From the NCBI RefSeq assembly GCF_030936135.1, contig NC_082632.1, positions 186,001-250,000 of the forward strand: DNA of 64,000 nucleotides, read 5' to 3'. This DNA is from Gavia stellata. Lineage: Eukaryota > Chordata > Aves > Gaviiformes > Gaviidae. A program made the translations under genes and the position numbers. Positions 1 through 64,000 of this stretch are shown here, one piece after another (the first letter of the stretch is position 1; each line of letters starts with the position of its first letter). The notes beneath the pieces were generated by a model. It was not told the DNA's origin. It did not search any database and saw only the letters and a list, made by a program, of their open reading frames with translations.

Positions 1-52
1 GGGGGTCCCCATACTTTGGGGTCTCACGCCACGCTTTCCTCCCCCCCGCCAG

Positions 53-3000
53 CAGGGAAAGCCCCCCAGCGAGGACGAGGCCGAAGGCTCCGATGAGGAT
101 GCGCGGCCCAAGGGAGGGAAGGTGAGGGGCAGGGCAAACCCGGGCGCCTGGATCCTCTTTGGTGGGGAATGGGTGTCTGACCCACTCCCCCCATTTCCCC
201 CCCCCCACCCCAGAACAAGTTCGCGGCTCTGCACGATGACGATGAGGAGGAGGAGGAAGATGAGGCCGAAGAGCCCCGGAAGGGCAGCGAGCCCGTGAGT
301 CCCCTGGGATGGGGGGGAGGGGAGAGCCCCCCGGATGCCTGGGGCTGACGGGGGACGGGGGGACGTGTCCCCTGTCACAGCACGAGGAGGAGGAGGCCGG
401 GAGGAAGGCCGAGCCCGACGCCCGCGTCAGCAAGAAGGACAAGAAGAAGATGAAGAAGCAGGTGGGGGGGCGGAGCCTGGCCTTGAAGGGGCGTGGCTTA
501 GTGCCAAGGGGCGTGGCTTAGCGCCAAGGGGCGTGGCTTAGCGCTGACACGCCCCTCCTTTCTCCCCCCCCCCCCAAGATGGAGTACGAGCGGCAGGTCG
601 CCACCATGAAGGCAGCGGCGGCGGCGGGCGAGAACGACTTCTCGGTGTCGCAGGCCGAGCTCTCCTCCCGGCAGGCCATGCTGGAGAACGCCTCCGACAT
701 CAAGGTGACCCCCAAAACCCCCTGGGACCCCCCCAAAAAACTCCCCCGAATCACCCCAACAACCCCCAAAGTCCACCCAGGTGGTGTCTACCTCCCCCCG
801 TCTTGGTGAGGTGGTTTCTCCCGTGTGTCCCCCTGTATCAGAGAAGTGGTATCTTCCATCCCTCAGTAGGCTGCACGGTTGTACTGGGCAATGGGCCACA
901 CCATTTGGGGAAGGGGGGGAACTGGGCCACGCCATTATACTGGGGAAGGGGGAACTGGGTCATCCCATTATAGCGAGAAATGGGGGAAGTCAGTCACACC
1001 ATTATACTGGGAAAGGGGGGAACTGGATCATACCATTATAGTGGGAAATGGGGGAACTCAATCACACTATTGTACTGGGAAAAGGGGGAATGGGGTCATA
1101 CCATTATACTGGGGAAGGGGGAACTGGATCATACCATTATAGTGGGAAATGGGGGATCTTGGTCACACCATTATACTGGGAAAGGGGGGAACTGGATCAT
1201 ACTATTATAGAGCAAAATGGGGGAACTGGGTCACACCATTGTACTGGAAAAAGGGGGAACTGGATCATACCATTATAGTGGGAAATAGGGGAACTCAATC
1301 ACACTATTGTACTGGGAAAAAGGGGAATGGGGTCATACCATTATACTGGGAAAGGCGGGAAGTGGATCATACTATTATAGAGCAAAATAAGGGAACTGGA
1401 TCACACCATTATACTGGGAAAAGGGAGAACTGGATTGTACCATTATAGTGCAAAATGGGGGAACCCAGTCACACCATTATACTGGGAAAAGGGGGAATGG
1501 GTTCATACCATTATAGTGGGAAGTGGGGGATCTGGGTCACACTGTTATACCAGGGAAACTGGGAATTGGGTTGAGCCATTATACTGGGGAAGGGGGGGGA
1601 TTGGGTCATACCATTGCCTTAGAAAATGGGGTGAACTGGACCACACCATTATACTGGGAAAGGGGGGGGACTGGCCCACACCATTGTATTGGGGCAGGGG
1701 GCGGAACTGGGCCATACTGTTATACTGGGGAAAGGCAGTGCTGGGCCGGGGATGGGGTCAGGGAGCCGTGGGGGGCTTTGGGGGGACCGTGAGGGGGGTC
1801 AGGGGGCCCCCCCATTACCCCGGGGGGGTCCCTGACCTCACCCTTACCCATCGCAGCTGGAGAAGTTCAGCATCTCAGCCCATGGGAAGGAGCTCTACGT
1901 CAACGCCGACCTCTACATCGTGGCCGGGCGCCGCTACGGCCTCGTGGGACCCAACGGGTGGGTGCCCCCCACCTTGGGGAGGGGCTGTGCGGGGCGAGGG
2001 GGGGTGTTACACCACCCACACACCCCCCCCCCCAGCAGCGTTTAACCCCTCGTTTGCCGGCAGGAAGGGGAAGTCGACGCTGCTGAAGCACATCGCGAAC
2101 CGGGCGCTGAGCATCCCCCCCAACATCGACGTGCTGCTCTGCGAACAAGGTGCGCCCAGGGGGTCCGGGGGGGTCTCCTGGGTGCTTAGGTCCCCCCAAA
2201 ACATCTGAGACACCCCCCCCCCCAAAAAAACCACCTTCCCTGTCCCCCAGAGGTGGTGGCGGATGAAACGCCGGCGGTGCAGGCGGTGCTGCGCGCCGAC
2301 ACCAAACGACTCCGGCTCCTGGAGGAGGAGAAACGGCTGCAGGCGATGCTGGAGGGGGGTGACGACGCGGCCGCCGAGCGCCTGGAGAAGGTACAGGGAC
2401 ACTTGGGGACATTGGGGACCCCTTGAGGACCCCCCAAAATTACACCCCCCCATCCCTGTAGGTGTACGAGGAGCTGCGGGCCATCGGGGCGGCTGCCGCC
2501 GAGGCCAAGGCGCGGCGTATCCTGGCCGGTCTTGGCTTCAATCCCGAAATGCAGAACAGAGCTACCAGGAAATTCTCCGGTGGGTGGCGGATGAGGGTGT
2601 CCCTGGCCCGGTAAGTGGTGGGGGGGGACATTGGGGGGGTGACAGAGGTGGCTGGGACCCGCTGGTGACATCGGTGTCACCTCAGGGCCTTGTTTATGGA
2701 GCCGACGTTGCTGATGTTGGATGAACCCACCAACCACCTCGACCTCAACGCCGTCATTTGGCTCAACAAGTGGGGACGGGGGGGACAAGGGGGGGGACAA
2801 GGGACAAGGGGGGGGGTCCTGGGGTGTTGCCGAGGGGCGGTGTCCCCGAGGTGGGGGTGTCACTGAAGTGGGGTGTCCCCAAGACTTGGGGGGGGGGGGG
2901 CGGCTCTGGGGATGGGGGGTTGTATGCCGGTGGGGTGTCCCCAGGGGGGGGCTGTCCCCAAGGCAGGGGTGTCCCCAGGGTGGGGGTGTCCCCAGAGGAG

Positions 3001-6000
3001 AATGTCCTGCATAGTTTGAGGTGTCCCTAAAGTGGGGGTGTCCCTAAGTTGGGGGTGTCCCGAAGGGAGTTTGTCCTCCACGATCTGAGCTGTCCCCAAG
3101 GCAGGAGGGTGTCCCCAAAGCGGGGTGTGCTGCCAGGCATGTCCCCAAGACGTGATTCCCCTACGGAGCAGGGGGTTGTCCCCACGCTGGGGGTTGTCCC
3201 GCAGCCGGTTTGTCCCCTCAACATCCCCCCCCCGATGTCCCCGTGTCCCTTCTCCAGCTACTTGCAGACCTGGAAGAAGACGCTGCTGGTGGTGTCGCAC
3301 GACCAAGGTTTCCTCGATGACGTCTGCACCGACATCATCCACCTCGACGCTCAGCGCCTCTTCTACTACCGCGGCAACTACAGTGCGTGGGCCGGGGGGG
3401 GCAAATTAGGGGGAGCTGGAGCAATTATGGGGGGTTAATTCCTCTCCTCGGCCCTCCCCGATGTCCCCCCCCTTGTCCCCCGCAGTGACATTCAAGAAAA
3501 TGTACCAGCAGAAGCAGAAGGAGCTGCTCAAACAGTTTGAGAAACAGGAGAAGAAGCTCCGCGACCTCAAGGCCGGCGGCAAGTCCACCAAGCAGGCGGT
3601 GAGCGAGGGGAGATCCCTCTGGGATCCGCTCCCTTGGGATCCGCTCCCCCCTAGGATCACTGTAGGGATCTAGAGGGATCTGGGGGCAGGATACACCCCC
3701 CCGGGTGCCCCTGAGGGGGGTTAGTGGGGCCGTTATTTCATGGGAGTCCCCACGGTTGGATCCCACCGCGCGGCCCAGCTCCTAGAAGGGATCCGGTGAT
3801 GGGTGTTGACAGATCCCAGAGTGGATCCCTGAGCGGATCCCTGAGCGGATCCCCCCCCTCCACCCTCAGGAGAAGCAGACGAAGGAGGCGCTGACGCGAA
3901 AGCAGCAGAAGTGCCGGCGGCGGACGGCGGCGGAGGAGGCGGCCGAGGCCCCGGAGCTGCTGAAGAGACCCCGGGAATACACCGTCCGCTTCACCTTCCC
4001 CAACCCGCCCCCCCTCAGCCCCCCCATCCTCGGCCTCCACGGTACGCCGGGGGGGCGGGGGGCAACGCGGGGGGGGGCTGTGGGGCACTGGGGGGATGGT
4101 TTAGGGGGTATTTGGGGGAGTTACGGGGTGGTTGGGGGGCAGGTGGGGCGCTGAGGGGGTGTTAAGGGGTAATTTCACGGGATGTGTGGTGCTGGGGGGG
4201 GGTTATGGGGCTTGGGGGGGGGCAGGGGCCACTGGGGGGGGCAGGAGGTATTTGGGGGGTGTCTGGGGCCCCCCCCCCAGCTCAGCTTCCCCCCCACTAC
4301 AGGTGTCGACTTTGGTTACGAGGGGCAGGAGCTGCTTTTCCGCAACCTCGACTTTGGCATCGACATGGAGTCGCGGGGTGAGACCCTACATAAACGGTGG
4401 CGGTGGGGGGGGCCCTACAATAACAGGGGGGGCCCCCAGGAGACCCTACAATAACACAGGTCACCGGAGGGGCCCCCCCCCTTCTTTTTCTCCCCTCCCC
4501 AGTTTGCATCGTGGGCCCCAACGGCGTGGGGAAGAGCACGCTGCTGCAGCTGCTCACCGGACAGCTGACGCCGGTAGGGACCCCCCCCAAAAAATATGGG
4601 GGTACACCTCCAAAACAGGGTGGAGGGGGTGCAGGGAGCGGGGTGTCTCGATTTGGGGGGGCTCCTCTGGGTTTTGGGGCTCCCCCCTGGATATTTCGGG
4701 AGCCCTCGGAGGCGGGGACACACACACACGACCCTACAATAACAACCCCTCGGGGTTTGGGGTGTCCCCCAGGATTTGGGGTGCTGGGGAGGGGGTGTTG
4801 GGGTGCTCCCAGGGGTTTGGGGTCCCCCCTGGGCTGGGGAGGGGGTGCGGGGGGTGGATTTTGGGGTGCCCCCCCCCCCCCAACACGGCTCTTTTGCAGA
4901 CGCGGGGGCAGATGCGCAGGAACCACCGGCTGGTGAGAGCGAGGGGGCGTGGCCTCTGAAAGGGGCGGGGCTTAAGGCTGGGGCGGGGCTTAAGTGGGAC
5001 CTGGGAAGGGGGCGGGGCTTTGAGCTGGGGGAGGGGCTTCTACAGGGGGTGGGGCTTGAGGGGAGTGGGTGGAGCTTTGTGGTGGGTGCATGGGTTGGTG
5101 GGTGGGGCTGTGGGAAAGGGGTGTGGCCAGCAGGGGGTGTGGTCTCCATCCCAGGGGAGTGGCTCCTACTACTAGGGGGCGTGGAGTCTCTGGGTGGGGG
5201 TGTGGCCTGGTGGGGGCGTGGCTTCCCACCCGGGGGGCGTGGCTTCCCACCCGGGGGTGTGGGCTCACCCCTGCACCAGGCTGTTCCATGCCGCAAAGGG
5301 GGGGGGGGGTAATCCCAGGGGCGTGTCCCGTGGGCGTGGCTGGTGGGCGTGCCCTGACCCTGACCCCGCCCTCCCCTCGCAGAAAGTGGGCTTCTTCAAC
5401 CAGCAAGCGGCCGAGCAGCTGCGGCTGGAGGAGACGGCGGCCGAGTACCTGCAGCGCGGCTTCAACCTGCCCCACCAGGACGCCCGCAAGTGCCTGGGCC
5501 GCTTCGGGCTGGAGGGACACGCCCACACCCTCCAGATCGCCAAGCTCTCGGGTGGGAGGGCGGGGCCAGCGCCGGGGGGGCGGGGCCAGCGCCGGGGGGG
5601 CGGGGCCAGCACCAGGGGGGCGGGGGTCTGGGCTGTTGGTGCCTCAAAGGGCTGCTACTGCGGGGGGGGTGGGTGGGGCTGGTGTGTGGGCGGGGTCTTG
5701 GTGAGAGGGCGGGGCCAGCACCTGGGAGGCGGGCTGCCATTGGGGGCGTGGCCAGCGCCGGGGGGGCGGGGTCTGGGCTGTTGGTGCCTCAAAGGGCTGC
5801 TACTGTGGGGGGGGGGGTGGGGCTGGTGTGTGGGCGGGGTCTTGGTGGGAGGGCGTGGCCAGCGCCTGGGAGGCGGGCTGCCATTGAGGGGAGGGGGCGT
5901 GGCCTCCTAATGGGGGGCGGGGCCAGCGCCGGGGGGGCGGGGACTGGGCTGTTGGTGCCTGAAAGGGCTGCTACTATGAGGGGGGGTGGTTGGGGCTGGT

Positions 6001-6934
6001 GTGTGGGCGGGGTCTCGGTGGGAGGGCGTGGCCAGCGCCTGGGAGGCGGGCTGCCATTGAGGGGAGGGGGCGTGGCCTCCTAAGGGGGGGCGGAGCCAGC
6101 GCCTGGGGGCGGGGCATGCACTTCAAGGGACGCATGTGCCTCTCAAGGGCAGGGGCTGACAGTGCGGGGGCGGAGCCTCCTTTCTGGGGGCGGGGCCACT
6201 TGGGGGAGTGGCCTGACCCTGAGAGGGGTGGATCCTCCTGCCAGGGGGAGGGGCTAGTTGCTGTGGGGGCGGGGCTTTGCCAGGCTTCTGAAGGGGGTGG
6301 GGTTGAGGAGGGGCGGGGCCTGGGAGCGTGGGCGGGGCCAAGAGGCAGAAGGCCGTGGCGGGCGAAGGGCTGTGTGTTATTGACGGGGCTGGGAGCCTAT
6401 GGGGGAGGGGGGGCGGGGCAGCCCAGGCTAAGCCCCGCCCCTTCCCCGCAGGGGGGCAGAAGGCCCGGGTGGTGTTTGCCGAGCTGGCCTGCCGCGAGCC
6501 CGACGTCCTCATCCTGGTGAGCGGGCGGGGCGGAGGGGCGGGGCAGCCGGACGCCTGGGTCGTCCCCTCCCCCCTCACCCGCCCCTCCCCCCCTCCCCTC
6601 CCCTCCCCCACGCCAGGACGAACCCACCAACAACCTGGACATCGAATCCATCGACGCTTTGGCCGACGCCATCAACGACTACCGGGGAGGTACGGCGGGG
6701 GCGGGGGCTGGTGGGAAAGGGGCGGGGTCGGCGTGACGTCATCGCCCACCTCACCGTGACCTCACAGCCGTCATCGTGGTGAGCCACGACGCCCGCCTGA
6801 TCACGGAGACGGGCTGCCAGCTGTGGGTGGTGGAGGAGCAGGGCCTCAGCCAGATCGACGGCGACTTTGACGACTACAAGCGGGAGGTGCTGGAGGCGCT
6901 GGGGGAGGTGGTCATCAACCGCCCCCGCGAGTGA
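53..6934 (+). CDS. ABCF1: ABCF1, ATP-binding cassette subfamily F member 1 (5' part outside window)
   Basis: Soluble twin-ATPase ABC protein that in vertebrates binds eIF2 and ribosomes and promotes translation initiation; it has no membrane segments. Nineteen exons read as 53-121, 214-294, 381-461, 579-704, 1857-1957, 2064-2149, 2251-2390, 2462-2610, 2686-2769, 3258-3382, 3486-3598, 3870-4041, 4303-4377, 4503-4573, 4900-4932, 5383-5551, 6452-6516, 6617-6689 and 6768-6934. They sum to 1980 nt in one frame (659 aa plus stop); the mammalian protein is about 845 aa, so the start and N-terminal exons lie upstream. The first exons encode the acidic and lysine-rich low-complexity domain, then SVSQAE and [13 protein letters not shown]. 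ATPase 1 has Walker A GPNGKGKST, signature [12 protein letters not shown], Walker [13 protein letters not shown] and VSHDQ. ATPase 2 has [34 protein letters not shown] and VSHD. The gene is tail to tail with PPP1R10, as in mammals. The first exon could start at 56 instead of 53. Confidence 0.97.
889..1735. repeat. Minisatellite in ABCF1 intron
   Basis: About 25 imperfect copies of a 33-35 bp unit containing CATACCATTATACTGGGAAA followed by GGGGGAACTGG. It fills most of the intron between the exons ending at 704 and starting at 1857. Long reading frames through it are artefacts of the repeat. Confidence 0.93.
2765..3230. repeat. GTCCCC-rich irregular repeat in ABCF1 intron
   Basis: Degenerate tandem copies of a GGGGTGTCCCCAAG-type motif, starting directly after the exon ending at 2769 and stopping just before the exon at 3258. 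Copy length varies from about 20 to 40 bp. Confidence 0.75.
3600..3860. repeat. GGATC-rich intronic sequence
   Basis: The ABCF1 intron between 3598 and 3870 has clusters of GGGATCCGCTCCC and GAGCGGATCCCT motifs, repeated three or four times at each end. No other feature is visible. Confidence 0.5.
4933..6120. repeat. GGGGCGTGGC/GGGGCGGGGC-rich repeat in two ABCF1 introns
   Basis: The introns on both sides of exon 5383-5551 consist of G-rich units such as GGGGGCGTGGCTTCCCACCC and GGGCGGGGCCAGCGCCGGGG. In 5555-6110 a longer unit (roughly 155-195 bp, including TGTTGGTGCCT and AAAGGGCTGCTACT) occurs three times. GGGCGTGG and GGGCGGGG match Sp1/KLF sites, but here they look like repeat filler. 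Confidence 0.8.
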
Positions 6935-6974
6935 GGGGGGGCGGGGCAACATCTGCACCCCTCCCCCCCCCGGT

Positions 6975-6980
6975 AATAAA
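6975..6980 (+). promoter_or_regulatory. Poly(A) signal of ABCF1
   Basis: AATAAA lies 40 bases after the ABCF1 stop codon, which implies a very short 3' UTR. Confidence 0.85.
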
Positions 6981-7028
6981 GAGGAATGCTGCACCGATGG
7001 CTGGAAAGTGCTTTGATTTGGGGCTGCA

Positions 7029-7126
7029 GTCAGTAGGTTCCAGAGTGAACGCTAGCAGTAGGTTCCAGAGGGAACGCTACCGTAAGTTCCAGAGTGAACG
7101 CCATCAGTAGGTTCCAGAGTGAACGT
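7029..7126. repeat. Short 25-bp tandem repeat between ABCF1 and PPP1R10
   Basis: Four near-identical copies of a 25-bp unit containing AGGTTCCAGAGTGAACGC. It lies between the poly(A) signals of the two convergent genes. Confidence 0.85.
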
Positions 7127-7499
7127 GTAACAAACACCACCAGCGCTGACAGCAGCAGCTCCACCTCTTTTTTTTTTTCCACCAGTTTATTATTAATGTA
7201 CAAAATATACAAAAGGGGGAGGGGCGGGCGCGGGGCCCCTCCCCCGGCCAAGTTTTCACAGAAAACAGCATCCGGCGCAACCCCCCCCCAACCCCTCCCC
7301 CCCCCCCCAAAATAATCCCCACCCCCCCCCAGCGGCGCAGCCCCGGGCGGCGGCGTGTCCCACGTGTGTGTGCGCGAGTGGGGGGTGCGACGGCCCCGGG
7401 CGCAAGGGGGGGGGGGGGTGGGATGGAGGGGGGTGGGGAAGGGGGGAGGGCTTTGGGGTCCCCCAAGTTGGGGGGTGTGGGGGAGGTGTTTGGCCCTGG

Positions 7500-9060
7500 G
7501 GGGAGGAAATCCCCCCCCCCCCCCCCCCCATGGGGGGGTAATTACCCCCCTCCTGAGGCAGTTTTTCGCTCTGGGGGGGGGGTAATTACCCCCCTCCCGA
7601 GGCAGTTTTTCACCCGGGGGGGGTATTTACACCCCACCAAGGGCTGTTTTACCCCCGGGGGGCTGTTCATGTCCCCCCCCCCGGGGGATTTTGGCCCCAG
7701 AACGGGGTAAATTTGGCCCCACCCGGGGGGAAATAACACCCTGAGAGGGGGCACTGATACCCCGGGGGGGGGATTTACACCCGGGGGGGGGGATTTATAC
7801 CCGGGGGGGGATTTATACCCGGGGGGGGGATTTACACCCGGGGGGGGGGGATTTGTAACCTGGCAGCAGCATTTTAACCCCGGGGGGGGGTAAATTAGTG
7901 TGCGGGGGGGTAGTTCCACCCTTCTGAGGGGGTATTTACCCCTCCTGTGCCCAGGAGGGGGGTATTAATACCCGGGGGGGGGTATTTACCCCGGGAGGGG
8001 CTGTTGGGGGGGGGGGGTCACCCTTCGGGGGGTCCAGCCCCCCTGCGGAGGGGGATTTACACCCCGTGGGTGGGGATTTACCCCCCCCGGGGGGTATTTC
8101 TGCCCCATAGCTGGGTATTTACCCCCCCAGGGGGTATTTATGTGCCGCTGGGGAGGCTTTACGCCCCCTAAGTGGGTATTTAAGCCCCGTGGGTGGGTAG
8201 TTCTGCCCCACAGCTGGGTATTTACCCCCCACCCTGGGGGGGTATTTATGTGCTGCTGGTGGGGGGGGAAGATTTACACCCCACAAGTGGGTATTTCTGC
8301 CCCATAGGTGGGTATTTCCACCCCTTGGGGGAGTATTTCTGCCTCACAGGGGGGTATTTACACCCCATAGATGGGTGTTTCTGCCCCATAGGTGGGTATT
8401 CACACTCGGAGGGGGGTATTTCTGCCCCACAGGGGGATATTTAGATGGGAAGGGGGTATTTCTGCCCCACAGATGGGTATTTAGATGGGGAGGAGGTATT
8501 TCTGCCCCATAGACAGGTATTTAAATGGAGAGAGGGTATTTCTGCCCCACAGACCGGTATTTCTGCACCATAGATGGGTATTTAGATGGGGAGGGGGCAT
8601 TTCTGCCCCATAGATGGGTATTTCTGCCCCATAGGTGGGTATTTCGATGGGGAGGGGGTATTTCTGCCCCATAGACAGGTATTTCTGCCCCATAGGTGGG
8701 TATTTAGATGGGGAGGGGGTATTTCTGCCCCATAAACAGGTATTTCTGCCCCACAGACCGGTATTTCTGCCCCATAGGTGGGTATTTAGATGGGGAGGGG
8801 GTATTTCTGCCCCATAAACAGGTATTTCTGCCCCACAGACCGGTATTTCTGCCCCATAGGTGGGTATTTAGATGGGGAGGGGGTATTTCTGCCCCATAGA
8901 CTGGTATTTCTGCCCCATAGGTGGGTATTTAGATGGGGAAGGGGTATTTCTGCCCCATAAACAGGTATTTCTGCCCCATAGACGGGTATTTAGATGGGGA
9001 GGGGGTATTTAGATGGGGAGGGGGTATTTCTGCCCCACAGAGGGGTATTTACACCCCTCG
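7500..9060. repeat. Minisatellite in PPP1R10 3' UTR
   Basis: Two related sub-blocks. 7540-8160 is built on GGGGGGTATTTACACCC with long G runs. 8160-9060 is built on GGTATTTCTGCCCCATAG alternating with GTATTTAGATGGGGAGGG, and is very homogeneous from 8480 onward. The shared core is GGGTATTT. Confidence 0.93.
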
Positions 9061-9170
9061 AGGGGGGGAATTTGCGCCCTGGGCCGGGAGGGGAGGAATT
9101 GAATTCAGCGCCGGGGGCATCACGGAGGCCTCACAGAAGCCATAAAAGTGGCGGCTGCAGCGCGAGTCTG

Positions 9171-9250
9171 AGAGGAGGAGGAGGAGGAGGAGGAAGGGCG
9201 GGAGGAGGAGGAGGAGGAGGAGGAGGAGGAGGCGGCGGCGCGGGAGGAAG
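9171..9250. repeat. (GGA)n simple repeat
   Basis: An almost pure GGA/GGC trinucleotide tract directly downstream of the PPP1R10 stop codon. Confidence 0.9.
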
Positions 9251-9264
9251 GGCGGCGGCGGGCG

Positions 9265-12200
9265 CTACGGCAGGGGCGGCCCGTTGACGCCGGGGTGGTA
9301 GAAGGCACAGTTGTTCTCGTACCTGCAGCTGCCCTTCAGCATGAAGTGGCGACAGACGGCGCGGCTCGACATGTCTGCGTGAGAGAAAAGGGGGGGGGAA
9401 GGCGCGTCAGGCGCCGGCGCCCCGGCCCCACGGCGGCCCCACGGCGGCCCCACGGCGGCAGCTCTGGGAGAAGTGGGTTGGGGGGGGGGGGGAGAGGGGA
9501 GTGGGGTGGGGAGGGAAATGGGGAGGGGGGTGTGGGGACACACACACAGAGGGGGGATCGGCTCCCGGCTTCGCTTGAAGGGGGAGTGGGGCAGCCGTGG
9601 GGCAGCAGTGGGCCCCACGGCGAAGCCCACCGGCCTGGCCCTAAGAGGTGGTGGGGAGTGGGTGCGTCTATGGGGCTGGGCCCCCTGCTATGGGGCAGCG
9701 GGGGAGCCCCGCAGCACCGCCATCTCTGTCCTAACTCTGGCTGAGTCTATGGGGCTGGCTCTGGCTGTGGGGATGAGCCCCATAGCGCCCCAATCCCTGT
9801 CCTGATGCCAGCTGTGGGGTGGCTGCACCTATGGGGCTGGCTCTGGCCGTGGGGATGAGCCCCATAGCGCCCCAATTCCTGCCCTACAGCCTGCTGTGGG
9901 GCGGCCGCGTCCCCTATGGGGCGGCTGCGAGCCCCATGACACCCTGACCCCTGCCCTGTCGCCTGGCTGTGGGGCTGGGCTGGTCCCTCTACACGGCCGT
10001 GGGGCAGCTGTGGGGCAGCGACAGACCCCCCACGGCACTTGAGCCCTGCCTTAGGAGCTGGGCTGGTCCCTCTGCGCGGCCGTGGGGCAGCCCCATAGAT
10101 GCTGAGCTCTTCCTTGCCCCCCCGGCTCTGTGCTGGAGCAGCTGTGGGGCAGAACACCCGGGGCCCGGCCCTGCCACGCTGTGGGGCAGCTGTGGGGTGC
10201 CAAGGCAGCTCCCAGCATGCCCTGCGGCCTGTTCTAGAGCTGGACTCCAACTCCCAGCGTGCCCTGCTGTGTGTTCTAGAGCCGGGCTGAGCTCCCATTG
10301 TGCCCTGCGGCCTGTTCTAGAGCCGGGGTGGAGCTCCCAGCGTGCCCCGCTGCCTGTTCTAGAGCCGGGCTGAGCTCCCAGTGTGCCCCGCTGCCTGTTC
10401 TAGAGCCGGGCTGAGCTCCCCGTGTGCTCTGCTGTGTGTTCTAGAGCCGAGGTTGAGCCCCCAGCATGCCCCACTGCCTGTTCTAGAGCCCTGTTCTAGA
10501 GCCGGGCTGAGCTCCCAGCATGCCCTGTGTGTTCTAGAGCTGGGTTTAGCTCCCAGTGTGCCCTGCCGTGTGTTCTAGAGCTGGGCTCCAACGCCCAGCA
10601 TGCCCCACTGCCTGTTCTAGAGCTGGGTTGAGCTCCCACCATGCCCTGCTGCCTGTTCTAGAGCCGGGCTGAGCTCCCAGCACACCCTGCTGTGTGTTCT
10701 AGAGCCCACTGCCTGTTCTGGAGCCGGGTTGCACTCCCAGCACGCCCGCTGCGTGTTCTAGAGCCGGGTTCAGCTTCCAGCACCCCTGCTGTGTGTTCTA
10801 GAGGCCGGTGTGTCCGCTGCCTGTTCTAGAGCTGGGTTGCACTCCCGGTGTGCTCCACTGCCTGTTCTAGAGCCGGGCTGAGCTCCCAGCACGCCCTGCT
10901 CTGTGTTCTAGAGCCCGGCACACCCACTGCGTGTTCTAGAGCTGGGTTGCCTCCTGGCGTGCCCACTGTGTGTTCTAGAGCCAGGCTGAGCTCCGAGCAC
11001 ACCCTGTGTGTTCTAGAGCTGGGTTTAGCTCCCAGTGGGCCCTGCTGTGTGTTCTAGAGCTAGGCTCCAACTCCCAGCATGCCCCACAGCCTGTTCTAGA
11101 GCTGGGTTTAGCTCCCAGCATGTCCTGTGGCCTGTTCCAGAGCTGGGCTCCAACTCCCGCCCGTTCTAGAGCTGGGTTGAGCTCCCAGCATGCCCTGCTG
11201 TGTGTTCTAGAGCCCATTGCCTGTTCTAGAGCTGGGCTGAGCTCCCAGCATGCCCTGCTGTGTGTTCTAGAGCCCAGTGTGCCCCACGGCCTGTTCTCGA
11301 GCCGGGCTGACCTCCCAGCACGCCCTGCTGTGTGTTCTAGAGCCTGCTGCCTGTTCTAGAGCCGGGTTGCGCTCCCAGTGTGCCCCGCTGTGCATTCTAG
11401 AGCCCGGCGTGCCCCACGGCCTGTTCTCGAGCCGGGCTGACCTCCCAGCACGCCCTGCTGTGTGTTCTAGAGCCCACTGCCTGTTCTAGAGCCGGGTTGC
11501 GCTCCTGGCACGCCCTACTGTGCGTTCTAGAGCCCGGCGTGCCCCACGGCCTGTTCTAGAGCCGGGCTGAGCACCCGGCGTGCCCCACGGCCCCGCCCCA
11601 CAGCTGCCCTGCGGCCCGGGGGGGGTTCCCTCTCTCCCAGCACGCCCCGCGGCCGCCGCGGAGGGGAGGGGGGGGGTTCTCCTCTGCCCCCCGCCCCGCC
11701 CTAGAGCCCCATGGGGGGCCGGCGCCAGTCGGGGCCTCGCCCCCAGGGCCCGGGGGGCTCGAGGGGCTGGAGGGGGTGGGGGGGGGGCTCCCCCCCCCGC
11801 CACCGGGGCAGGAAGGGCGGGGGGGGCGGGGGCGGGGAGGGGGCACCCACGGGCCCCTCCCAGCCGGGGCCGGGCCCCCCCCAGAGCCAGGCCCCACAGC
11901 CGCCGCCCCCCCCCCCCTCGCGAGGGAGGCGCCGGGGGGGGCCCTCCCCCCCCCCCGCATTTACCTCCTCCGTGGCCTCCGCCGTGGCCCCGGGGGTGTT
12001 CGCCGGGGTGGCCTCTGCCGTGCTCGCCGTGGCTACCGGGGGGCCCCCCCCTTGCGCCGCCGCCGCCATTTGGGGGGCCCCCGTTGCGCCCCCCCCCCTC
12101 CTCCACCGCCGCCGCGGCATCGGTACGGGGGTTCGGCACCGCTACGGCCGCGGGGGCGGTGAAAGGGGCCCCCCCCCGCGCATGCCGCCGCCGCCGCCGC

Positions 12201-15200
12201 CGCCGCCGTGGGGGCCACCTCGTAGGGTCCCCCCCCCTTCCGGCGTCTCCCAAAAATCGCCGCCGCCGCCGCCGCCGCGTTGTGGGGGGGGCGGCCCTAA
12301 AAGTCGGGGGCCGCCTGGGATCCCCGGGCCTGGGGGGAGGCCGGGTCCCCCCCCGCCGCCTCCGTGGGGTCCTGTGGGGGGGGAGAGAGAGAGAGAAAAT
12401 AGGGGGTGAGGAGGGGGTGCGGGTGACACCCCCGCGTCACCGCCGCTGTCCCCCCCCCCGGGGTGTCACTTACCCGGCATGGGCCCCCCCGGCGGGAAGT
12501 GCTGCATGGCCTTGGGGCCGGGCGGGAAGCCGTTGGCCATGGGGCCGGGGCCCAGCAAGCCGTGGGGCACTGTGGGGAGGAAAAGGGGGGGGCGGTTAGG
12601 AAAAGGGGGGACCCCCGGCCCCCCCAAAGCCCCCCCCCCCCCAAGTCACCGTGTCCCCAACTGCCAAGTAGGGGACGGGGGCTGTGTCCCCCGCCCCGTG
12701 TCTCCATAAGCGGGGGGGTGTCCCCAATTTTAAGGGGGGTGGCGTGTCCCTAAGTGGACCCCCCCCAAGTGTCACCCCAGAGGGACGCGGGGTCCCCAGG
12801 GGCGCCCAGAGTGTGTCCCCAAATTAAGGGGAACCCCAGTGCCGCGCCCCCCCCCCATGTCACCCTGGAGGACACAGGGTCCCCAAGAGCGCCCAGATAA
12901 TGTCCCCAAAGCCAGGGGGGGCCCAAAACCCCCCAGAGGGGGACACAGGGTCCCCAACCGTCCCCAGATCGTGTCCCCAAACCAAAGGGACCCCCAATAC
13001 CCCCCCCCATCACCCCCAGAGGGGGACACGGGGTCCCCAGGTGCCACCCAGGCAATGTCCCCAAGCTGAGGGGACACAGCTCCCCCTCCACGTCACCTCC
13101 CACCAGAGAGGGGACAGGTCCCCAGGCTGAGGGGACCCCAACGTCCCCCCCGCCGTGTCCCCAAACCCAGGGGACACCCGTGTCACCCCTCGGGGTGGGG
13201 GGGACAGGTCCCCAGCAGCGCTTAAAGCACATCCCCACTTCAAGGGGACCCCCCGTCACGTCACCCCCCGGCACAGGGGACACGTTGCTGGCAGTGCCCC
13301 AGCCCACAAGGACAGTTGGGGACACGTGTCACACGTCCCCAACCCACAGTGACACCCCCCCCCCCCCCAAAAAAAGTGCCCCCGTGTCCCCTCAGGGATG
13401 GGGGGTGATGCCCAGAGGACCCCGGTGTCACCCCAAGCTGAGGGGACACCCCCCCCACAGTGTCACCCCAGGCCACAGCCCAGAGCGTGTCCCCAAATTG
13501 AGGGGACCCCCAGGAGTGGGGACAGGGTCCCTGGCATGTCCCCGAGCTGAGCGGACCCCACGTCACCCTGAGGCGGGGGACAGAGTCCCCAAAACTGCCT
13601 GGAGCATGTCCCCAAGCTGAGGGGACCCCCATGTCACACCGGGGCAGGGGACAGTGTCACCAAGTGTGTCCCCAAGTCAGGAGCACCCCGACATCCCCAT
13701 CACGGTGCTGCAGTGTCCCCAACTGTGTCCCCAGCATGTCCCCAAGCCAAGATCACCCCTATGTCCCCACGGGGGCAGGGGACAGTGTCACCAAGTGTGT
13801 CCCCAAGCCAAAAGCACCCCTAATTCCCTGCCAGGGCACTGGGCAGTGTCCCCAGCTGTGTCCCCATCGTGTCCCCAAGCCGAGGCCAGCCCCATGTCCC
13901 CGCTGGGGCACCGTACAGTGTCCCCAGCTGTCCCCTGAGCGTGTCCCCAAGCTAAGGGCACCCTTATGTCCCTGCCAGGGCACCCGACAGTGTCCCCAGC
14001 TGTGTCCTGACCATGTCCCCAAGCCAAAGGCAGCCCCATGTCCCCGCTGGGGCAGGGGACAGTGTCACCAAGCGTGTCCCCAAGCCAAAAGCACCCCCAC
14101 ATCCTTCCTGGGGCAGGGGACAGTGTCCCCAACAATGTCCCGGTCGTGTCCCCAAGCTGAAAACACCCTGTACGTCCCTGCCTGGGCACTGGACAGTGTC
14201 CCCAACTGTGTCCCCAGCATGTCCCCAAGCCAAGGGCACCCTTATGACCCCGCTGAGGCAGGAGACAGTGTCCCCAAGTGTGTCCCCAAGCCAAGAGCAC
14301 CCCGACATCCCCGTCAGGGTGCTGCACAGTGTCCCCAACTGTGTCCCCAAGCCAAGGGCTGCCCCATGTCCCTCCTGAGAGAGAGGACAGTGTCCCCAGG
14401 TGTGTCCCCAAGCCAAGGGCTGCCCCGTGTCCCCGCTGGGGCACTGTATAGTGTCCCCAACTGTGTCCCCAGCATGTCCCCACGTCAAGGACGCCCCTAT
14501 GTCCCCGCTGGGGCAGGGGAGAGTGTCCCCGAGCGCGTCCCCAAGCCAAGAGCACCCCGACATCCCCGCCAGGGTGCCGCCGTGTCCCCAGCTGTGCCCT
14601 GCTCGTGTCCCCAAGCCAAGGGCTGTCCCACGCTCCCCGCTGGGGCAGGGGACAGCGTCCCCAAGCGTGTCCCCAAGCCGAGAGCACCCCTACGCCCCCC
14701 CCTGCCCCACTGAGGCACAAACCAGGGGCCTGGCAGCCCCCCACACCCCTCCCCACGCTGCCACCCCCCCCCACGGGTGACAGGGTGTCCCCTCCCCGGC
14801 TCCCCGACGTCCCCCGCTCACCTCCGCTCGGCCCCGGCGGCTGAGCCTGCAGATTTCCCAACAAATGTTTGATTTTATCCGAATAATCCGGTTGTTTCAT
14901 CAATTCCTCCGCTTTGTGGGTGCTGGGCCCACCCTGAGGGGGGGGAGGACAGAGAGTGAGCGCTGGGGGAGGGGGAAAAAAAGGGGGTACCCCCTTCCCC
15001 TCCCCCGCAGCGCCGCCGCCGCCCCCCCCCTTTGTGTCACCCCGTTACGGGGGGGTCTGTGCTGGGGAGGAGGGAGGGGCCGGTTACCATGATGGAGGTG
15101 AGGATCTCCTGCATGTTGATGGGGGCGGCGGGCGCCGGTCCCTGGGGGCTTTTACCGGCCCCCACGCTCCCCATCAGGTTGGCCAGCACCGGGGGGAGCT

Positions 15201-18200
15201 TGGCACCGCCGGCACCGCCGCCGGCATCCGGGGAGGGCGAGGCGGCGCCGGTTTCCAATCCTTCGGGATAGGCGACCTCCTCGGCGGAGCAGTCCTGGGG
15301 AGGGCAGAGATAGGGGTGAGGGGCGGGGGGCTGCGCTATTTTTTGGGGGTGGGGGGGGGTGGGGGGGGGGCTATGGCGGCGTGGCACGGCGCGGTCCGGC
15401 ACGGCGTCGGCGCTTACCTCGTCCAGCGGGATCAGTTTGGGCGGCAGCGGTTCGTAGGATTCCGGATCGGGTTCGTGGGGGCTGTCTGGGACGCTGGTTG
15501 GGGAGGGAGGTGGGGAGGGGGGAAGGAAAAAGGGGGGGTCAGAGGTCGGTGGATCACTGGGATCCGGTGCTGTTGTGCCCCTCCCAGGGGATCCACAGGG
15601 ATCTGGACCCCCAAGAGCTCCCCCCCACCGACTCTAGATCCTCAAATCCTGGGTGTCATCCCCCCCAGACTCTGGATCCTCAGGGATCCTGTGTGTCCCA
15701 TCCCCCAAAGACTCTAGATCCTCAAATCCTGGGTGTCATCCCCCCCAGACTCTGGATCCTCAGGGATCCTGTGTGTCCCATCCCCCAAAGACTTTGGATC
15801 CTCAGGGATCCTGTGTGTGTGTGTCCCCAGACTCTGGATCCTCAGGGATCCTGTGTTTCCCCCCCAACCAAGACTTTGGATCCTCAGGGATCCTGTGTGT
15901 GTCCCCCCCCAGACTTTGGATTCTCAGGGATCCTGTGTTTCCCCCCCAACCAAGACTTTGGATCCTCAGGGATCCTGTGTGTCACCCCCACCAAAGACTT
16001 TGGATCCTCAGGGATCCTGTGTGTTCCGTCCCCCAAAGACTTTGGATCCTCAGGGATCCTGTGTGTCCCAACCACCAAAGACTCTGGATCCTCAGGGATC
16101 CTGTGTGTCCCGTCCCCCAAAGACTTTGGATCCTCAGGGATCCTGTGTGTGTCCCCGCCCCGACTCTGGATCCTCAGGGATCCTGTGTGTCCCGTCCCCC
16201 AAAAGACTTTGGATCCTCAGGGATCCTGTGTGTCCCCCCCACCAAGACTCTGGATCCTCAGGGATCCTATAGGCTCCAAAATGCTCCTCCTGGCGCCAGA
16301 TCCTTGGGGATCCCGGGAGATTCAGGCCCCAACAATCTGCTCCCACCACCTGACTTTGGATCTGTGGGGAGCTCAGTCCCAAAAACCTCCCTATTAGTTC
16401 TGGATCCTCACAGATCCCTGGGGAACTGGGCCCCCAAACCCTCACTCCCCGACTCTGGATCCTCAGGGATCCCAGGGGATGTGGGCTCTGAAAACCTACC
16501 CCCTGGCTCTGGATCCTCACAGATCCCAGGGGGTCCAAGCCCTGAAAACCTCTCCCCTCCCCTGGCTCTGGATCCTCACAGATCCCAGGGGGTCCGAGCC
16601 CTGAAAACCTCTCCCCTCCCCTGGCTCTGGATCCTCACAGATCCCAGGGGATCCGAGCCCTGAAAACCTCTCCCCTCCCCTGGCTCTGGATCCTCACAGA
16701 TCCCAGGGGATCTGAGCCCTGAAAACCTCTCCCCTCCCCTGGCTCTGGATCCTCACAGATCCCAGGGGATCTGAGCCCTGAAAACCTCTCCCCTCCCCTG
16801 GCTCTGGATCCTCACAGATCCCAGGGGGTCCGAGCCCTGAAAACCTCTCCCCTCCCCTGGCTCTGGATCCTCACAGATCCCAGGGGGTCCGAGCCCTGAA
16901 AACCTCTCCCCTCCCCTGGCTCCGGATCATCGGGGATCTGGGCTCCAAAAACCTTCCCTCTGCCTCGGGATCCTCACTGATCCCAAGGGATCTGGGCCCC
17001 CAAAAGCCTTCCCTCCAACTCTGGACCCTCTAAGATGCCACGGAATCTGGGCCCCGACCCCCCTCAGCTCTGGATCCTCAGGAATCCCAGGGGATCTGGG
17101 CCCCGAAAACCTCCCCTACGGCTCTGGATTCTCAGGGATCCTGGAAGACTTGGGCCCCAGCAATGAGCTCCCGCTTTCAGATCCCTGAAGGTCCCAAAGG
17201 ATCTGGGCTCCAGCAACCTTTCCCCGGGCTCTAGATCCACAGAGATCCCAGGAGGATCCAGACTCCGGCACAGTCTCTGCCCAGCCCCTGGATCCCTACA
17301 GATCCTCGGGCCAGGGGCAATCGAGCCTCTGACCCTGTTAATCCCAGGGGAACCCGGGCTCCCACAACTCCCACCCATGAGGTTGTACAGCTCCTGCCCA
17401 GCCTCCAGCAGCAGATCCACAGGGATCCTGAGGACACCCAGCTCTGGATCCCGAGGGATCTCCGGGATCTGAGCTCCAGACACATCCCACAACCCCTGGG
17501 TGCAAGGATCCTTAAAGCCGCACCATGAAGATGCCTCACACATGATGCACCCGATCCCTAGGAATCCCCCGAGCCCGCTGGGTGGATCCAGAGGATCTGG
17601 GCTCCCCCCAGGCTGTGGATCCTCAGGGATCCAGGAAGATCCCAGCTCCATCACCTTACCACAGCCCACACGCCATCTCCACCCAGGATGCCTCTGTGGA
17701 GCCTCACCCCAGGAAGTATCAATCCCATTAATCCCGGGGAGGGGGATCAGGGTGCCGGGGATCCCGCCCCGCCCTGATCCAAGGGATTGGCTGGGGCGAT
17801 CCACTTCCCAAACGGATGGAAAGTGGGGGGGGATTCGGGCAGCTCCTTGCAAGGAGAGGGGAAATCCACGGTTCTGAGTCCGCTATCAAGAGCGGGCTCT
17901 TCCCTGAGCTGGGCTGACAGGGGATTCCCAGGGGATCTACTCACCTCTCCTTGGACAGAAAGATCTCCTGCAAGATCCCTTTCTCCCTCTCGGCCTGAGT
18001 GAAGCGTTCCCGGCTGCCGCTGCCCGGCACCACGAGGGGAGCGGGGAGATCCAGGAGCTTGGGATAAAGCCAGGGCACCTTCTCCTCCATGGTGTCGTGG
18101 CTGAGGCGCCGGGCCGTCTCGAAGGCGTGGCGATCCATCAGCATCTCCCGCTTGGCCGCTTCCCCAAAATCCTTGATCTTGTTGACGTTGACTGCCGGGA

Positions 18201-21200
18201 GGGGAAACGGACAACAGCGTCAACCCCAGAAGTTTGGGGACACTGAGGTGGCGGTGGAGGGGACACGCAGATACGCGGGGAAGGGACGGGGCTCACCTCG
18301 TTCGGTCTCGTCCAGTTCGAAGTAGAAGTATTCGCGGAGTTTGCTCTCCTCCGGCCAACTCACCGTTTTCTTTTTCCGCCCTTTTTTGGTGAGCTGGCCG
18401 CTTTCCGGCGGGTTTTCGCTGGCTTTGCCGTCACCGCTCGCCTCCGCCGAGCCTGCGGGAGGAACCAGGAGGGGCTCAGCACCCATATTAAACCCCCCAC
18501 CACCACCCATGGTTCTCCCCCTTCCTTGTCACCCCCCCCGACTTACAGGTCTCCATCGGTTCCGGCACTTCCACGGCCGGTACCGGTGTGCCGGGTCGAT
18601 CCGTCTCCATCGGCTCCGAGGCGGCAGCAGGCTCCGGGGAGGAAGGTTTGGCGGAGCTGGCTTCAGGAGCCGGCTTCCCCTCGAAGGGGCTGGGCTGCAG
18701 GGAGAGAGAAGAGGGTGGTTATTATTGGGGGGGGGGTCTCGACAAGGAGGGGACCCCAATATCCGGGGACGGAACCCCAATATCCGGGGAGACTCCTCAC
18801 CTTGGCCGCCGTGGGGGACAAGACCTTCTTCTTCTTCTTAATCTTGATGCCGGGGATGGGAGCGGAGTTGAGGGCGTCGAGGAAGCCGAGCCCTTCCATG
18901 GCTGCGGGAAGGAGGGGAGGTGTCACCCAAAACCCCCCAAATTGTCCCCAAAAAGGCAGCGAAGGGTCCCCCAAAAAGGCACCAAAAGGGCGCCAAATTG
19001 TCCTCCAAAAATTGTCCCCAAAAAGGCCCCCAGGTGTCCCTCAAAAAGGGACTCAAAGTGTCCCCAAAAAGGCACCCAAATCATCCCCAAAACGGCACCC
19101 AGGTGTCACCCAAAACCACCCAAACTGTCCCCAAAAAGGCACCCAAAGCGTCCCCAAAAGAAGGCAAGTTGTCCCCAAAAAGGCACCCAAAGCGTCCGCA
19201 GATTGGCACCCATACCATCCCCAAAACAGCCCCCAAAGTGTCCCCAAAAAGGCACCCAGGTGTCACCCAAACCCACCCAATTTGTGCCCAAAAAGGGCAC
19301 CCAAAGCGTCCCCAAAAACGGCCCCCGATTTGTCCCCAAAAAGGCACCCAAATTGTCCCCCCCACTCACGCTGGGGCGGGATGATCTTGACTTTGATCTC
19401 CTTGGTGGCGTTGGGCGCCGTGTTCAGGGGTTTGTATTTCTTCTCGGCAAGAGGAACGTCTCCGGGAAGGGAGGAGATGCTGCGGGAAAGGGAGGGAAGC
19501 AGGTCAGGCGCCGGGAAGGATCCCAAAAATGGCCTCCAGCCCCCCAAAATCAGCCCCAAGACGCTCAAAAGTGAGTTCGAGTGCCCCAAGAGCAGGTCCG
19601 AGGCCCTCAAAAGCAGCCTGAGACCCCCAAAAGCAGGTCCAAGACCCTCAAAAGCAGCCCGAGACCCTGAAAAGCTGCCCCAAGCCCCCCAAAAGCTGCC
19701 CCAAGCCCCCCAAAAGCTGCCCCAAGCCCCCCAAAAGCTGCCCCAAGCCCCCCAGCCCCACCCCCAGACTCACTTTTGCCTCTTTATGGGCATCGGTTTC
19801 AAATTGTATTTATCGGCAGTCGAAGAAGAGTTGATTTTCTTCACGGGCGCTAACGAAGGCGTCTCCATTTCCAGCCCTGTTTTGGCGGGGAGGGGGGAAA
19901 CATTGTCAGTGTGTCCCCCTGCAGAATCCCACGAGTGACCGCAGCCCCTTAAATTCCCTAAAATCCCCCAAACCCCTCCGTCGCCCCACGGGACGGAAGG
20001 GGAATTACCGGTGGAGCGGAATTTGGCGTGGCTGGGAGCGGTGGTGCGCAGGGATTTGGGTTTCTCCCGCTTCTTCTCCGGCATCTCCTCGGTTTTAGCC
20101 TCGGTTTTGGCTTCTTGGGGTTTCTCCTGGACAGGCGTTTTGCTTTTGTTTTCTTCTTTCCGCTTCTTTTTATCCCGTTCTGGGGGAAAAAAAGACAGGA
20201 AAAGGGTGAGATGCTGCTGTTGGATTGAGGGGGGGGAAGAAGGAGGGGCACGGAACGGGGCTCACCGGTCGGCTGGGCGCTGCTCTGGGAGCGGATGACG
20301 CCCATCCAGTCGCTGACAAGGATGGAGGCGAGGCGGCGCAGCTCTGCAGGGAGAGAAGCGGTTAAGGGGGGGGATTTGGGGGGGGTTCAGGGGGTTTTGG
20401 GCGGTCTGAGGGATTTTGGGGGGGTCTGGGGGGGTGCTCACCTTCATCGTCGCTTGATTTGCTGAGCTGCTTCACCAGCTTGGCTGTGTTGTTCTGGAAA
20501 AGACGGAGAGCTGCGGTGAGCAGCAGCGTGTGGGGGGACAAAAGCTACCCCAGGTGGGGACAAAAGCCACCCTGGGGACCCAAAAATCACCCAGGGGGGG
20601 ACAAAAGCCACCCTGGGGACCCAAAAATCACCCGGGGGGGGACAAAAGCCACCCTGGGGACCCAAAAATCACCCGGGGGGGGGACAAAAGCCACCCTGGG
20701 GACCCAAAAATCACCCGGGGGGGACACAAAAGCCACCCCAGGGAAACAAAAGTCATCTTGAGGGACACAAAAGCCACCCTGGGGGTCCCAAAAGCCACCT
20801 TGGGGGACCCAAATGCCACCCTGGGGCGGGGGGGGGGACACATGGTGGCCACCCCAACCTGTTTGAGGTGGTCGACGGTGAGGGGCAGGTGCTGCAGGGT
20901 GAGGAGGATCTGCTGCAGGAAGGGGACGTTGTTGGAGGCTTTGGAGCTGGTGAGCCACGTGTTGAGCAGCTTGTAACCCCCGATCCGGATAAATCTAGAG
21001 GAAAAAGAGGAAAAATCAATCAGGATCCGGCCAGGAGGGGGTGACCCCCCCAAATCCTGCTTGCCTGGACAGCCCTGGACCCCCCCCTCACTGCTCTTAC
21101 TTAGCCAGGATGTCCTGCGCCCGCGTCTGCAGCAAGATATTCAAGTAGATGCAGCGACTCACCATCTTCTGCGAGTCCTTCATTAAGCTGGTTAACGAGA

Positions 21201-21391
21201 AACGAGGCGTCAGACCCCCCCCGCCGTGTCGCGGTGACATGGCGGGGGGGTGTCGGGGACATGGGGGACGTTTTGGGGACTCACTTGAAGATTTTGGTGA
21301 TGCCCTCCGTGCTCTTGACCTCGCCATCGCGGCCCAGGAAGCAGTCCAAGCCCTTGAGGAGCTCCTTGGGGTCGATGGGGCCTGAGCCCAT
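9265..21391 (-). CDS. PPP1R10: PPP1R10 (PNUTS), PP1 nuclear targeting subunit
   Basis: Nuclear scaffold that brings protein phosphatase 1 to chromatin and RNA polymerase II (PTW/PP1 complex). Coding exons, 5' to 3' on the minus strand: 21391-21285, 21187-21101, 20994-20859, 20493-20442, 20343-20266, 20179-20009, 19876-19774, 19479-19370, 18901-18801, 18694-18547, 18452-18297, 18191-17945, 15481-15418, 15294-15088, 14933-14822, 12569-12474, 12371-11965, 9374-9265. The start [16 protein letters not shown] matches the family; the exon begins at 21403 with 12 bases of 5' UTR. The N-terminal TFIIS-like domain ([20 protein letters not shown]) is intact. The PP1-docking RVxF motif is KKTVSWPEE. The Gly/Pro-rich C-terminus ends in a CCCH finger ([20 protein letters not shown]) and VNGPPLP. 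Two apparent frame breaks in exon 12371-11965 fall in C runs at 12169-12177 and 12089-12098; correct-looking RGG-type sequence continues in the next frame each time, so assembly error is likely. Predicted length about 830 aa against about 940 in mammals, because the C-terminal HRPHEGPGG-type repeats are few. Confidence 0.96.
9640..10050. repeat. CTATGGGGC-rich tandem repeat, PPP1R10 intron
   Basis: Degenerate copies of CTATGGGGCTGGCTCTGGCTGTGGGGATGAGCCCCATAGCGCCCCAAT-type units of about 100 bp, for example near 9745 and 9830, in the last PPP1R10 intron. Confidence 0.75.
10195..11590. repeat. 41-bp minisatellite, PPP1R10 intron
   Basis: About 33 copies of a roughly 41-bp unit carrying TGTTCTAGAGCCGGGCTGAG and CTCCCAGCATGCCCTGC. 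Copies differ by a few bases and some are truncated. It occupies the intron between exons 9374 and 11965. Confidence 0.95.
12700..14720. repeat. GTGTCCCCAAGC minisatellite, PPP1R10 intron
   Basis: Starts as degenerate GGTCCCCAA/GGGGACCCC copies (12700-13620) and becomes regular from 13620 with units of roughly 60-85 bp containing GTGTCCCCAAGCCAAGAGCA and GGGGCAGGGGACAGTGT. A 360-codon plus-strand frame through it is a by-product of the repeat. Confidence 0.93.
15590..16300. repeat. GGATCCTCAGGGATCCTGTGTGT minisatellite
   Basis: About 17 copies of a 37-48 bp unit with core TTGGATCCTCAGGGATCCTG, in the 2.5-kb PPP1R10 intron between exons 15481 and 17945. The core holds overlapping GGATCC half-palindromes. 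Confidence 0.95.
16480..16930. repeat. Homogeneous 59-bp minisatellite
   Basis: Seven nearly identical 59-bp copies containing CTGGCTCTGGATCCTCACAG and GAGCCCTGAAAACCTCTCCC. The unit clearly derives from the neighbouring 15590-16300 array, since both contain CTCTGGATCCTCA. The flank 16930-17640 carries more decayed copies. Confidence 0.95.
16930..17640. repeat. Decayed GGATCC-type repeats
   Basis: Scattered CTCTGGATCCTCAGGGATCC and GATCTGGGCCCC motifs, too diverged to give a clear period. No coding potential seen. Confidence 0.6.
18910..19365. repeat. CCCCAAAAAGGCACCCAAA repeat, PPP1R10 intron
   Basis: Tandem 22-30 bp units with core GTCCCCAAAAAGGCACC fill the intron between exons 18901 and 19370. 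Confidence 0.9.
19560..19765. repeat. CCCCCAAAAGC repeat, PPP1R10 intron
   Basis: Short tandem units (19-28 bp). The last four copies contain GCTGCCCCAAGCCCCCCAAAA and are near perfect. Confidence 0.85.
20530..20835. repeat. 38-40 bp minisatellite, PPP1R10 intron
   Basis: Copies contain GACAAAAGCCACCCTGGGGA followed by CCCAAAAATCACCCGGGGGG; four are almost perfect. It lies between exons 20493 and 20859. Confidence 0.95.
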
Positions 21392-21409
21392 GGCAGAAAA
21401 GCCCTGGGG

Positions 21410-24400
21410 GGGGGACACAAAGGAGAGGGGGGGGTTAGGACAGCGGTGACAACCCTGTGTCCCCCTCAAGCCCTGTGTCACCCCCCCAAGCCCTGCCCCC
21501 CACCCCCCGACCCCAATTTTTGTCCCCTTTGAGAGGACGACAATGACAAACCCATCCCTGGAAACACTTTCGACCTCAGAAAGGGGGAAATCATCCCCAA
21601 AAATGCAGCTGTCCACAACTGGGGGGGGGAGAGGGGGGGTCTGAGGGACCCCAAGGGACACCGGGGGGGTTGTCACACCCCTCGCCGAGGTGACACAGCG
21701 GTGACAGAGTGGCCCCGGCTCATGTGTTTAACTGGCGCTGCCACCCCAGGGGACGGCGATTTCGGGCCACGCTGGGGACGCACTCCCCCCCCCAGGAACA
21801 GGGTGAGGGTACGGGGGGGGGGGGGGGGCACAGCACCCCCATTTTTAATCACACACCCCCCCCGCCCCCCCCCCCCCGAGTTTTACCCCAAGGGTTAATT
21901 AACAAGTCGGCGCTTAACGAGGCGCAGAGACCGAGGTGACGAACAGAAGGACACGGCGCGCTGGGAGAAGGGGACAGCGGTGACGGGGCAAGATTTGGGG
22001 GTGTCACCCCCCCCTCCCCAAATCCAGGACCGCAATTAAATCCACTAACGAATTAGCGCTGGCTATTAATTAGCAGGCTAATAATGAAGGCCAGCCACTG
22101 CTAACAACCAGACGCCCATCAGGTCCCTGACCCAAATCCAGCCCGACCGGCCCGAGGGGGGATTTCATCCTCCTGACGTCAACCGTCTTCTAATTACCGC
22201 TAATTAGAAGCTTCTCCGGCTTAATTACGCCCCGGTTTTGCTAACGAGGCGGAAAGGCAGCGGCTGCAAGGAGCTGGGCGGCTTTTTTTTTTTTTGGGGG
22301 GGGGGGACAGCCCCAAAATGCCACCAATTGGGGGGGGGGGGGGGCTGAAAAACACCCAAAATACCAATATGGGGGTGGGGAGCAGCACCCAGCCCCCTTT
22401 TCTCCTCACAGCGAGGACTTAACGAGCCAGGACTTCGTTAAGTGTGGTGTCCCCCCCCGCCAGGTTGATTAAAGGATACAGGCAGCCGAGGCCCCCCCCC
22501 GCCCCTTCTTGGGGGGGTATTTTTTTTGGGGGGGGGGGTCAACAAGCCAGGGACAAGCCACCCCTCTGAAAAGACACAAGAGCAAGTTAATCCGAGCACA
22601 AACCCCTCCAAAATATCCCCCCCTCGCAAAAAAAACCACAATTAAGGAGGGGGCAACTTTTTTTTACCCAAAATTGAGGGGTTTTAAGCACAAAAGTCCT
22701 TTGTAACCTTTGACCCGCCCACCATGACATGAGCCAAGACCTGACCTGCCGCCTGATGGGCTGGGGGGGGGACACAGGGTGTCCCCCCCCACCCTTGGGT
22801 GTCCCAGGGGTGCCCAGGCCACCGCTCGGGTGATGCGGGGGGGCCACAGCCCTGTCCCGGCTTGGGAGGGGGGTGTCTTTGTGCCCCCACCCAAAGGAAT
22901 TTGGGGGTTTACTCCCCATTTTGCGGTTGCCCCCCCATTTCGGGGCGGGGGGGGGAATCATACAGAAGCAAACACCGACCCGACAGCCCCCGGCACCTCC
23001 GCGTTGGGGTGAAACCGCTCAAATACCACCCGGGGGGGGTTAAAGAGGTACGGGGGGGACCCCAAAAAGCACCGAGCCCTTCCCCAAGGGGGTAAATCAC
23101 CTCTCGAGGGGGTAAATCACCTCTCGAGGGGGTGGGGGGCAAATCCACCCCCCCAAATTAAGGGGCGGGGGGGTCTTGGCCTAGTCCGGCCATGCCAGCA
23201 ACCAGCCACGAGGCTGAGGAAGGCCTGCCCCCCCCCCGCCGCCACATTTTTCCACCGCTTTTGCTCATTTCTCCCCCCAAAACCAGTTTTTTGGGGGACA
23301 GAACCCCCATTTTCGGCGAGGGGGGGGTCACGCAGACCCCGAAACCGCGGGTGAAGGAGGGGGGGGGCTGCCCGCTGTGGCCCCACCCCACCCCAAGGGG
23401 AAATGCTATCACTGGAAAGAGCGCTGGGAAGAAAAAAGCTCTCCCCCCGCGTCCGCCAGGCTTGATTTGGGGGGGAATTAATAAAAAATTAATCATTTTA
23501 TTAACAAAATTCCGTATTTCTTAAAAATTTCTCTGTTTTTAACCAAAGCCCTTCAGATTTGGGTGTCAAGTGTTTGGCTGGGGTGGGGGGAAAAGAATAG
23601 CTCCCGACCCAGCGCAGCATCCGCATGCACCGGGAGACGGATGGTAAAGAAAAAAAGGGGGATTTGGGATCTTTTTTTTTTAATTAAAAAATAGATAAAA
23701 ATGAAGGTTGTGAAATGTAATTAAGACCAGAAAGGTTTTTTTGCTTACCCGGCGGGTTGCGGTTGTTCCCCTCCCTTTTGCTGAAGTAAAACCAAGTTCC
23801 CTTCGCTTCCTAAGCCTGCACCGCACACAGCACCTCCGCGCTGCCAAAACGGGGCAAATTCATTGAAAATCGGGAAAAAATAGAGGATTTTTGGGGTGCG
23901 CCCCCCCCAAAAAATGACATTTTTTTGGGGGGGTGAAGCCCAGTGATAGCATTTCCCTGTCACGATAAATTAAAGGTTATAAGTTGCTTGAGGACGCTGT
24001 TCCCCCACCACCACCTCCACAAAACCACCACCCAAACCCACCGGGGGGGTCCCCAAAAAAAAAAAAAGGGGGGGGGGGAAAGGGGGGGTAAAAATAAAAA
24101 AAATAAAAAAAAGGGCCTGTTTTTGGGAGGAAAAAGGGGATTTTTGGCACAACCTACAAAAGAAGCAGCGGCCCGCAGGGTCCTACTCTGTACGGCACCG
24201 GGATCCTGCAGACGAAAGCCGGAGGGGGGGGTACGGTTAGAGCAGGATTGGGGTGGGGGGGGTCAGGATAAATTGAGGGGGGGGGGAAGATATGGGGGGG
24301 CCCCAGGCCGGCGGCGCGGTGGGAGGGGTTTGCCGGCAGCCGGTTGCATCAGCCGCGGCCGGCGGCGAGGCCCAGGCGCCATTTAGAAGCCGAAAAAATA

Positions 24401-26375
24401 AACCAAAAAGGGGGGGTTGGGGGGGGGGGTTGGGGGGGTTTTTTGGGGGGGAGGGGGACACACACAAATATAAATATAACAAAATACCCCCCCAACCCCC
24501 CCGCCACCGCGCGACACCTACGCCAATTAAAACAGAACCATTAAATCCGCGTGGATTAAGGGGTTGGGGAACCCCCCCCTCAAACGCAAAGGGGCTGCGG
24601 AGCCCCCCCGCAACCCGGGGGGGGCCCCAACCTGTAACGAAATAAATAGCTATAAAAAAAAAAAAAGGGGGGAAAAAAGCAGGAAAAATGAGTTAAAAAA
24701 AAAAAAAGAAGACAAAAGAGCGGGCGAGCGGCCGCGCCATCTTGGCCCCGAAGCTCCCCGAGTCGGGTTTATTTTGGGGGGGGTATTTTGGGGTTTTTTT
24801 AAAGCCAACCCTGGTTTTTTTTGCTTGAAAAAGCAGGTTTTTGGGTAAACCTAAGCCTGCCTAGCAATCTTTATTGCTAGATTGCACCCCCCCCCTTTAA
24901 CCACCCCCGCCATCCCCAACCTTCTTCCCCCCCCAGCATTTCTCTGCGCATAACAATCCTAAAATGGCACCTAAAAAATAAAAATATAACATAAATCATT
25001 CTTTCTTAACATTGAATTTCCCAAACTAACCCGGATTCGAGGAATTCTAACAGCCGCCCCGCAATCTTTATGTACAGATTGCTCGCTCGGGTCCCCAATT
25101 TCCGTCTCCCCCGCAAAAACCAAGCGATTTTGGGTATTTAATGGGTATTTTTTTGTTTTTTTTCCCTTTTGGTTTTTGCGTGGGAGCTCATGAACCCTCC
25201 GCCACCGGCTCCCACGTCTTTTTGACCAAAATACCCCGAATTTTGAAGGTTTAACCACCTCTTAGCAAAGCCTACGTCCTCGTCAAGCACACAGTTGGGG
25301 CTCTTCCTCCCATTATTTTCTCTCTTTGGTACAAATAAAGGGGTTTTGGGGTTTTTTTTTTTTCTTTTCTGAGGGGAATTCAGCTGGTTGAAAAGTCAAC
25401 ACTTACTATCCAATTATTTTTCTCGCCGACAGCGCTTCAAGGTTTGGATTTTGGCATTGGTGGTGTTATCAGAGCAAAAAAAGAATTGCTTTGTTTTTGG
25501 TCATGGCTTTAAAAAAATGCAGCAACTTTTTTTTTTCAGCTTGATGGGTTTTTTTTTTTGGAGGGGGAGTTTTGGTGGTTGGTTTTTTTTTTCCCTGAAG
25601 GGGTGGTTTTGTCGAGCTAAATGATGGAAAAAAAAAAGGAAAAAAAAAAGTTGCTTGGATTAAAAAATAAAAATAAGGGATTTTTGCCTTTGTTTTTTGG
25701 GGAAAGAAGAGGGAGAATATGTTTTTAAGTGGCAGTTTCCTTCGAGTTTGAAACGGCTTCCCAAGGACGGTCCAAAGGACGGAGGCTGCGATGGCGGCTC
25801 TTCCACGGCACCGGATGGGAGCGGGAAGGGGGGAAGAAAGCTTTTCTTCCCCCTTTTTTTTTGTTTTTTTTTGTTTGTTTTTTTTGTTTGTTTTGTTTTG
25901 TTTGTTTGTTTTTCTCGTGGTAAAGGCGACGGCGTCTCTCAAGAGCAACCAAACCTGGAGCGGGGAAAGGAAAAAAAAAAAAGGGGGAGGGTGGGGGGGG
26001 TGGGCATAATAAATAAAAAAAATAATGGAAAAAAAAATTAGAAGCAAAGAAGAAAGACACGAAATGATTAGCAGTCGTTATCCCCGGTGAGTTTAAAATT
26101 TTAAGGGGGGGGGTAAAAAAACCGAAAGAAAATCGCCCTTAGAGCGGGGGGTGGGGGGTGTATTTCTCCTCAGCTCTGAGGGGAAAGGAGAGGGCGGAGG
26201 GCCCCGTCCCCCCCCGGCGGGGCTGGGGAAGGGGGGGGACGCCATTTTCTCAAGGCAAAGGGACGCTGGCCCTACAAAAGGGCCCCCCCAGCGCCCAAAA
26301 AAGGGGGGAAATCCCCCCCCCACCTTCCAACCGCCGCCCGCCGCCCCGCCGGGCCCGCCGGAGCTCTCTACTCAC
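21410..26375. other. Probable first intron of PPP1R10; no gene recognised
   Basis: About 5 kb upstream of the PPP1R10 start exon. It begins GC-rich and turns AT-rich with many A, T, C and G homopolymers. Notable islands are an AT-rich block with several TAATTA motifs and a TGACGTCA site (22030-22240), GC-rich islands near 24160-24390, 24720-24765 (with GCGCCATCTTGG, YY1-like) and 25740-25830, and two small hairpins (24863-24885, 25061-25082). I find no convincing exon. Confidence 0.5.
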
Positions 26376-26430
26376 CTCCACCCAGCCCTCAGAATGGCGG
26401 CGGTCGGCGCGGGCAGAGCCTTTTATACTC
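26376..26430 (-). promoter_or_regulatory. TATA promoter and short non-coding first exon, probably PPP1R10
   Basis: On the minus strand a TATAAAA box (26421-26427) in GC-rich sequence is followed about 30 bases on by GCCGCCATTCTGAGGGCTGG and a good donor (GTGGAG then GTGAGT) at 26376/26375. A splice to the acceptor at 21404 would join it to the PPP1R10 start exon. The link is inference from orientation; the upstream side is cut by the N gap. Confidence 0.55.
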
Positions 26431-26460
26431 GGCTCCGCCCACAAGCCTCGCCCCGCCCCA

Positions 26461-26660
26461 NNNNNNNNNNNNNNNNNNNNNNNNNNNNNNNNNNNNNNNN
26501 NNNNNNNNNNNNNNNNNNNNNNNNNNNNNNNNNNNNNNNNNNNNNNNNNNNNNNNNNNNNNNNNNNNNNNNNNNNNNNNNNNNNNNNNNNNNNNNNNNNN
26601 NNNNNNNNNNNNNNNNNNNNNNNNNNNNNNNNNNNNNNNNNNNNNNNNNNNNNNNNNNNN
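26461..26660. other. Assembly gap (200 N)
   Basis: Exactly 200 undetermined bases, so a placeholder of unknown true length. It hides the upstream part of the TATA promoter at 26376-26430. Confidence 0.99.
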
Positions 26661-26667
26661 TGATGAG

Positions 26668-26940
26668 GGAAGCCCGGCAGGGGGCGTGGTCGGGGCCAGA
26701 GAGGAGGCGTGGCCGAGCCGTGGGAGGCGTGACCGTTCAGCGGAGGGGGCGTGGTCACCTGGGGGCGTGGCCCGGTCACAAAGGGGCGTGGCTCGGCCGC
26801 AAAGGGGCGTGACCCAGCCGCAAAGGGGCGTGGCTACCCGCCCCCTCGCCGTCCCCTGCGCCATCGGGGGTGTGGCCTGGGACTCTGGGGGGCGTGGTCT
26901 GCCGGGGCGGCGAGCACTCGGGGGCGGGGCCTCGCCGTTG
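26668..26940. repeat. AAAGGGGCGTGGC repeat
   Basis: GC-rich 20-30 bp units ending in GGGGCGTGGC, with CAGCCGCAAAGGGGCGTGGC-like copies, next to the N gap. It may be the reason the gap exists. Confidence 0.75.
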
Positions 26941-26990
26941 CCATGGCGTCGCTTCCGGTGCGGCGGGGCGGAAGTGGCGGGCGCTGCCGG
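26925..26990 (+). promoter_or_regulatory. CpG/ETS-type promoter candidate for MGAT1
   Basis: GCGTCGCTTCCGGTGCGGCG followed by GGCGGAAGTGGCGGG gives two ETS-like core sites on opposite strands in CpG-dense, TATA-less sequence, typical of housekeeping promoters. An ATG at 26943 opens a frame that runs straight into repeat, so I do not call a protein here. Confidence 0.4.
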
Positions 26991-27019
26991 GAGGCGCCGC
27001 TGGTACCGGGGGGGGGGCC

Positions 27020-27440
27020 CGGGGGCGGGCAGTGGGGCTGGATCGGGCCCCACGGGGGTGGGGGGCGGCCTGGGGGGGATCCCCCTGTCCCTTGTGGCTG
27101 GGGGGGCCCCTCCTGTCGCCTATAGGGCCGGCGCTGTGCCCTGGGGGGGTGGAGGGGCCTTCAGCGTCCCCTGGGGGGGTGGCAGGAGGGGCTGGGGGGG
27201 CTCCTCTGACCCCTATAGGGGTGTCGGGAGGGGGGGGACACCCCTGGTCCCTATATGGGTGTCAGGAAGGTGGGGGGGGGCTCACCTGTCCCCTATAGAG
27301 GTGTCAAGCAGGCTGGGGGGGCTGCTATGGGGCTGGGGGGGCTGCTCTGCCCCCCATATGGGGGTGTCCCGAGGGCTGGGGGGGCTCCCCTGTCCCCTAT
27401 AGGGGCTGGGGGGGACGATCCCCCGTCACTATGGGGCAGG
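27020..27440. repeat. CCCCTATAGGGG minisatellite
   Basis: Units of about 45-55 bp containing TGTCCCCTATAGGGGTGTC and GGGGGGGCTCC, in what is probably the first MGAT1 intron. Confidence 0.88.
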
Positions 27441-27600
27441 GAGGAGGCGGCCCCCCCATTCCCCACAGGAATTCCTCTCCTCGGGGATTTTGGGGGGCTG
27501 CCCCATCCCCGGGGAGGTACAGTGGGGGCTGTTCCCTCCATAAGGGGGGGGGGGTTGGGAGGGAATTTGGGCATTTTAACCTTTTCCTCCTCATTTTTAG

Positions 27601-27868
27601 AGCTCACCAGAGACACCCACCCCCCAAAAAACCATGGCCGGGGGCCGGGGGATGCTGAGCCCCGAGACAATGGACCGACAGACGGACACAGCCCCCACCA
27701 TGGCCTGACCCGCCTCCCTTCCCCCCCCCCCTCCACGGGGAAGCTCCGACGGGAGAGAAGCAGAGACTTCACCCCCGATTCCCGAGGGATTCCCGGGCGG
27801 CTGTGGAAAAGGCGGGGGGAGGGGGGAACCCCAGCGACCCCCCTCCCCCTGGAGCGAGCCACAACCAG
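27601..27868 (+). other. Possible non-coding 5' exon of MGAT1
   Basis: A strong acceptor (pyrimidine tract then TCATTTTTAG) ends at 27600 and a strong donor (CAACCAG then GTAAAC) begins at 27869. The only ATG frames inside are about 20-30 codons. Position and strand suit a 5' UTR exon spliced to the acceptor at 29902. This is inference without transcript support. Confidence 0.4.
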
Positions 27869-27869
27869 G

Positions 27870-29900
27870 TAAACCCCGAGGATTTTAACCCGGAGAGAGA
27901 AGGGAGACGTTTTTCCCGGGTGCTCGCCCTCAAATTCCCACTGGAAGGCGGTTAAAATCTCCCAAAAAAGCAAAAGGGGGGAAAACCCCTGGATTTTTAG
28001 GAAGATCGAGGCGCTCGGGTGACGCTTGTGGCGAATCCCATGGGAGCAGGGATTAATTTTGCCCCAAACGAGGGTTTGTTTCCATCGAGCCGCGTCGTTG
28101 CGGTTTATTTTCGTGTCGCCCAGGCTGAAACGAAGCCAAAAAGGTGTAAAAATTCAGGTGAAAAATCGGGGTGGGGGGTTTCCCCGAAAGCAGCGCTCGC
28201 TTCCTCGGTCCCTCCCGGGTGGTTTTGGTGTCGCCGAGGCCGGAGCCGCTTTCCCCCAGGGTGCAAAAAAGAGCCTGGATTAATTAAAAAGAATATTTAA
28301 TGAGTAATTTAGGGGTGGCGGCGCAAAACTGGCGGGCGTTCACCTGAAATCTGGTGGTTTTGGGGTCTCTGGGGGATGCCGTGGCGAGGGAAAGGAGCTT
28401 AAAATCTCCAAAAAAACTTTGGGGTTTTCCAAATTTGGGGTGTTACACCCCCAAAAACACCTGAGGGGAAAAAAGGGGGGGACACATTGCCCCTCTCTCC
28501 AGATTTGGGGGATTTTTGGGGTGCCGGAGGATTTTATTTGATAGAATTATCGCTCGATCAGAGTCTCCCCCGGAGCGAAGCCGAGGGCAGGGAAAATCCC
28601 CGGCTCTGCTTACTCAGCGCCTCGCCACCGGCTTGTGCCTCGCCGCCACGAAACGCCGGGTAAAACCGCAGCTGAACCCCCCCCCTTTGGGCCAAAACAC
28701 CCCAATTTGGGGCCAAAACACCCTCCTTTTGAGCCCAAACCCCTCATTCTGGGCCAAAACACCGACGGTTTGGGCTGCCACGAGGCTGAGCCGCTTCCAG
28801 CCCCGCAGGTACGGCTTAACCCCAGCGGCTCCCTCCGCAGGGACCCAACTGGGAAGCGCGAAATCCCCTAAATTTACTTTTTCCCCCTTCTTTTTTTCCC
28901 CTCTTTCCTTCTCTCTGGCTGCTTTTCCGGGGCCAGACCACCGTTTCGGGGCCGGGAAGGGGGAACTCACGGTGTTGCCGGCGCTTTCTGCCTTCACCCT
29001 TCCCCTCCTGGGGAGGAAATCGTGGTGCCGCCGGGCTCACCCCCCTTCCCATCGCTCTACACCCCTTTTTTTTTCCTTTTTTCCTTTTAAATACCCCTTT
29101 TCCGGGTGTTTTTTTGGCTTTTAATTCCCTTTTTCCGCCCGCCAACGTGGCCTGCGGCGGCGTTAACCCTTGAGCTGCTCGCCTGTGCCGCTCCCTCACC
29201 AGAGTTAAGCAATTGCTTTTTTTTTTCCCCTTTTTCTTTATTTTCTCTGTTGTTTTTTTTTCTCTTCCTTATTTTTTTTCTTCTTTTTTCTCTTAATTCC
29301 CCTTTTTTCCCCCCCTCTCCTCCCCTTTCCTGCCCTCGCTGACGTCTCGACTCCACCGGCAGAAGCCGGGCTGGGCTCCGGGTGAGTAAAAACTCACTAA
29401 AAACAGGATTTTATGAAGATTTTAGTGCTCAGATTTGATATTTTATTCTATTTATCCCCATTTCTCAAACAGAAACCACCCACACTTCACCCCCCCCCCA
29501 CCTCCATGGTGGCAAATCCTCACCGGAGCCGCCCCCCCCCACCCCGCCCCGGTTAACGTTTAACGGGAGCGGACTCTGCCCCCCTCCTCCCCGCACCGGC
29601 ATTTGGGTTTGGGGTTTATTATTTGCCTTTTTTCCCCCTTATTTCATGGGGTTTTTTTGTATCTCCGCGGTGCCACGTCTCTGGTGGGAGGCTCCGGGCC
29701 CCCGCGCGGTTTCGCTTCCTCTCCCTGGGGGAGGCTGTTCCTCTTTCTGGGGAGGCCGGGGCGCGGATTGAGCGTCTCACCGGGTGTTTTGGGGTGACAC
29801 CGCCGTGGGGTGTCCCTGTCCCCCTCCAGCACCGGTTTGGGGGTGAAAGAGGGGGTCCCCTCTGTTTCTAACCCCCCCCCTCCTCCTGTGTTTTGCCCCC
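27870..29900. other. Probable MGAT1 intron; nothing recognised
   Basis: About 2 kb of sequence with long T and C runs (notably 29215-29330). A possible small exon 29363-29381 has a donor GTGAGT after GGCTCCGG. No repeat array and no conserved protein segment seen. Confidence 0.45.
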
Positions 29901-29931
29901 AGGTCCATGGCGTGGGAGTGAGCGCTGAAGG

Positions 29932-31273
29932 ATGCTGAAGAAGAGCAGCCTGGTGTTGTGGGGGGCGGCGCTCTTCATCGCCTGGAACGGCCTCCTCCTC
30001 CTCTTCCTCTGGAGCCGCCCGCCCTCCCCGGCCTCCCCCGGCGAAGGCGACCGACTGACGGCGGAGGTGATCCGTTTGGCGCAAGATGCCGAAACCGAAT
30101 TGGAACGGCAAAAAGAACTCCTGCGCCAAATTCACCGCTACAGCGGGTTGTGGGGACGACGGCGCGGGGTTAGAATCACCCCCAAACCCTCCCCGCCGCC
30201 CTCCCCGCCACCACCGCCGCCGCGACTCACCGATCCCGCCGGCGCGGTGTTACCGGTCTTGGTGATGGCTTGCGACCGCAGCACCGTCCGTCGGTGTTTG
30301 GATAAACTCCTACGCTACCGACCTTCGGCCCAACGTTTCCCCGTCATCGTCAGCCAGGATTGCGGTCACGCCGAAACGGCTCGCGTCATCGCCTCCTACG
30401 GCGACGCCGTGGCTCATATCCGACAACCCGATCTCAGTGATATCCCGGTGCCGGCGGAGCACCGTAAATTCCAAGGTTATTATAAAATCGCTCGGCATTA
30501 TCGTTGGGCGTTGGGACAGGTTTTCCGGACCTTCCGTTACCGCGCCGCCATCGTGGTAGAGGACGATTTAGAAGTCGCTCCGGATTTTTTCGAGTATTTC
30601 CAAGCGACGTTCCCGCTCCTCCTCGCCGATCGCAGCCTCTGGTGCGTCTCCGCTTGGAACGACAACGGGAAAGAGCAAATGGTGGACGTGGGACAAGCCG
30701 AATTGCTTTACCGGACTGATTTTTTTCCCGGTCTCGGTTGGTTGCTTTTAGCCGAACTTTGGGATGAACTCGAACCCAAATGGCCGCGAGCTTTTTGGGA
30801 CGATTGGATGCGTCAACCCGAACAGCGCCGAGATCGTTCCTGCGTCCGCCCCGAAGTCTCCCGTACGATGACGTTCGGTTCGTAAAGGAGTGAGCCACGG
30901 GCAATTTTTCGATCAGTATTTAAAATTTATCAAACTTAACGACCATTTCGTGCCTTTTACCCAACTGGATCTTTCTTACCTCAAAAAGGAAGAGTACGAA
31001 CGTTCTTTCCTCCCCAAGGTTTACGCTGCGCCGGAGGTGAGGGTGGAAGAGCTCCAGGGGAACCGGCGGCGGGAGCTGGGCGCCGTCCGGTTGCAGTACA
31101 GCAGCCGCGATTCCTTCAAAGCCTTCGCCAAAGCCCTGGGGCTGATGGACGACCTCAAATCCGGCGTCCCCCGCGCCGGTTATCGCGGCATCGTCAGCTT
31201 CGTCTACCGGGGCCGTCGCGTTTATCTCGCCCCACCTTCCGACTGGAGGGGTTACGATCCCAGCTGGAGTTAG
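29932..31273 (+). CDS. MGAT1: MGAT1, N-acetylglucosaminyltransferase I (one apparent 1-base insertion)
   Basis: Medial-Golgi type II enzyme that adds the first GlcNAc to Man5 N-glycans, the gate to hybrid and complex N-glycans. Single coding exon, with acceptor at 29902 and start MLKKSSLVLWGA. Residues about 7-27 are the signal anchor (LVLWGAALFIAWNGLLLLFLW), followed by a proline-rich stem. The catalytic domain shows VMACDRSTVRRCLDKLLRYR, IVSQDCGH, KFQGYYKIARHYRWALGQVF, the metal-binding EDD in VVEDDLEVAPDFFEYF, CVSAWNDNGKEQM and FFPGLGWLLL. At 30880 one T too many makes a stop (30883-30885) after MTFG; from 30881 the expected RKGVSHGQFFDQ and the rest, to DPSWS, continue in the next frame. 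Without that base the protein is 446 aa, matching the mammalian 445. Conservation on both sides favours an assembly error or very recent change. N-terminal codons use GCG/CCG heavily. Confidence 0.96.
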
Positions 31274-31509
31274 CGGCCGCTGTTGCTCCGCTTGGTGTGG
31301 GGTTTGTTTGGGGTTTTTGGGTGGGTTTCCCCCTTTTTCGTCATTTTTTTGGGGGTTGTTTGGTTTTTTTTTTGGGTTGTTTTTTTTTTTCTGGCGTGTC
31401 TGTAGCGGGGAGGATTTGGCCGAGCGCCGCTCGCCCGCCGCTTCTCCCGTGCCGCCGCGGGGGGAAATTCGGGGCAGAGGCGGCTCCGTGAGGAGGAATT
31501 ATTTTCCAG

Positions 31510-31515
31510 AATAAA
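31510..31515 (+). promoter_or_regulatory. Poly(A) signal of MGAT1
   Basis: AATAAA, 237 bases after the MGAT1 stop. Confidence 0.75.
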
Positions 31516-31674
31516 AGGCAAAAAAACAAAAAAACCCAACCCTAAAAACCCCCAAAATTCAGATTTCTTTCGCTACCGCTCAGCCCGGCTGCCAGCTCCG
31601 TCAGGTCCTGTATAGCGCTATAGGGCCTCGTCCCTATATTTGGCTCGATGCTCTGGGCGCTACGGGCCGTAAGC

Positions 31675-32060
31675 TGGCCTGTGGGGGTCTATACAGATCT
31701 ATATGGGTCTGTACGAATCTATATGGGTCTATACGGATCTATATGGGTCTATACAGACGTATACGCCCTGGGTCCTATACGGTCTCGGCCCTATATTCCA
31801 GGCTCTGTGTTGGGCTGTGTAAGGGTCTGTGCTCTACTCCCTATACGTGGCTGTGCTTTCTGGGCCCTATATATACTGTATATGTGTACACACAATGTAC
31901 TATATGGGATCATACGGTTTGGGCTATGTCCATATATTGGGCTATAGGGTCTGGGCTCTATATCCAGCCCTATATCGCGGTCCATATGCTCCCCTCGCTA
32001 TAGTAATGCCCTATACCACAGCCTGCTTGCTGGTCTATACGTTCTGCCCTATACGTTCCA
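31675..32060. repeat. Tandem TCTATATGGG repeat and TATA-rich tail
   Basis: Four or five 24-bp copies with GTCTATACGGATCTATATGG at 31685-31760, passing into looser CTATA/TATATG-rich sequence to about 32060. Confidence 0.8.
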
Positions 32061-33090
32061 GGCTTGGAGTACTGGGGTTTGGCAGGGGGCATAATTTCTG
32101 CTGCTAAAAAGCCCCTTTTATGTTAAAAAAAGCCCCTTTTAAACTGAAATAAACCCTCAGACGCCGCTTGGGGTGGGGGGGTGGGGGGGAAATGTCCCAC
32201 TCGGCTTTGTTTTGGGGTGAAAAAAGCCTCTTTTCGGAGCAGGGGAAGTTATGAAATGGAAGAAACTGAATGAAATTATGAATTTTTATCCCAAGAATTT
32301 GGGATAAGAAGAGGGGGGAAAGGGTGGAGAGGGGAACTGGGCAGACTGGCGACACTGGGAGGGATTTATGCCCACCCCCCCAGGAGCATTTGGGTTAAAT
32401 CCAGGTGGTTTTAGGGGTATTTTTGGAGCCGTTTCCTCACACTGTGTGGGACCAGTTTCCCCCCCACCTCCACTGCTGGTGCTGAGAACACCAAATTTCC
32501 TTATTTTCACTTAAAAGGGGGACAGTCCGCCCAAAAAATGGGGGTTCTGGGGTTTTTCAGCACTTTCGCCTCGAGGCAGCGGTGCGAAGCCCCTCATTTA
32601 TTAACCAATTCCTCCCCAATTTGGGGTTTTCTTCCCTGCGGGCTCTGTTTTTGAGGTGGAAAATCCCTGTTTCCCATCGCGCTGGCTGCTCGCCCCGGGG
32701 AAAGTGCCCAAAATGGGCCAAACCTCCCCAAAACCAAAGGATTAAAAGCCCCGACACTCCCCCGGTTTGCACTGGAGCTGTACTTTGGGGCAAAATATGC
32801 TCAAATTGGTGTCTTTTGGGTGTAACGAGATGGTGATTAAAAAAAAAGAGCCTTTTGAGCACCGTTTCTGTAAACACCCGCCGATTATTCACCCGAATAG
32901 TTACGAATCCGACCCCCGAAATCCGCCTTTTTCCACTTAAAATGGACCCCCATGAGGAGCCGGGGGGGGGGGGGGGTGTAACGCTCCCGCCCTCGCAGGG
33001 CAACCGCAGTCCTCACTCCGGTCCGCCCCTCCGAGCGCGCCGCGCTTCGCCGGCTGCGCGGTTTTCACTCAGGTCCGCTCCTGAGGCAGG
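32061..33090. other. Intergenic, nothing recognised
   Basis: Mixed-composition sequence without repeat array, splice-consistent exon or conserved peptide. It becomes CpG-rich from about 33000, approaching the H3-like promoter. Confidence 0.5.
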
Positions 33091-33119
33091 TAGTGGGAGG
33101 AGGGTACCGCGGGGAGGAG

Positions 33120-33221
33120 CAGCCAATGAGACGCTGCGGTAGCCGTCGAAGCAGCCAATCAGAGCGCGACGGGCTCTTCTAGAAGGCGGGGCGCGGGGTT
33201 TGGTGGGAACAGCTCAGCGGG
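33120..33221 (+). promoter_or_regulatory. CCAAT-box promoter of the H3-like gene
   Basis: Two CCAAT boxes (33123-33127 and 33154-33158, each in an AGCCAAT context) lie about 100 and 65 bases before the ATG, in CpG-dense sequence with GGGCGGGGC-like elements. No clear TATA box. Paired CCAAT boxes are common in core-histone promoters. Confidence 0.6.
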
Positions 33222-33602
33222 ATGGCGCGAGTGAAGCAGGTGGCGGCGGCAGCAGCTAAAAAACCCCCCGAAAACGCTCCTTCTCCAGCCCCAAACCCCC
33301 CTAAAACGCGCCGACCTCCCCGCCGGGCTCCACCGCTGTGGAAAAAGCTCCGTGTCTCGCGGAAAAAAAGCCTTAAGCTGCTCCCTGCGGCCTCTTTTCG
33401 CGGTTTGATGCGAGGCTTTTCTGTCACTCGGGGCGGTTTCGCCATCCTCGGCACTGCCGTGGCGGCTCTGCGGGAGGGCTGCGAGGCGCATCTGCTGGAT
33501 CTGCTTGAGGAGTGGGGCCTGTGCGCTCTCCACGCCAAACGATCCACCATCCACATCGCCGACGTGAGCCTCGTGAGGTGCCTTCGGGTGAAAAGAGGCT
33601 GA
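33222..33602 (+). CDS. Highly divergent histone H3 / CENP-A-like protein, intronless
   Basis: 126 aa. Residues 1-45 are a basic, Ala/Pro/Lys-rich tail with no recognisable ARTKQ start. Residues 50-126 align with the H3 histone fold: LKLLPAASFRGLMRGF over the alpha-N/alpha-1 part, AVAALREGCEAHLLDLLEEW over alpha-2 (H3: ALQEASEAYLVGLFED), LCALHAKRSTIHIADVSL over loop 2 (H3: LCAIHAKRVTIMPKDIQL), and VRCLRVKRG at the end (H3: ARRIRGERA). A VTRGGF segment in loop 1 recalls the TRG of CENP-A. The intronless structure, histone-type CCAAT promoter and basic tail fit a histone. It lacks the near-invariant H3 sequence, so it is a variant: a centromeric-type or germline H3 is possible. Chicken is reported to have a CENPA gene in its MHC, but I cannot test orthology. 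No histone stem-loop was seen; ATTAAA occurs at 33709. Confidence 0.8.
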   Translation: MARVKQVAAAAAKKPPENAPSPAPNPPKTRRPPRRAPPLWKKLRVSRKKSLKLLPAASFRGLMRGFSVTRGGFAILGTAVAALREGCEAHLLDLLEEWGLCALHAKRSTIHIADVSLVRCLRVKRG

Positions 33603-33714
33603 TTTCCCCCACCCCAGCGCTGGAGAGCCGGCTCCAGGCCTGCTGAGCTACACAGAAAGGCGGATTTTTTTGTTGTTTAGACTTTATTTTCTTGGCGTGG
33701 GCTTTCAAATTAAA

Positions 33715-35045
33715 ACTCTATCAAGCTTTTCAGAGGAAAAGCAGAAGGAATGGAGCACCAGGAGCTCGTTTGTTGGAGCAGGATGCTGTGAAGAAGCACT
33801 TTGATTTGTGCTCGCGACACGAAGCATCGCTGGACCTTGTGCTGTAACGAGCCCTCACGTTTTGAGGGCAACATCACCTATGACCTACCTCATCGTGAGC
33901 CAAGCGGGGAAACAACTAATTACACAACCGAGCCAGGCTGTAATTTGGGTTTAGCGGTGATCTGTGGGTTTGTCAGGGGCCTTATTTAAGATTAGGCCCC
34001 CGAAGATGAAAGCAGCCGCCCTCCCTGCTGCATTTCCTCGTGGTTTTTCCTCTCCCTCGGGCCGATGTCGCGAGTCTCTGTGGATAAGGAGGCAAGTCTG
34101 GCAGCAGAGGCAGAGCAATTGGGGCTGTAAGAGGCAGAGACCTGCCTGGTCATGCCTGCGCTGCCTGATAAGAGCGCTTTATTACGTGGTTTAACCCTAA
34201 TAACGACTTCCTGCTGTCTCAAGGTGCTGGTTTGTTTATTTTTTTCCCCTTTCATTTGCTCTCAGGCACTGAAACAGGGGATAAAATCCTGTCTGTGGCC
34301 TCTCTCCCCGCTCACATCCCAGCAGCGATTGCGAAACCACGGGAAGGGCCCAGCCCAAGCGATCATGGGAGGCACAAGAAGTGGTTTTATCCCATTTCCC
34401 CTAATTTTTCTGTGAATCTTAAGCAGAAACTTCTCCGCTTGCAAAACTTTTCTACGAGGCGTCCACCAGCAGCAGCAGCAAAACCCTTTTTCTTCCTGTT
34501 TTATTTTTTTACGATGATTCTCCCTGTTTTTCTGGGCTGTATTTCCACTGACAAACAGCTGGGGAGACAGAAAATCTCTCCATTTTCCCACTGGGGGTAT
34601 TTCCTCGTGGGGCAATGCAGTGTGACGGGGGGAAAAACCCATTAAATTGTCCAAAAAAAGTGCTTTGGGTGCAGCCCCTCTCCCCAGCATGCAAAATCTC
34701 CCTCTGCTCTGGGTCCATGTGCAATTTCCTCCTCTTTCTTTAATTTTTTCCCCCCTCTATAAAAAATAATAACTAAATGGGTGAAAACCATGCATTCAGG
34801 GTGGGGTTGGTTTGGGAAAGGGGTTTGGGGTGAGCACTGCAAAGCCGCAGTGGAAAGCAAGGTATTCCCTGGGTTTTTTTTTCCCCTTTTCAAGGCTTAT
34901 TTTCACCAGAGAACTACTGGGCAGAGCTGCAAAAAAAGGTGTTTAAGGAAAATTTTGAATCTGTGCAAACCCAGCGAGGAGCAGGAGGGCAAAATGTGAT
35001 TACTTTTGCTAAATTAGGTGTTAAAAGGCAAAGCAAATGGGGCTG
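33715..35045. other. Intergenic, nothing recognised
   Basis: No array, no conserved peptide, no plausible splice chain on either strand. TATAAAAAAT occurs near 34758, on its own. Confidence 0.5.
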
Positions 35046-35051
35046 GGGCTG

Positions 35052-35057
35052 TTTATT
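35052..35057 (-). promoter_or_regulatory. Poly(A) signal of the TRIM27-like gene
   Basis: AATAAA on the minus strand, about 60 bases past the stop codon at 35116-35118. Confidence 0.75.
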
Positions 35058-35115
35058 GAGCGGGGGGTTCGTTGGGGTCTGGTTTTGGGGGGGTCAGGGT
35101 GGGGTTTTGGGGGGT

Positions 35116-38100
35116 TTAGGGGCAGAGGGTGAGCAGAGCCGGCCCCTCTCCCAGCCAGAGCAACGGCCGGAGTCGTTCGCCGGCGAAAGCGGCCGGGGGG
35201 AAGGCGAAGATTTCCGTTTTGCTCTCGGCGTCGCGGAAAGCCACCCGCCCCCCGGCGTAATCCAAAGCCACCTCGATGCGCCTGGGCACGCGGCCGTGAG
35301 GCAGAGATGTGGGGCTGGGCCAGGTGAGAGCCTGTAGCTGCCCCAACCACTGCCCCACGGCCCAAACCCCTCGTTCGGGGCTGAGACCGAAACAGCCCTT
35401 ACGGGACACGAACTCCCGAGCCACCCCCAGCGCCCAGTCGGGACCGGGCCGAACCTCCACGGCCCAACGGTGCCGGCCCCCCGCGAAGCCCTCCCGACCC
35501 AAAACGCAGCGGAGAGACTCGAAACGCTCCGTTCCCGAGGGAAGAGGAGCTGAGGGGGATTCCCGGCGTCCCGCCGTCCGGCCGTCTGCCGAGACCAGGA
35601 TTTGGGGGTGAGCTGTGGCCGGGTCCAGCGTCACGGTTGCTGTAGAGGGGAGAGGGGTATCAGCTTCAAATCTTGCACCTAATTATCAGCTCTAAATGTT
35701 GCACCGAGGCATTGGAGCATCAGCCCCAGGTGTTGCACAGCATCACGAGCTCTAAATGTTGCCCCTGAGCATCAGACCGGGGTGTTGCTCCTGATTATCA
35801 GCTCCAAATGTTGCTCCAGAGCTTCTCAACCCCAGGAATTGCACCCGGGCATTGCACCGGAGCGTCAGCTTCAAATATTGCACCTGATCATCAGCTCTAA
35901 ATGTTGCACTGGAGCATCACCCTCACATATTGCACCCAAGCATCGGTCCCAGGCATTGCACTGCAGCTTTGGCCCTAAATATCACACTGGAGCATCCAAC
36001 CTGGGTGTTGCACCAGAGCGTCAGCTCCAAATATTGCGCCTGAGGATGAGTCCCAGGATTTGCTCCTGGGCGTTGCATCCGGACGCTGCACCGCAGCATC
36101 AGCTTCAAACGTTGCACCTGATTATCAGCTCTAAATATTGCACCAGAGCATCGGTCCCGGGCGTTGTGCCGGAGCATTGGCTCCGGATTTTGCATCTGAG
36201 CCACACCTCTGGATGCCGAATCTGAGCATCGGCCCCAGGCGCTGAACACAAAGCCCTGAAGCCCAACTCACCTCTCCGGTATCCCCCCGAGTCTTCCTCC
36301 AGGGAGAAGCCCAAGATGTCTGGAAAGAGAAGATGACTCCGGAGATTCGTATCCCTGGGGCTGCCCCACGGTCCATCCCCCCCACTCCCCATTGCACGGA
36401 GAGGTGGGAGACTCAACCCCCCTTTGTGTGGGGCATCGCCTCCCTCCACACCTAATTACTCTCCTAATTTGGGTGCTAATTAACAGCCAGCACCCTCTGC
36501 ACCTCCCACCTGCAGCTTCCCACCCCCTAAGGCTGCCTTGAAAGGGATAAATCCCTGAATTTTTATTAATTAAAAGGGCATTTGTGATGCTTGGACCTTC
36601 CAGCCAAACTTTGCCAACCCTGGGGGGGCTCTGCCCCCCCCAACCCCACTCCAGCCTCCCGTTTTTCCTTCTTAAATCCCCTTTTTTGCCAATTTTTCCC
36701 CTCCAAACACCTTTAAACTGTGTCACCGCCTCCGCCAGCACATTGGTTTTCAGGGAAAAATCCTCAAGCTCCACTTCCAGCTCCGGCATCGGCGGCAGCA
36801 GCGGCTGCGCCCTCCACTCGGTGCACCTCGGGAGGGGGCAAATCGGGGTGTTTAATGCCAGGAAATCCCCAAATTTCCCTTCCCCGTGCTGGAAAACCCT
36901 GGGGAAAGCACCTTCCTCCGTGCTTTACTTCCCCAGGAAAAGCTCCAGCTCCTGCAACACGCCACGGGAGATTCCCCCATTGCCACCAAGCTCGGGATCA
37001 ACTGTCAACCTCCCCCAGCTCAAAAGGAGAAATCCCGAGGGAAAAGGATGCAGGGTGAGGAGGGAACCCCTAAACTGGAGGATTTTGGCCCAAAACCGGT
37101 GTTCTTGGTGATGCTTTTTGGCCCCGGTACCTGCTCAGGGTGATTTGGGCATCCTGGAGAGGAAGGGAGAGAGATGCTCAGGGCTGTTTCCTGGGAATAA
37201 AAGCCAAAGAAGGGGAAAACAGAGGGATTTTGGGGAACGATTTGGCTCACCCGTAGCAGCTCACCGTCCGGTTGCCGGCACTTGGCCTGGAGCTCGGTGC
37301 GGCGTTGCCGGAGCCGGGCCAGCTCGGCGGTTTCACTGCGTCGCTGCTCCTCCAGCCCTCGGCGCAGGCGACCCAGACGGATCAAGAACCGCGATTCCTG
37401 CTCGCCCAGCGCCCGCCGGAGCCCGTCCAGCACCGCCAGCAGCTTCTGTTTCTCGGCATCAACTCGAGTCTGGGGGATGAAGGGAGAGGAGGAGGATGCT
37501 GGGGGCGGGGATGAAGCAGTTTGGCCCCCACGGTGCACCCCAAGAGCAGGAGCACCCACCAGCATCTCCTGTCTCGTCTCCTCCGCCGCCGCCGCCAGCC
37601 CGGCGCGTCGCTCGTCCTCCTCTTGCAGGGCTTTTAGGGAAGCTTCGAACCGCTCCTGCAACCGGGAAAAGGGGTTTTGGCTCCTGGAGGGGGGGGGAAA
37701 GGGGGGCCCAGGACCCCTGAAGCACCCAGGATATGGCCAGTGTGGGTGGCCCCATCCTCATCCTCCTCCCCAGCTGTGTTGAAGCAGATATACGCACGTA
37801 TATGCACTTTATAATTAGTTCTATAGCTATGCTATGTGTATACCGACGCACTATCCCTATAGATATACAAATATATAGTGATATATGGCCACCACGGGTC
37901 TCCCAGCCAGGCTGGGGTACCCCATCTCCCCAAGACGTCCCCTAAAAAGTCCCCTTCAACACCCCAACCCTCCTTTCTCCACCCTCCTTGCACCCCCAGA
38001 CGGGTCCCGACCCCCTTTGGGGATCCCCAGTTCTCCTCCGCACGAGAAGCGGAGCGGGATCCCTCCACAGCACAGGCGCTGGGTGAGAGCAGGAGCTTTT

Positions 38101-38753
38101 AAATCACCGATATTTAGAGTTTCGGTTCCCAAACCGCCACCCCCACACCCCGTTGCATATTTAAGCCTCAGCAAATTGCAGCGTTTCAGCTCAGTTTTGA
38201 CTTTCGGATGCTCGCGGTGCTTTTTTTCCCCTGGAAACATGGGGAAAAGCTTTGCCCCATGAGAAAATACGCATTTCTGGGGCTGAGTTTTAAGGGAAAT
38301 CGGGATTTTAGCATCGCTCAGGCAGGGAGAGGGTGCTTGAGCGGGGGTTTCGCTCACCCTGTACCAGCGAGCAGCCTCTTCGAGGGGCACGGCAGGGTGG
38401 GCGCGATGCTCGGCGCAGGCAGTGCAGAGCAGGATGCCATCCCGGCGACAAAAAAGGGTGAGGGGTTGGCGGTGCCGCCGGCAAAGCTCCTCCGCCGCCG
38501 GCGTTGCCAGCTCCCGGACGGCTGCCACCACGTTGGCCAGTTGCCGGTTGGGACGGAAGCCGCCGCGGGGGAAAGGTAAACGGCACTGGGGGCAGGAGCC
38601 GGCCCCGGCGGCATCCACGGAGCAACGATCGAGGCAACGGCGGCAAAAATTGTGGCCGCAAGCCAGGAGCATGACGGGATCGCGGAAGAAATCCAAGCAG
38701 ATGGCGCAGGTGGTTTCCTCCTGGAGGTTTTCCACGACGTCTCCCGCTGCCAT
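35116..38753 (-). CDS. TRIM27-like RING/B-box/coiled-coil/SPRY protein
   Basis: Probable E3 ubiquitin ligase of the TRIM class C-IV. Exons 38753-38358, 37655-37560 (96 nt), 37469-37251 (219), 36951-36929 (23), 36826-36711 (116), 36319-36272 (48) and 35639-35116 sum to 1422 nt, 473 aa. RING: CAICLDFFRDPV, CGHNFCRRC, CPQC at residues 16-58; RPNRQLANV follows, as in TRIM27. B-box 2 (about 91-117): CRRH, FC, CTAC, EHRAH, three residues shorter than in TRIM27 (normally CxxC-x5-HxxH). Coiled coil from exons 2-3. PRY-SPRY starts TVTLDPATAHPQILVS and shows CVLGREGFAGGRHRWAVEV, WALGVAREFVSRKG, GVWAVGQW, RRIEVALDYAGGRVAF and AFPPAAFAGERLRPLLWLG; the usual RHYWEV Tyr is Arg. The 96/23/116-nt exon pattern is the classic TRIM gene plan. 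TRIM39-like or TRIM7-like assignment is less likely from the RING. Confidence 0.92.
35650..36250. repeat. TTGCACCGGAGCATCAGCTC repeat in the TRIM27-like gene
   Basis: Some two dozen irregular 20-30 bp copies mixing AATGTTGCACCTGATTATCAG and GGAGCATCAGCTCCAAAT. It occupies the intron just before the SPRY exon. Confidence 0.88.
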
Positions 38754-38799
38754 GGTCGAGGCGAAGGGGTTGTTTTTTTATGAGCGCAGGGAGAAACGC

Positions 38800-39840
38800 C
38801 CACACGAAGGGGCCGGGCGACGGTTTTCCTGGAAGCGGCGATGGGGCAGGAGGCCGGCGTCGGCATCCGGAACCTGACGGAGAGAAGAAACGCAGAGCTT
38901 ATGCGCCGTTCTCACCGCCCCAGCAATAAAACAACCCCCAAGGACAAGGGCAGCAAAGAATTAACGCCAGCGGGGAACGCAGGCAGCGATTGCCACGGGG
39001 TTCGGAGAGGTGATTTATTTGCAAGGTGATTTTTCAGCCACTCCGGCTGCGCCCAGGGGAAGCAAACCGCAGCCGGAGGGTGGCTGTAGAAAGCAGGGAT
39101 TAATGCAGGAATGCAAGGAGTGAGCAGAGTTCCTGCTAAGTCCCGCAGAGCTCACGCGGATATTAGCCGTGTCGGCAGCCATAAGCCTGGTGGGAGCTTT
39201 AAAGGGAAATAAAAAACCGCCGCTGAATCTCAGCACCAAAATCAGACGTGAAAAATAAGGAGCGGAGGGGAAAAGCTAAGAATTAGCGGGCACAGGATCT
39301 ATAGCTGGAAATGGCATTAGAGCAGCCTGAAGCTGAGGCTGCCGAGCTCCCATTCCAGGCGGGAATAATGTTAATGCAGTTGTATAATAAAATTAATTTG
39401 GGGAACCAAACCAAACGAGAGTCTTCGAGCTGGAAGTTTCACTTTTATAGAATGTAGCTCACATAAAAATATATTTTTTAAAAAAAGAGACTAATCAGGG
39501 ATTATTAGAGTTATGAATAAGGCTGATAAAGCAGTGAAATAAGTTGGATGTTGCCAAACAGAGCTGTAAAAACTGCAGGTCGCTGAGCCCCAAATTCATC
39601 AGCTTTGGCTTTTCCCCAGGAAAACCACGGCCCCTTCCTCAGGGGAAATCAGAGGTGCTGCCAAACCCCCCTCCCGGGTGGCAACGAGCGCAAAAACAGG
39701 CAAAAGCGATGCAAAAAACCCGCCGGGCATTAGTTACCCCCCCAAAACCCCGTTAACAGACCCAGATTCCTCCCTGGGCAGGGAGGGACTGGGCGCGGGG
39801 GGAGCCCACCTTCACCGCGGGAGAGGGGATCGAAAAGATC
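38800..39840. other. Upstream region of the TRIM27-like gene; nothing else recognised
   Basis: About 1 kb without array or coding exon. CpG content falls from 38900 and the sequence is AT-rich at 39370-39540. Confidence 0.45.
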
Positions 39841-39844
39841 TGTT

Positions 39845-39970
39845 CTCATTGGTTGATCGTGCGCAGCCAATAGGAAGCCTCAGCGCGTCCGGCGGCCAAT
39901 AGGAGGCGGTGTTTGTGATCCCGCTTCCCGCTGTTCAACACCCGCGTGGGGGCCTCGAGGTTGCGCGATG
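39845..39970 (+). promoter_or_regulatory. Histone-like promoter with three CCAAT boxes, no recognised gene
   Basis: ATTGG (39848-39852, inverted CCAAT) and two direct CCAAT boxes in AGCCAATAGGA/GGCCAATAGGA contexts (39867-39871, 39896-39900), 19-29 bases apart in CpG-rich sequence. The following ATG at 39968 opens a 71-codon frame that resembles no histone and ends in AT-rich sequence. Confidence 0.45.
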
Positions 39971-39979
39971 GAGCGGAGC

Positions 39980-40600
39980 GCGATGCAGCGAGAGAGGGTG
40001 AAACAGGAGAAACCGCACCAAAATCAATGCTCGAGTTTAATGTCTGCGGGCCGCTCTCCAGACAGAAAAAGGGGAACGAAAATACTCAGAACATTTTGTT
40101 TTGTTTTCTTTTTAAATGTATTTTTTTTGCAACAAATGGCTGGAGCAGAAATTTTATTAAACACGGGTAAATTTAATCTCTAATTATTTCTGTGTTGTTT
40201 CAAGCACTTACTGGTCTTTTTCAAGGCAAATATCAGCCTCTGAGAGGCTTCGGCAGTAGCAGGGGAAGGCACAGCTACGCTAAGTATAATTTTTTTCCAA
40301 AAATATACTTTTTTTTTTTTACATTTATATTGTTTGTGTGTGCACAACCAACACCAAACTACTAATTAAGATTTATTTAATCTTTATTTTTTCTGTTATA
40401 AGCACCTCCTGCAGCCGCAGCGCCTTGGGGCAAGCATGTGTCACACCCGCTTGGCATTCTAGGGCAAATTTTAGCATTTTAGGGGTGTTTTTTTTTAACA
40501 GCGTTGCTCTAAGGCCTGGCCGCGGGGGCCGCGAACGGGGGGGGGTGAGCCCAGCTCTGGCGCTTCTTTTTTGGGGGCGGGAACTGCGGTTTTGGGGGTA
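39980..40600. other. AT-rich intergenic stretch
   Basis: T- and A-rich sequence with ATTTTATTAAA-type motifs. No gene recognised. Confidence 0.4.
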
Positions 40601-40608
40601 AAAGCCCA

Positions 40609-40730
40609 TTTTGGCGCCGGTGGGAGGGAGGGGCGGGGGCAGCGGCGCGTGGAGGTTGACTCGGTTGCGTCCGCCGCGGAGGGGAGGGGGAGAGGTTGAC
40701 TCGGTTGCGTCCGGCACGGGGCTATATAAA
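40609..40730 (+). promoter_or_regulatory. Promoter of the histone H1 variant
   Basis: TATATAAA box at 40723-40730, an E2F-type site TTTTGGCGCC at 40609-40618, and a perfect 22-bp direct repeat (GAGGTTGACTCGGTTGCGTC plus CG) at 40652-40673 and 40692-40713. The transcript start should lie near 40755, giving a 5' UTR of about 90 bases. The E2F site suggests S-phase expression. Confidence 0.7.
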
Positions 40731-40842
40731 GGGCCGCCGGGCGGCGCTGCGGCGCAGTCGGGGGGCGACAGCGGAGAGAGAAGGAGCGGAGCGGGAGGAG
40801 CGGAGCGGCGCGGCGCCGCGGCTCGAAGCCGGCGGCCGGGCC

Positions 40843-41361
40843 ATGCCGCGTGGGAAGGCCGCGCCGCAGCCATCCACCTCGGGGGTGGCGATGTCGTTGC
40901 CGCAGAAGCGCGGGTGGCCGTCGTTGTCGGAGCTTATTCTGCGCGCTGTTTGCCTCTCGACGAGCCGTAAAGGCGCTTCGTTGTCTGTCATTAAGAAGAG
41001 ACTTGCCACTGAAGGCTACAATGTGGGGCGAAACGGTGGCCGCCTAAAGGTGGCGCTCTGTGCTTTGGTCAACAAAGGGCTCCTGCAGCGGGTGACGGGC
41101 AGCGGTGTCGCCGGTTCGTTTCGTCTCGGCCCTAAGGGTAAGGAGCGAGTGGAGGGACCCGGGCAGCGCGGGAGGGCGGCTGGTAAATCCCGTCAGCGCC
41201 CCACCGGGAAGGCTAAGGGACGGAGGCGCGCTGTTAAAGTTACTGCGCAGCGGTTGAAGAAGCCGCGAAGACCTCGGGGAAAGGCGGCGGCAGCGGCAGA
41301 GGAGGCGGCCGGGGGTGCGGAGGAGGCCGGGGGCCCTGCGGCGGCTGGGAGCGAGTGTTAG
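40843..41361 (+). CDS. Divergent linker histone H1 variant, intronless
   Basis: 172 aa. Residues 1-23 form a short basic/Ser/Pro N-tail. Residues about 25-100 are the winged-helix globular domain: SLSELILRAVCLSTSRKGAS, LSVIKKRLATEGYNVGRNGG, RLKVALCALVNKGLLQRVTG, SGVAGSFRLG. These match H1 ([57 protein letters not shown]), but with Cys residues and other changes absent from somatic H1. The C-tail (101-172) is basic up to about 145 and then Ala/Glu/Gly-rich and acidic, ending GSEC, unlike the Lys/Ala/Pro tail of somatic H1. Start chosen at the first ATG after the TATA box. The 3' stem-loop shows it is of the replication-dependent type. It could be a germline H1. Which named variant it belongs to I cannot tell. 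Confidence 0.87.
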   Translation: MPRGKAAPQPSTSGVAMSLPQKRGWPSLSELILRAVCLSTSRKGASLSVIKKRLATEGYNVGRNGGRLKVALCALVNKGLLQRVTGSGVAGSFRLGPKGKERVEGPGQRGRAAGKSRQRPTGKAKGRRRAVKVTAQRLKKPRRPRGKAAAAAEEAAGGAEEAGGPAAAGSEC

Positions 41362-41400
41362 AGGAGCGTGGTGGATGGAGCAGTAGTGGTTGAACCCAAA

Positions 41401-41416
41401 GGCTCTTTTAAGAGCC
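41401..41416 (+). terminator. Histone mRNA 3' stem-loop
   Basis: GGCTCTTTTAAGAGCC, preceded by CCCAAA and followed by ACCCCAG, 40 bases after the H1 stop: the canonical six-base-pair stem and TTTA-type loop bound by SLBP in replication-dependent histone mRNAs. A purine-rich stretch (CAGCAGAGGAG) about 15 bases downstream may be the U7-binding element. Confidence 0.95.
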
Positions 41417-41539
41417 ACCCCAGGGGGTTCAGCAGAGGAGCTGGTCACGGGGCGGCGGGAGAGCGAGGGGGTGCCGCCTGCCCTCGGCGAGGGCTGGGAG
41501 GGAGGGAGGTGCTCCCCGTCAGCCCTGGGGCGAGGCGGC

Positions 41540-44500
41540 AATAAAAGAGCTGCGCCGAAGGGTGGCCGCCGTCCCCGCATTACTAAAAGAGCTGCACTGA
41601 GGGAAGGGTGAGGTGTGAATAAAAGGTTGTGCTGAGGGGAAGGGAGGTGTGAAGGTGGTACTAAAAGAGCTGCAAAGAGGGGTGGGTGCTGCCTCGTGTC
41701 ACTGAAAGAGCTGCACCGAGGGATGGGCGAGGCGGCAATAAAAGCTGCGCTGAGGGTTTGCTGGTGCCCCGTGTTACTGAAAGAGCTGTATCGAGGGAAG
41801 GGTGAGGTGTGAATAAAAGAAGTTGTGCTGAGGGGAAGGGGGGTGTGAAGGTGGTACTGAAAGAGCTGCATCGAGGGGTGGGTGGTGCCCCATGTCACTG
41901 AAAGAGCTGCACTGAGGGACAGGCGGCATTGCAAGAGCTGCACCGAGGGACTGGTGAGGTGGTGATAAGAGCTGCACTGAGGGGTGGCCGCCGCACCCCA
42001 TCACTGAAAGAGCTGCACCGAGGGACAGGTGAGGTGAGGCGGCATTGGAAGAGCAACACCGAGGGACTGGTGAGGAGGCGGTGATAAAAGAGCTGTGCTG
42101 AGGGGTGGTCGCTGCACCCCATCACTGAAAGAGCTGCACCGAGGGACGGGCGAGGCGGCAATAGAAGAGCTGCACCGAAGGGTGGCTGCTGCCCCGTGTT
42201 ACTGAAAGAGCTGCATCGAGGGAAGGGTGAGGTGTGAATAAAAGGGGTTGTGCTGAGGGGAAGGGGGGTGTGAAGGTGGTACTAAAAGAGCTGCAAAGAG
42301 GGGTGGGTGCTGCCTCGTGTCACTGAAAGAGCTGCACTGAGGGACGGGCGAGGCAGCAATAAAAGCTGTGCTGAGGGGTTGCTGGTGCCCCATGTTGCTG
42401 AAAGAGCTGTATTGAGGGAAAGTTGAGGTGTGAATAAAAAGGGTTGTGCTGAGGGGAAGGGGGGTGTGAAGTGGTACTGAAAGAGCTGCATCGAGGGGTG
42501 ACTGCTGCCTCGTGTCACTGAAAGAGCTGCACCGAGGGACGTGTGAGGCGGCATTAAAGGAGCTGCACTGAGGGATGGGTGAGGCGAGACAGTGATAAGA
42601 GCTGCATTGAGGGGTGGCTGCTGCCCCACGTCACTGAAAGAGCTGCACCAAGGGACAGGTGAGGTGAGGCGGCATTGCAAGAGCTGCACCGAGGGACTGG
42701 TGAGGAGGCGGCAATAAAAGCTGTGCTGAGGGGTTGCTGGTGCCCCATGTTGCTGAAAGAGCTGTATCGAGAGAAGGGTGAGGTGTGAATAAAAGAGATT
42801 GTGCTGAGGGGAAGGGGGGTGTGAAGGTGGTACTGAAAGAGCTGCACTGAGGGGTGGCTGCTGCCCCATGTCACTGAAAGAGCTGCAGTGAGGGAAGGGT
42901 GAGGTGAGGCGGCATTGCAAGAGCTGCACCGAGGGACTGGTGAGGTGGCGATAAAAGAGCTGTGCTGAGAGGTGGCTGCTGCACCCCATCACTGAAAGAG
43001 CTGCACCAAGGGATGGGTGAGGCAGCAATAGAAGAGCTGTGCTGAACGCCGGCTGCTGCTCTGTCTCCGGAAGTGCTGCAACGAGGGGACAGGCCCAGTA
43101 TGAATAAAGGGCTGTGCTGTAGGTGTGGCCACTGCACTGAGGGACAGGTGAGGTGTTGAGTAAAAGAGGCTGCACTGAGGGAAGGGGTGAGGTGGTGATG
43201 GAAGAGCTGCACTGAGGGGTGGCCGCTGCCCCATCTTACAGAAAGAGCTGCATCGAGGGAAGGGTGAGGTGTGAATAAAAGGGGTTGTGCTGAGGGAAGG
43301 GAGGTGCGAAGGTGGTACTAAAAGAGCTGCATCAAGAGGTGACTGCTGCCCTGTGTCACTGAAAGAGCTGCACCGCGGGACGGGCGAGGCAGTGATAAAA
43401 ACTGCACTGAGGGGTTGCTGGTGCCCCGTGTTGCTGAAAGCTGTATCGAGGGAAGGGTGAGGTGTGATTAAAAGGGGTTGTGCTGAGGGAAGGGGGATGT
43501 GAAGGTGGTACTGAAAGAGCTGCATCTAGGGGTGGCTGCTGCCCCATGTCACTGAAAGAGCTGCACCGAGGGACAGGTGAGGTGAGGCGGCATTGGAAGA
43601 GCCACACCGAGGGACTGGTGAGGAGGCGGTGATAAAAGAGCTGTGCTGAGGGGTGGTCACTGCACCCCATCACTGAAAGAGCTGCACCGAGGGACGGGCG
43701 AGGTGGCAATAGGAGAGCTGCACGGAGGGGTGGCTGCTGCCCCGTGTTACTGAAAGAGCTGCATCGAGGGAAGGGTGAGGTGTGAATAAAAGGCGTGTGC
43801 TGAGGGAAGGGGGGTGTGAAGGTGGTACTAAAAGAGTTGCAGAGAGGGGTGACTGCTGCCCCATGTCACTGAAAGAGCTGCACCGAGGGATGGGCGAGGT
43901 GATGTTAGAAGACCTGCACTGAGGGATGGGTGAGATGGTGATAAGAGCTGCAGCCAGGGGTGGCTGCCGTCCTGTGCCCCTGGAAGAGCTGCACCGGGGG
44001 GACAGCCCCGGTCTGAATAAAGGGCTGTACTGTAGATGTGGCCGCTGCACTGAGGGACAGGCGTGTGGCACTAAAAGAGCTGCACTGAGGGACGGGTGAG
44101 GTGTTGAGTAAAAGGCTGTGCTGAGGGGAGCTGTGAGGAAGCCATGGAAGAGCTGCACTGAGGGGTGGCTGCTGCCTCGTGTTACTGACAGAGCTGCACC
44201 GAGGGAAGGGTGAGGTGCGATTAAAAGGGGTTGTGCTGAGGGAAGGGGGGTGTGAAGGTGGTACTGAAAGAGCTGCATCGAGGGGTGGCTGCTGCCTCGT
44301 GTTACTGAAAGAGCTGCACCGAGGGACAGGTGATGTGAGGCGGCATTGCAAGAGCCACACTGAGGGACTGGTGAGGAGGCGGCGATACAAGCTGTGCTGA
44401 GGGGTGGCCGCCGCACCCCATCACTGAAAGAGCTGCACGGAGGGATGGGTGAGGCGGCAATAGAAGAGCTGCACTGAGGGGTGGCTGCTGCCCCCTGTTA

Positions 44501-46560
44501 CTGAAAGAGCTGCACCGAGGGAAGGGTGAGGTGTGAATAAAAGGGGTTGTGCTGAGGGGAAGGGAGGCGTGAAGGTGGTACTAAAAGAGCTGCAAAGAGG
44601 GGTGGGTGCTGCCCCGTGTTACTGAAAGAGCTGTATCGAGGGAAGGGTGAGGTGTGAATAAAAGAAGTTGTGCTGAGGGGAAGGGGGGTGTGAAGGTGGT
44701 ACTGAAAGAGCTGCATCGAGGGGTGGGTGGTGCCCCATGTCACTGAAAGAGCTGCACTGAGGGACAGGCGGCATTGCAAGAGCTGCACCGAGGGACTGGT
44801 GAGGTGGTGATAAGAGCTGCACCGAGGGACGGGCGAGGCGGCAATAGGAGAGCTGCACCGAGGGGTGGCCACTGCCCCGTGTTACTGAAGGAGCTGCACT
44901 GAGGGAAGGGTGAGGTGCGAATAAAAGGTTGTGCTGAGGGGAAGGGGGGTGTGAAGGTGCTATTGAAAGAGCTGCATTGAGGGGTGGGGGTGCCCCATGT
45001 CACTGAAAGCTGCACCGAGGGACAGGCGAGGTGAGGCGGCATTGCAAGAGCTGCACCCAGGGACTGGTGAGGAGGCGGTGATAAAAGCTGTGCTGAGGGG
45101 TGGCCGCTGCCCCTCATCACTGAAAGAGCTGCACCGAGGGACGGGCGAGGCGGCAATAGAAGAGCTGCGCCGAAGGGTGGCTGCTGCCCAGTGTACCTGG
45201 AAGAGCTGCATCGAGGGAAGGGTGAGGTGCAAATAAAAGAGGTTGTGCTGAGGGGAAGGGGGGTGTGAAGGTGGTACTAAAAGAGCTGTAGAGAGGGGTG
45301 GGTGCTGCCTCGTGTCACTGAAAGAGCTGCACCGAGGGATGGGCAAGGTGGTGACAAAAGCTGCACTGAGGGGTTGCTGGTGCCCTGTGTTGCTGAAAGA
45401 GCTGCATCGAGGGAAGGGTGAGGTGTGAATAAAAGAGATTGTGCTGAGGGGAAGGGGGGTGTGAAGTGGTACTGAAAGAGCTGCATCGAGGGGTGGCTGC
45501 CGCCCCATGTCACTGAAAGAGCTGCAGTGAAGGATGGGCGAGGCAGCCATAGAAGATCTGTACCAAGGGGTGGCCGCCACCCCGTATCCCTGGAAGAAGA
45601 GCTGCACCGGGGGGACAGGCGTGGTCTGAATGAAAGGGATTTGCTGTAGCTGTGGCTGTTGCCCTGTGTCGCCGACAGAGCTGCACTGAGGGACAGGCGA
45701 GGTGGCAATAAAAGCTGTGCTGAGGGGTGGCTGCTGCCCCGTGTTGCTGAAAGAGCTGCATCGAGGGAAGGGTGAGGTGATTAAAAGAGGTTGTGCTGAG
45801 GGAAGGGGGGTGTGAAGGTGGTACTGAAAGAGCTGCAGAGAGGGGTGGCTGCCACCCTGTGTCACTGAAAGAGCTGCACTGAGGGATGGGCGAGGTGAGG
45901 TGGCGATAAAAGAGCTGCGTCAAGGGGTGGTCGCTGCCCTGTGTCACAGAGCTGCGCCGAGGGACAAGCGAGGTCTGAATAAAGGACTGTGCTTTAGGTG
46001 TGGCTGTCGCCCCGTGTCACTGAAAGCTGCACCGAGGGACAGGTGAGACGAGGCGGCAATAGAAGAGCTGTGCCGAGGGGTGGCCGCCTCCTCATGTCAC
46101 TGAGCTTCACCCAGGGATGGGCGAGGTCCTGGTAAAGGGCTGTATTTAGGTGTGGCTACTGCCCATGTCACTGAAAGAGCTGCACCGAGGGTGAAGTGTG
46201 AGTAAAAGGGGCTGCGCTGAGGAAGGGGGGTGTGAGGCGGTGATGGAAGAGCTGCAGTGAGGGGTGCCCCTCTCCCTGTGTCCCTGAAAGAGCCGCGCCG
46301 GCAGGATGGGCCAGGTCTGAATAAAGGGCTCTACTTTAGGTGTGGCTCTCGCCCCGTGTCACCAAAAGAGCTGCACCGAGGGACAGGCGCGATGAGCCGG
46401 CGATAAGAGCTGTGCTGAGGGGCGGCTGCCTCCCTCTGTCACCGGCAGAGCTGCACCGAGGGACAGCTGAGGGGTGAGTAAAAGGGGCTGCTCTGGGGGA
46501 AGGGAGGTGTGAGGCGGCCATAAAAGTGCTGCGCCGAGGCGCGGCCGCCGCCCCGTGTCA
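41540..46560. repeat. 5-kb tandem array downstream of histone H1
   Basis: Imperfect array of interleaved sub-units, about 30-60 bp each, built from ACTGAAAGAGCTGCACCGAG, GGGACGGGCGAGGCGGCAAT, AAAAGAGCTGTGCTGAGGGG and TGGCTGCTGCCCCGTGTCAC, arranged into longer higher-order blocks. Many copies contain AATAAA. Several minus-strand frames of 100-300 codons are repeat artefacts. It starts about 125 bases after the stem-loop and runs to a GC-rich unique stretch. Confidence 0.95.
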
Positions 46561-46856
46561 CAGGAGGAGCTGCACCGGGGGACGGGCGCGGCACCGCTCG
46601 GATCGACCTCCTCTGCGCGAAGAGCGACGTCTCCGGGCCGGGAAAGTGCTTCCAGCGGCGGAGACGGGCTGTGGCTGCGCGCTGCTGCCCCCGCCCGCCG
46701 TGGGAGCAGGTTCCCAATCAGGTCCGGCGGCCCCGCAGGCCGAGGGTGGCGTGGCGTGGCGTAGTTCTCAACCAGGTCCGGCGATGCTTCTCCGCACCTG
46801 TGGACTGGGAGCTGTGTCGTGCTGCCCCCCGCTCGGCCCCCAGCCCCGTAAAAGCC

Positions 46857-46862
46857 AATAAA
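46857..46862 (+). promoter_or_regulatory. AATAAA downstream of the array (plus strand)
   Basis: AATAAA in GCCAATAAATAC, the first plus-strand signal in unique sequence after the array. The gene it serves is unknown; it could end read-through transcripts. Confidence 0.35.
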
Positions 46863-46918
46863 TACATTAACATTTACTCTATATACAGAAGAATCCTGTT
46901 TTCTTTTAAATCTTCCGG

Positions 46919-46924
46919 TTTATT
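46919..46924 (-). promoter_or_regulatory. Poly(A) signal for the TRIM-derived gene
   Basis: AATAAA on the minus strand, about 240 bases past the stop at 47162-47164. Confidence 0.6.
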
Positions 46925-47161
46925 TTCTTTACGGCGAGTAAGCACCGTTTGAGAACCGCAAGACCGGGCTCTACTAAGAGGCAGAGCCGCTGCTGGAGGC
47001 GGATCTGGGCCGGAGCACAGACTTCCGCGGCATCTCCCGCAGCCGCCGGCTTCCCCTGTGAGATCTGAGCTGGAAGAGAAACTCCCGTGTAAAACGGGTC
47101 TCGGGGGACACAGGCAGCGCCCCGGTGTGCGGAGGGAACGGCGGCATCTCGCAGCGACCGC

Positions 47162-49269
47162 CTATCGCGTCCGTGTCCTGCATCTCCCGGGGGTGACCCC
47201 CTCGCAGCCCCCAGACGGTTCCTGGGGCTCTCCGGCCCTGTCCCGCTCTTCATCCCGCTCCTCCTCATCCCACCGGACGCTTTTTCTGTCCACCAAGAGC
47301 TGCGGGAGAGGAGCCGCGCCGGGCTCCGGAGGCGGCTTCACTGCGGGGAGACCCGGGCGGGTCAGGGGGGAGAGGCCGAGGCCGTTTTAGGGGGCAGGGA
47401 GAAAGGGGTGGAAAAAAGCCGCCTCACTCTTTTCCTCCGCGCTGGGAAAGTTCCCGGTTCCCGGCTTCGCGTCGGCTCTCCTGGTGTCTGGAAGGAGGGG
47501 AGGTGAGCATGGTGCTGTGCGGCTGCCGCCTTCCCTTGAACAACCTCCTTTTTCTCCCCAAAATAACTGAATTCCCCACCCCACTTCCCTCTGGATTCCT
47601 CCCAAAACGACAGAATCCTCCCGCAAAATACCTCCGTGTTCCCCCCCCGAATACCTCCCAATCCCTTCCAAATGCCTCTGAATTCTCCCCAAATGACTGA
47701 ATCTTCCCCAAATCACCCAGAATTCCCCCCCCGAATCCCTCTGAATACCCCCCCCAGTACCTCGGAATCCCCTCAGGGCCTCCCCGAGGGCGTCCCGCTG
47801 GCGGCGGCAGGCGCTCAGGCTCTCCTCCAGCCGGGCCGGCAGCCCCCCCGGGAGCTGAGGTCTCCCCTGGCTCTGCCTGTGAAGGTGGGGGGATGTCAGC
47901 CCCGGCCGAGCCCCTCACCGCAGTCGGGGTGACACGGGGAGAAGCGACCAAGTGCCGCGTACCTGCTTAGGATGCTCCCGCTCTCCTAAAAAGTGGGGGA
48001 AAAAGGGGGTTCAGGACCCCATGGGCAGGAATGTGGGGGTCTTTCGGGGAAGGCGGACTCTCACCTGAGGCAAGCGCTCGGCCTCCAGCTGCCCGATGAG
48101 CCCCCGGAGCCGCGCGATCCCCTCGGCCACCCGCAACGATTTTTCCGCCTGGGCGCTTTGGAAGGCGAGGTCCAGCTCCGCCAACCGCCCCAGCACCGCC
48201 CGCTCCTTCTCCCCCAGCACCTGGCGCAGCCGCTCGAATTCAGCCCCGATGCGGCGCCGCTCGGCTGCGCTCGTCTCCTGGAGGAGAGAGAAAACACCCG
48301 GTCCCCCCCCGACCCCCAGACCTGAATTTGCCCCTTTTAAGCTAAAGGACCAAGCGCTTCGGTTGGAGCCGGGGGGGCTGGAATGCCGCAGTTAAATAAC
48401 GACCGTAGGGTAATTAAGTGGTTCATCCCATGCTTTTCCTTCTTCTTTCCCCTTCCCCGTTGCCATTCCCTCTTTATAATCGGTCCAAAACCAACCCAGG
48501 CCCTGGGAAGCAGGAGGGAGGGTTAATTCCGCCCCAGGGAACGTCCCTTTAGGGTTTGGTCCAGCATGAAAACGAGCGGCGCCACGAAAATGAAGTCATT
48601 TTTAGAAAAGTTGGAATAAAGAAGCAGCTGCAGGTGAAGGTGGCACTCGCCAAACCTGCCCGGCAGCCGTGACCGGCTTTGGATCTTTGCCGGGAGCCGG
48701 GACCCGTCACGGGGACGATCCCGCGTGTTTCTGCCACAGGGATGGGGGGTGGGGGTGTATGGAATTCCCAAGGACCCCTTTGGGCTGCCGGAACGCCGAG
48801 GGGACCCTCACCAGGTAATCCAGGCGTTGCTTCTCTTCGCTCGCCCTCCAGTCCAGAAACTCTGCCAACACCTTCCTTAGGGATCGCAGGTGAGACTGGA
48901 TTTCCTCCTGAACGCACCCAAAAAAAAAAAACAACCCCAAGAATAACTTGAAGCAATCAGCCCGGCTCGTTTGTATAATCCTGCCTTTAAAATCTTGAAT
49001 TATTTGGGGGAGGAAAGCAAATAATCCCCCCCTCCCAAAAAAAGCCACCTGGCTGCTTTCCCTCGAAAGCAGGAATCGCCGGGCTTTCCGTCTCCCCAAG
49101 GCGCTGCCGCTTTGCTTTCCCACCAAGAAATTAAAACATTTTCCCTTTGTACCAGTTTTCAGGGGGGGTGGAAGAGGCCCGATGGGGCCTGGGAAGACGT
49201 TCTCACCTCGCGGGTCCCGGTGGCTCCCCCCAAAAGCTCAGTGGCCGCCGCTGGCGGCTGCTCGCCCAT
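47162..49269 (-). CDS. TRIM-derived coiled-coil protein lacking RING and B-box, with a PRY stub
   Basis: Exons 49269-49207 (63 nt), 48907-48812 (96), 48277-48065 (213), 47985-47963 (23), 47876-47761 (116), 47487-47428 (60) and 47340-47162 (179) keep phase throughout and give 249 aa. Exon sizes 96/~219/23/116 and phases equal those of the TRIM27-like gene, so this is a TRIM gene by structure. Exon 1 encodes only MGEQPPAAATELLGGATGTRE instead of RING and B-box. The coiled coil is clear: EEIQSHLRSLRKVLAEFLDW, then EFERLRQVLGEKERAVLGRL and QAEKSLRVAEGIARLRGLIG. The last exon starts with a PRY-like PQLLVDRKSVRW and a CEGVTPGR relic of the CxEGFTSGRHYWEV region, then stops at 47162. If the exon 6 donor (AAGA then GTGAGG) is not used, the frame ends instead at 47387 after AEEKSEAAFF. 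It may be a dominant-negative-type partner of other TRIMs or a decaying gene; I cannot tell. Confidence 0.72.
47560..47760. repeat. Short CCTCTGAATTCTCCCCAAATGA repeat
   Basis: Six or so degenerate copies of a 30-35 bp unit with GAATTCCCCCCCGAATCCCT and CCCAAATGACTGAAT, in the intron between exons 6 and 5 of the TRIM-derived gene. Confidence 0.75.
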
Positions 49270-50940
49270 CGCCGCCCGCTTGGCCCCCAAGGATTTTCGC
49301 CTCTTCGACACCCAGACACGGCGACGGCGTGGCCGGTCTCAGCACGGAGGTTCCACGGCGCGGCTGTGCTTCCCTCCCTCCCGGCGAGAAGAAATCGGCG
49401 CTGGAGTTTGGCGACGCCAGGTGAAGCCGCCTTCCCTTGAACCGCCCCTGGGTGTTCCCGCGTCCGGCTCCCGGCATGACCTTCCCGGCTGGGAAAAGCC
49501 AATTTCCTCGCCCACGGTTGCCTTTAAATATGTTTTCTCTCCCCCGAGTCATCTCATTTCCAGCCTTCCCCAGCTCATCCCTCGCCTGGAAGCCGCTCCC
49601 ACCCCCAGCTCCATCGCGGGGAAGGGGCTGCAGCCGGATTTGGGATCAAAAATTTCACCGATTTCTTCCTTGTGGTGCAATAATGGATATTTTTTGACAC
49701 CGCTTTTATTTTTCTCTCCTCCCTCCCCGACACCTGCGTTCAGAAAGTAAATGGCCCCAAAATGGGGGAAAAAAGGCGCAATCGGAGGGTGCAGGAGGCG
49801 TCCGAGCGCGTCGTGGCCCTGTCTGCGGGCGGGAGATTGGAGGTCTCCTCCCTCCCCGGCCGATAAAAGCTGGCGGAGGCAGAGACGGGACCGAGCTTTC
49901 GCTGAGCCCGTGCCAGAGAGAGGGGGGAAAAAATAATTCAAAAGGGGGAAAAAAAAACAAAAGGGGAAAAAAAAAAACAAAAGAAGAAAAAAATCAAACG
50001 GAGAAGCAGCCGGTGGAGGAAAAGCAGCCGGAGGAACCCCAAAACGGCGCCGGTGCCACCAAGGAAAACCCCGAAAGGTTGGAGAGAGGGGGGAAAACCC
50101 AGCACTGGCAGAGGGGTTACATCGCCCTGCTGTCTTTTTGGGGGGAAAAAGGGGGATTTTGAGCACTTTCCCCATCCCAGCGACAGGGAAAGCGGAGTTA
50201 TCCTTGCTTTGCCCTCAGGATCTTCGGGATTTAAGGGGGGGGTTGCAGTGGGTGGTTGTGGTTATTAGTCGCTTCTCATCCAGCCGTAACGAGCTGGCAG
50301 GTGAAATTTGGGTGAGAAACAGCCCAGACCCTGCTTTTCTCTACATTTCAGGGTGATTTTCCCACCTTTTTCCCACTTTTACTCATCCACCCGCTGCTTT
50401 AATCCCCCTCTCGGCATTTTTACTGGGGAAAACACTGGGAAAAGAAGCAACCTGTTTATTTTTGAGCATGGCAGCCTGGTTTATTCAACCGTTTTGGGGC
50501 ATTATTACTAATTTCCAGTTCCGAATTGCAGCCTTTTACCGTGGGTGACCACTTGTTTGCGCTCAAAGCCGCAGGCCGGCTTCCAGAGGACGGATTCCAG
50601 GCTCTTCGCCGCCGGCCCTTATCTCCGCTGTGCACGTTGTCCCTGTGGCCAGCGGCAAATTGCTCCACCTCTCTGGACGGGGGAAGAGTTGGACTCGGCT
50701 TATCGCAATTTTTAAGATTTTTCTCGGGCAAATAAACCTTGTCGGATTTGATTGCCCGGGAAAATGAACGGCGGAGGCAGGGATGGATTTAAGACGGATT
50801 TATCCCTAAGGGATGGGGATTTGGGGGTATAATCCTATCTACGAGGTAGATGGGTCCATCCCAATGTGCTCCTCGTGTTCCCTTCACCGTCGTCGGGGAA
50901 TTAATAGATTTAATCCGACTTTGTGGGTCTTCCCATAAGC
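49270..50940. other. Intergenic region between divergent TRIM-derived and SPRY genes
   Basis: About 1.7 kb with A/G-rich homopolymers at 49925-49990. No RING or B-box exon was found on either strand here, which supports the RING-less model for the minus-strand gene. Confidence 0.5.
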
Positions 50941-50946
50941 GAACCA

Positions 50947-51019
50947 CGCTCCTTTGCAAGGAGCGTGCATTTTCTTTCAAGTATTTTGATGACTTGCATT
51001 TTCTTTCAAGTATTTTGAT
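50947..51019. promoter_or_regulatory. Palindrome and two ISRE-like direct repeats
   Basis: CGCTCCTTTGCAAGGAGCG (50947-50965) is a perfect inverted repeat. It runs into a 25-bp sequence beginning TGCATTTTCTTTCAAG that is repeated exactly at 50966-50990 and 50995-51019. On the minus strand each copy contains CTTGAAAGAAAATGCA, close to an IRF/ISRE core (GAAANNGAAA). The block lies about 145-215 bases before the SPRY gene start. Confidence 0.45.
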
Positions 51020-51162
51020 TAAATGCGGTGGTTGAACCCGTTTTCCGTCATGAAATGGGGTGAAAAGCTCCGACGTGCCCATTTGTAGGACAAGAATTTT
51101 ATTTTATTCTTTCTTTCCCCTTTCGGCGCCTCTAGCCGGGCGGGGAGGACGCTGCGGGCGCC

Positions 51163-52238
51163 ATGGCTTTCTTCCTCAAGCCGCGGCCGCGCACGTGGGA
51201 TCTTGCCCTGGACTATCACACGGCGAAGCAGTTTGAAGGTAACCGAAGGCGACCGGTGAGGAGCAAAGTACTGATTCCCGGTGGTTTCTGGGCACATCAA
51301 GATGTCCTATCTCCCTCGCTCCTCCATCTCCAGCCTCACCTGGAGATACTCCATCTCCAACCTCCATCTCTTGGCTCCTCCATCTCCAACCTCCATCTCT
51401 TGGCTCCTCCGTCTCCAACCTCACCTGGAGATCCTCCATCTCCAACCTCCATCTCTTGGCTCCTCCATCTCCAGCCTCACCTGGAGATCCTCCATCTCGA
51501 ACCTCCATCTCTTGGCTCCTCCATCTCCAGCCTCACCTGGAGATCCTCCATCTCCAACCTCCATCTCTTGGCTCCTCCATCTCCAACCTCCATCTCTTGA
51601 CTCCTCCATCTCCAACGTCACCACTCCTCTCCCTTTCTCCTTCTTGAAAAATGGAGGGGATTTTTGGGATGTGGATCCTCCACGCTTGAGTTTGGCCTCT
51701 GATACCTTCTCTCTTTTGCTCTCCAGTGGACGTGACCTTGGATCCGGCCACGGCGGGTCCCGAGGTGATTCTCTCCGAGGACCTCAAAGAGGCCACCTGG
51801 GGTAGACCCAGACGCCGGTGGCCTGAGGGTCCGGGCCGGTTCGACACGGATCCGTGCATGTTGGGCAGCGAGGGCTTCACCTCGGGTCGTCACTACTGGG
51901 AGGTGGAAGTCAACGGGCGCTTCTGGGCCGTCGGGGTGGCCCGCGAGTCGGTTCAGAGGAAAGGCCGGGTCCTCTTCAAGCCCAACGCCGAGATTTGGGG
52001 CTTGCAGAAGTACGATGAGCTCTGCGTGGCCCTGACGGCTCCTTCCAACACCTCCGTCCCGCTCCTCAACGGGGAGATCGGGGTCTACCTGGATTACGAG
52101 GTGGGACAGGTCTCCTTCTACGCCGTCGGCAGCCGTCAACGCGTCTTCACCTTCCCCGGGGCCTCGTTCAGTGGAGAGAGGGTCTTCCCCTACTTCTGCG
52201 TGCTCCTCTCCACCATCAAGCTGTCCCCCAAGGGGTGA
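51163..52238 (+). CDS. SPRY/B30.2-only protein
   Basis: Two exons, 51163-51238 and 51727-52238, give 195 aa in one frame. Exon 1 starts MAFFLKPRPRTWDLALDYHT; I chose it because the phase fits (TTT GAA G joined to TG GAC) and a CpG-rich region precedes it. There is no signal peptide and no RING, B-box or coiled coil upstream on this strand. Exon 2 is a complete PRY-SPRY: VDVTLDPATAGPEVILSEDL, then FDTDPCMLGSEGFTSGRHYW with EVEV, WAVGVARESVQRKG, ALTAPSNTSVPL, IGVYLDYEVGQVSFYAVG, FTFPGASFSGERVFPYFCV. The canonical RHYWEVEV motif is intact. It could be a separate SPRY-only gene, or the 3' part of a TRIM or butyrophilin whose other exons are lost. It lies head to head with the TRIM-derived gene. 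Confidence 0.82.
51310..51620. repeat. CTCCATCTCCAACCTCCATC minisatellite
   Basis: Tandem 27-60 bp copies of CTCCATCTCTTGGCTCCTCC and CAGCCTCACCTGGAGATCCT within the single intron of the SPRY-only gene. Confidence 0.93.
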
Positions 52239-52732
52239 CGCGCCGGCGGGGTCCCCCCGAAGCCGTTTGCTCCACGGTGGTTGGAGACGCTCCTCGATGC
52301 TCCTCAAGTCTCATTTGCCAGGGTTTGGAGTGGTTTCCACCTCAGTTCACGGTCCTACCTCCGTCTCTGACATCTCCGTTTTGGGTTAAATCCGGGGGGT
52401 TTCGAGGCCGAGCTCGCTGCAGCTCATCTCATCTGAAAGCCGCAGCTGTTAAATTCATCCAGAGCTCGTTAACGGGAGCCGGGCTTCACCCGGCTGCTTT
52501 TGAGCTGAAAACTTGAGTTTTCCTCCCAAACTCAGCCCCCTCCGGCCGGGCTCCCAACCCGAATTCCCCAGATCGTCATTTTTGCAGGTTTTGCCTTAAG
52601 CCCGGCCGCTGCCTCGCCTTAAAACGTGTTTTGTCACCCTGAGGATGTGCTTACGCTCGCTTTTCCCCCCGCTTCCGCCTGCTGGTCCCCCCCGCGGGGC
52701 CAATGTCCGCCCAATTAAGGCGCCCGGGGTGC

Positions 52733-52738
52733 AATAAA
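52733..52738 (+). promoter_or_regulatory. Candidate poly(A) signal of the SPRY gene
   Basis: AATAAA in GCAATAAATACC, about 500 bases after the stop; no earlier AATAAA seen. Confidence 0.5.
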
Positions 52739-52779
52739 TACCGATTTTGGTTCGCTGTAAGGAGGAGGCGTCTGCCTTT

Positions 52780-53030
52780 GACCCCCCACAGCCCCCCAGG
52801 GCTGCCCCATATAGGACCCCAAAGGCTGCCACAGCCCCCCAAGGCTTCCCTGGCCCCCTGGGACCCCCAAGCCCCCCCGGGCTGCCCCATATGGGATCGC
52901 CAAGGCTGCCCTGACCCCCAACAGCCTCCTGGGACCCCTGGGACCCCCAAGGCCCCCTCCGGGGCTGCCCCATATGGGACCCCAAAGGCTTCCCTGGCCC
53001 CCCATAGCTTCCCTGGCCCCCTGGAACCCC
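52780..53030. repeat. GGGCTGCCCCATATGGGACCCC repeat
   Basis: Degenerate units mixing GGCTGCCCCATATGGGA, CCCCAAAGGCTTCCCTGGCC and CCTGGGACCCCCAAG, ending directly at the TA-rich array. Confidence 0.85.
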
Positions 53031-53032
53031 GC

Positions 53033-54330
53033 AGTATAGTATGTATATAGTATACTGTACGTATTAAAGTGTGTACGTATAGTGTGTCTATATAGTGTGC
53101 CTATATCCTATATAGTGTATATACTGTGTAGTATAGTATATATACCGCATAATATATATACCATATGGTAAATATACTATATAGTGTGTGCATATAGTAT
53201 ACGATACTAATAGTAGTATATACTATACTGTACTATGCTATACTATGCTATACTATACTAGCACAGTATATATAGTGTACTGATATTGTAGTATCCTACA
53301 TACACTGTACTAATAGTACCCTATATGTATTAGTGTGCGTATATATACACACACACTAAGACTGTATGTGTGTGTATGTACAGACACTAATACATATAGG
53401 GTACTATTAGGGTGGTATATATAGTGTCGTGTATATATACACTATATATTATATATAATATACATACACACTATATACACTATATACACTATACACACTA
53501 TACACACTATACACACTATACACACTAAATAGTATATAGTATATAGTGTATATATACACACACTATATTATATATATGTATATATTTTATATGTACACAC
53601 ATTTATGGACACATTTATAGGGTATTATTACAGCATTAGGGTATTTGTATATTATATATATACTATTAGTATATATATTAGTTTAGTATATATAGCATAG
53701 TGTGCATAGTGTATATAGTGTATATATAGTAGTATATATATAGTATATAGCACGTATAGCATATCTAGCATATATAGTGCGTATATACACACTACACTAT
53801 ATATACTATACTAATATAGTGTGTGTATATATAGCGTAGTGTATATCGTGTATATATAGTAGCATATAGTATATATAGCACATATAGCATATCTAGCATA
53901 TATAGTGTGTATATACACACTACACTATATATACTATACTAATATAGTGTACTGTATAGTGTGTATATATAGTAGTATATAGTGCATATATAGCACATAT
54001 AGCATATACAGTGTATATAGTGTATATATAGTAGTATGTAGTGTATATATAGCACATATAGCATATATAGTGTGTATATATACACTACACTATATACACT
54101 ATACTAATATATATACTAATAGTGTATATATAATATACTAATGTGCTAATACTATAGTAATACTATATATATGTGTCCATATATGTGTATATATATAAAA
54201 TATACGCATAATACATGGAGTGTGTGTATATATCCTATATACTATATAGTATATACTATATATACTATATACTACATGCTATATATGGTATACGATATAG
54301 GATATGCGATACGCTCTACGCCATACGCTC
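53033..54330. repeat. TA-rich satellite (TATATAGTGTGTATATA)
   Basis: About 1.3 kb of alternating purine-pyrimidine sequence built from ATATAGTGTATATAG, GTATATACACAC and ACTATA blocks, including longer repeats of about 120 bp (53790-54100, for example CATATCTAGCATATATAGTG twice). No gene. Confidence 0.95.
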
Positions 54331-54514
54331 TACGCCATCTAACAACATCCACGATACAGAACACAGAACACACAAAGCCCAATTACCACACGCTACCAGA
54401 GGCGCCCCGGGCGCGGACGCGCTCCCGTTTTGCCCCTATGTATGTCTATACGGGCCGGGCACGCGCGTAGGGGCGCCGCCCCGCGTCGGGGAGGCCGCCG
54501 CACCCCGCTGCCGC

Positions 54515-54580
54515 GCCCCGCCCACGCCCCGCCCACGCCCCGCCCACGCCCCGCCCACGCCCCGCCCACGCCCCGCCCAT
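54515..54580. repeat. 12-bp CGCCCCGCCCAC repeat in the Ig gene promoter
   Basis: Five to six perfect 12-bp copies (CCACGCCCCGCC), each an Sp1/KLF-type GC/CACCC box, 95-160 bases before the ATG of the Ig-like gene. There is no TATA box within 60 bases of the ATG. Confidence 0.9.
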
Positions 54581-54674
54581 TTCTCCAACGCGTGCCGCCG
54601 TTTCGTCAGCTTCCCCACCGTTTGCCGCTCCGCCGCTCCGTCCGCGTTCCCGTTGTCCCCCCCCCCCCCGCGCC

Positions 54675-57022
54675 ATGGGGACCCTCTGGACGCTGCTGCC
54701 GCTGCTGCCGCTCCTCTCGCTCCCCTCCCCCTCCGCCGGCCCGGCAGGTGAAGGGGGGGAGGGGAGGGGGGACCCGCCTGGAAACTTGAATGAAAACTTT
54801 TCTCCCCACCCCCCCCCCAGAATTCCACCCCTCGGGCCGGGGCGGTGTTGGGCCCACACCTCCGCTCGACGGCCTCACAGGTCTCCTTCTCCTCCTCCAG
54901 CCTCGCCGTGCCCCGCCGTCACCGCCGCCCTTTGCCGCGACGTCCCCGTCTGCGTCTCCATCACCAACTTCACCGACGCGACCTTCGTCCTGCAGAAGCT
55001 CGAGGGGGGGACGTGGAAGCCCCTCGCCCTCTGCCAGCACGGCAGCTGCCGGAAACTCTCCAGCGGCCTCGAGGTTGACATCGGGCTGCGGGACGGGCAG
55101 CTGCGGCTCAGCAATGCCGCTGCCGGAACCTACCGAGCCCAGCGCAGCCTGGACAACGCCTGCCTGGCCGACATCACCTTGTGGGGTACGGGGAGCCGCC
55201 GGCCCGCGCGCCCCGAAATCCGCTGCTGCTTGGCTATGGGTCCTGGGGTGCTTTCTTGGTCAAGTTTCTCGCCGTGCGTCTTTGCGTGGAGCAGCCAGCT
55301 CGCGCACCCCGAAATCCGCTGCTGCTTGGCTGTGGGTCCTGGGGTGCTCTCTTGGTCAAGTTTCTCCGCGTGCGTCTTTGCGTGCGTCTTTGCATGCGTC
55401 TTGGCTTGCATCTCGGTGGGGAGCAGCCGGTTCGCGCACCCCGAAATCCGCTGCTGCTTGGCTATGGGTCCTGGGGTGCTCTCTTGGTCAAGTTTCTTGC
55501 CGTGCGTCTGCGTGGAGCAGCCAGCTCGCGCACCCCAAAATCCGCTGCTGCTTGGCTACGAGTCCTGGGGTGCTTTCTTGGTCAAGTTTCTCGCCGTGCA
55601 TCTTTGCACGTGTCTTTGCATGCGTCTTGGCTTGCATCTCGGTGGGGAGCAGCCAGTTCGTGCACCCCAAAATCCGCTGCTGCTTGGCTATGGGTCCTGG
55701 GGTGCTCTCTTGGTCAAGTTTCTCGCCATGCGTCTGCGTGGAGCAGCCAGCTCGCGCACCCCGAAATCCGCTGCTGCTTGGCTACGAGTCCTGGGGTGCT
55801 TTCTTGGTCAAGTTTCTCGCCGTGCGTCTTTGCGTGGAGCAGCGAGCTCGCGCACCCCGAAATCCACTGCTGCTTGGCTGTGGGTCCTGGGGTGCTCTTT
55901 TGGTCAAGTTTCTTGCCGTGCGTCTTTGCGTGCGTCTTGGCTTGCACCTTGGTGGGGAGCAGCCAGTTCGGGCACCCCGAAATCCGCTGCTGCTTGGCTA
56001 TGGGTCCTGGGGTGCTCTCTTGATCAAGTTCCTTGCCTTGCACCTTGCCATGCACCTTTCCATGCGTCTTTGCATGAGTCTTTCCATGCATCTCAGCATG
56101 CATCTTGGTGGCGAGCAGCCAGCTCGCGCACCCCAAAATCTGCTGCTGGTTCACTATGAGTCCTGGGGTGCTTTCTTGGCCGAGTTCCTCACCCTACACC
56201 TTCCCATGCGTCTTTGCATGCGTCTTCCCATGCACCTTGGCTCGTGTCTTGGCACGCGGCAGAAGCCGCGCGCAGCGCCCCGCACCTTCGCACCGGTCCC
56301 TGCACCCTTCCACACACCTTTCCCCGCTTTTTTCCCCACCTTTGCACCCCGAATCGCACGAACTACCCCCCCCCCCCCACCAAAACCGCAGCGCGGGAAG
56401 ACGCTTTTTTGCACCGCGTGGGGTAAAAACAAGCAAAAGGGGGGGGGGGTGGGGGGAGCATTAATTAATATTAATTAATTTTAATTAATATTATAATAAA
56501 TAACATTATAATAAATTAATATTAATTAATACTAACCTATTTTTCCTCTTTTTCTTCCCGAAGAGCCGCCGCCGCATCTGTGTCTGACCCACACAACACC
56601 TCCCCAGACCACGAAATCCCCGAGCGAGCACAGCCACGGTGCAGGTAAATCCCATCCCGCCCCCAGCCGCTCCCTGCCCTCGCGTCGCTCGTTATTTTAT
56701 ATTTGATATTATTTTTTTTTTAGTTGCAGTTTGGGTCACTCTGCTGGTTTTCTTCGTGATTGTGCTCGGGGCGATCTGGTTCATCTGCACCAGAGGGATC
56801 CGGTGTTCGTGGGATTTGAGCTGCATCAGCTGTTGGATCCAAAAAAAAGGAGAAAATAGGGATTTGGGGGGCAGGAGGTCCAGCCAGGATGAGGCCTCGA
56901 CCCCCAGCTTGGCTTGCAGCTGCCCCCCTTCCCCATTTAACCAAAGAAGTCCTTTATTAACCCGTTTTTTACAATCCAAATTGGTTTTTTTGCAAAAAGG
57001 GAGTGGGGAAACCCCATTATAG
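54675..57022 (+). CDS. Single-domain Ig-like type I membrane protein
   Basis: Four exons, 54675-54747, 54901-55185, 56564-56644 and 56724-57022, sum to 738 nt, 245 aa, with phase-1 junctions as usual for Ig-superfamily genes. Residues 1-24 are a signal peptide (MGTLWTLLPLLPLLSL...). Residues 25-119 are the ectodomain, with one N-glycosylation site (NFT, 47-49), Cys at 28, 36, 42, 69, 74 and 112, and a C-terminal GQLRLSNAAAGTYRAQ like the E-F strands of an Ig domain, but Ala 104 stands where the F-strand Cys is expected. Residues 120-146 are a Thr/Pro-rich stalk. Residues 147-168 are a membrane helix without charges (VAVWVTLLVFFVIVLGAIWF). The 77-residue tail starts with a juxtamembrane cluster (RCSWDLSCISCW) and has no ITIM. 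I do not recognise the family. A distant relation to short MHC-linked Ig receptors such as NKp30 is only a thought from size and setting. Confidence 0.75.
55200..56255. repeat. 98-130 bp minisatellite in the Ig gene intron 2
   Basis: About nine copies containing CCGCTGCTGCTTGGCTATGG, GTCCTGGGGTGCTCTCTTGG, TCAAGTTTCTCGCCGTGCGT and GGAGCAGCCAGCTCGCGCAC. Copy length varies through a CTTTGCATGCGTCTTG sub-repeat. The unit is open in several frames, so frames of up to 562 codons run from exon 2 through it; the splice sites show it is intronic. Confidence 0.93.
56458..56535. repeat. TTAATTAATATTAATT simple repeat
   Basis: AT-only tract of ATTAATTAATATTAATTAAT-like sequence just before exon 3 of the Ig-like gene. 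Confidence 0.9.
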
Positions 57023-57082
57023 CAGGTGAGGAAGGCAAGATTTTCCTTGCTCCGAGCCTCACCCTGCCCTAAACCCCCTTAA

Positions 57083-57088
57083 AATAAA
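57083..57088 (+). promoter_or_regulatory. Poly(A) signal of the Ig-like gene
   Basis: AATAAA about 60 bases after the stop at 57020-57022. Confidence 0.75.
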
Positions 57089-57099
57089 CTAAAATAGGT

Positions 57100-58155
57100 T
57101 AATACAGATTTATACGTAACTTTTAGATACATATTCTAGTGCAGGTGCTCATTTTCTTGTATTAGACCGTTCTCTGCCCCTCATTATTTTTTTTTTTCCT
57201 TTCAAATTTGGGCTGCAAACAGCAGTTCTTTTATGCCATCCAGTATTTAAAAAGAGAAATATTCCACTTATTTCTCCCTGTTTACACTGGAAAAATGTGA
57301 AAAAAAAAATAATCTCCATTTAAAAGGTTTTTTTCTGTATGTACGTAGTGGTGGTAGTTAGTTATTTCTGTAATTTATTCTTTGCTTATTTCTGTAATTT
57401 ATTTTCCTGTGCATATTTCTATAATTTATTCCCCTGTGTCTTTACCAAGGCAGTATTTATTCTCGCGTCATATTTATAAACACTTTTCCTCTTCTCTGTC
57501 CCCGTGGTCATTTTTTTCTGCCAAAAAAGATGCGGGGGGGGGGGCTGGTGGGGAGGGGTGTTGCCGCAAACACAGTGTGGCTAAATGGGATTTATTCGGG
57601 GGGGGTGTTCATAATTTTATATATTTATATAAACGGCGTCACGGCCCATGAGCTTCTTCCTTGGGAATGCCCGGAGGAGGAGGATGAAGAGTGAGCATCC
57701 TATGGGGGGGGAATTAATTAATTACACGATTAATTTGACCCGCCCAGGGCCGAAGCTGTTTAATTTGGGTGGGGAAGGGGGGGAAAAAAAAAAAAAGCTG
57801 TATTTTTTTTGGCGGGGGTGACGCGAAGGCCCAAGTTGAGGCCAACTGACCGGCCCCCCAAAAATATTAAAAAAAAAATTCCTCCAGTCGAAAAAAAAGC
57901 GGAAAAAAAGAGGTTTGGGGGTTATTTTTCCCCTTTTTGGCCCCCCCGTACCTTTTCTCTGGGGGGGACGCAGGATTTTCTCACCTGTCCGCCCGTGCAG
58001 CAGTGACGGGGACGTGGGAGTGGGCTGGAACATCACCTGTGTGTCATTGGGTGACTCAGCGGCCGGAGTTCGGCAAAGTCAGTGATGGTTTGGCCACGCC
58101 CTTTTTCTAACCCAGCATTGACTTTAAATTTTTCATGCTTTACCCTCTTGGTGCT
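57100..58155. other. Intergenic, nothing recognised
   Basis: AT-rich with TTATTTCTGTAATTTATTC repeated twice around 57365-57405. No exon or conserved peptide found. Confidence 0.5.
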
Positions 58156-58159
58156 ACCC

Positions 58160-58800
58160 TCCTACCCTCCCCTTATGCCCAACTCCTTTTTTAAGCCTAA
58201 ACTCCTTTTTTTAAGCCCCAAAGCCTTTTTTTAAGCCCAAACTCCTTTTTTAAGCCTAAACTCCTTTTTCTTAAGCCTAAATGCCTTTTTTTTAAGCCTA
58301 AACTCCTTTTTTTAAGCCTAAAAGCCTTTTTTTAAGCCCAAACTCCTTCTTTTTTAAGCCTAAACTCCTTTTTCTTAAGCCTAAAAAGCCTTTTTTTAAG
58401 CCCAAACTCCTTTTTTTTAAGCCTAAATGCCTTTTTTTTAAGCCTAAACTCCCTTTTTTAAGCCTAAAAGCCTTTTTTTAAGCCCAAACTCCTTCTTTTT
58501 TAAGCCTAAACTCCTTTTTCTTAAGCCTAAACTCCTTTTTTTAAGCCTAAACTCCTTTTTTTAGGCCTAAACTCCTTTTTTTTAAGCCTAAACTCCTTTT
58601 TTTAAGCCTAAACTCCTTTTTTAAACCTAAACTCCTTTTTCTTAAGCCTAAAAGCCTTTTTTTAAGCCTAAACTCCTTTGTTTTAAGCATAAACGCCTTT
58701 TTTTTAAGCCTAAGCTCCTTTTTTTAAGCCTAAAAGCCTTTTTTCAGCCCAAACTCCTTCTTTTTTAAGCCTAAACTCCTTTTTTAAGCCTAAACGCCTT
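58160..58800. repeat. AAGCCTAAACTCCTTTTTTT array
   Basis: About 30 copies of a 19-24 bp unit (TTTTTTTAAGCCTAAACTCC, alternating with AAAAGCC and AAATGCC variants). Confidence 0.95.
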
Positions 58801-59062
58801 AAAATTCATTGCCATTCATTATAATTCCCTAAAATTCAGTACAATTCCTTGCAATTCATTACAGTTCATTGAAATTCACTGAAGTTAATTACAATTCACT
58901 ACAGTTCATTGCAATTCATTAAAATTTGTTAGAATTCACCAACACTCATTACAGTTCCCGAAAATTCATTGCAATTCATTGCAATTCATGAAAATTCATG
59001 AAAATTCCCTAAAATCAATTACAATTCATTGCAATTCATTACAATTCATTAAAACTCATCCA
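58800..59062. repeat. ACAATTCATT repeat
   Basis: Degenerate 10-20 bp copies of TACAATTCATTGCAATTCAT, starting where the previous array ends. Confidence 0.9.
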
Positions 59063-60305
59063 AATGGGACCCAGCGGTGTGTTGGCCGTTGCAGATCCCA
59101 TGGGGACGAGGGTCAACCCGATTCAGGCCGGTATCGAGGCGGCTCTTTGCAGCCGAGTCACGGGGCGGTTGCCGCCACCCCTGGACTTTGGCCCACGTTG
59201 CAGCAACAACGAGTTTTGGTGAAAGTCAGGCTGGGAAAATACGGGAAAGAGGCCTCTTGCACCCTCCGAGCAGGCACAGGGGAGGGTGGCACCTTGTGCA
59301 AGCTCATGGGTGCCCACCCATGGGTGCTCCCGGGGTTGCAGGAGATGCCGCCGCAGAGGCGGCTGCCGTGCGGACGTGCCCGTCGCACCTGCAGAAGGGG
59401 AGGAAGAAAAATAACATGGATATCTGGAAGAAAAGACAATTTGGCAGCATGCTTTGAAATGCAGAAAAGCTGGGTTACCATCCTCGCCTTTAAGCATGAA
59501 AGGTTTTTTTTATTATTTAATAAAAGGAAATTTATTGAAGGAAAAATTAAACCAAGTGACTTACCAGGGTGCCTGGATGGGAGGGGATGATGCTGCTCTG
59601 TTGGGACCTGCATGTCGACGCCAACTCTTCCCAGCACCATTCTAAAGCGCCGTCACCAGCCTTAAAAAAAATTAAAATCATTTAAAAAAAAAAATAAAAT
59701 AAAATCAATCAGCTGTGGGTTGGAGGGAATCCAAGGCGCTGCCCCAGCACCTCGTCCCGAGGTGCTCGCGCTCCTTTTCTGCCGGTGTTTCGATTCTCGG
59801 CGGTGAACGCAGAGAAAAGCATCTCCCTGTGCTGGAGCGGGCGGCGGGAGGAAGGGAGAGGGGGATGCGGGCGAATTTCGGGGGCAGCTGCAGCCGCGTG
59901 GATCCCCTTTGGGTCAAACAATGAGAATATTCACCAGTTTTTCAATTTTCTCCCAATTCTGGTGGGTTTGTTTTTTTTTTTTAAATAATTTTCCAGAATT
60001 TGGGGGTAAATTGACAAAGTTTTTCCCTTTATCGTCAGCTCCAGGGTGAGAGACGCTCCTCGGCGTCGCACCGGCTGCGGGTGAAGGAGCAGCGACGCCG
60101 GGATCCGGCCCCTCGGATGCGCAAAAGAAAGCAGAGATTATTTTAAAAAAAAAACCAAACTTCAGGCTGTAATGTAAAGCAGTAACAGAAACAGCCGCGG
60201 GGGGGGGACACCACGGGCCGAGAAGATTCTGGATGCACATTTGCTGCCTTTAAAAAGAAATTGTTTTACCTGTTCAATATTGACAATTTAATTTCTCTTT
60301 TGACT
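59063..60305. other. Intergenic, no gene recognised
   Basis: Mixed-composition sequence with short frames on both strands (for example a plus-strand frame from 59065 starting MGPSGVLAVADPMG) that match no family I know. Not called as genes. Confidence 0.4.
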
Positions 60306-60309
60306 GGGG

Positions 60310-61265
60310 GGAAGTTTTTAGGAGGTTTTCTCGTTCTTTAGTTTTTTTAGTTTTTCAGGGTTTTAGTTTTTTCATTTTTTTAGTTCTTTAGGTTTTTAGT
60401 TTTTCAGGTTTTCAGGCTTTTTAGTTCTTTAGTTCTTTAGTTTTTCAGGTTTTTAGCTTTTTAGTTTTTTACTTTTTTAGTTCCTAAGGCTTTTAGTTTT
60501 TTAGCTTTTTAGGTTTTTGTAGTTTTCTACTTTTTTAGTTCTTTAGTTTCTTAGCTTTTTAATTTTTTAGGGGGTTAGGTTTTTTAGTTCTTTAGTTTTT
60601 TTAGGGGTTTTGCTTTTTAGCTTTTTAAATTTTTAGGGGGTTAGGTTTTTTTAATTTTTTACTTTTTTAGTTCTTTAGGTTTTTAGGTTTTTTTAGATTT
60701 TTAGGTTTTTACTTTTTAGTTCTTTAGGTTTTTAGATTTTTAGGGTTTTTAAAATTTTTTTTACTTTTTAGTTCTTTAGTTTTTTAGATTTTTAGGGTTT
60801 TTTAGGTTTTTTTTACTTTTTAGTTCTTTAGTTTTTTAGATTTTTAATTTTTTAGGAGTTTCTTTTTTTACTTTTTTAGTTCTTTAGTTTTTTAGCTTTT
60901 TAATTTTTTAGGGGTTTCTTTTTTTACTTTTTTAGTTCTTTAGTTTTTTAATTTTTTAGGGGTTTCTTTTTTTACTTTTTTTAGTTCTTTAGTTTTTCAG
61001 CTTTTTAATTTTTTAGGGGTTTCTTTTTTTACTTTTTTAGTTCTTTAGTTTTTTAGCTTTTTAATTTTTTAGGAGTTTCTTTTTTTACTTTTTTAGTTCT
61101 TTAGTTTTTTAGCTTTTTAATTTTTTAGGGGTTTCTTTTTTTACTTTTTTAGTTCTTTAGTTTTTCAGCTTTTTAATTTTTTAGGGGTTTCTTTTTTTAC
61201 TTTTTTTAGTTCTTTAGTTTTTCAGCTTTTTAATTTTTTTAGGTTCTTTAGTTCTTTTGGTTTTT
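60310..61265. repeat. TTTTTTAGTTCTTTAG array
   Basis: About 950 bases on the T-rich strand built of TTTTTAGTTCTTTAGTTTTT with variants. From 60840 it forms a longer repeat of 48-60 bp with GGGGTTTCTTTTTTTACTTT, seven copies. The core resembles TTTAGG-like words but is not a clean telomere repeat. Confidence 0.95.
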
Positions 61266-62640
61266 AGGTTTTTATTTAAGAAACCCCCAGACCGGCTGGA
61301 CCCGGGGGGCTCCTCAGCTCTGCAGGAAGCAGAAAAGCTTTGAAAACGGCTTTGATGGGAGCAGCTATCCGCCACCGTGGCCAATGATTTTAGGGCCACG
61401 GAGATGTCCCACGCCACAGCGTGTGAAACCGCTAAGAAAGCCTGGAAAATTTCACTGCAACTCACCCAAATCGCGCTTTTAGGAGAGCGCCTTTAACAAA
61501 CGGCAGGTAGTCTTTAAAAAATAATCTGCTTTTTGGATGCTCGAGGAGCTCAGCGATGCTAACAGCTGCTGCAGGGTGGATGGGAGAAAGGTTTTGTCTG
61601 GGGATCCCTCACGCTTCACCCACCTAAAGCAGGAGTTTGCCCCCACATTGATGTGCAAAGGCTGAGAAAAACCTAAAATAAGAAGAAATGGTTCCTATCG
61701 AAGCGTTTTCCACTGTGCTTCAATGCAAGCGGGTGATGAAGGGCAGCGCCAGAATAGGTTCGTTAACCAAGGGTAAATTTTTATTGCATGTAGTTGTCAC
61801 ACGTGATGACTCGGTCTGTAACAAATGGCACTAACACATTGTGCAGAAAACATCTCAAAAGTGTCCGCCGCTAAAAAAGCACCGGCAAAACTCATGAGCG
61901 TGAATTCAGCAGTGCCTGGTGCGATGACACAGAAACGAAGAGAAATCACGAAACACATTAAAAAAAAAAAAAAAAAAAAGGCAAAGCTTTGCCTGTTCAT
62001 CCATCGATTTTTGGAAATTTCTGGGAAAATCCCTCACTTGGTGATTTATTGCGACTATTCCACCTCCATCTGATGGATCCCGCAGGGGTGAATCCTGCGG
62101 GTTGAATGCACACAGAAAGACCCAAAAAAAGCATGTTTTTTTCTTTGCTCTTTTCCTCAAAGAGGCCAATAAACACTCAGTATTTTCATTAACAGCAGAG
62201 ATTTAATTCAAGGTCTTTTCCTATGATTAGGATATATCTCTCTGTATATTAGATATAATTCTAGGTCTTTTCCTTTCTTATTTGTTTAGTGTTTCACCTT
62301 AAATAAAGAAAGGGTGCGACAGTGCAGGTACAGCTCCATGGAAATGCAAGCAAGTGAGGTCACCTAAGCTAAAAGCACGATATAATCAATTAATGTCTCA
62401 TTTTGCAACACTTTTGCAGGCAGAATGATCTGAAAAAACACCGAAAAAGCACCAAAAAAGCGCCTGAATTTAAACACGCGCTTATCTAAACACAGCGGTG
62501 TGAGGTCCCTTGCTGCAATTCTCCTCTTTTTAGTGGCAAGAATCGGTTGGGATGGAGGGAAGGTGGATTTTGAGCTGCAATATTTGAAGCATGTGTTTAG
62601 CAGGGGAGGAAAACAGGCTGTAACGCAGAGCATTGTTGTT
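61266..62640. other. Intergenic, no gene recognised
   Basis: Includes an A20 tract at 61960-61979 and AATTCAAGGTCTTTTCCTAT/AATTCTAGGTCTTTTCCTTT duplicated at 62206-62276. Short frames on both strands are unconvincing. Confidence 0.4.
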
Positions 62641-62655
62641 TGACCTGCACACGCA

Positions 62656-62732
62656 AAGACAATAATAGTGATAATAGTAATAATAGTAGTAGTAATACTA
62701 ATAATTTTAATAAGAACAACAATAATAGCAGC

Positions 62733-62820
<88 letters not shown>

Positions 62821-62822
62821 TT
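62656..62822. repeat. Compound microsatellite (AAC)n(AAT)n
   Basis: TAATAG-type lead-in, then about 17 AAC units, then about 16 AAT units. Frames reading poly-Asn, poly-Thr or poly-Leu through it are not genes. Confidence 0.98.
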
Positions 62823-63158
62823 ATGTTCAATAGTGCCCTACTCCAGGTTAAATTTGGCTCAGTTTTCCAGCAGTAATTATGAAGTTATTGCTAAATAGTT
62901 TGCTCGTTGTTTCTCTGACACTACCCTCAGGCCACCTCATCTCATGAAAACCTTGCCAGCAGCTCAAGGGTGCGTTAAAAGCCCTCAAACCCACTCAGTT
63001 TTGTTGTCATCAAGTGTTACGAGATGCTATAAAATTAGCTGATCTGAAGATGGTTCTTTCGGAGGGTGAGGGTGGATGCGGAGGGGCAGAGGGAAAGGTT
63101 TCCTTGGGGTCTGGGCTATGCTGGGGTTGGTATCCCTGTTGATCCCTGTTGATCCCAG

Positions 63159-63356
63159 AAGATGGAGCTGCCAACTCCACAAGCCAAGGATGTCCATAAT
63201 CCTGCCCCCAAACCCCCCTCGCTTTGGCAGAACATTGCTGGGAGAGCATCTGAGAAGGCAACGGTCACCAAATTGCCAAAAGAGGAGGAAACACGGGATT
63301 TCATCAGTCCTGGGAAAAAGCTGGATCCTTTAGCTATTGCTGCTAAATACCGCTAA
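63159..63356 (+). CDS. Possible 3'-terminal exon or small ORF, unrecognised
   Basis: After a potential acceptor (GATCCCAG ending at 63158) a frame of 65 codons begins KMELPTPQAKDVHNP, then SLWQNIAGRASEKATV, and ends KKLDPLAIAAKYR and a stop. The composition is protein-like (Lys, Glu, Pro, Ala; no low complexity) and unlike the surrounding repeat-derived frames. It has an in-frame ATG at 63162 with a stop just upstream, so it is either a 64-aa ORF or the last exon of a gene whose other exons I cannot find. No family recognised. Confidence 0.25.
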   Translation, partial: KMELPTPQAKDVHNPAPKPPSLWQNIAGRASEKATVTKLPKEEETRDFISPGKKLDPLAIAAKYR

Positions 63357-63359
63357 AAC

Positions 63360-64000
63360 GAAAAGTGCTGCTAAAATTCTACTATATCTTCACATTTACA
63401 CCTTCACTGACAGTCCCCAGGTTGAGATGCACGCCAAAAAGAAGTCTTCCCCAGAAGTTGTCCGTGCAAATGTGTGAGATTTCATCAAGATGAGATGCTC
63501 AAAAGTCTTCCCTGGACACAGCCTTCCATGGAAACGTGCAAAAATCTTTTCTTTTACCCCGCCTTGTCCTTAAAAAACCTTGCTGGCTTTTGTCTCTAAC
63601 CTCACCGGCACATTAAGGTGAAGATGTCACCTTCTCTCTCTCCCGCCTTCTCTCTCCAGCCAGTTGGAGCTGGTCGCTCCAACCTTGACTTGGCAGATCC
63701 TCCCCAATCCTGCCGCTGTCCCACCCCCAAAGCTGTGTCCTTGGAGAGAATAATCTGATTTTTGATGCGTGGAAGTCTCTTCACCTTCATCTTGCTCTTG
63801 ATTCAGAGCCACGTATGGTCACAAGTTGACTTGGTTGCTTTCTAGCTTGGGCTTTCCCGAGGATGAGAGCAGCAAATCCTTGGAGGTCTTGCAAGCATTG
63901 TCCATCCTTGCAGCATTTCCACATACTCATAAGGTGTCGGGAAGATTTTCTCAGCCAACCAAGCCTGAAGGTTGCTGCTTTAACGCCACAAAAAGTGGGA
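63360..64000. other. Intergenic, nothing recognised
   Basis: Unique-looking sequence without arrays. Short minus-strand frames at 63600-63810 overlap each other and match nothing I know. Confidence 0.4.

Follow-up and report, generated by a model that had tools for sequence, protein, structure and literature searches.

Results

An intronless H3-type gene beside MGAT1

The 64-kb stretch of DNA analysed here (the window; contig C39:186001–250000) carries on its forward strand an intronless open reading frame for a divergent H3-type histone of 126 amino acids (33222..33602), identified through Pfam, PDB, tblastn and genome matches, and this gene is probably a functional, single-copy and replication-independent H3 variant, very fast-evolving and derived from an intronless gene of the canonical, replication-dependent H3 type. 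The earlier note, made by inspection of the letters, had described an intronless and extremely divergent H3-type gene next to MGAT1, and that description has held: a single unbroken frame leads from the ATG (context CAGCGGGATGGC, with G at both −3 and +4) to TGA, and MGAT1, seen as two GNT-I ORFs at 29932–31273 (415.8 and 167.2 bits), ends ~1.9 kb upstream. The open frame by itself has little meaning, because the window holds 133 ORFs of at least 120 amino acids; as judged from the sequence matches, the homology of the encoded protein to histones is not due to chance.

The histone fold that had been read into this frame is recovered by profile search, the Pfam Histone model matching residues 13–122 with 42.4 bits (cut-off 26.4; E 9.7e-11), and the top match among PDB sequences is of H3 type, namely H3.1 (49.6 bits, E 3.8e-12), which together place the protein in the H3 family. 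H3.Y in the PDB scored 43.0 bits, not above ordinary H3, and CENP-A was absent from the best 60 of the 184 PDB sequence matches (E up to 10). In tblastn searches of the window, the E-value of the ORF was 5.8e-11 with H3.2 as query and 0.14 with human CENP-A, or 1.1e-12 and 2.0e-11, respectively, without composition correction; in the whole genome, the protein matched the canonical H3 genes at E 4.1e-8. An NCBIfam search returned no family, and 8 and 118 pattern matches in viral and prokaryote collections, respectively, gave no confirmed relative. The single-sequence AlphaFold model (pLDDT 50.9, pTM 0.28) is too poor to support the fold.

Sequence comparison with H3 and CENP-A

Over the αN helix and histone fold (LWKKLRV to the stop; 33336..33602, forward strand), 88 columns were aligned to H3.1, of which 31 are identical (35%) and 57 differ, in agreement with the earlier statement that the protein departs from H3 at most positions. 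The corresponding identities are 30/88 for H3.2, 29/88 for H3.3 and 30/87 for H3.Y, as against 34/87 for human CENP-A and 30/87 for the chicken CENP-A chimera 7by0, whereas the alignment scores of the fold are 123, 113, 112 and 107 for H3.1, H3.2, H3.3 and H3.Y and 91 and 98 for the human and chicken CENP-A sequences. From α2 onward, the protein is identical to H3.1 at 25/50, to H3.2 at 24/50 and to H3.3 at 23/50 positions, compared with 20/50 for human and 22/49 for chicken CENP-A.

Two of the features first noticed in the sequence require qualification. The TRG taken as a sign of CENP-A is indeed present in loop 1, but the loop lacks one residue compared with H3 and three compared with CENP-A, and the two-residue insertion of CENP-A (relative to H3) was not found there. 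Likewise, the tail was said to lack ARTKQ, which is true of the exact motif but not as a simple absence, since it begins with ARVKQ (33225..33239, forward strand), identical at four of the five positions; a match to ARTKQ as good as this arose in 56 of 200,000 shuffles of the protein's own tail, and the five identities with H3 among the first ten tail residues were equalled in 285 of 200,000. The rest of the tail beyond ARVKQ is not H3-like. At the other end, the protein terminates in LRVKRG, with no CENP-A-type tail beyond RRIRG, the segment that serves CENP-C.

In a tree of 11 rows, the best placement of the protein was with H3, as a neighbour of H3.1 (support 71/82.8), on a very long end branch of 5.0 changes per column; forcing it into the CENP-A clade cost 1.69 log units, a placement that the test does not reject (p-AU 0.103), and its top identity in the tree alignment was to chicken CENP-A (35% over 68 columns). 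Descent from H3 is favoured over descent from CENP-A by these comparisons of sequence.

Conservation of the retained residues

The retained residues were scored against assumed sets of H3–H3′, α2 H4-contact and DNA-contact positions. Seven of the eight H3–H3′ bundle positions are identical (C110, A111, H113, A114, R116, D123 and L126) and the eighth is conservative, so that this interface is preserved; 9/12 of the α2 H4-contact positions and 5/11 of the DNA-contact positions are identical, the equivalents of R53, R63, K64, R69 and R83 being lost. Both the bundle residues and an ARTKQ-type start serve nucleosomal H3. In a manual alignment of five further proteins of the H3 family, the conservation of the 31 retained residues is 0.785 and that of the 57 lost residues 0.574, a contrast matched in strength by 59 of 20,000 permutations. 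At ~65% divergence of the fold (57/88 positions), the gene shows neither frameshift nor stop, and when neutral decay to the same divergence was simulated, 5.5% of 2000 runs were free of stops (mean 2.75 stops), a fraction that indels and frameshifts would lower further, as the runs included substitutions only. Read from the residue pattern, selection appears to have acted on this gene.

Promoter, CpG content and 3′ end

The two CCAAT boxes reported just upstream of the frame are found at 33120 (CAGCCAATGAGA) and 33152 (CAGCCAATCAGA) (33120..33163, forward strand); they are of NF-Y type, lie 32 bp apart and stand at −99 and −67 from the ATG, and no TATA was found in the 260 bp upstream. Among eight distinct canonical H3 genes examined in the same genome, seven have two CCAAT boxes and one a single box, with a spacing of 25–28 bp as against 32 bp here, and all eight have a TATA. 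Promoters with two CCAAT boxes are not unique to histones. Downstream, an ATTAAA poly(A) signal lies at 33709..33714 (forward strand), and no histone 3′ stem-loop was found in 33590–33900, whereas canonical H3 genes have one soon after the stop (for example, locus L001, coding sequence 1483–1890, stem-loop 1930–1976). The gene thus lacks the stem-loop, the TATA and the near-invariant sequence of a canonical replication-dependent H3.

The promoter and coding region together form a high-CpG stretch (33001..33600; CpG o/e 0.97, GC 0.65, neighbouring stretches 0.26–0.72), at a level that is not exceptional, being equalled or exceeded in 43 of 634 windows of 600 bp (upper 7%; median 0.58). The earlier impression of a live gene is in keeping with such features of the sequence as the intact frame, the CCAAT boxes, the high CpG, the G at −3/+4 and the ATTAAA signal. 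The CCAAT boxes, the missing stem-loop and the ATTAAA signal fit a canonical H3 gene that was copied with its promoter and then became replication-independent, and the promoter would accordingly descend from such a gene.

Copy number and the search for another CENP-A

The gene is single-copy in the 1.32-Gb genome assembly: a search with its protein gave 13 places, comprising itself, eight canonical H3 genes (36%), two H3.3 places and two at chance level (E 0.17 and 0.42). The Pfam Histone model matched 42 places in the whole genome, about half of which fall in stretches that were read in detail. Whole-genome searches with the CENP-A cores of chicken (11 places) and human (14 places), of which the best candidates were scored, revealed no other CENP-A; the places were canonical H3, H3.3 (including its split exons) and the present gene, with one further chance-level hit of the human core (E 3.0), so that this gene is the only additional H3-type match among the candidates scored. 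One weak match of the Histone profile, at C29:2.52 Mb, was weighed as a candidate exon of CENP-A and dropped, its translation reading like what we take to be NF-YC.

The 73.8-kb contig C334 carries CYP21 and a tenascin gene (presumably TNXB) in tail-to-tail arrangement (loci L040 and L041). Its sequence breaks off within CYP21, towards the 5′ end of that gene, and it is on this side that CENPA is located in galliforms. A human C4 probe matched four places, one on C38, one on C2 and two, ~2 kb apart and within one gene, on C1; by eye, the C38 place looks like C3, the C2 place like an A2M relative and the C1 places the most C4-like. The latter lie on a 133-Mb contig, where a thioester-protein gene (L042, C1:28668800-28671700) shows letters that look C4-like by eye (GCAEQTM, PVLDRTMQ). 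The C4 of the MHC could not be placed among these four, the likeliest candidate lying on the 133-Mb contig.

In chicken, CenpA sits between C4 and CYP21 (PMC4988538), whereas in zebra finch no co-hybridisation of CENP-A probes with other MHC genes was reported (PMC2907588) and MHC clones of the Oriental stork yielded no C4, CenpA or CYP21 (PMC5314415), so that birds outside the galliforms need not share this position. The failure to find a second CENPA in the same genome, about which the earlier note had asked, is therefore weak evidence, because C334 breaks off inside CYP21, where an assembly gap may hide the gene, and because the place of CENP-A in birds is unsettled. The appeal to an assembly gap is itself weakened by these zebra finch and stork data and by the C4-like gene on the 133-Mb contig.

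Neighbourhood and a linker histone gene

Other neighbours in the window are PRY-SPRY and RING/B-box ORFs of TRIM type and a CCCH-finger ORF, and our reading of further ORF translations suggests ABCF1, PRR3 and PPP1R10, the profile search giving for ABCF1 a partial ABC signature below the cut-off. The duck MHC retains a block with MRPS18B–PPP1R10–ABCF1 (PMC10845735), and we infer that the region around the H3-type gene is MHC. Among the matches listed in a search of open-access titles and abstract openings, none described a divergent H3 gene next to MGAT1 or within the MHC of a bird. The N-terminal part of MGAT1 occurs at one place in the genome, and the reading frame of this gene is broken between its two GNT-I ORFs (30885–30890, forward strand). 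The break may be a base error of the assembly or a real lesion; in the former case, base errors would count against the reading of the H3-type gene as well. The interval 54675–57022 (forward strand) contains orphan ORFs that may encode secreted or Ig-like proteins and that include a membrane-spanning stretch; they run into a coding-like repeat, and no credible Pfam match was obtained for them.

About 7 kb from the H3-type gene, and outside the main histone cluster, the window contains a divergent linker histone H1 gene (40843..41361, forward strand; 172 amino acids from the ATG, with the frame open from 40696; Linker_histone 47.8 bits). Its globular domain is ~50% identical to three of the four H1 loci of the same genome, the fourth (L036) giving no match at E 1e-3, and in a genome list of 14 H1 places it scores 50.3 bits, below ten (69–95) and above three on C27 (31–39). 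A TATA lies 121 bp before its ATG, and a histone 3′ stem-loop (CCAAAGGCTCTTTTAAGAGCCACC; 41396..41419, forward strand), in which six of six stem pairs form, matches RF00032 with 29.7 bits (E 3.9e-7) in a search of 131 bases, which falls short of Rfam's gathering score (34), and it was not listed when the whole window was searched at gathering scores. This H1 gene is a possible companion of the H3-type gene. Directly after it, a long minisatellite array of AAGAGCTGCACTGAGGG-type units with periods of ~40, 120 and 196 extends from 41528 to at least 43641.

Discussion

H3 is among the most conserved of proteins, and the vertebrate H3 variants that have been described, CENP-A apart, differ from it, to our knowledge, at few positions. 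The present gene resembles those of canonical H3.1/H3.2 in its H3 fold, intronless coding sequence, ARxKQ start, two CCAAT boxes and the LCA-HAKR-TI stretch at loop 2, and is unlike them in its 35% fold identity, a shorter tail without ARKS, a loop 1 with one residue deleted, and the lack of a TATA and a 3′ stem-loop. With CENP-A (cenH3) it has in common the TRG of loop 1, a divergent Pro/Arg-rich tail, leucine at H3 position 112 and an apparent linkage to the MHC, which for CENP-A is that of galliforms; it is unlike CENP-A in having no loop-1 insertion, no CENP-A-type C-terminal tail, an ARVKQ start and a locus other than that of chicken. The germline or lineage-specific variants H3t, H3.5 and H3.Y, of which H3.5 and H3.Y are replication-independent, are likewise non-canonical H3 proteins, but carry few changes from H3, compared with 57/88 fold positions here. 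The mammalian short H2A variants (H2A.B and H2A.P), which evolve fast and have lost DNA contacts, offer a functional analogy only, as members of the H2A and not the H3 family.

It is assumed that the protein, if expressed, would use its conserved α2, α3 and C-terminal residues to pair with both H4 and another H3-type molecule. Beyond histone pairing, the nucleosomes thus formed may grip DNA loosely, because several arginine and lysine contacts are gone. The tail keeps R2, K4 and Q5 of H3 and has no ARKS motif, so that K9-/K27-type silencing and S10/S28 phosphorylation would be impossible in their usual contexts. The protein likely acts in the germline (testis or oocyte), if other rapidly evolving histone variants are a guide. 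If the gene is live, its 57/88 fold changes, its K4 and its missing ARKS would make it a natural experiment on what parts of H3 a histone can do without.

A dead or dying gene, an old H3 copy either with a frame that has stayed open by chance or with selection only recently lifted, would account for the extreme divergence and the lost DNA contacts, and is given some room by GC-rich DNA in which long ORFs are common (the 133 counted above) and by the 5.5% of neutral substitution-only runs that stay open. However, the absence of stops and frameshifts at such divergence, the preserved H3–H3′ and H4 interfaces, the tracking of family conservation by the retained residues (59/20,000 permutations), and the survival of two CCAAT boxes and of high CpG make this explanation unlikely. 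A histone-fold protein that is no longer nucleosomal and acts, for example, in another complex could also have lost the equivalents of R53, R63, K64, R69 and R83, but would hardly be expected to keep both the seven H3–H3′ bundle residues and ARVKQ, and we regard it as very improbable.

The earlier note named a fast-evolving CENP-A as the main alternative, on which view the gene would be the bird's own CENP-A, or a paralogue of it, changed so far that it is no longer easily recognised. Loop 1, with its TRG, speaks on both sides, being three residues shorter than in CENP-A; the Pro/Arg-rich tail and the LLE and LHA residues are as in CENP-A (the residues as in that of chicken), but the ARVKQ start, the LRVKRG end without a CENP-A-type tail and the intronless structure are not. 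The p-AU of 0.103, at which the CENP-A clade is not rejected, and the slightly higher raw fold identity (34/87 with human CENP-A, 31/88 with H3.1) leave room for this alternative, as does the failure of the chicken and human cores to find another CENP-A when the split H3.3 exons were found, although this absence may be an assembly gap at the C334 end. The locus, by MGAT1 and TRIM-type ORFs and not at C4–CYP21 as in chicken (PMC4988538), points away from CENP-A, but the galliform arrangement need not apply, to go by the zebra finch (PMC2907588) and stork (PMC5314415) reports. Furthermore, the CENP-A cores of chicken and human share 77% identity, and a near-total loss of likeness in one bird would be unexpected. 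We consider this alternative about as unlikely as a dead H3 copy, and retain a functional, replication-independent H3 variant as the preferred reading.

A wider reading, which we consider doubtful, is that the gene represents an undescribed, MHC-linked and germline-expressed class of sauropsid H3, keeping K4 without the K9/K27 silencing motifs and several DNA contacts, and forming with the divergent, replication-type H1 a dedicated chromatin state, the pair being a relic of a histone–MHC linkage of the mammalian type. An H1 and H3 pair in a bird-like MHC region bears on the ancestry of that linkage. Histone and tRNA genes are found in the mammalian extended class I region (PMC12619710). In the present genome, H2A and H2B genes share a small contig (L014, C200:69500-75000) with tRNA-Gln, -Lys and -Ser, which recalls that mammalian region, and from the two arrangements one might guess, by analogy, at an old link between histone genes and the MHC.
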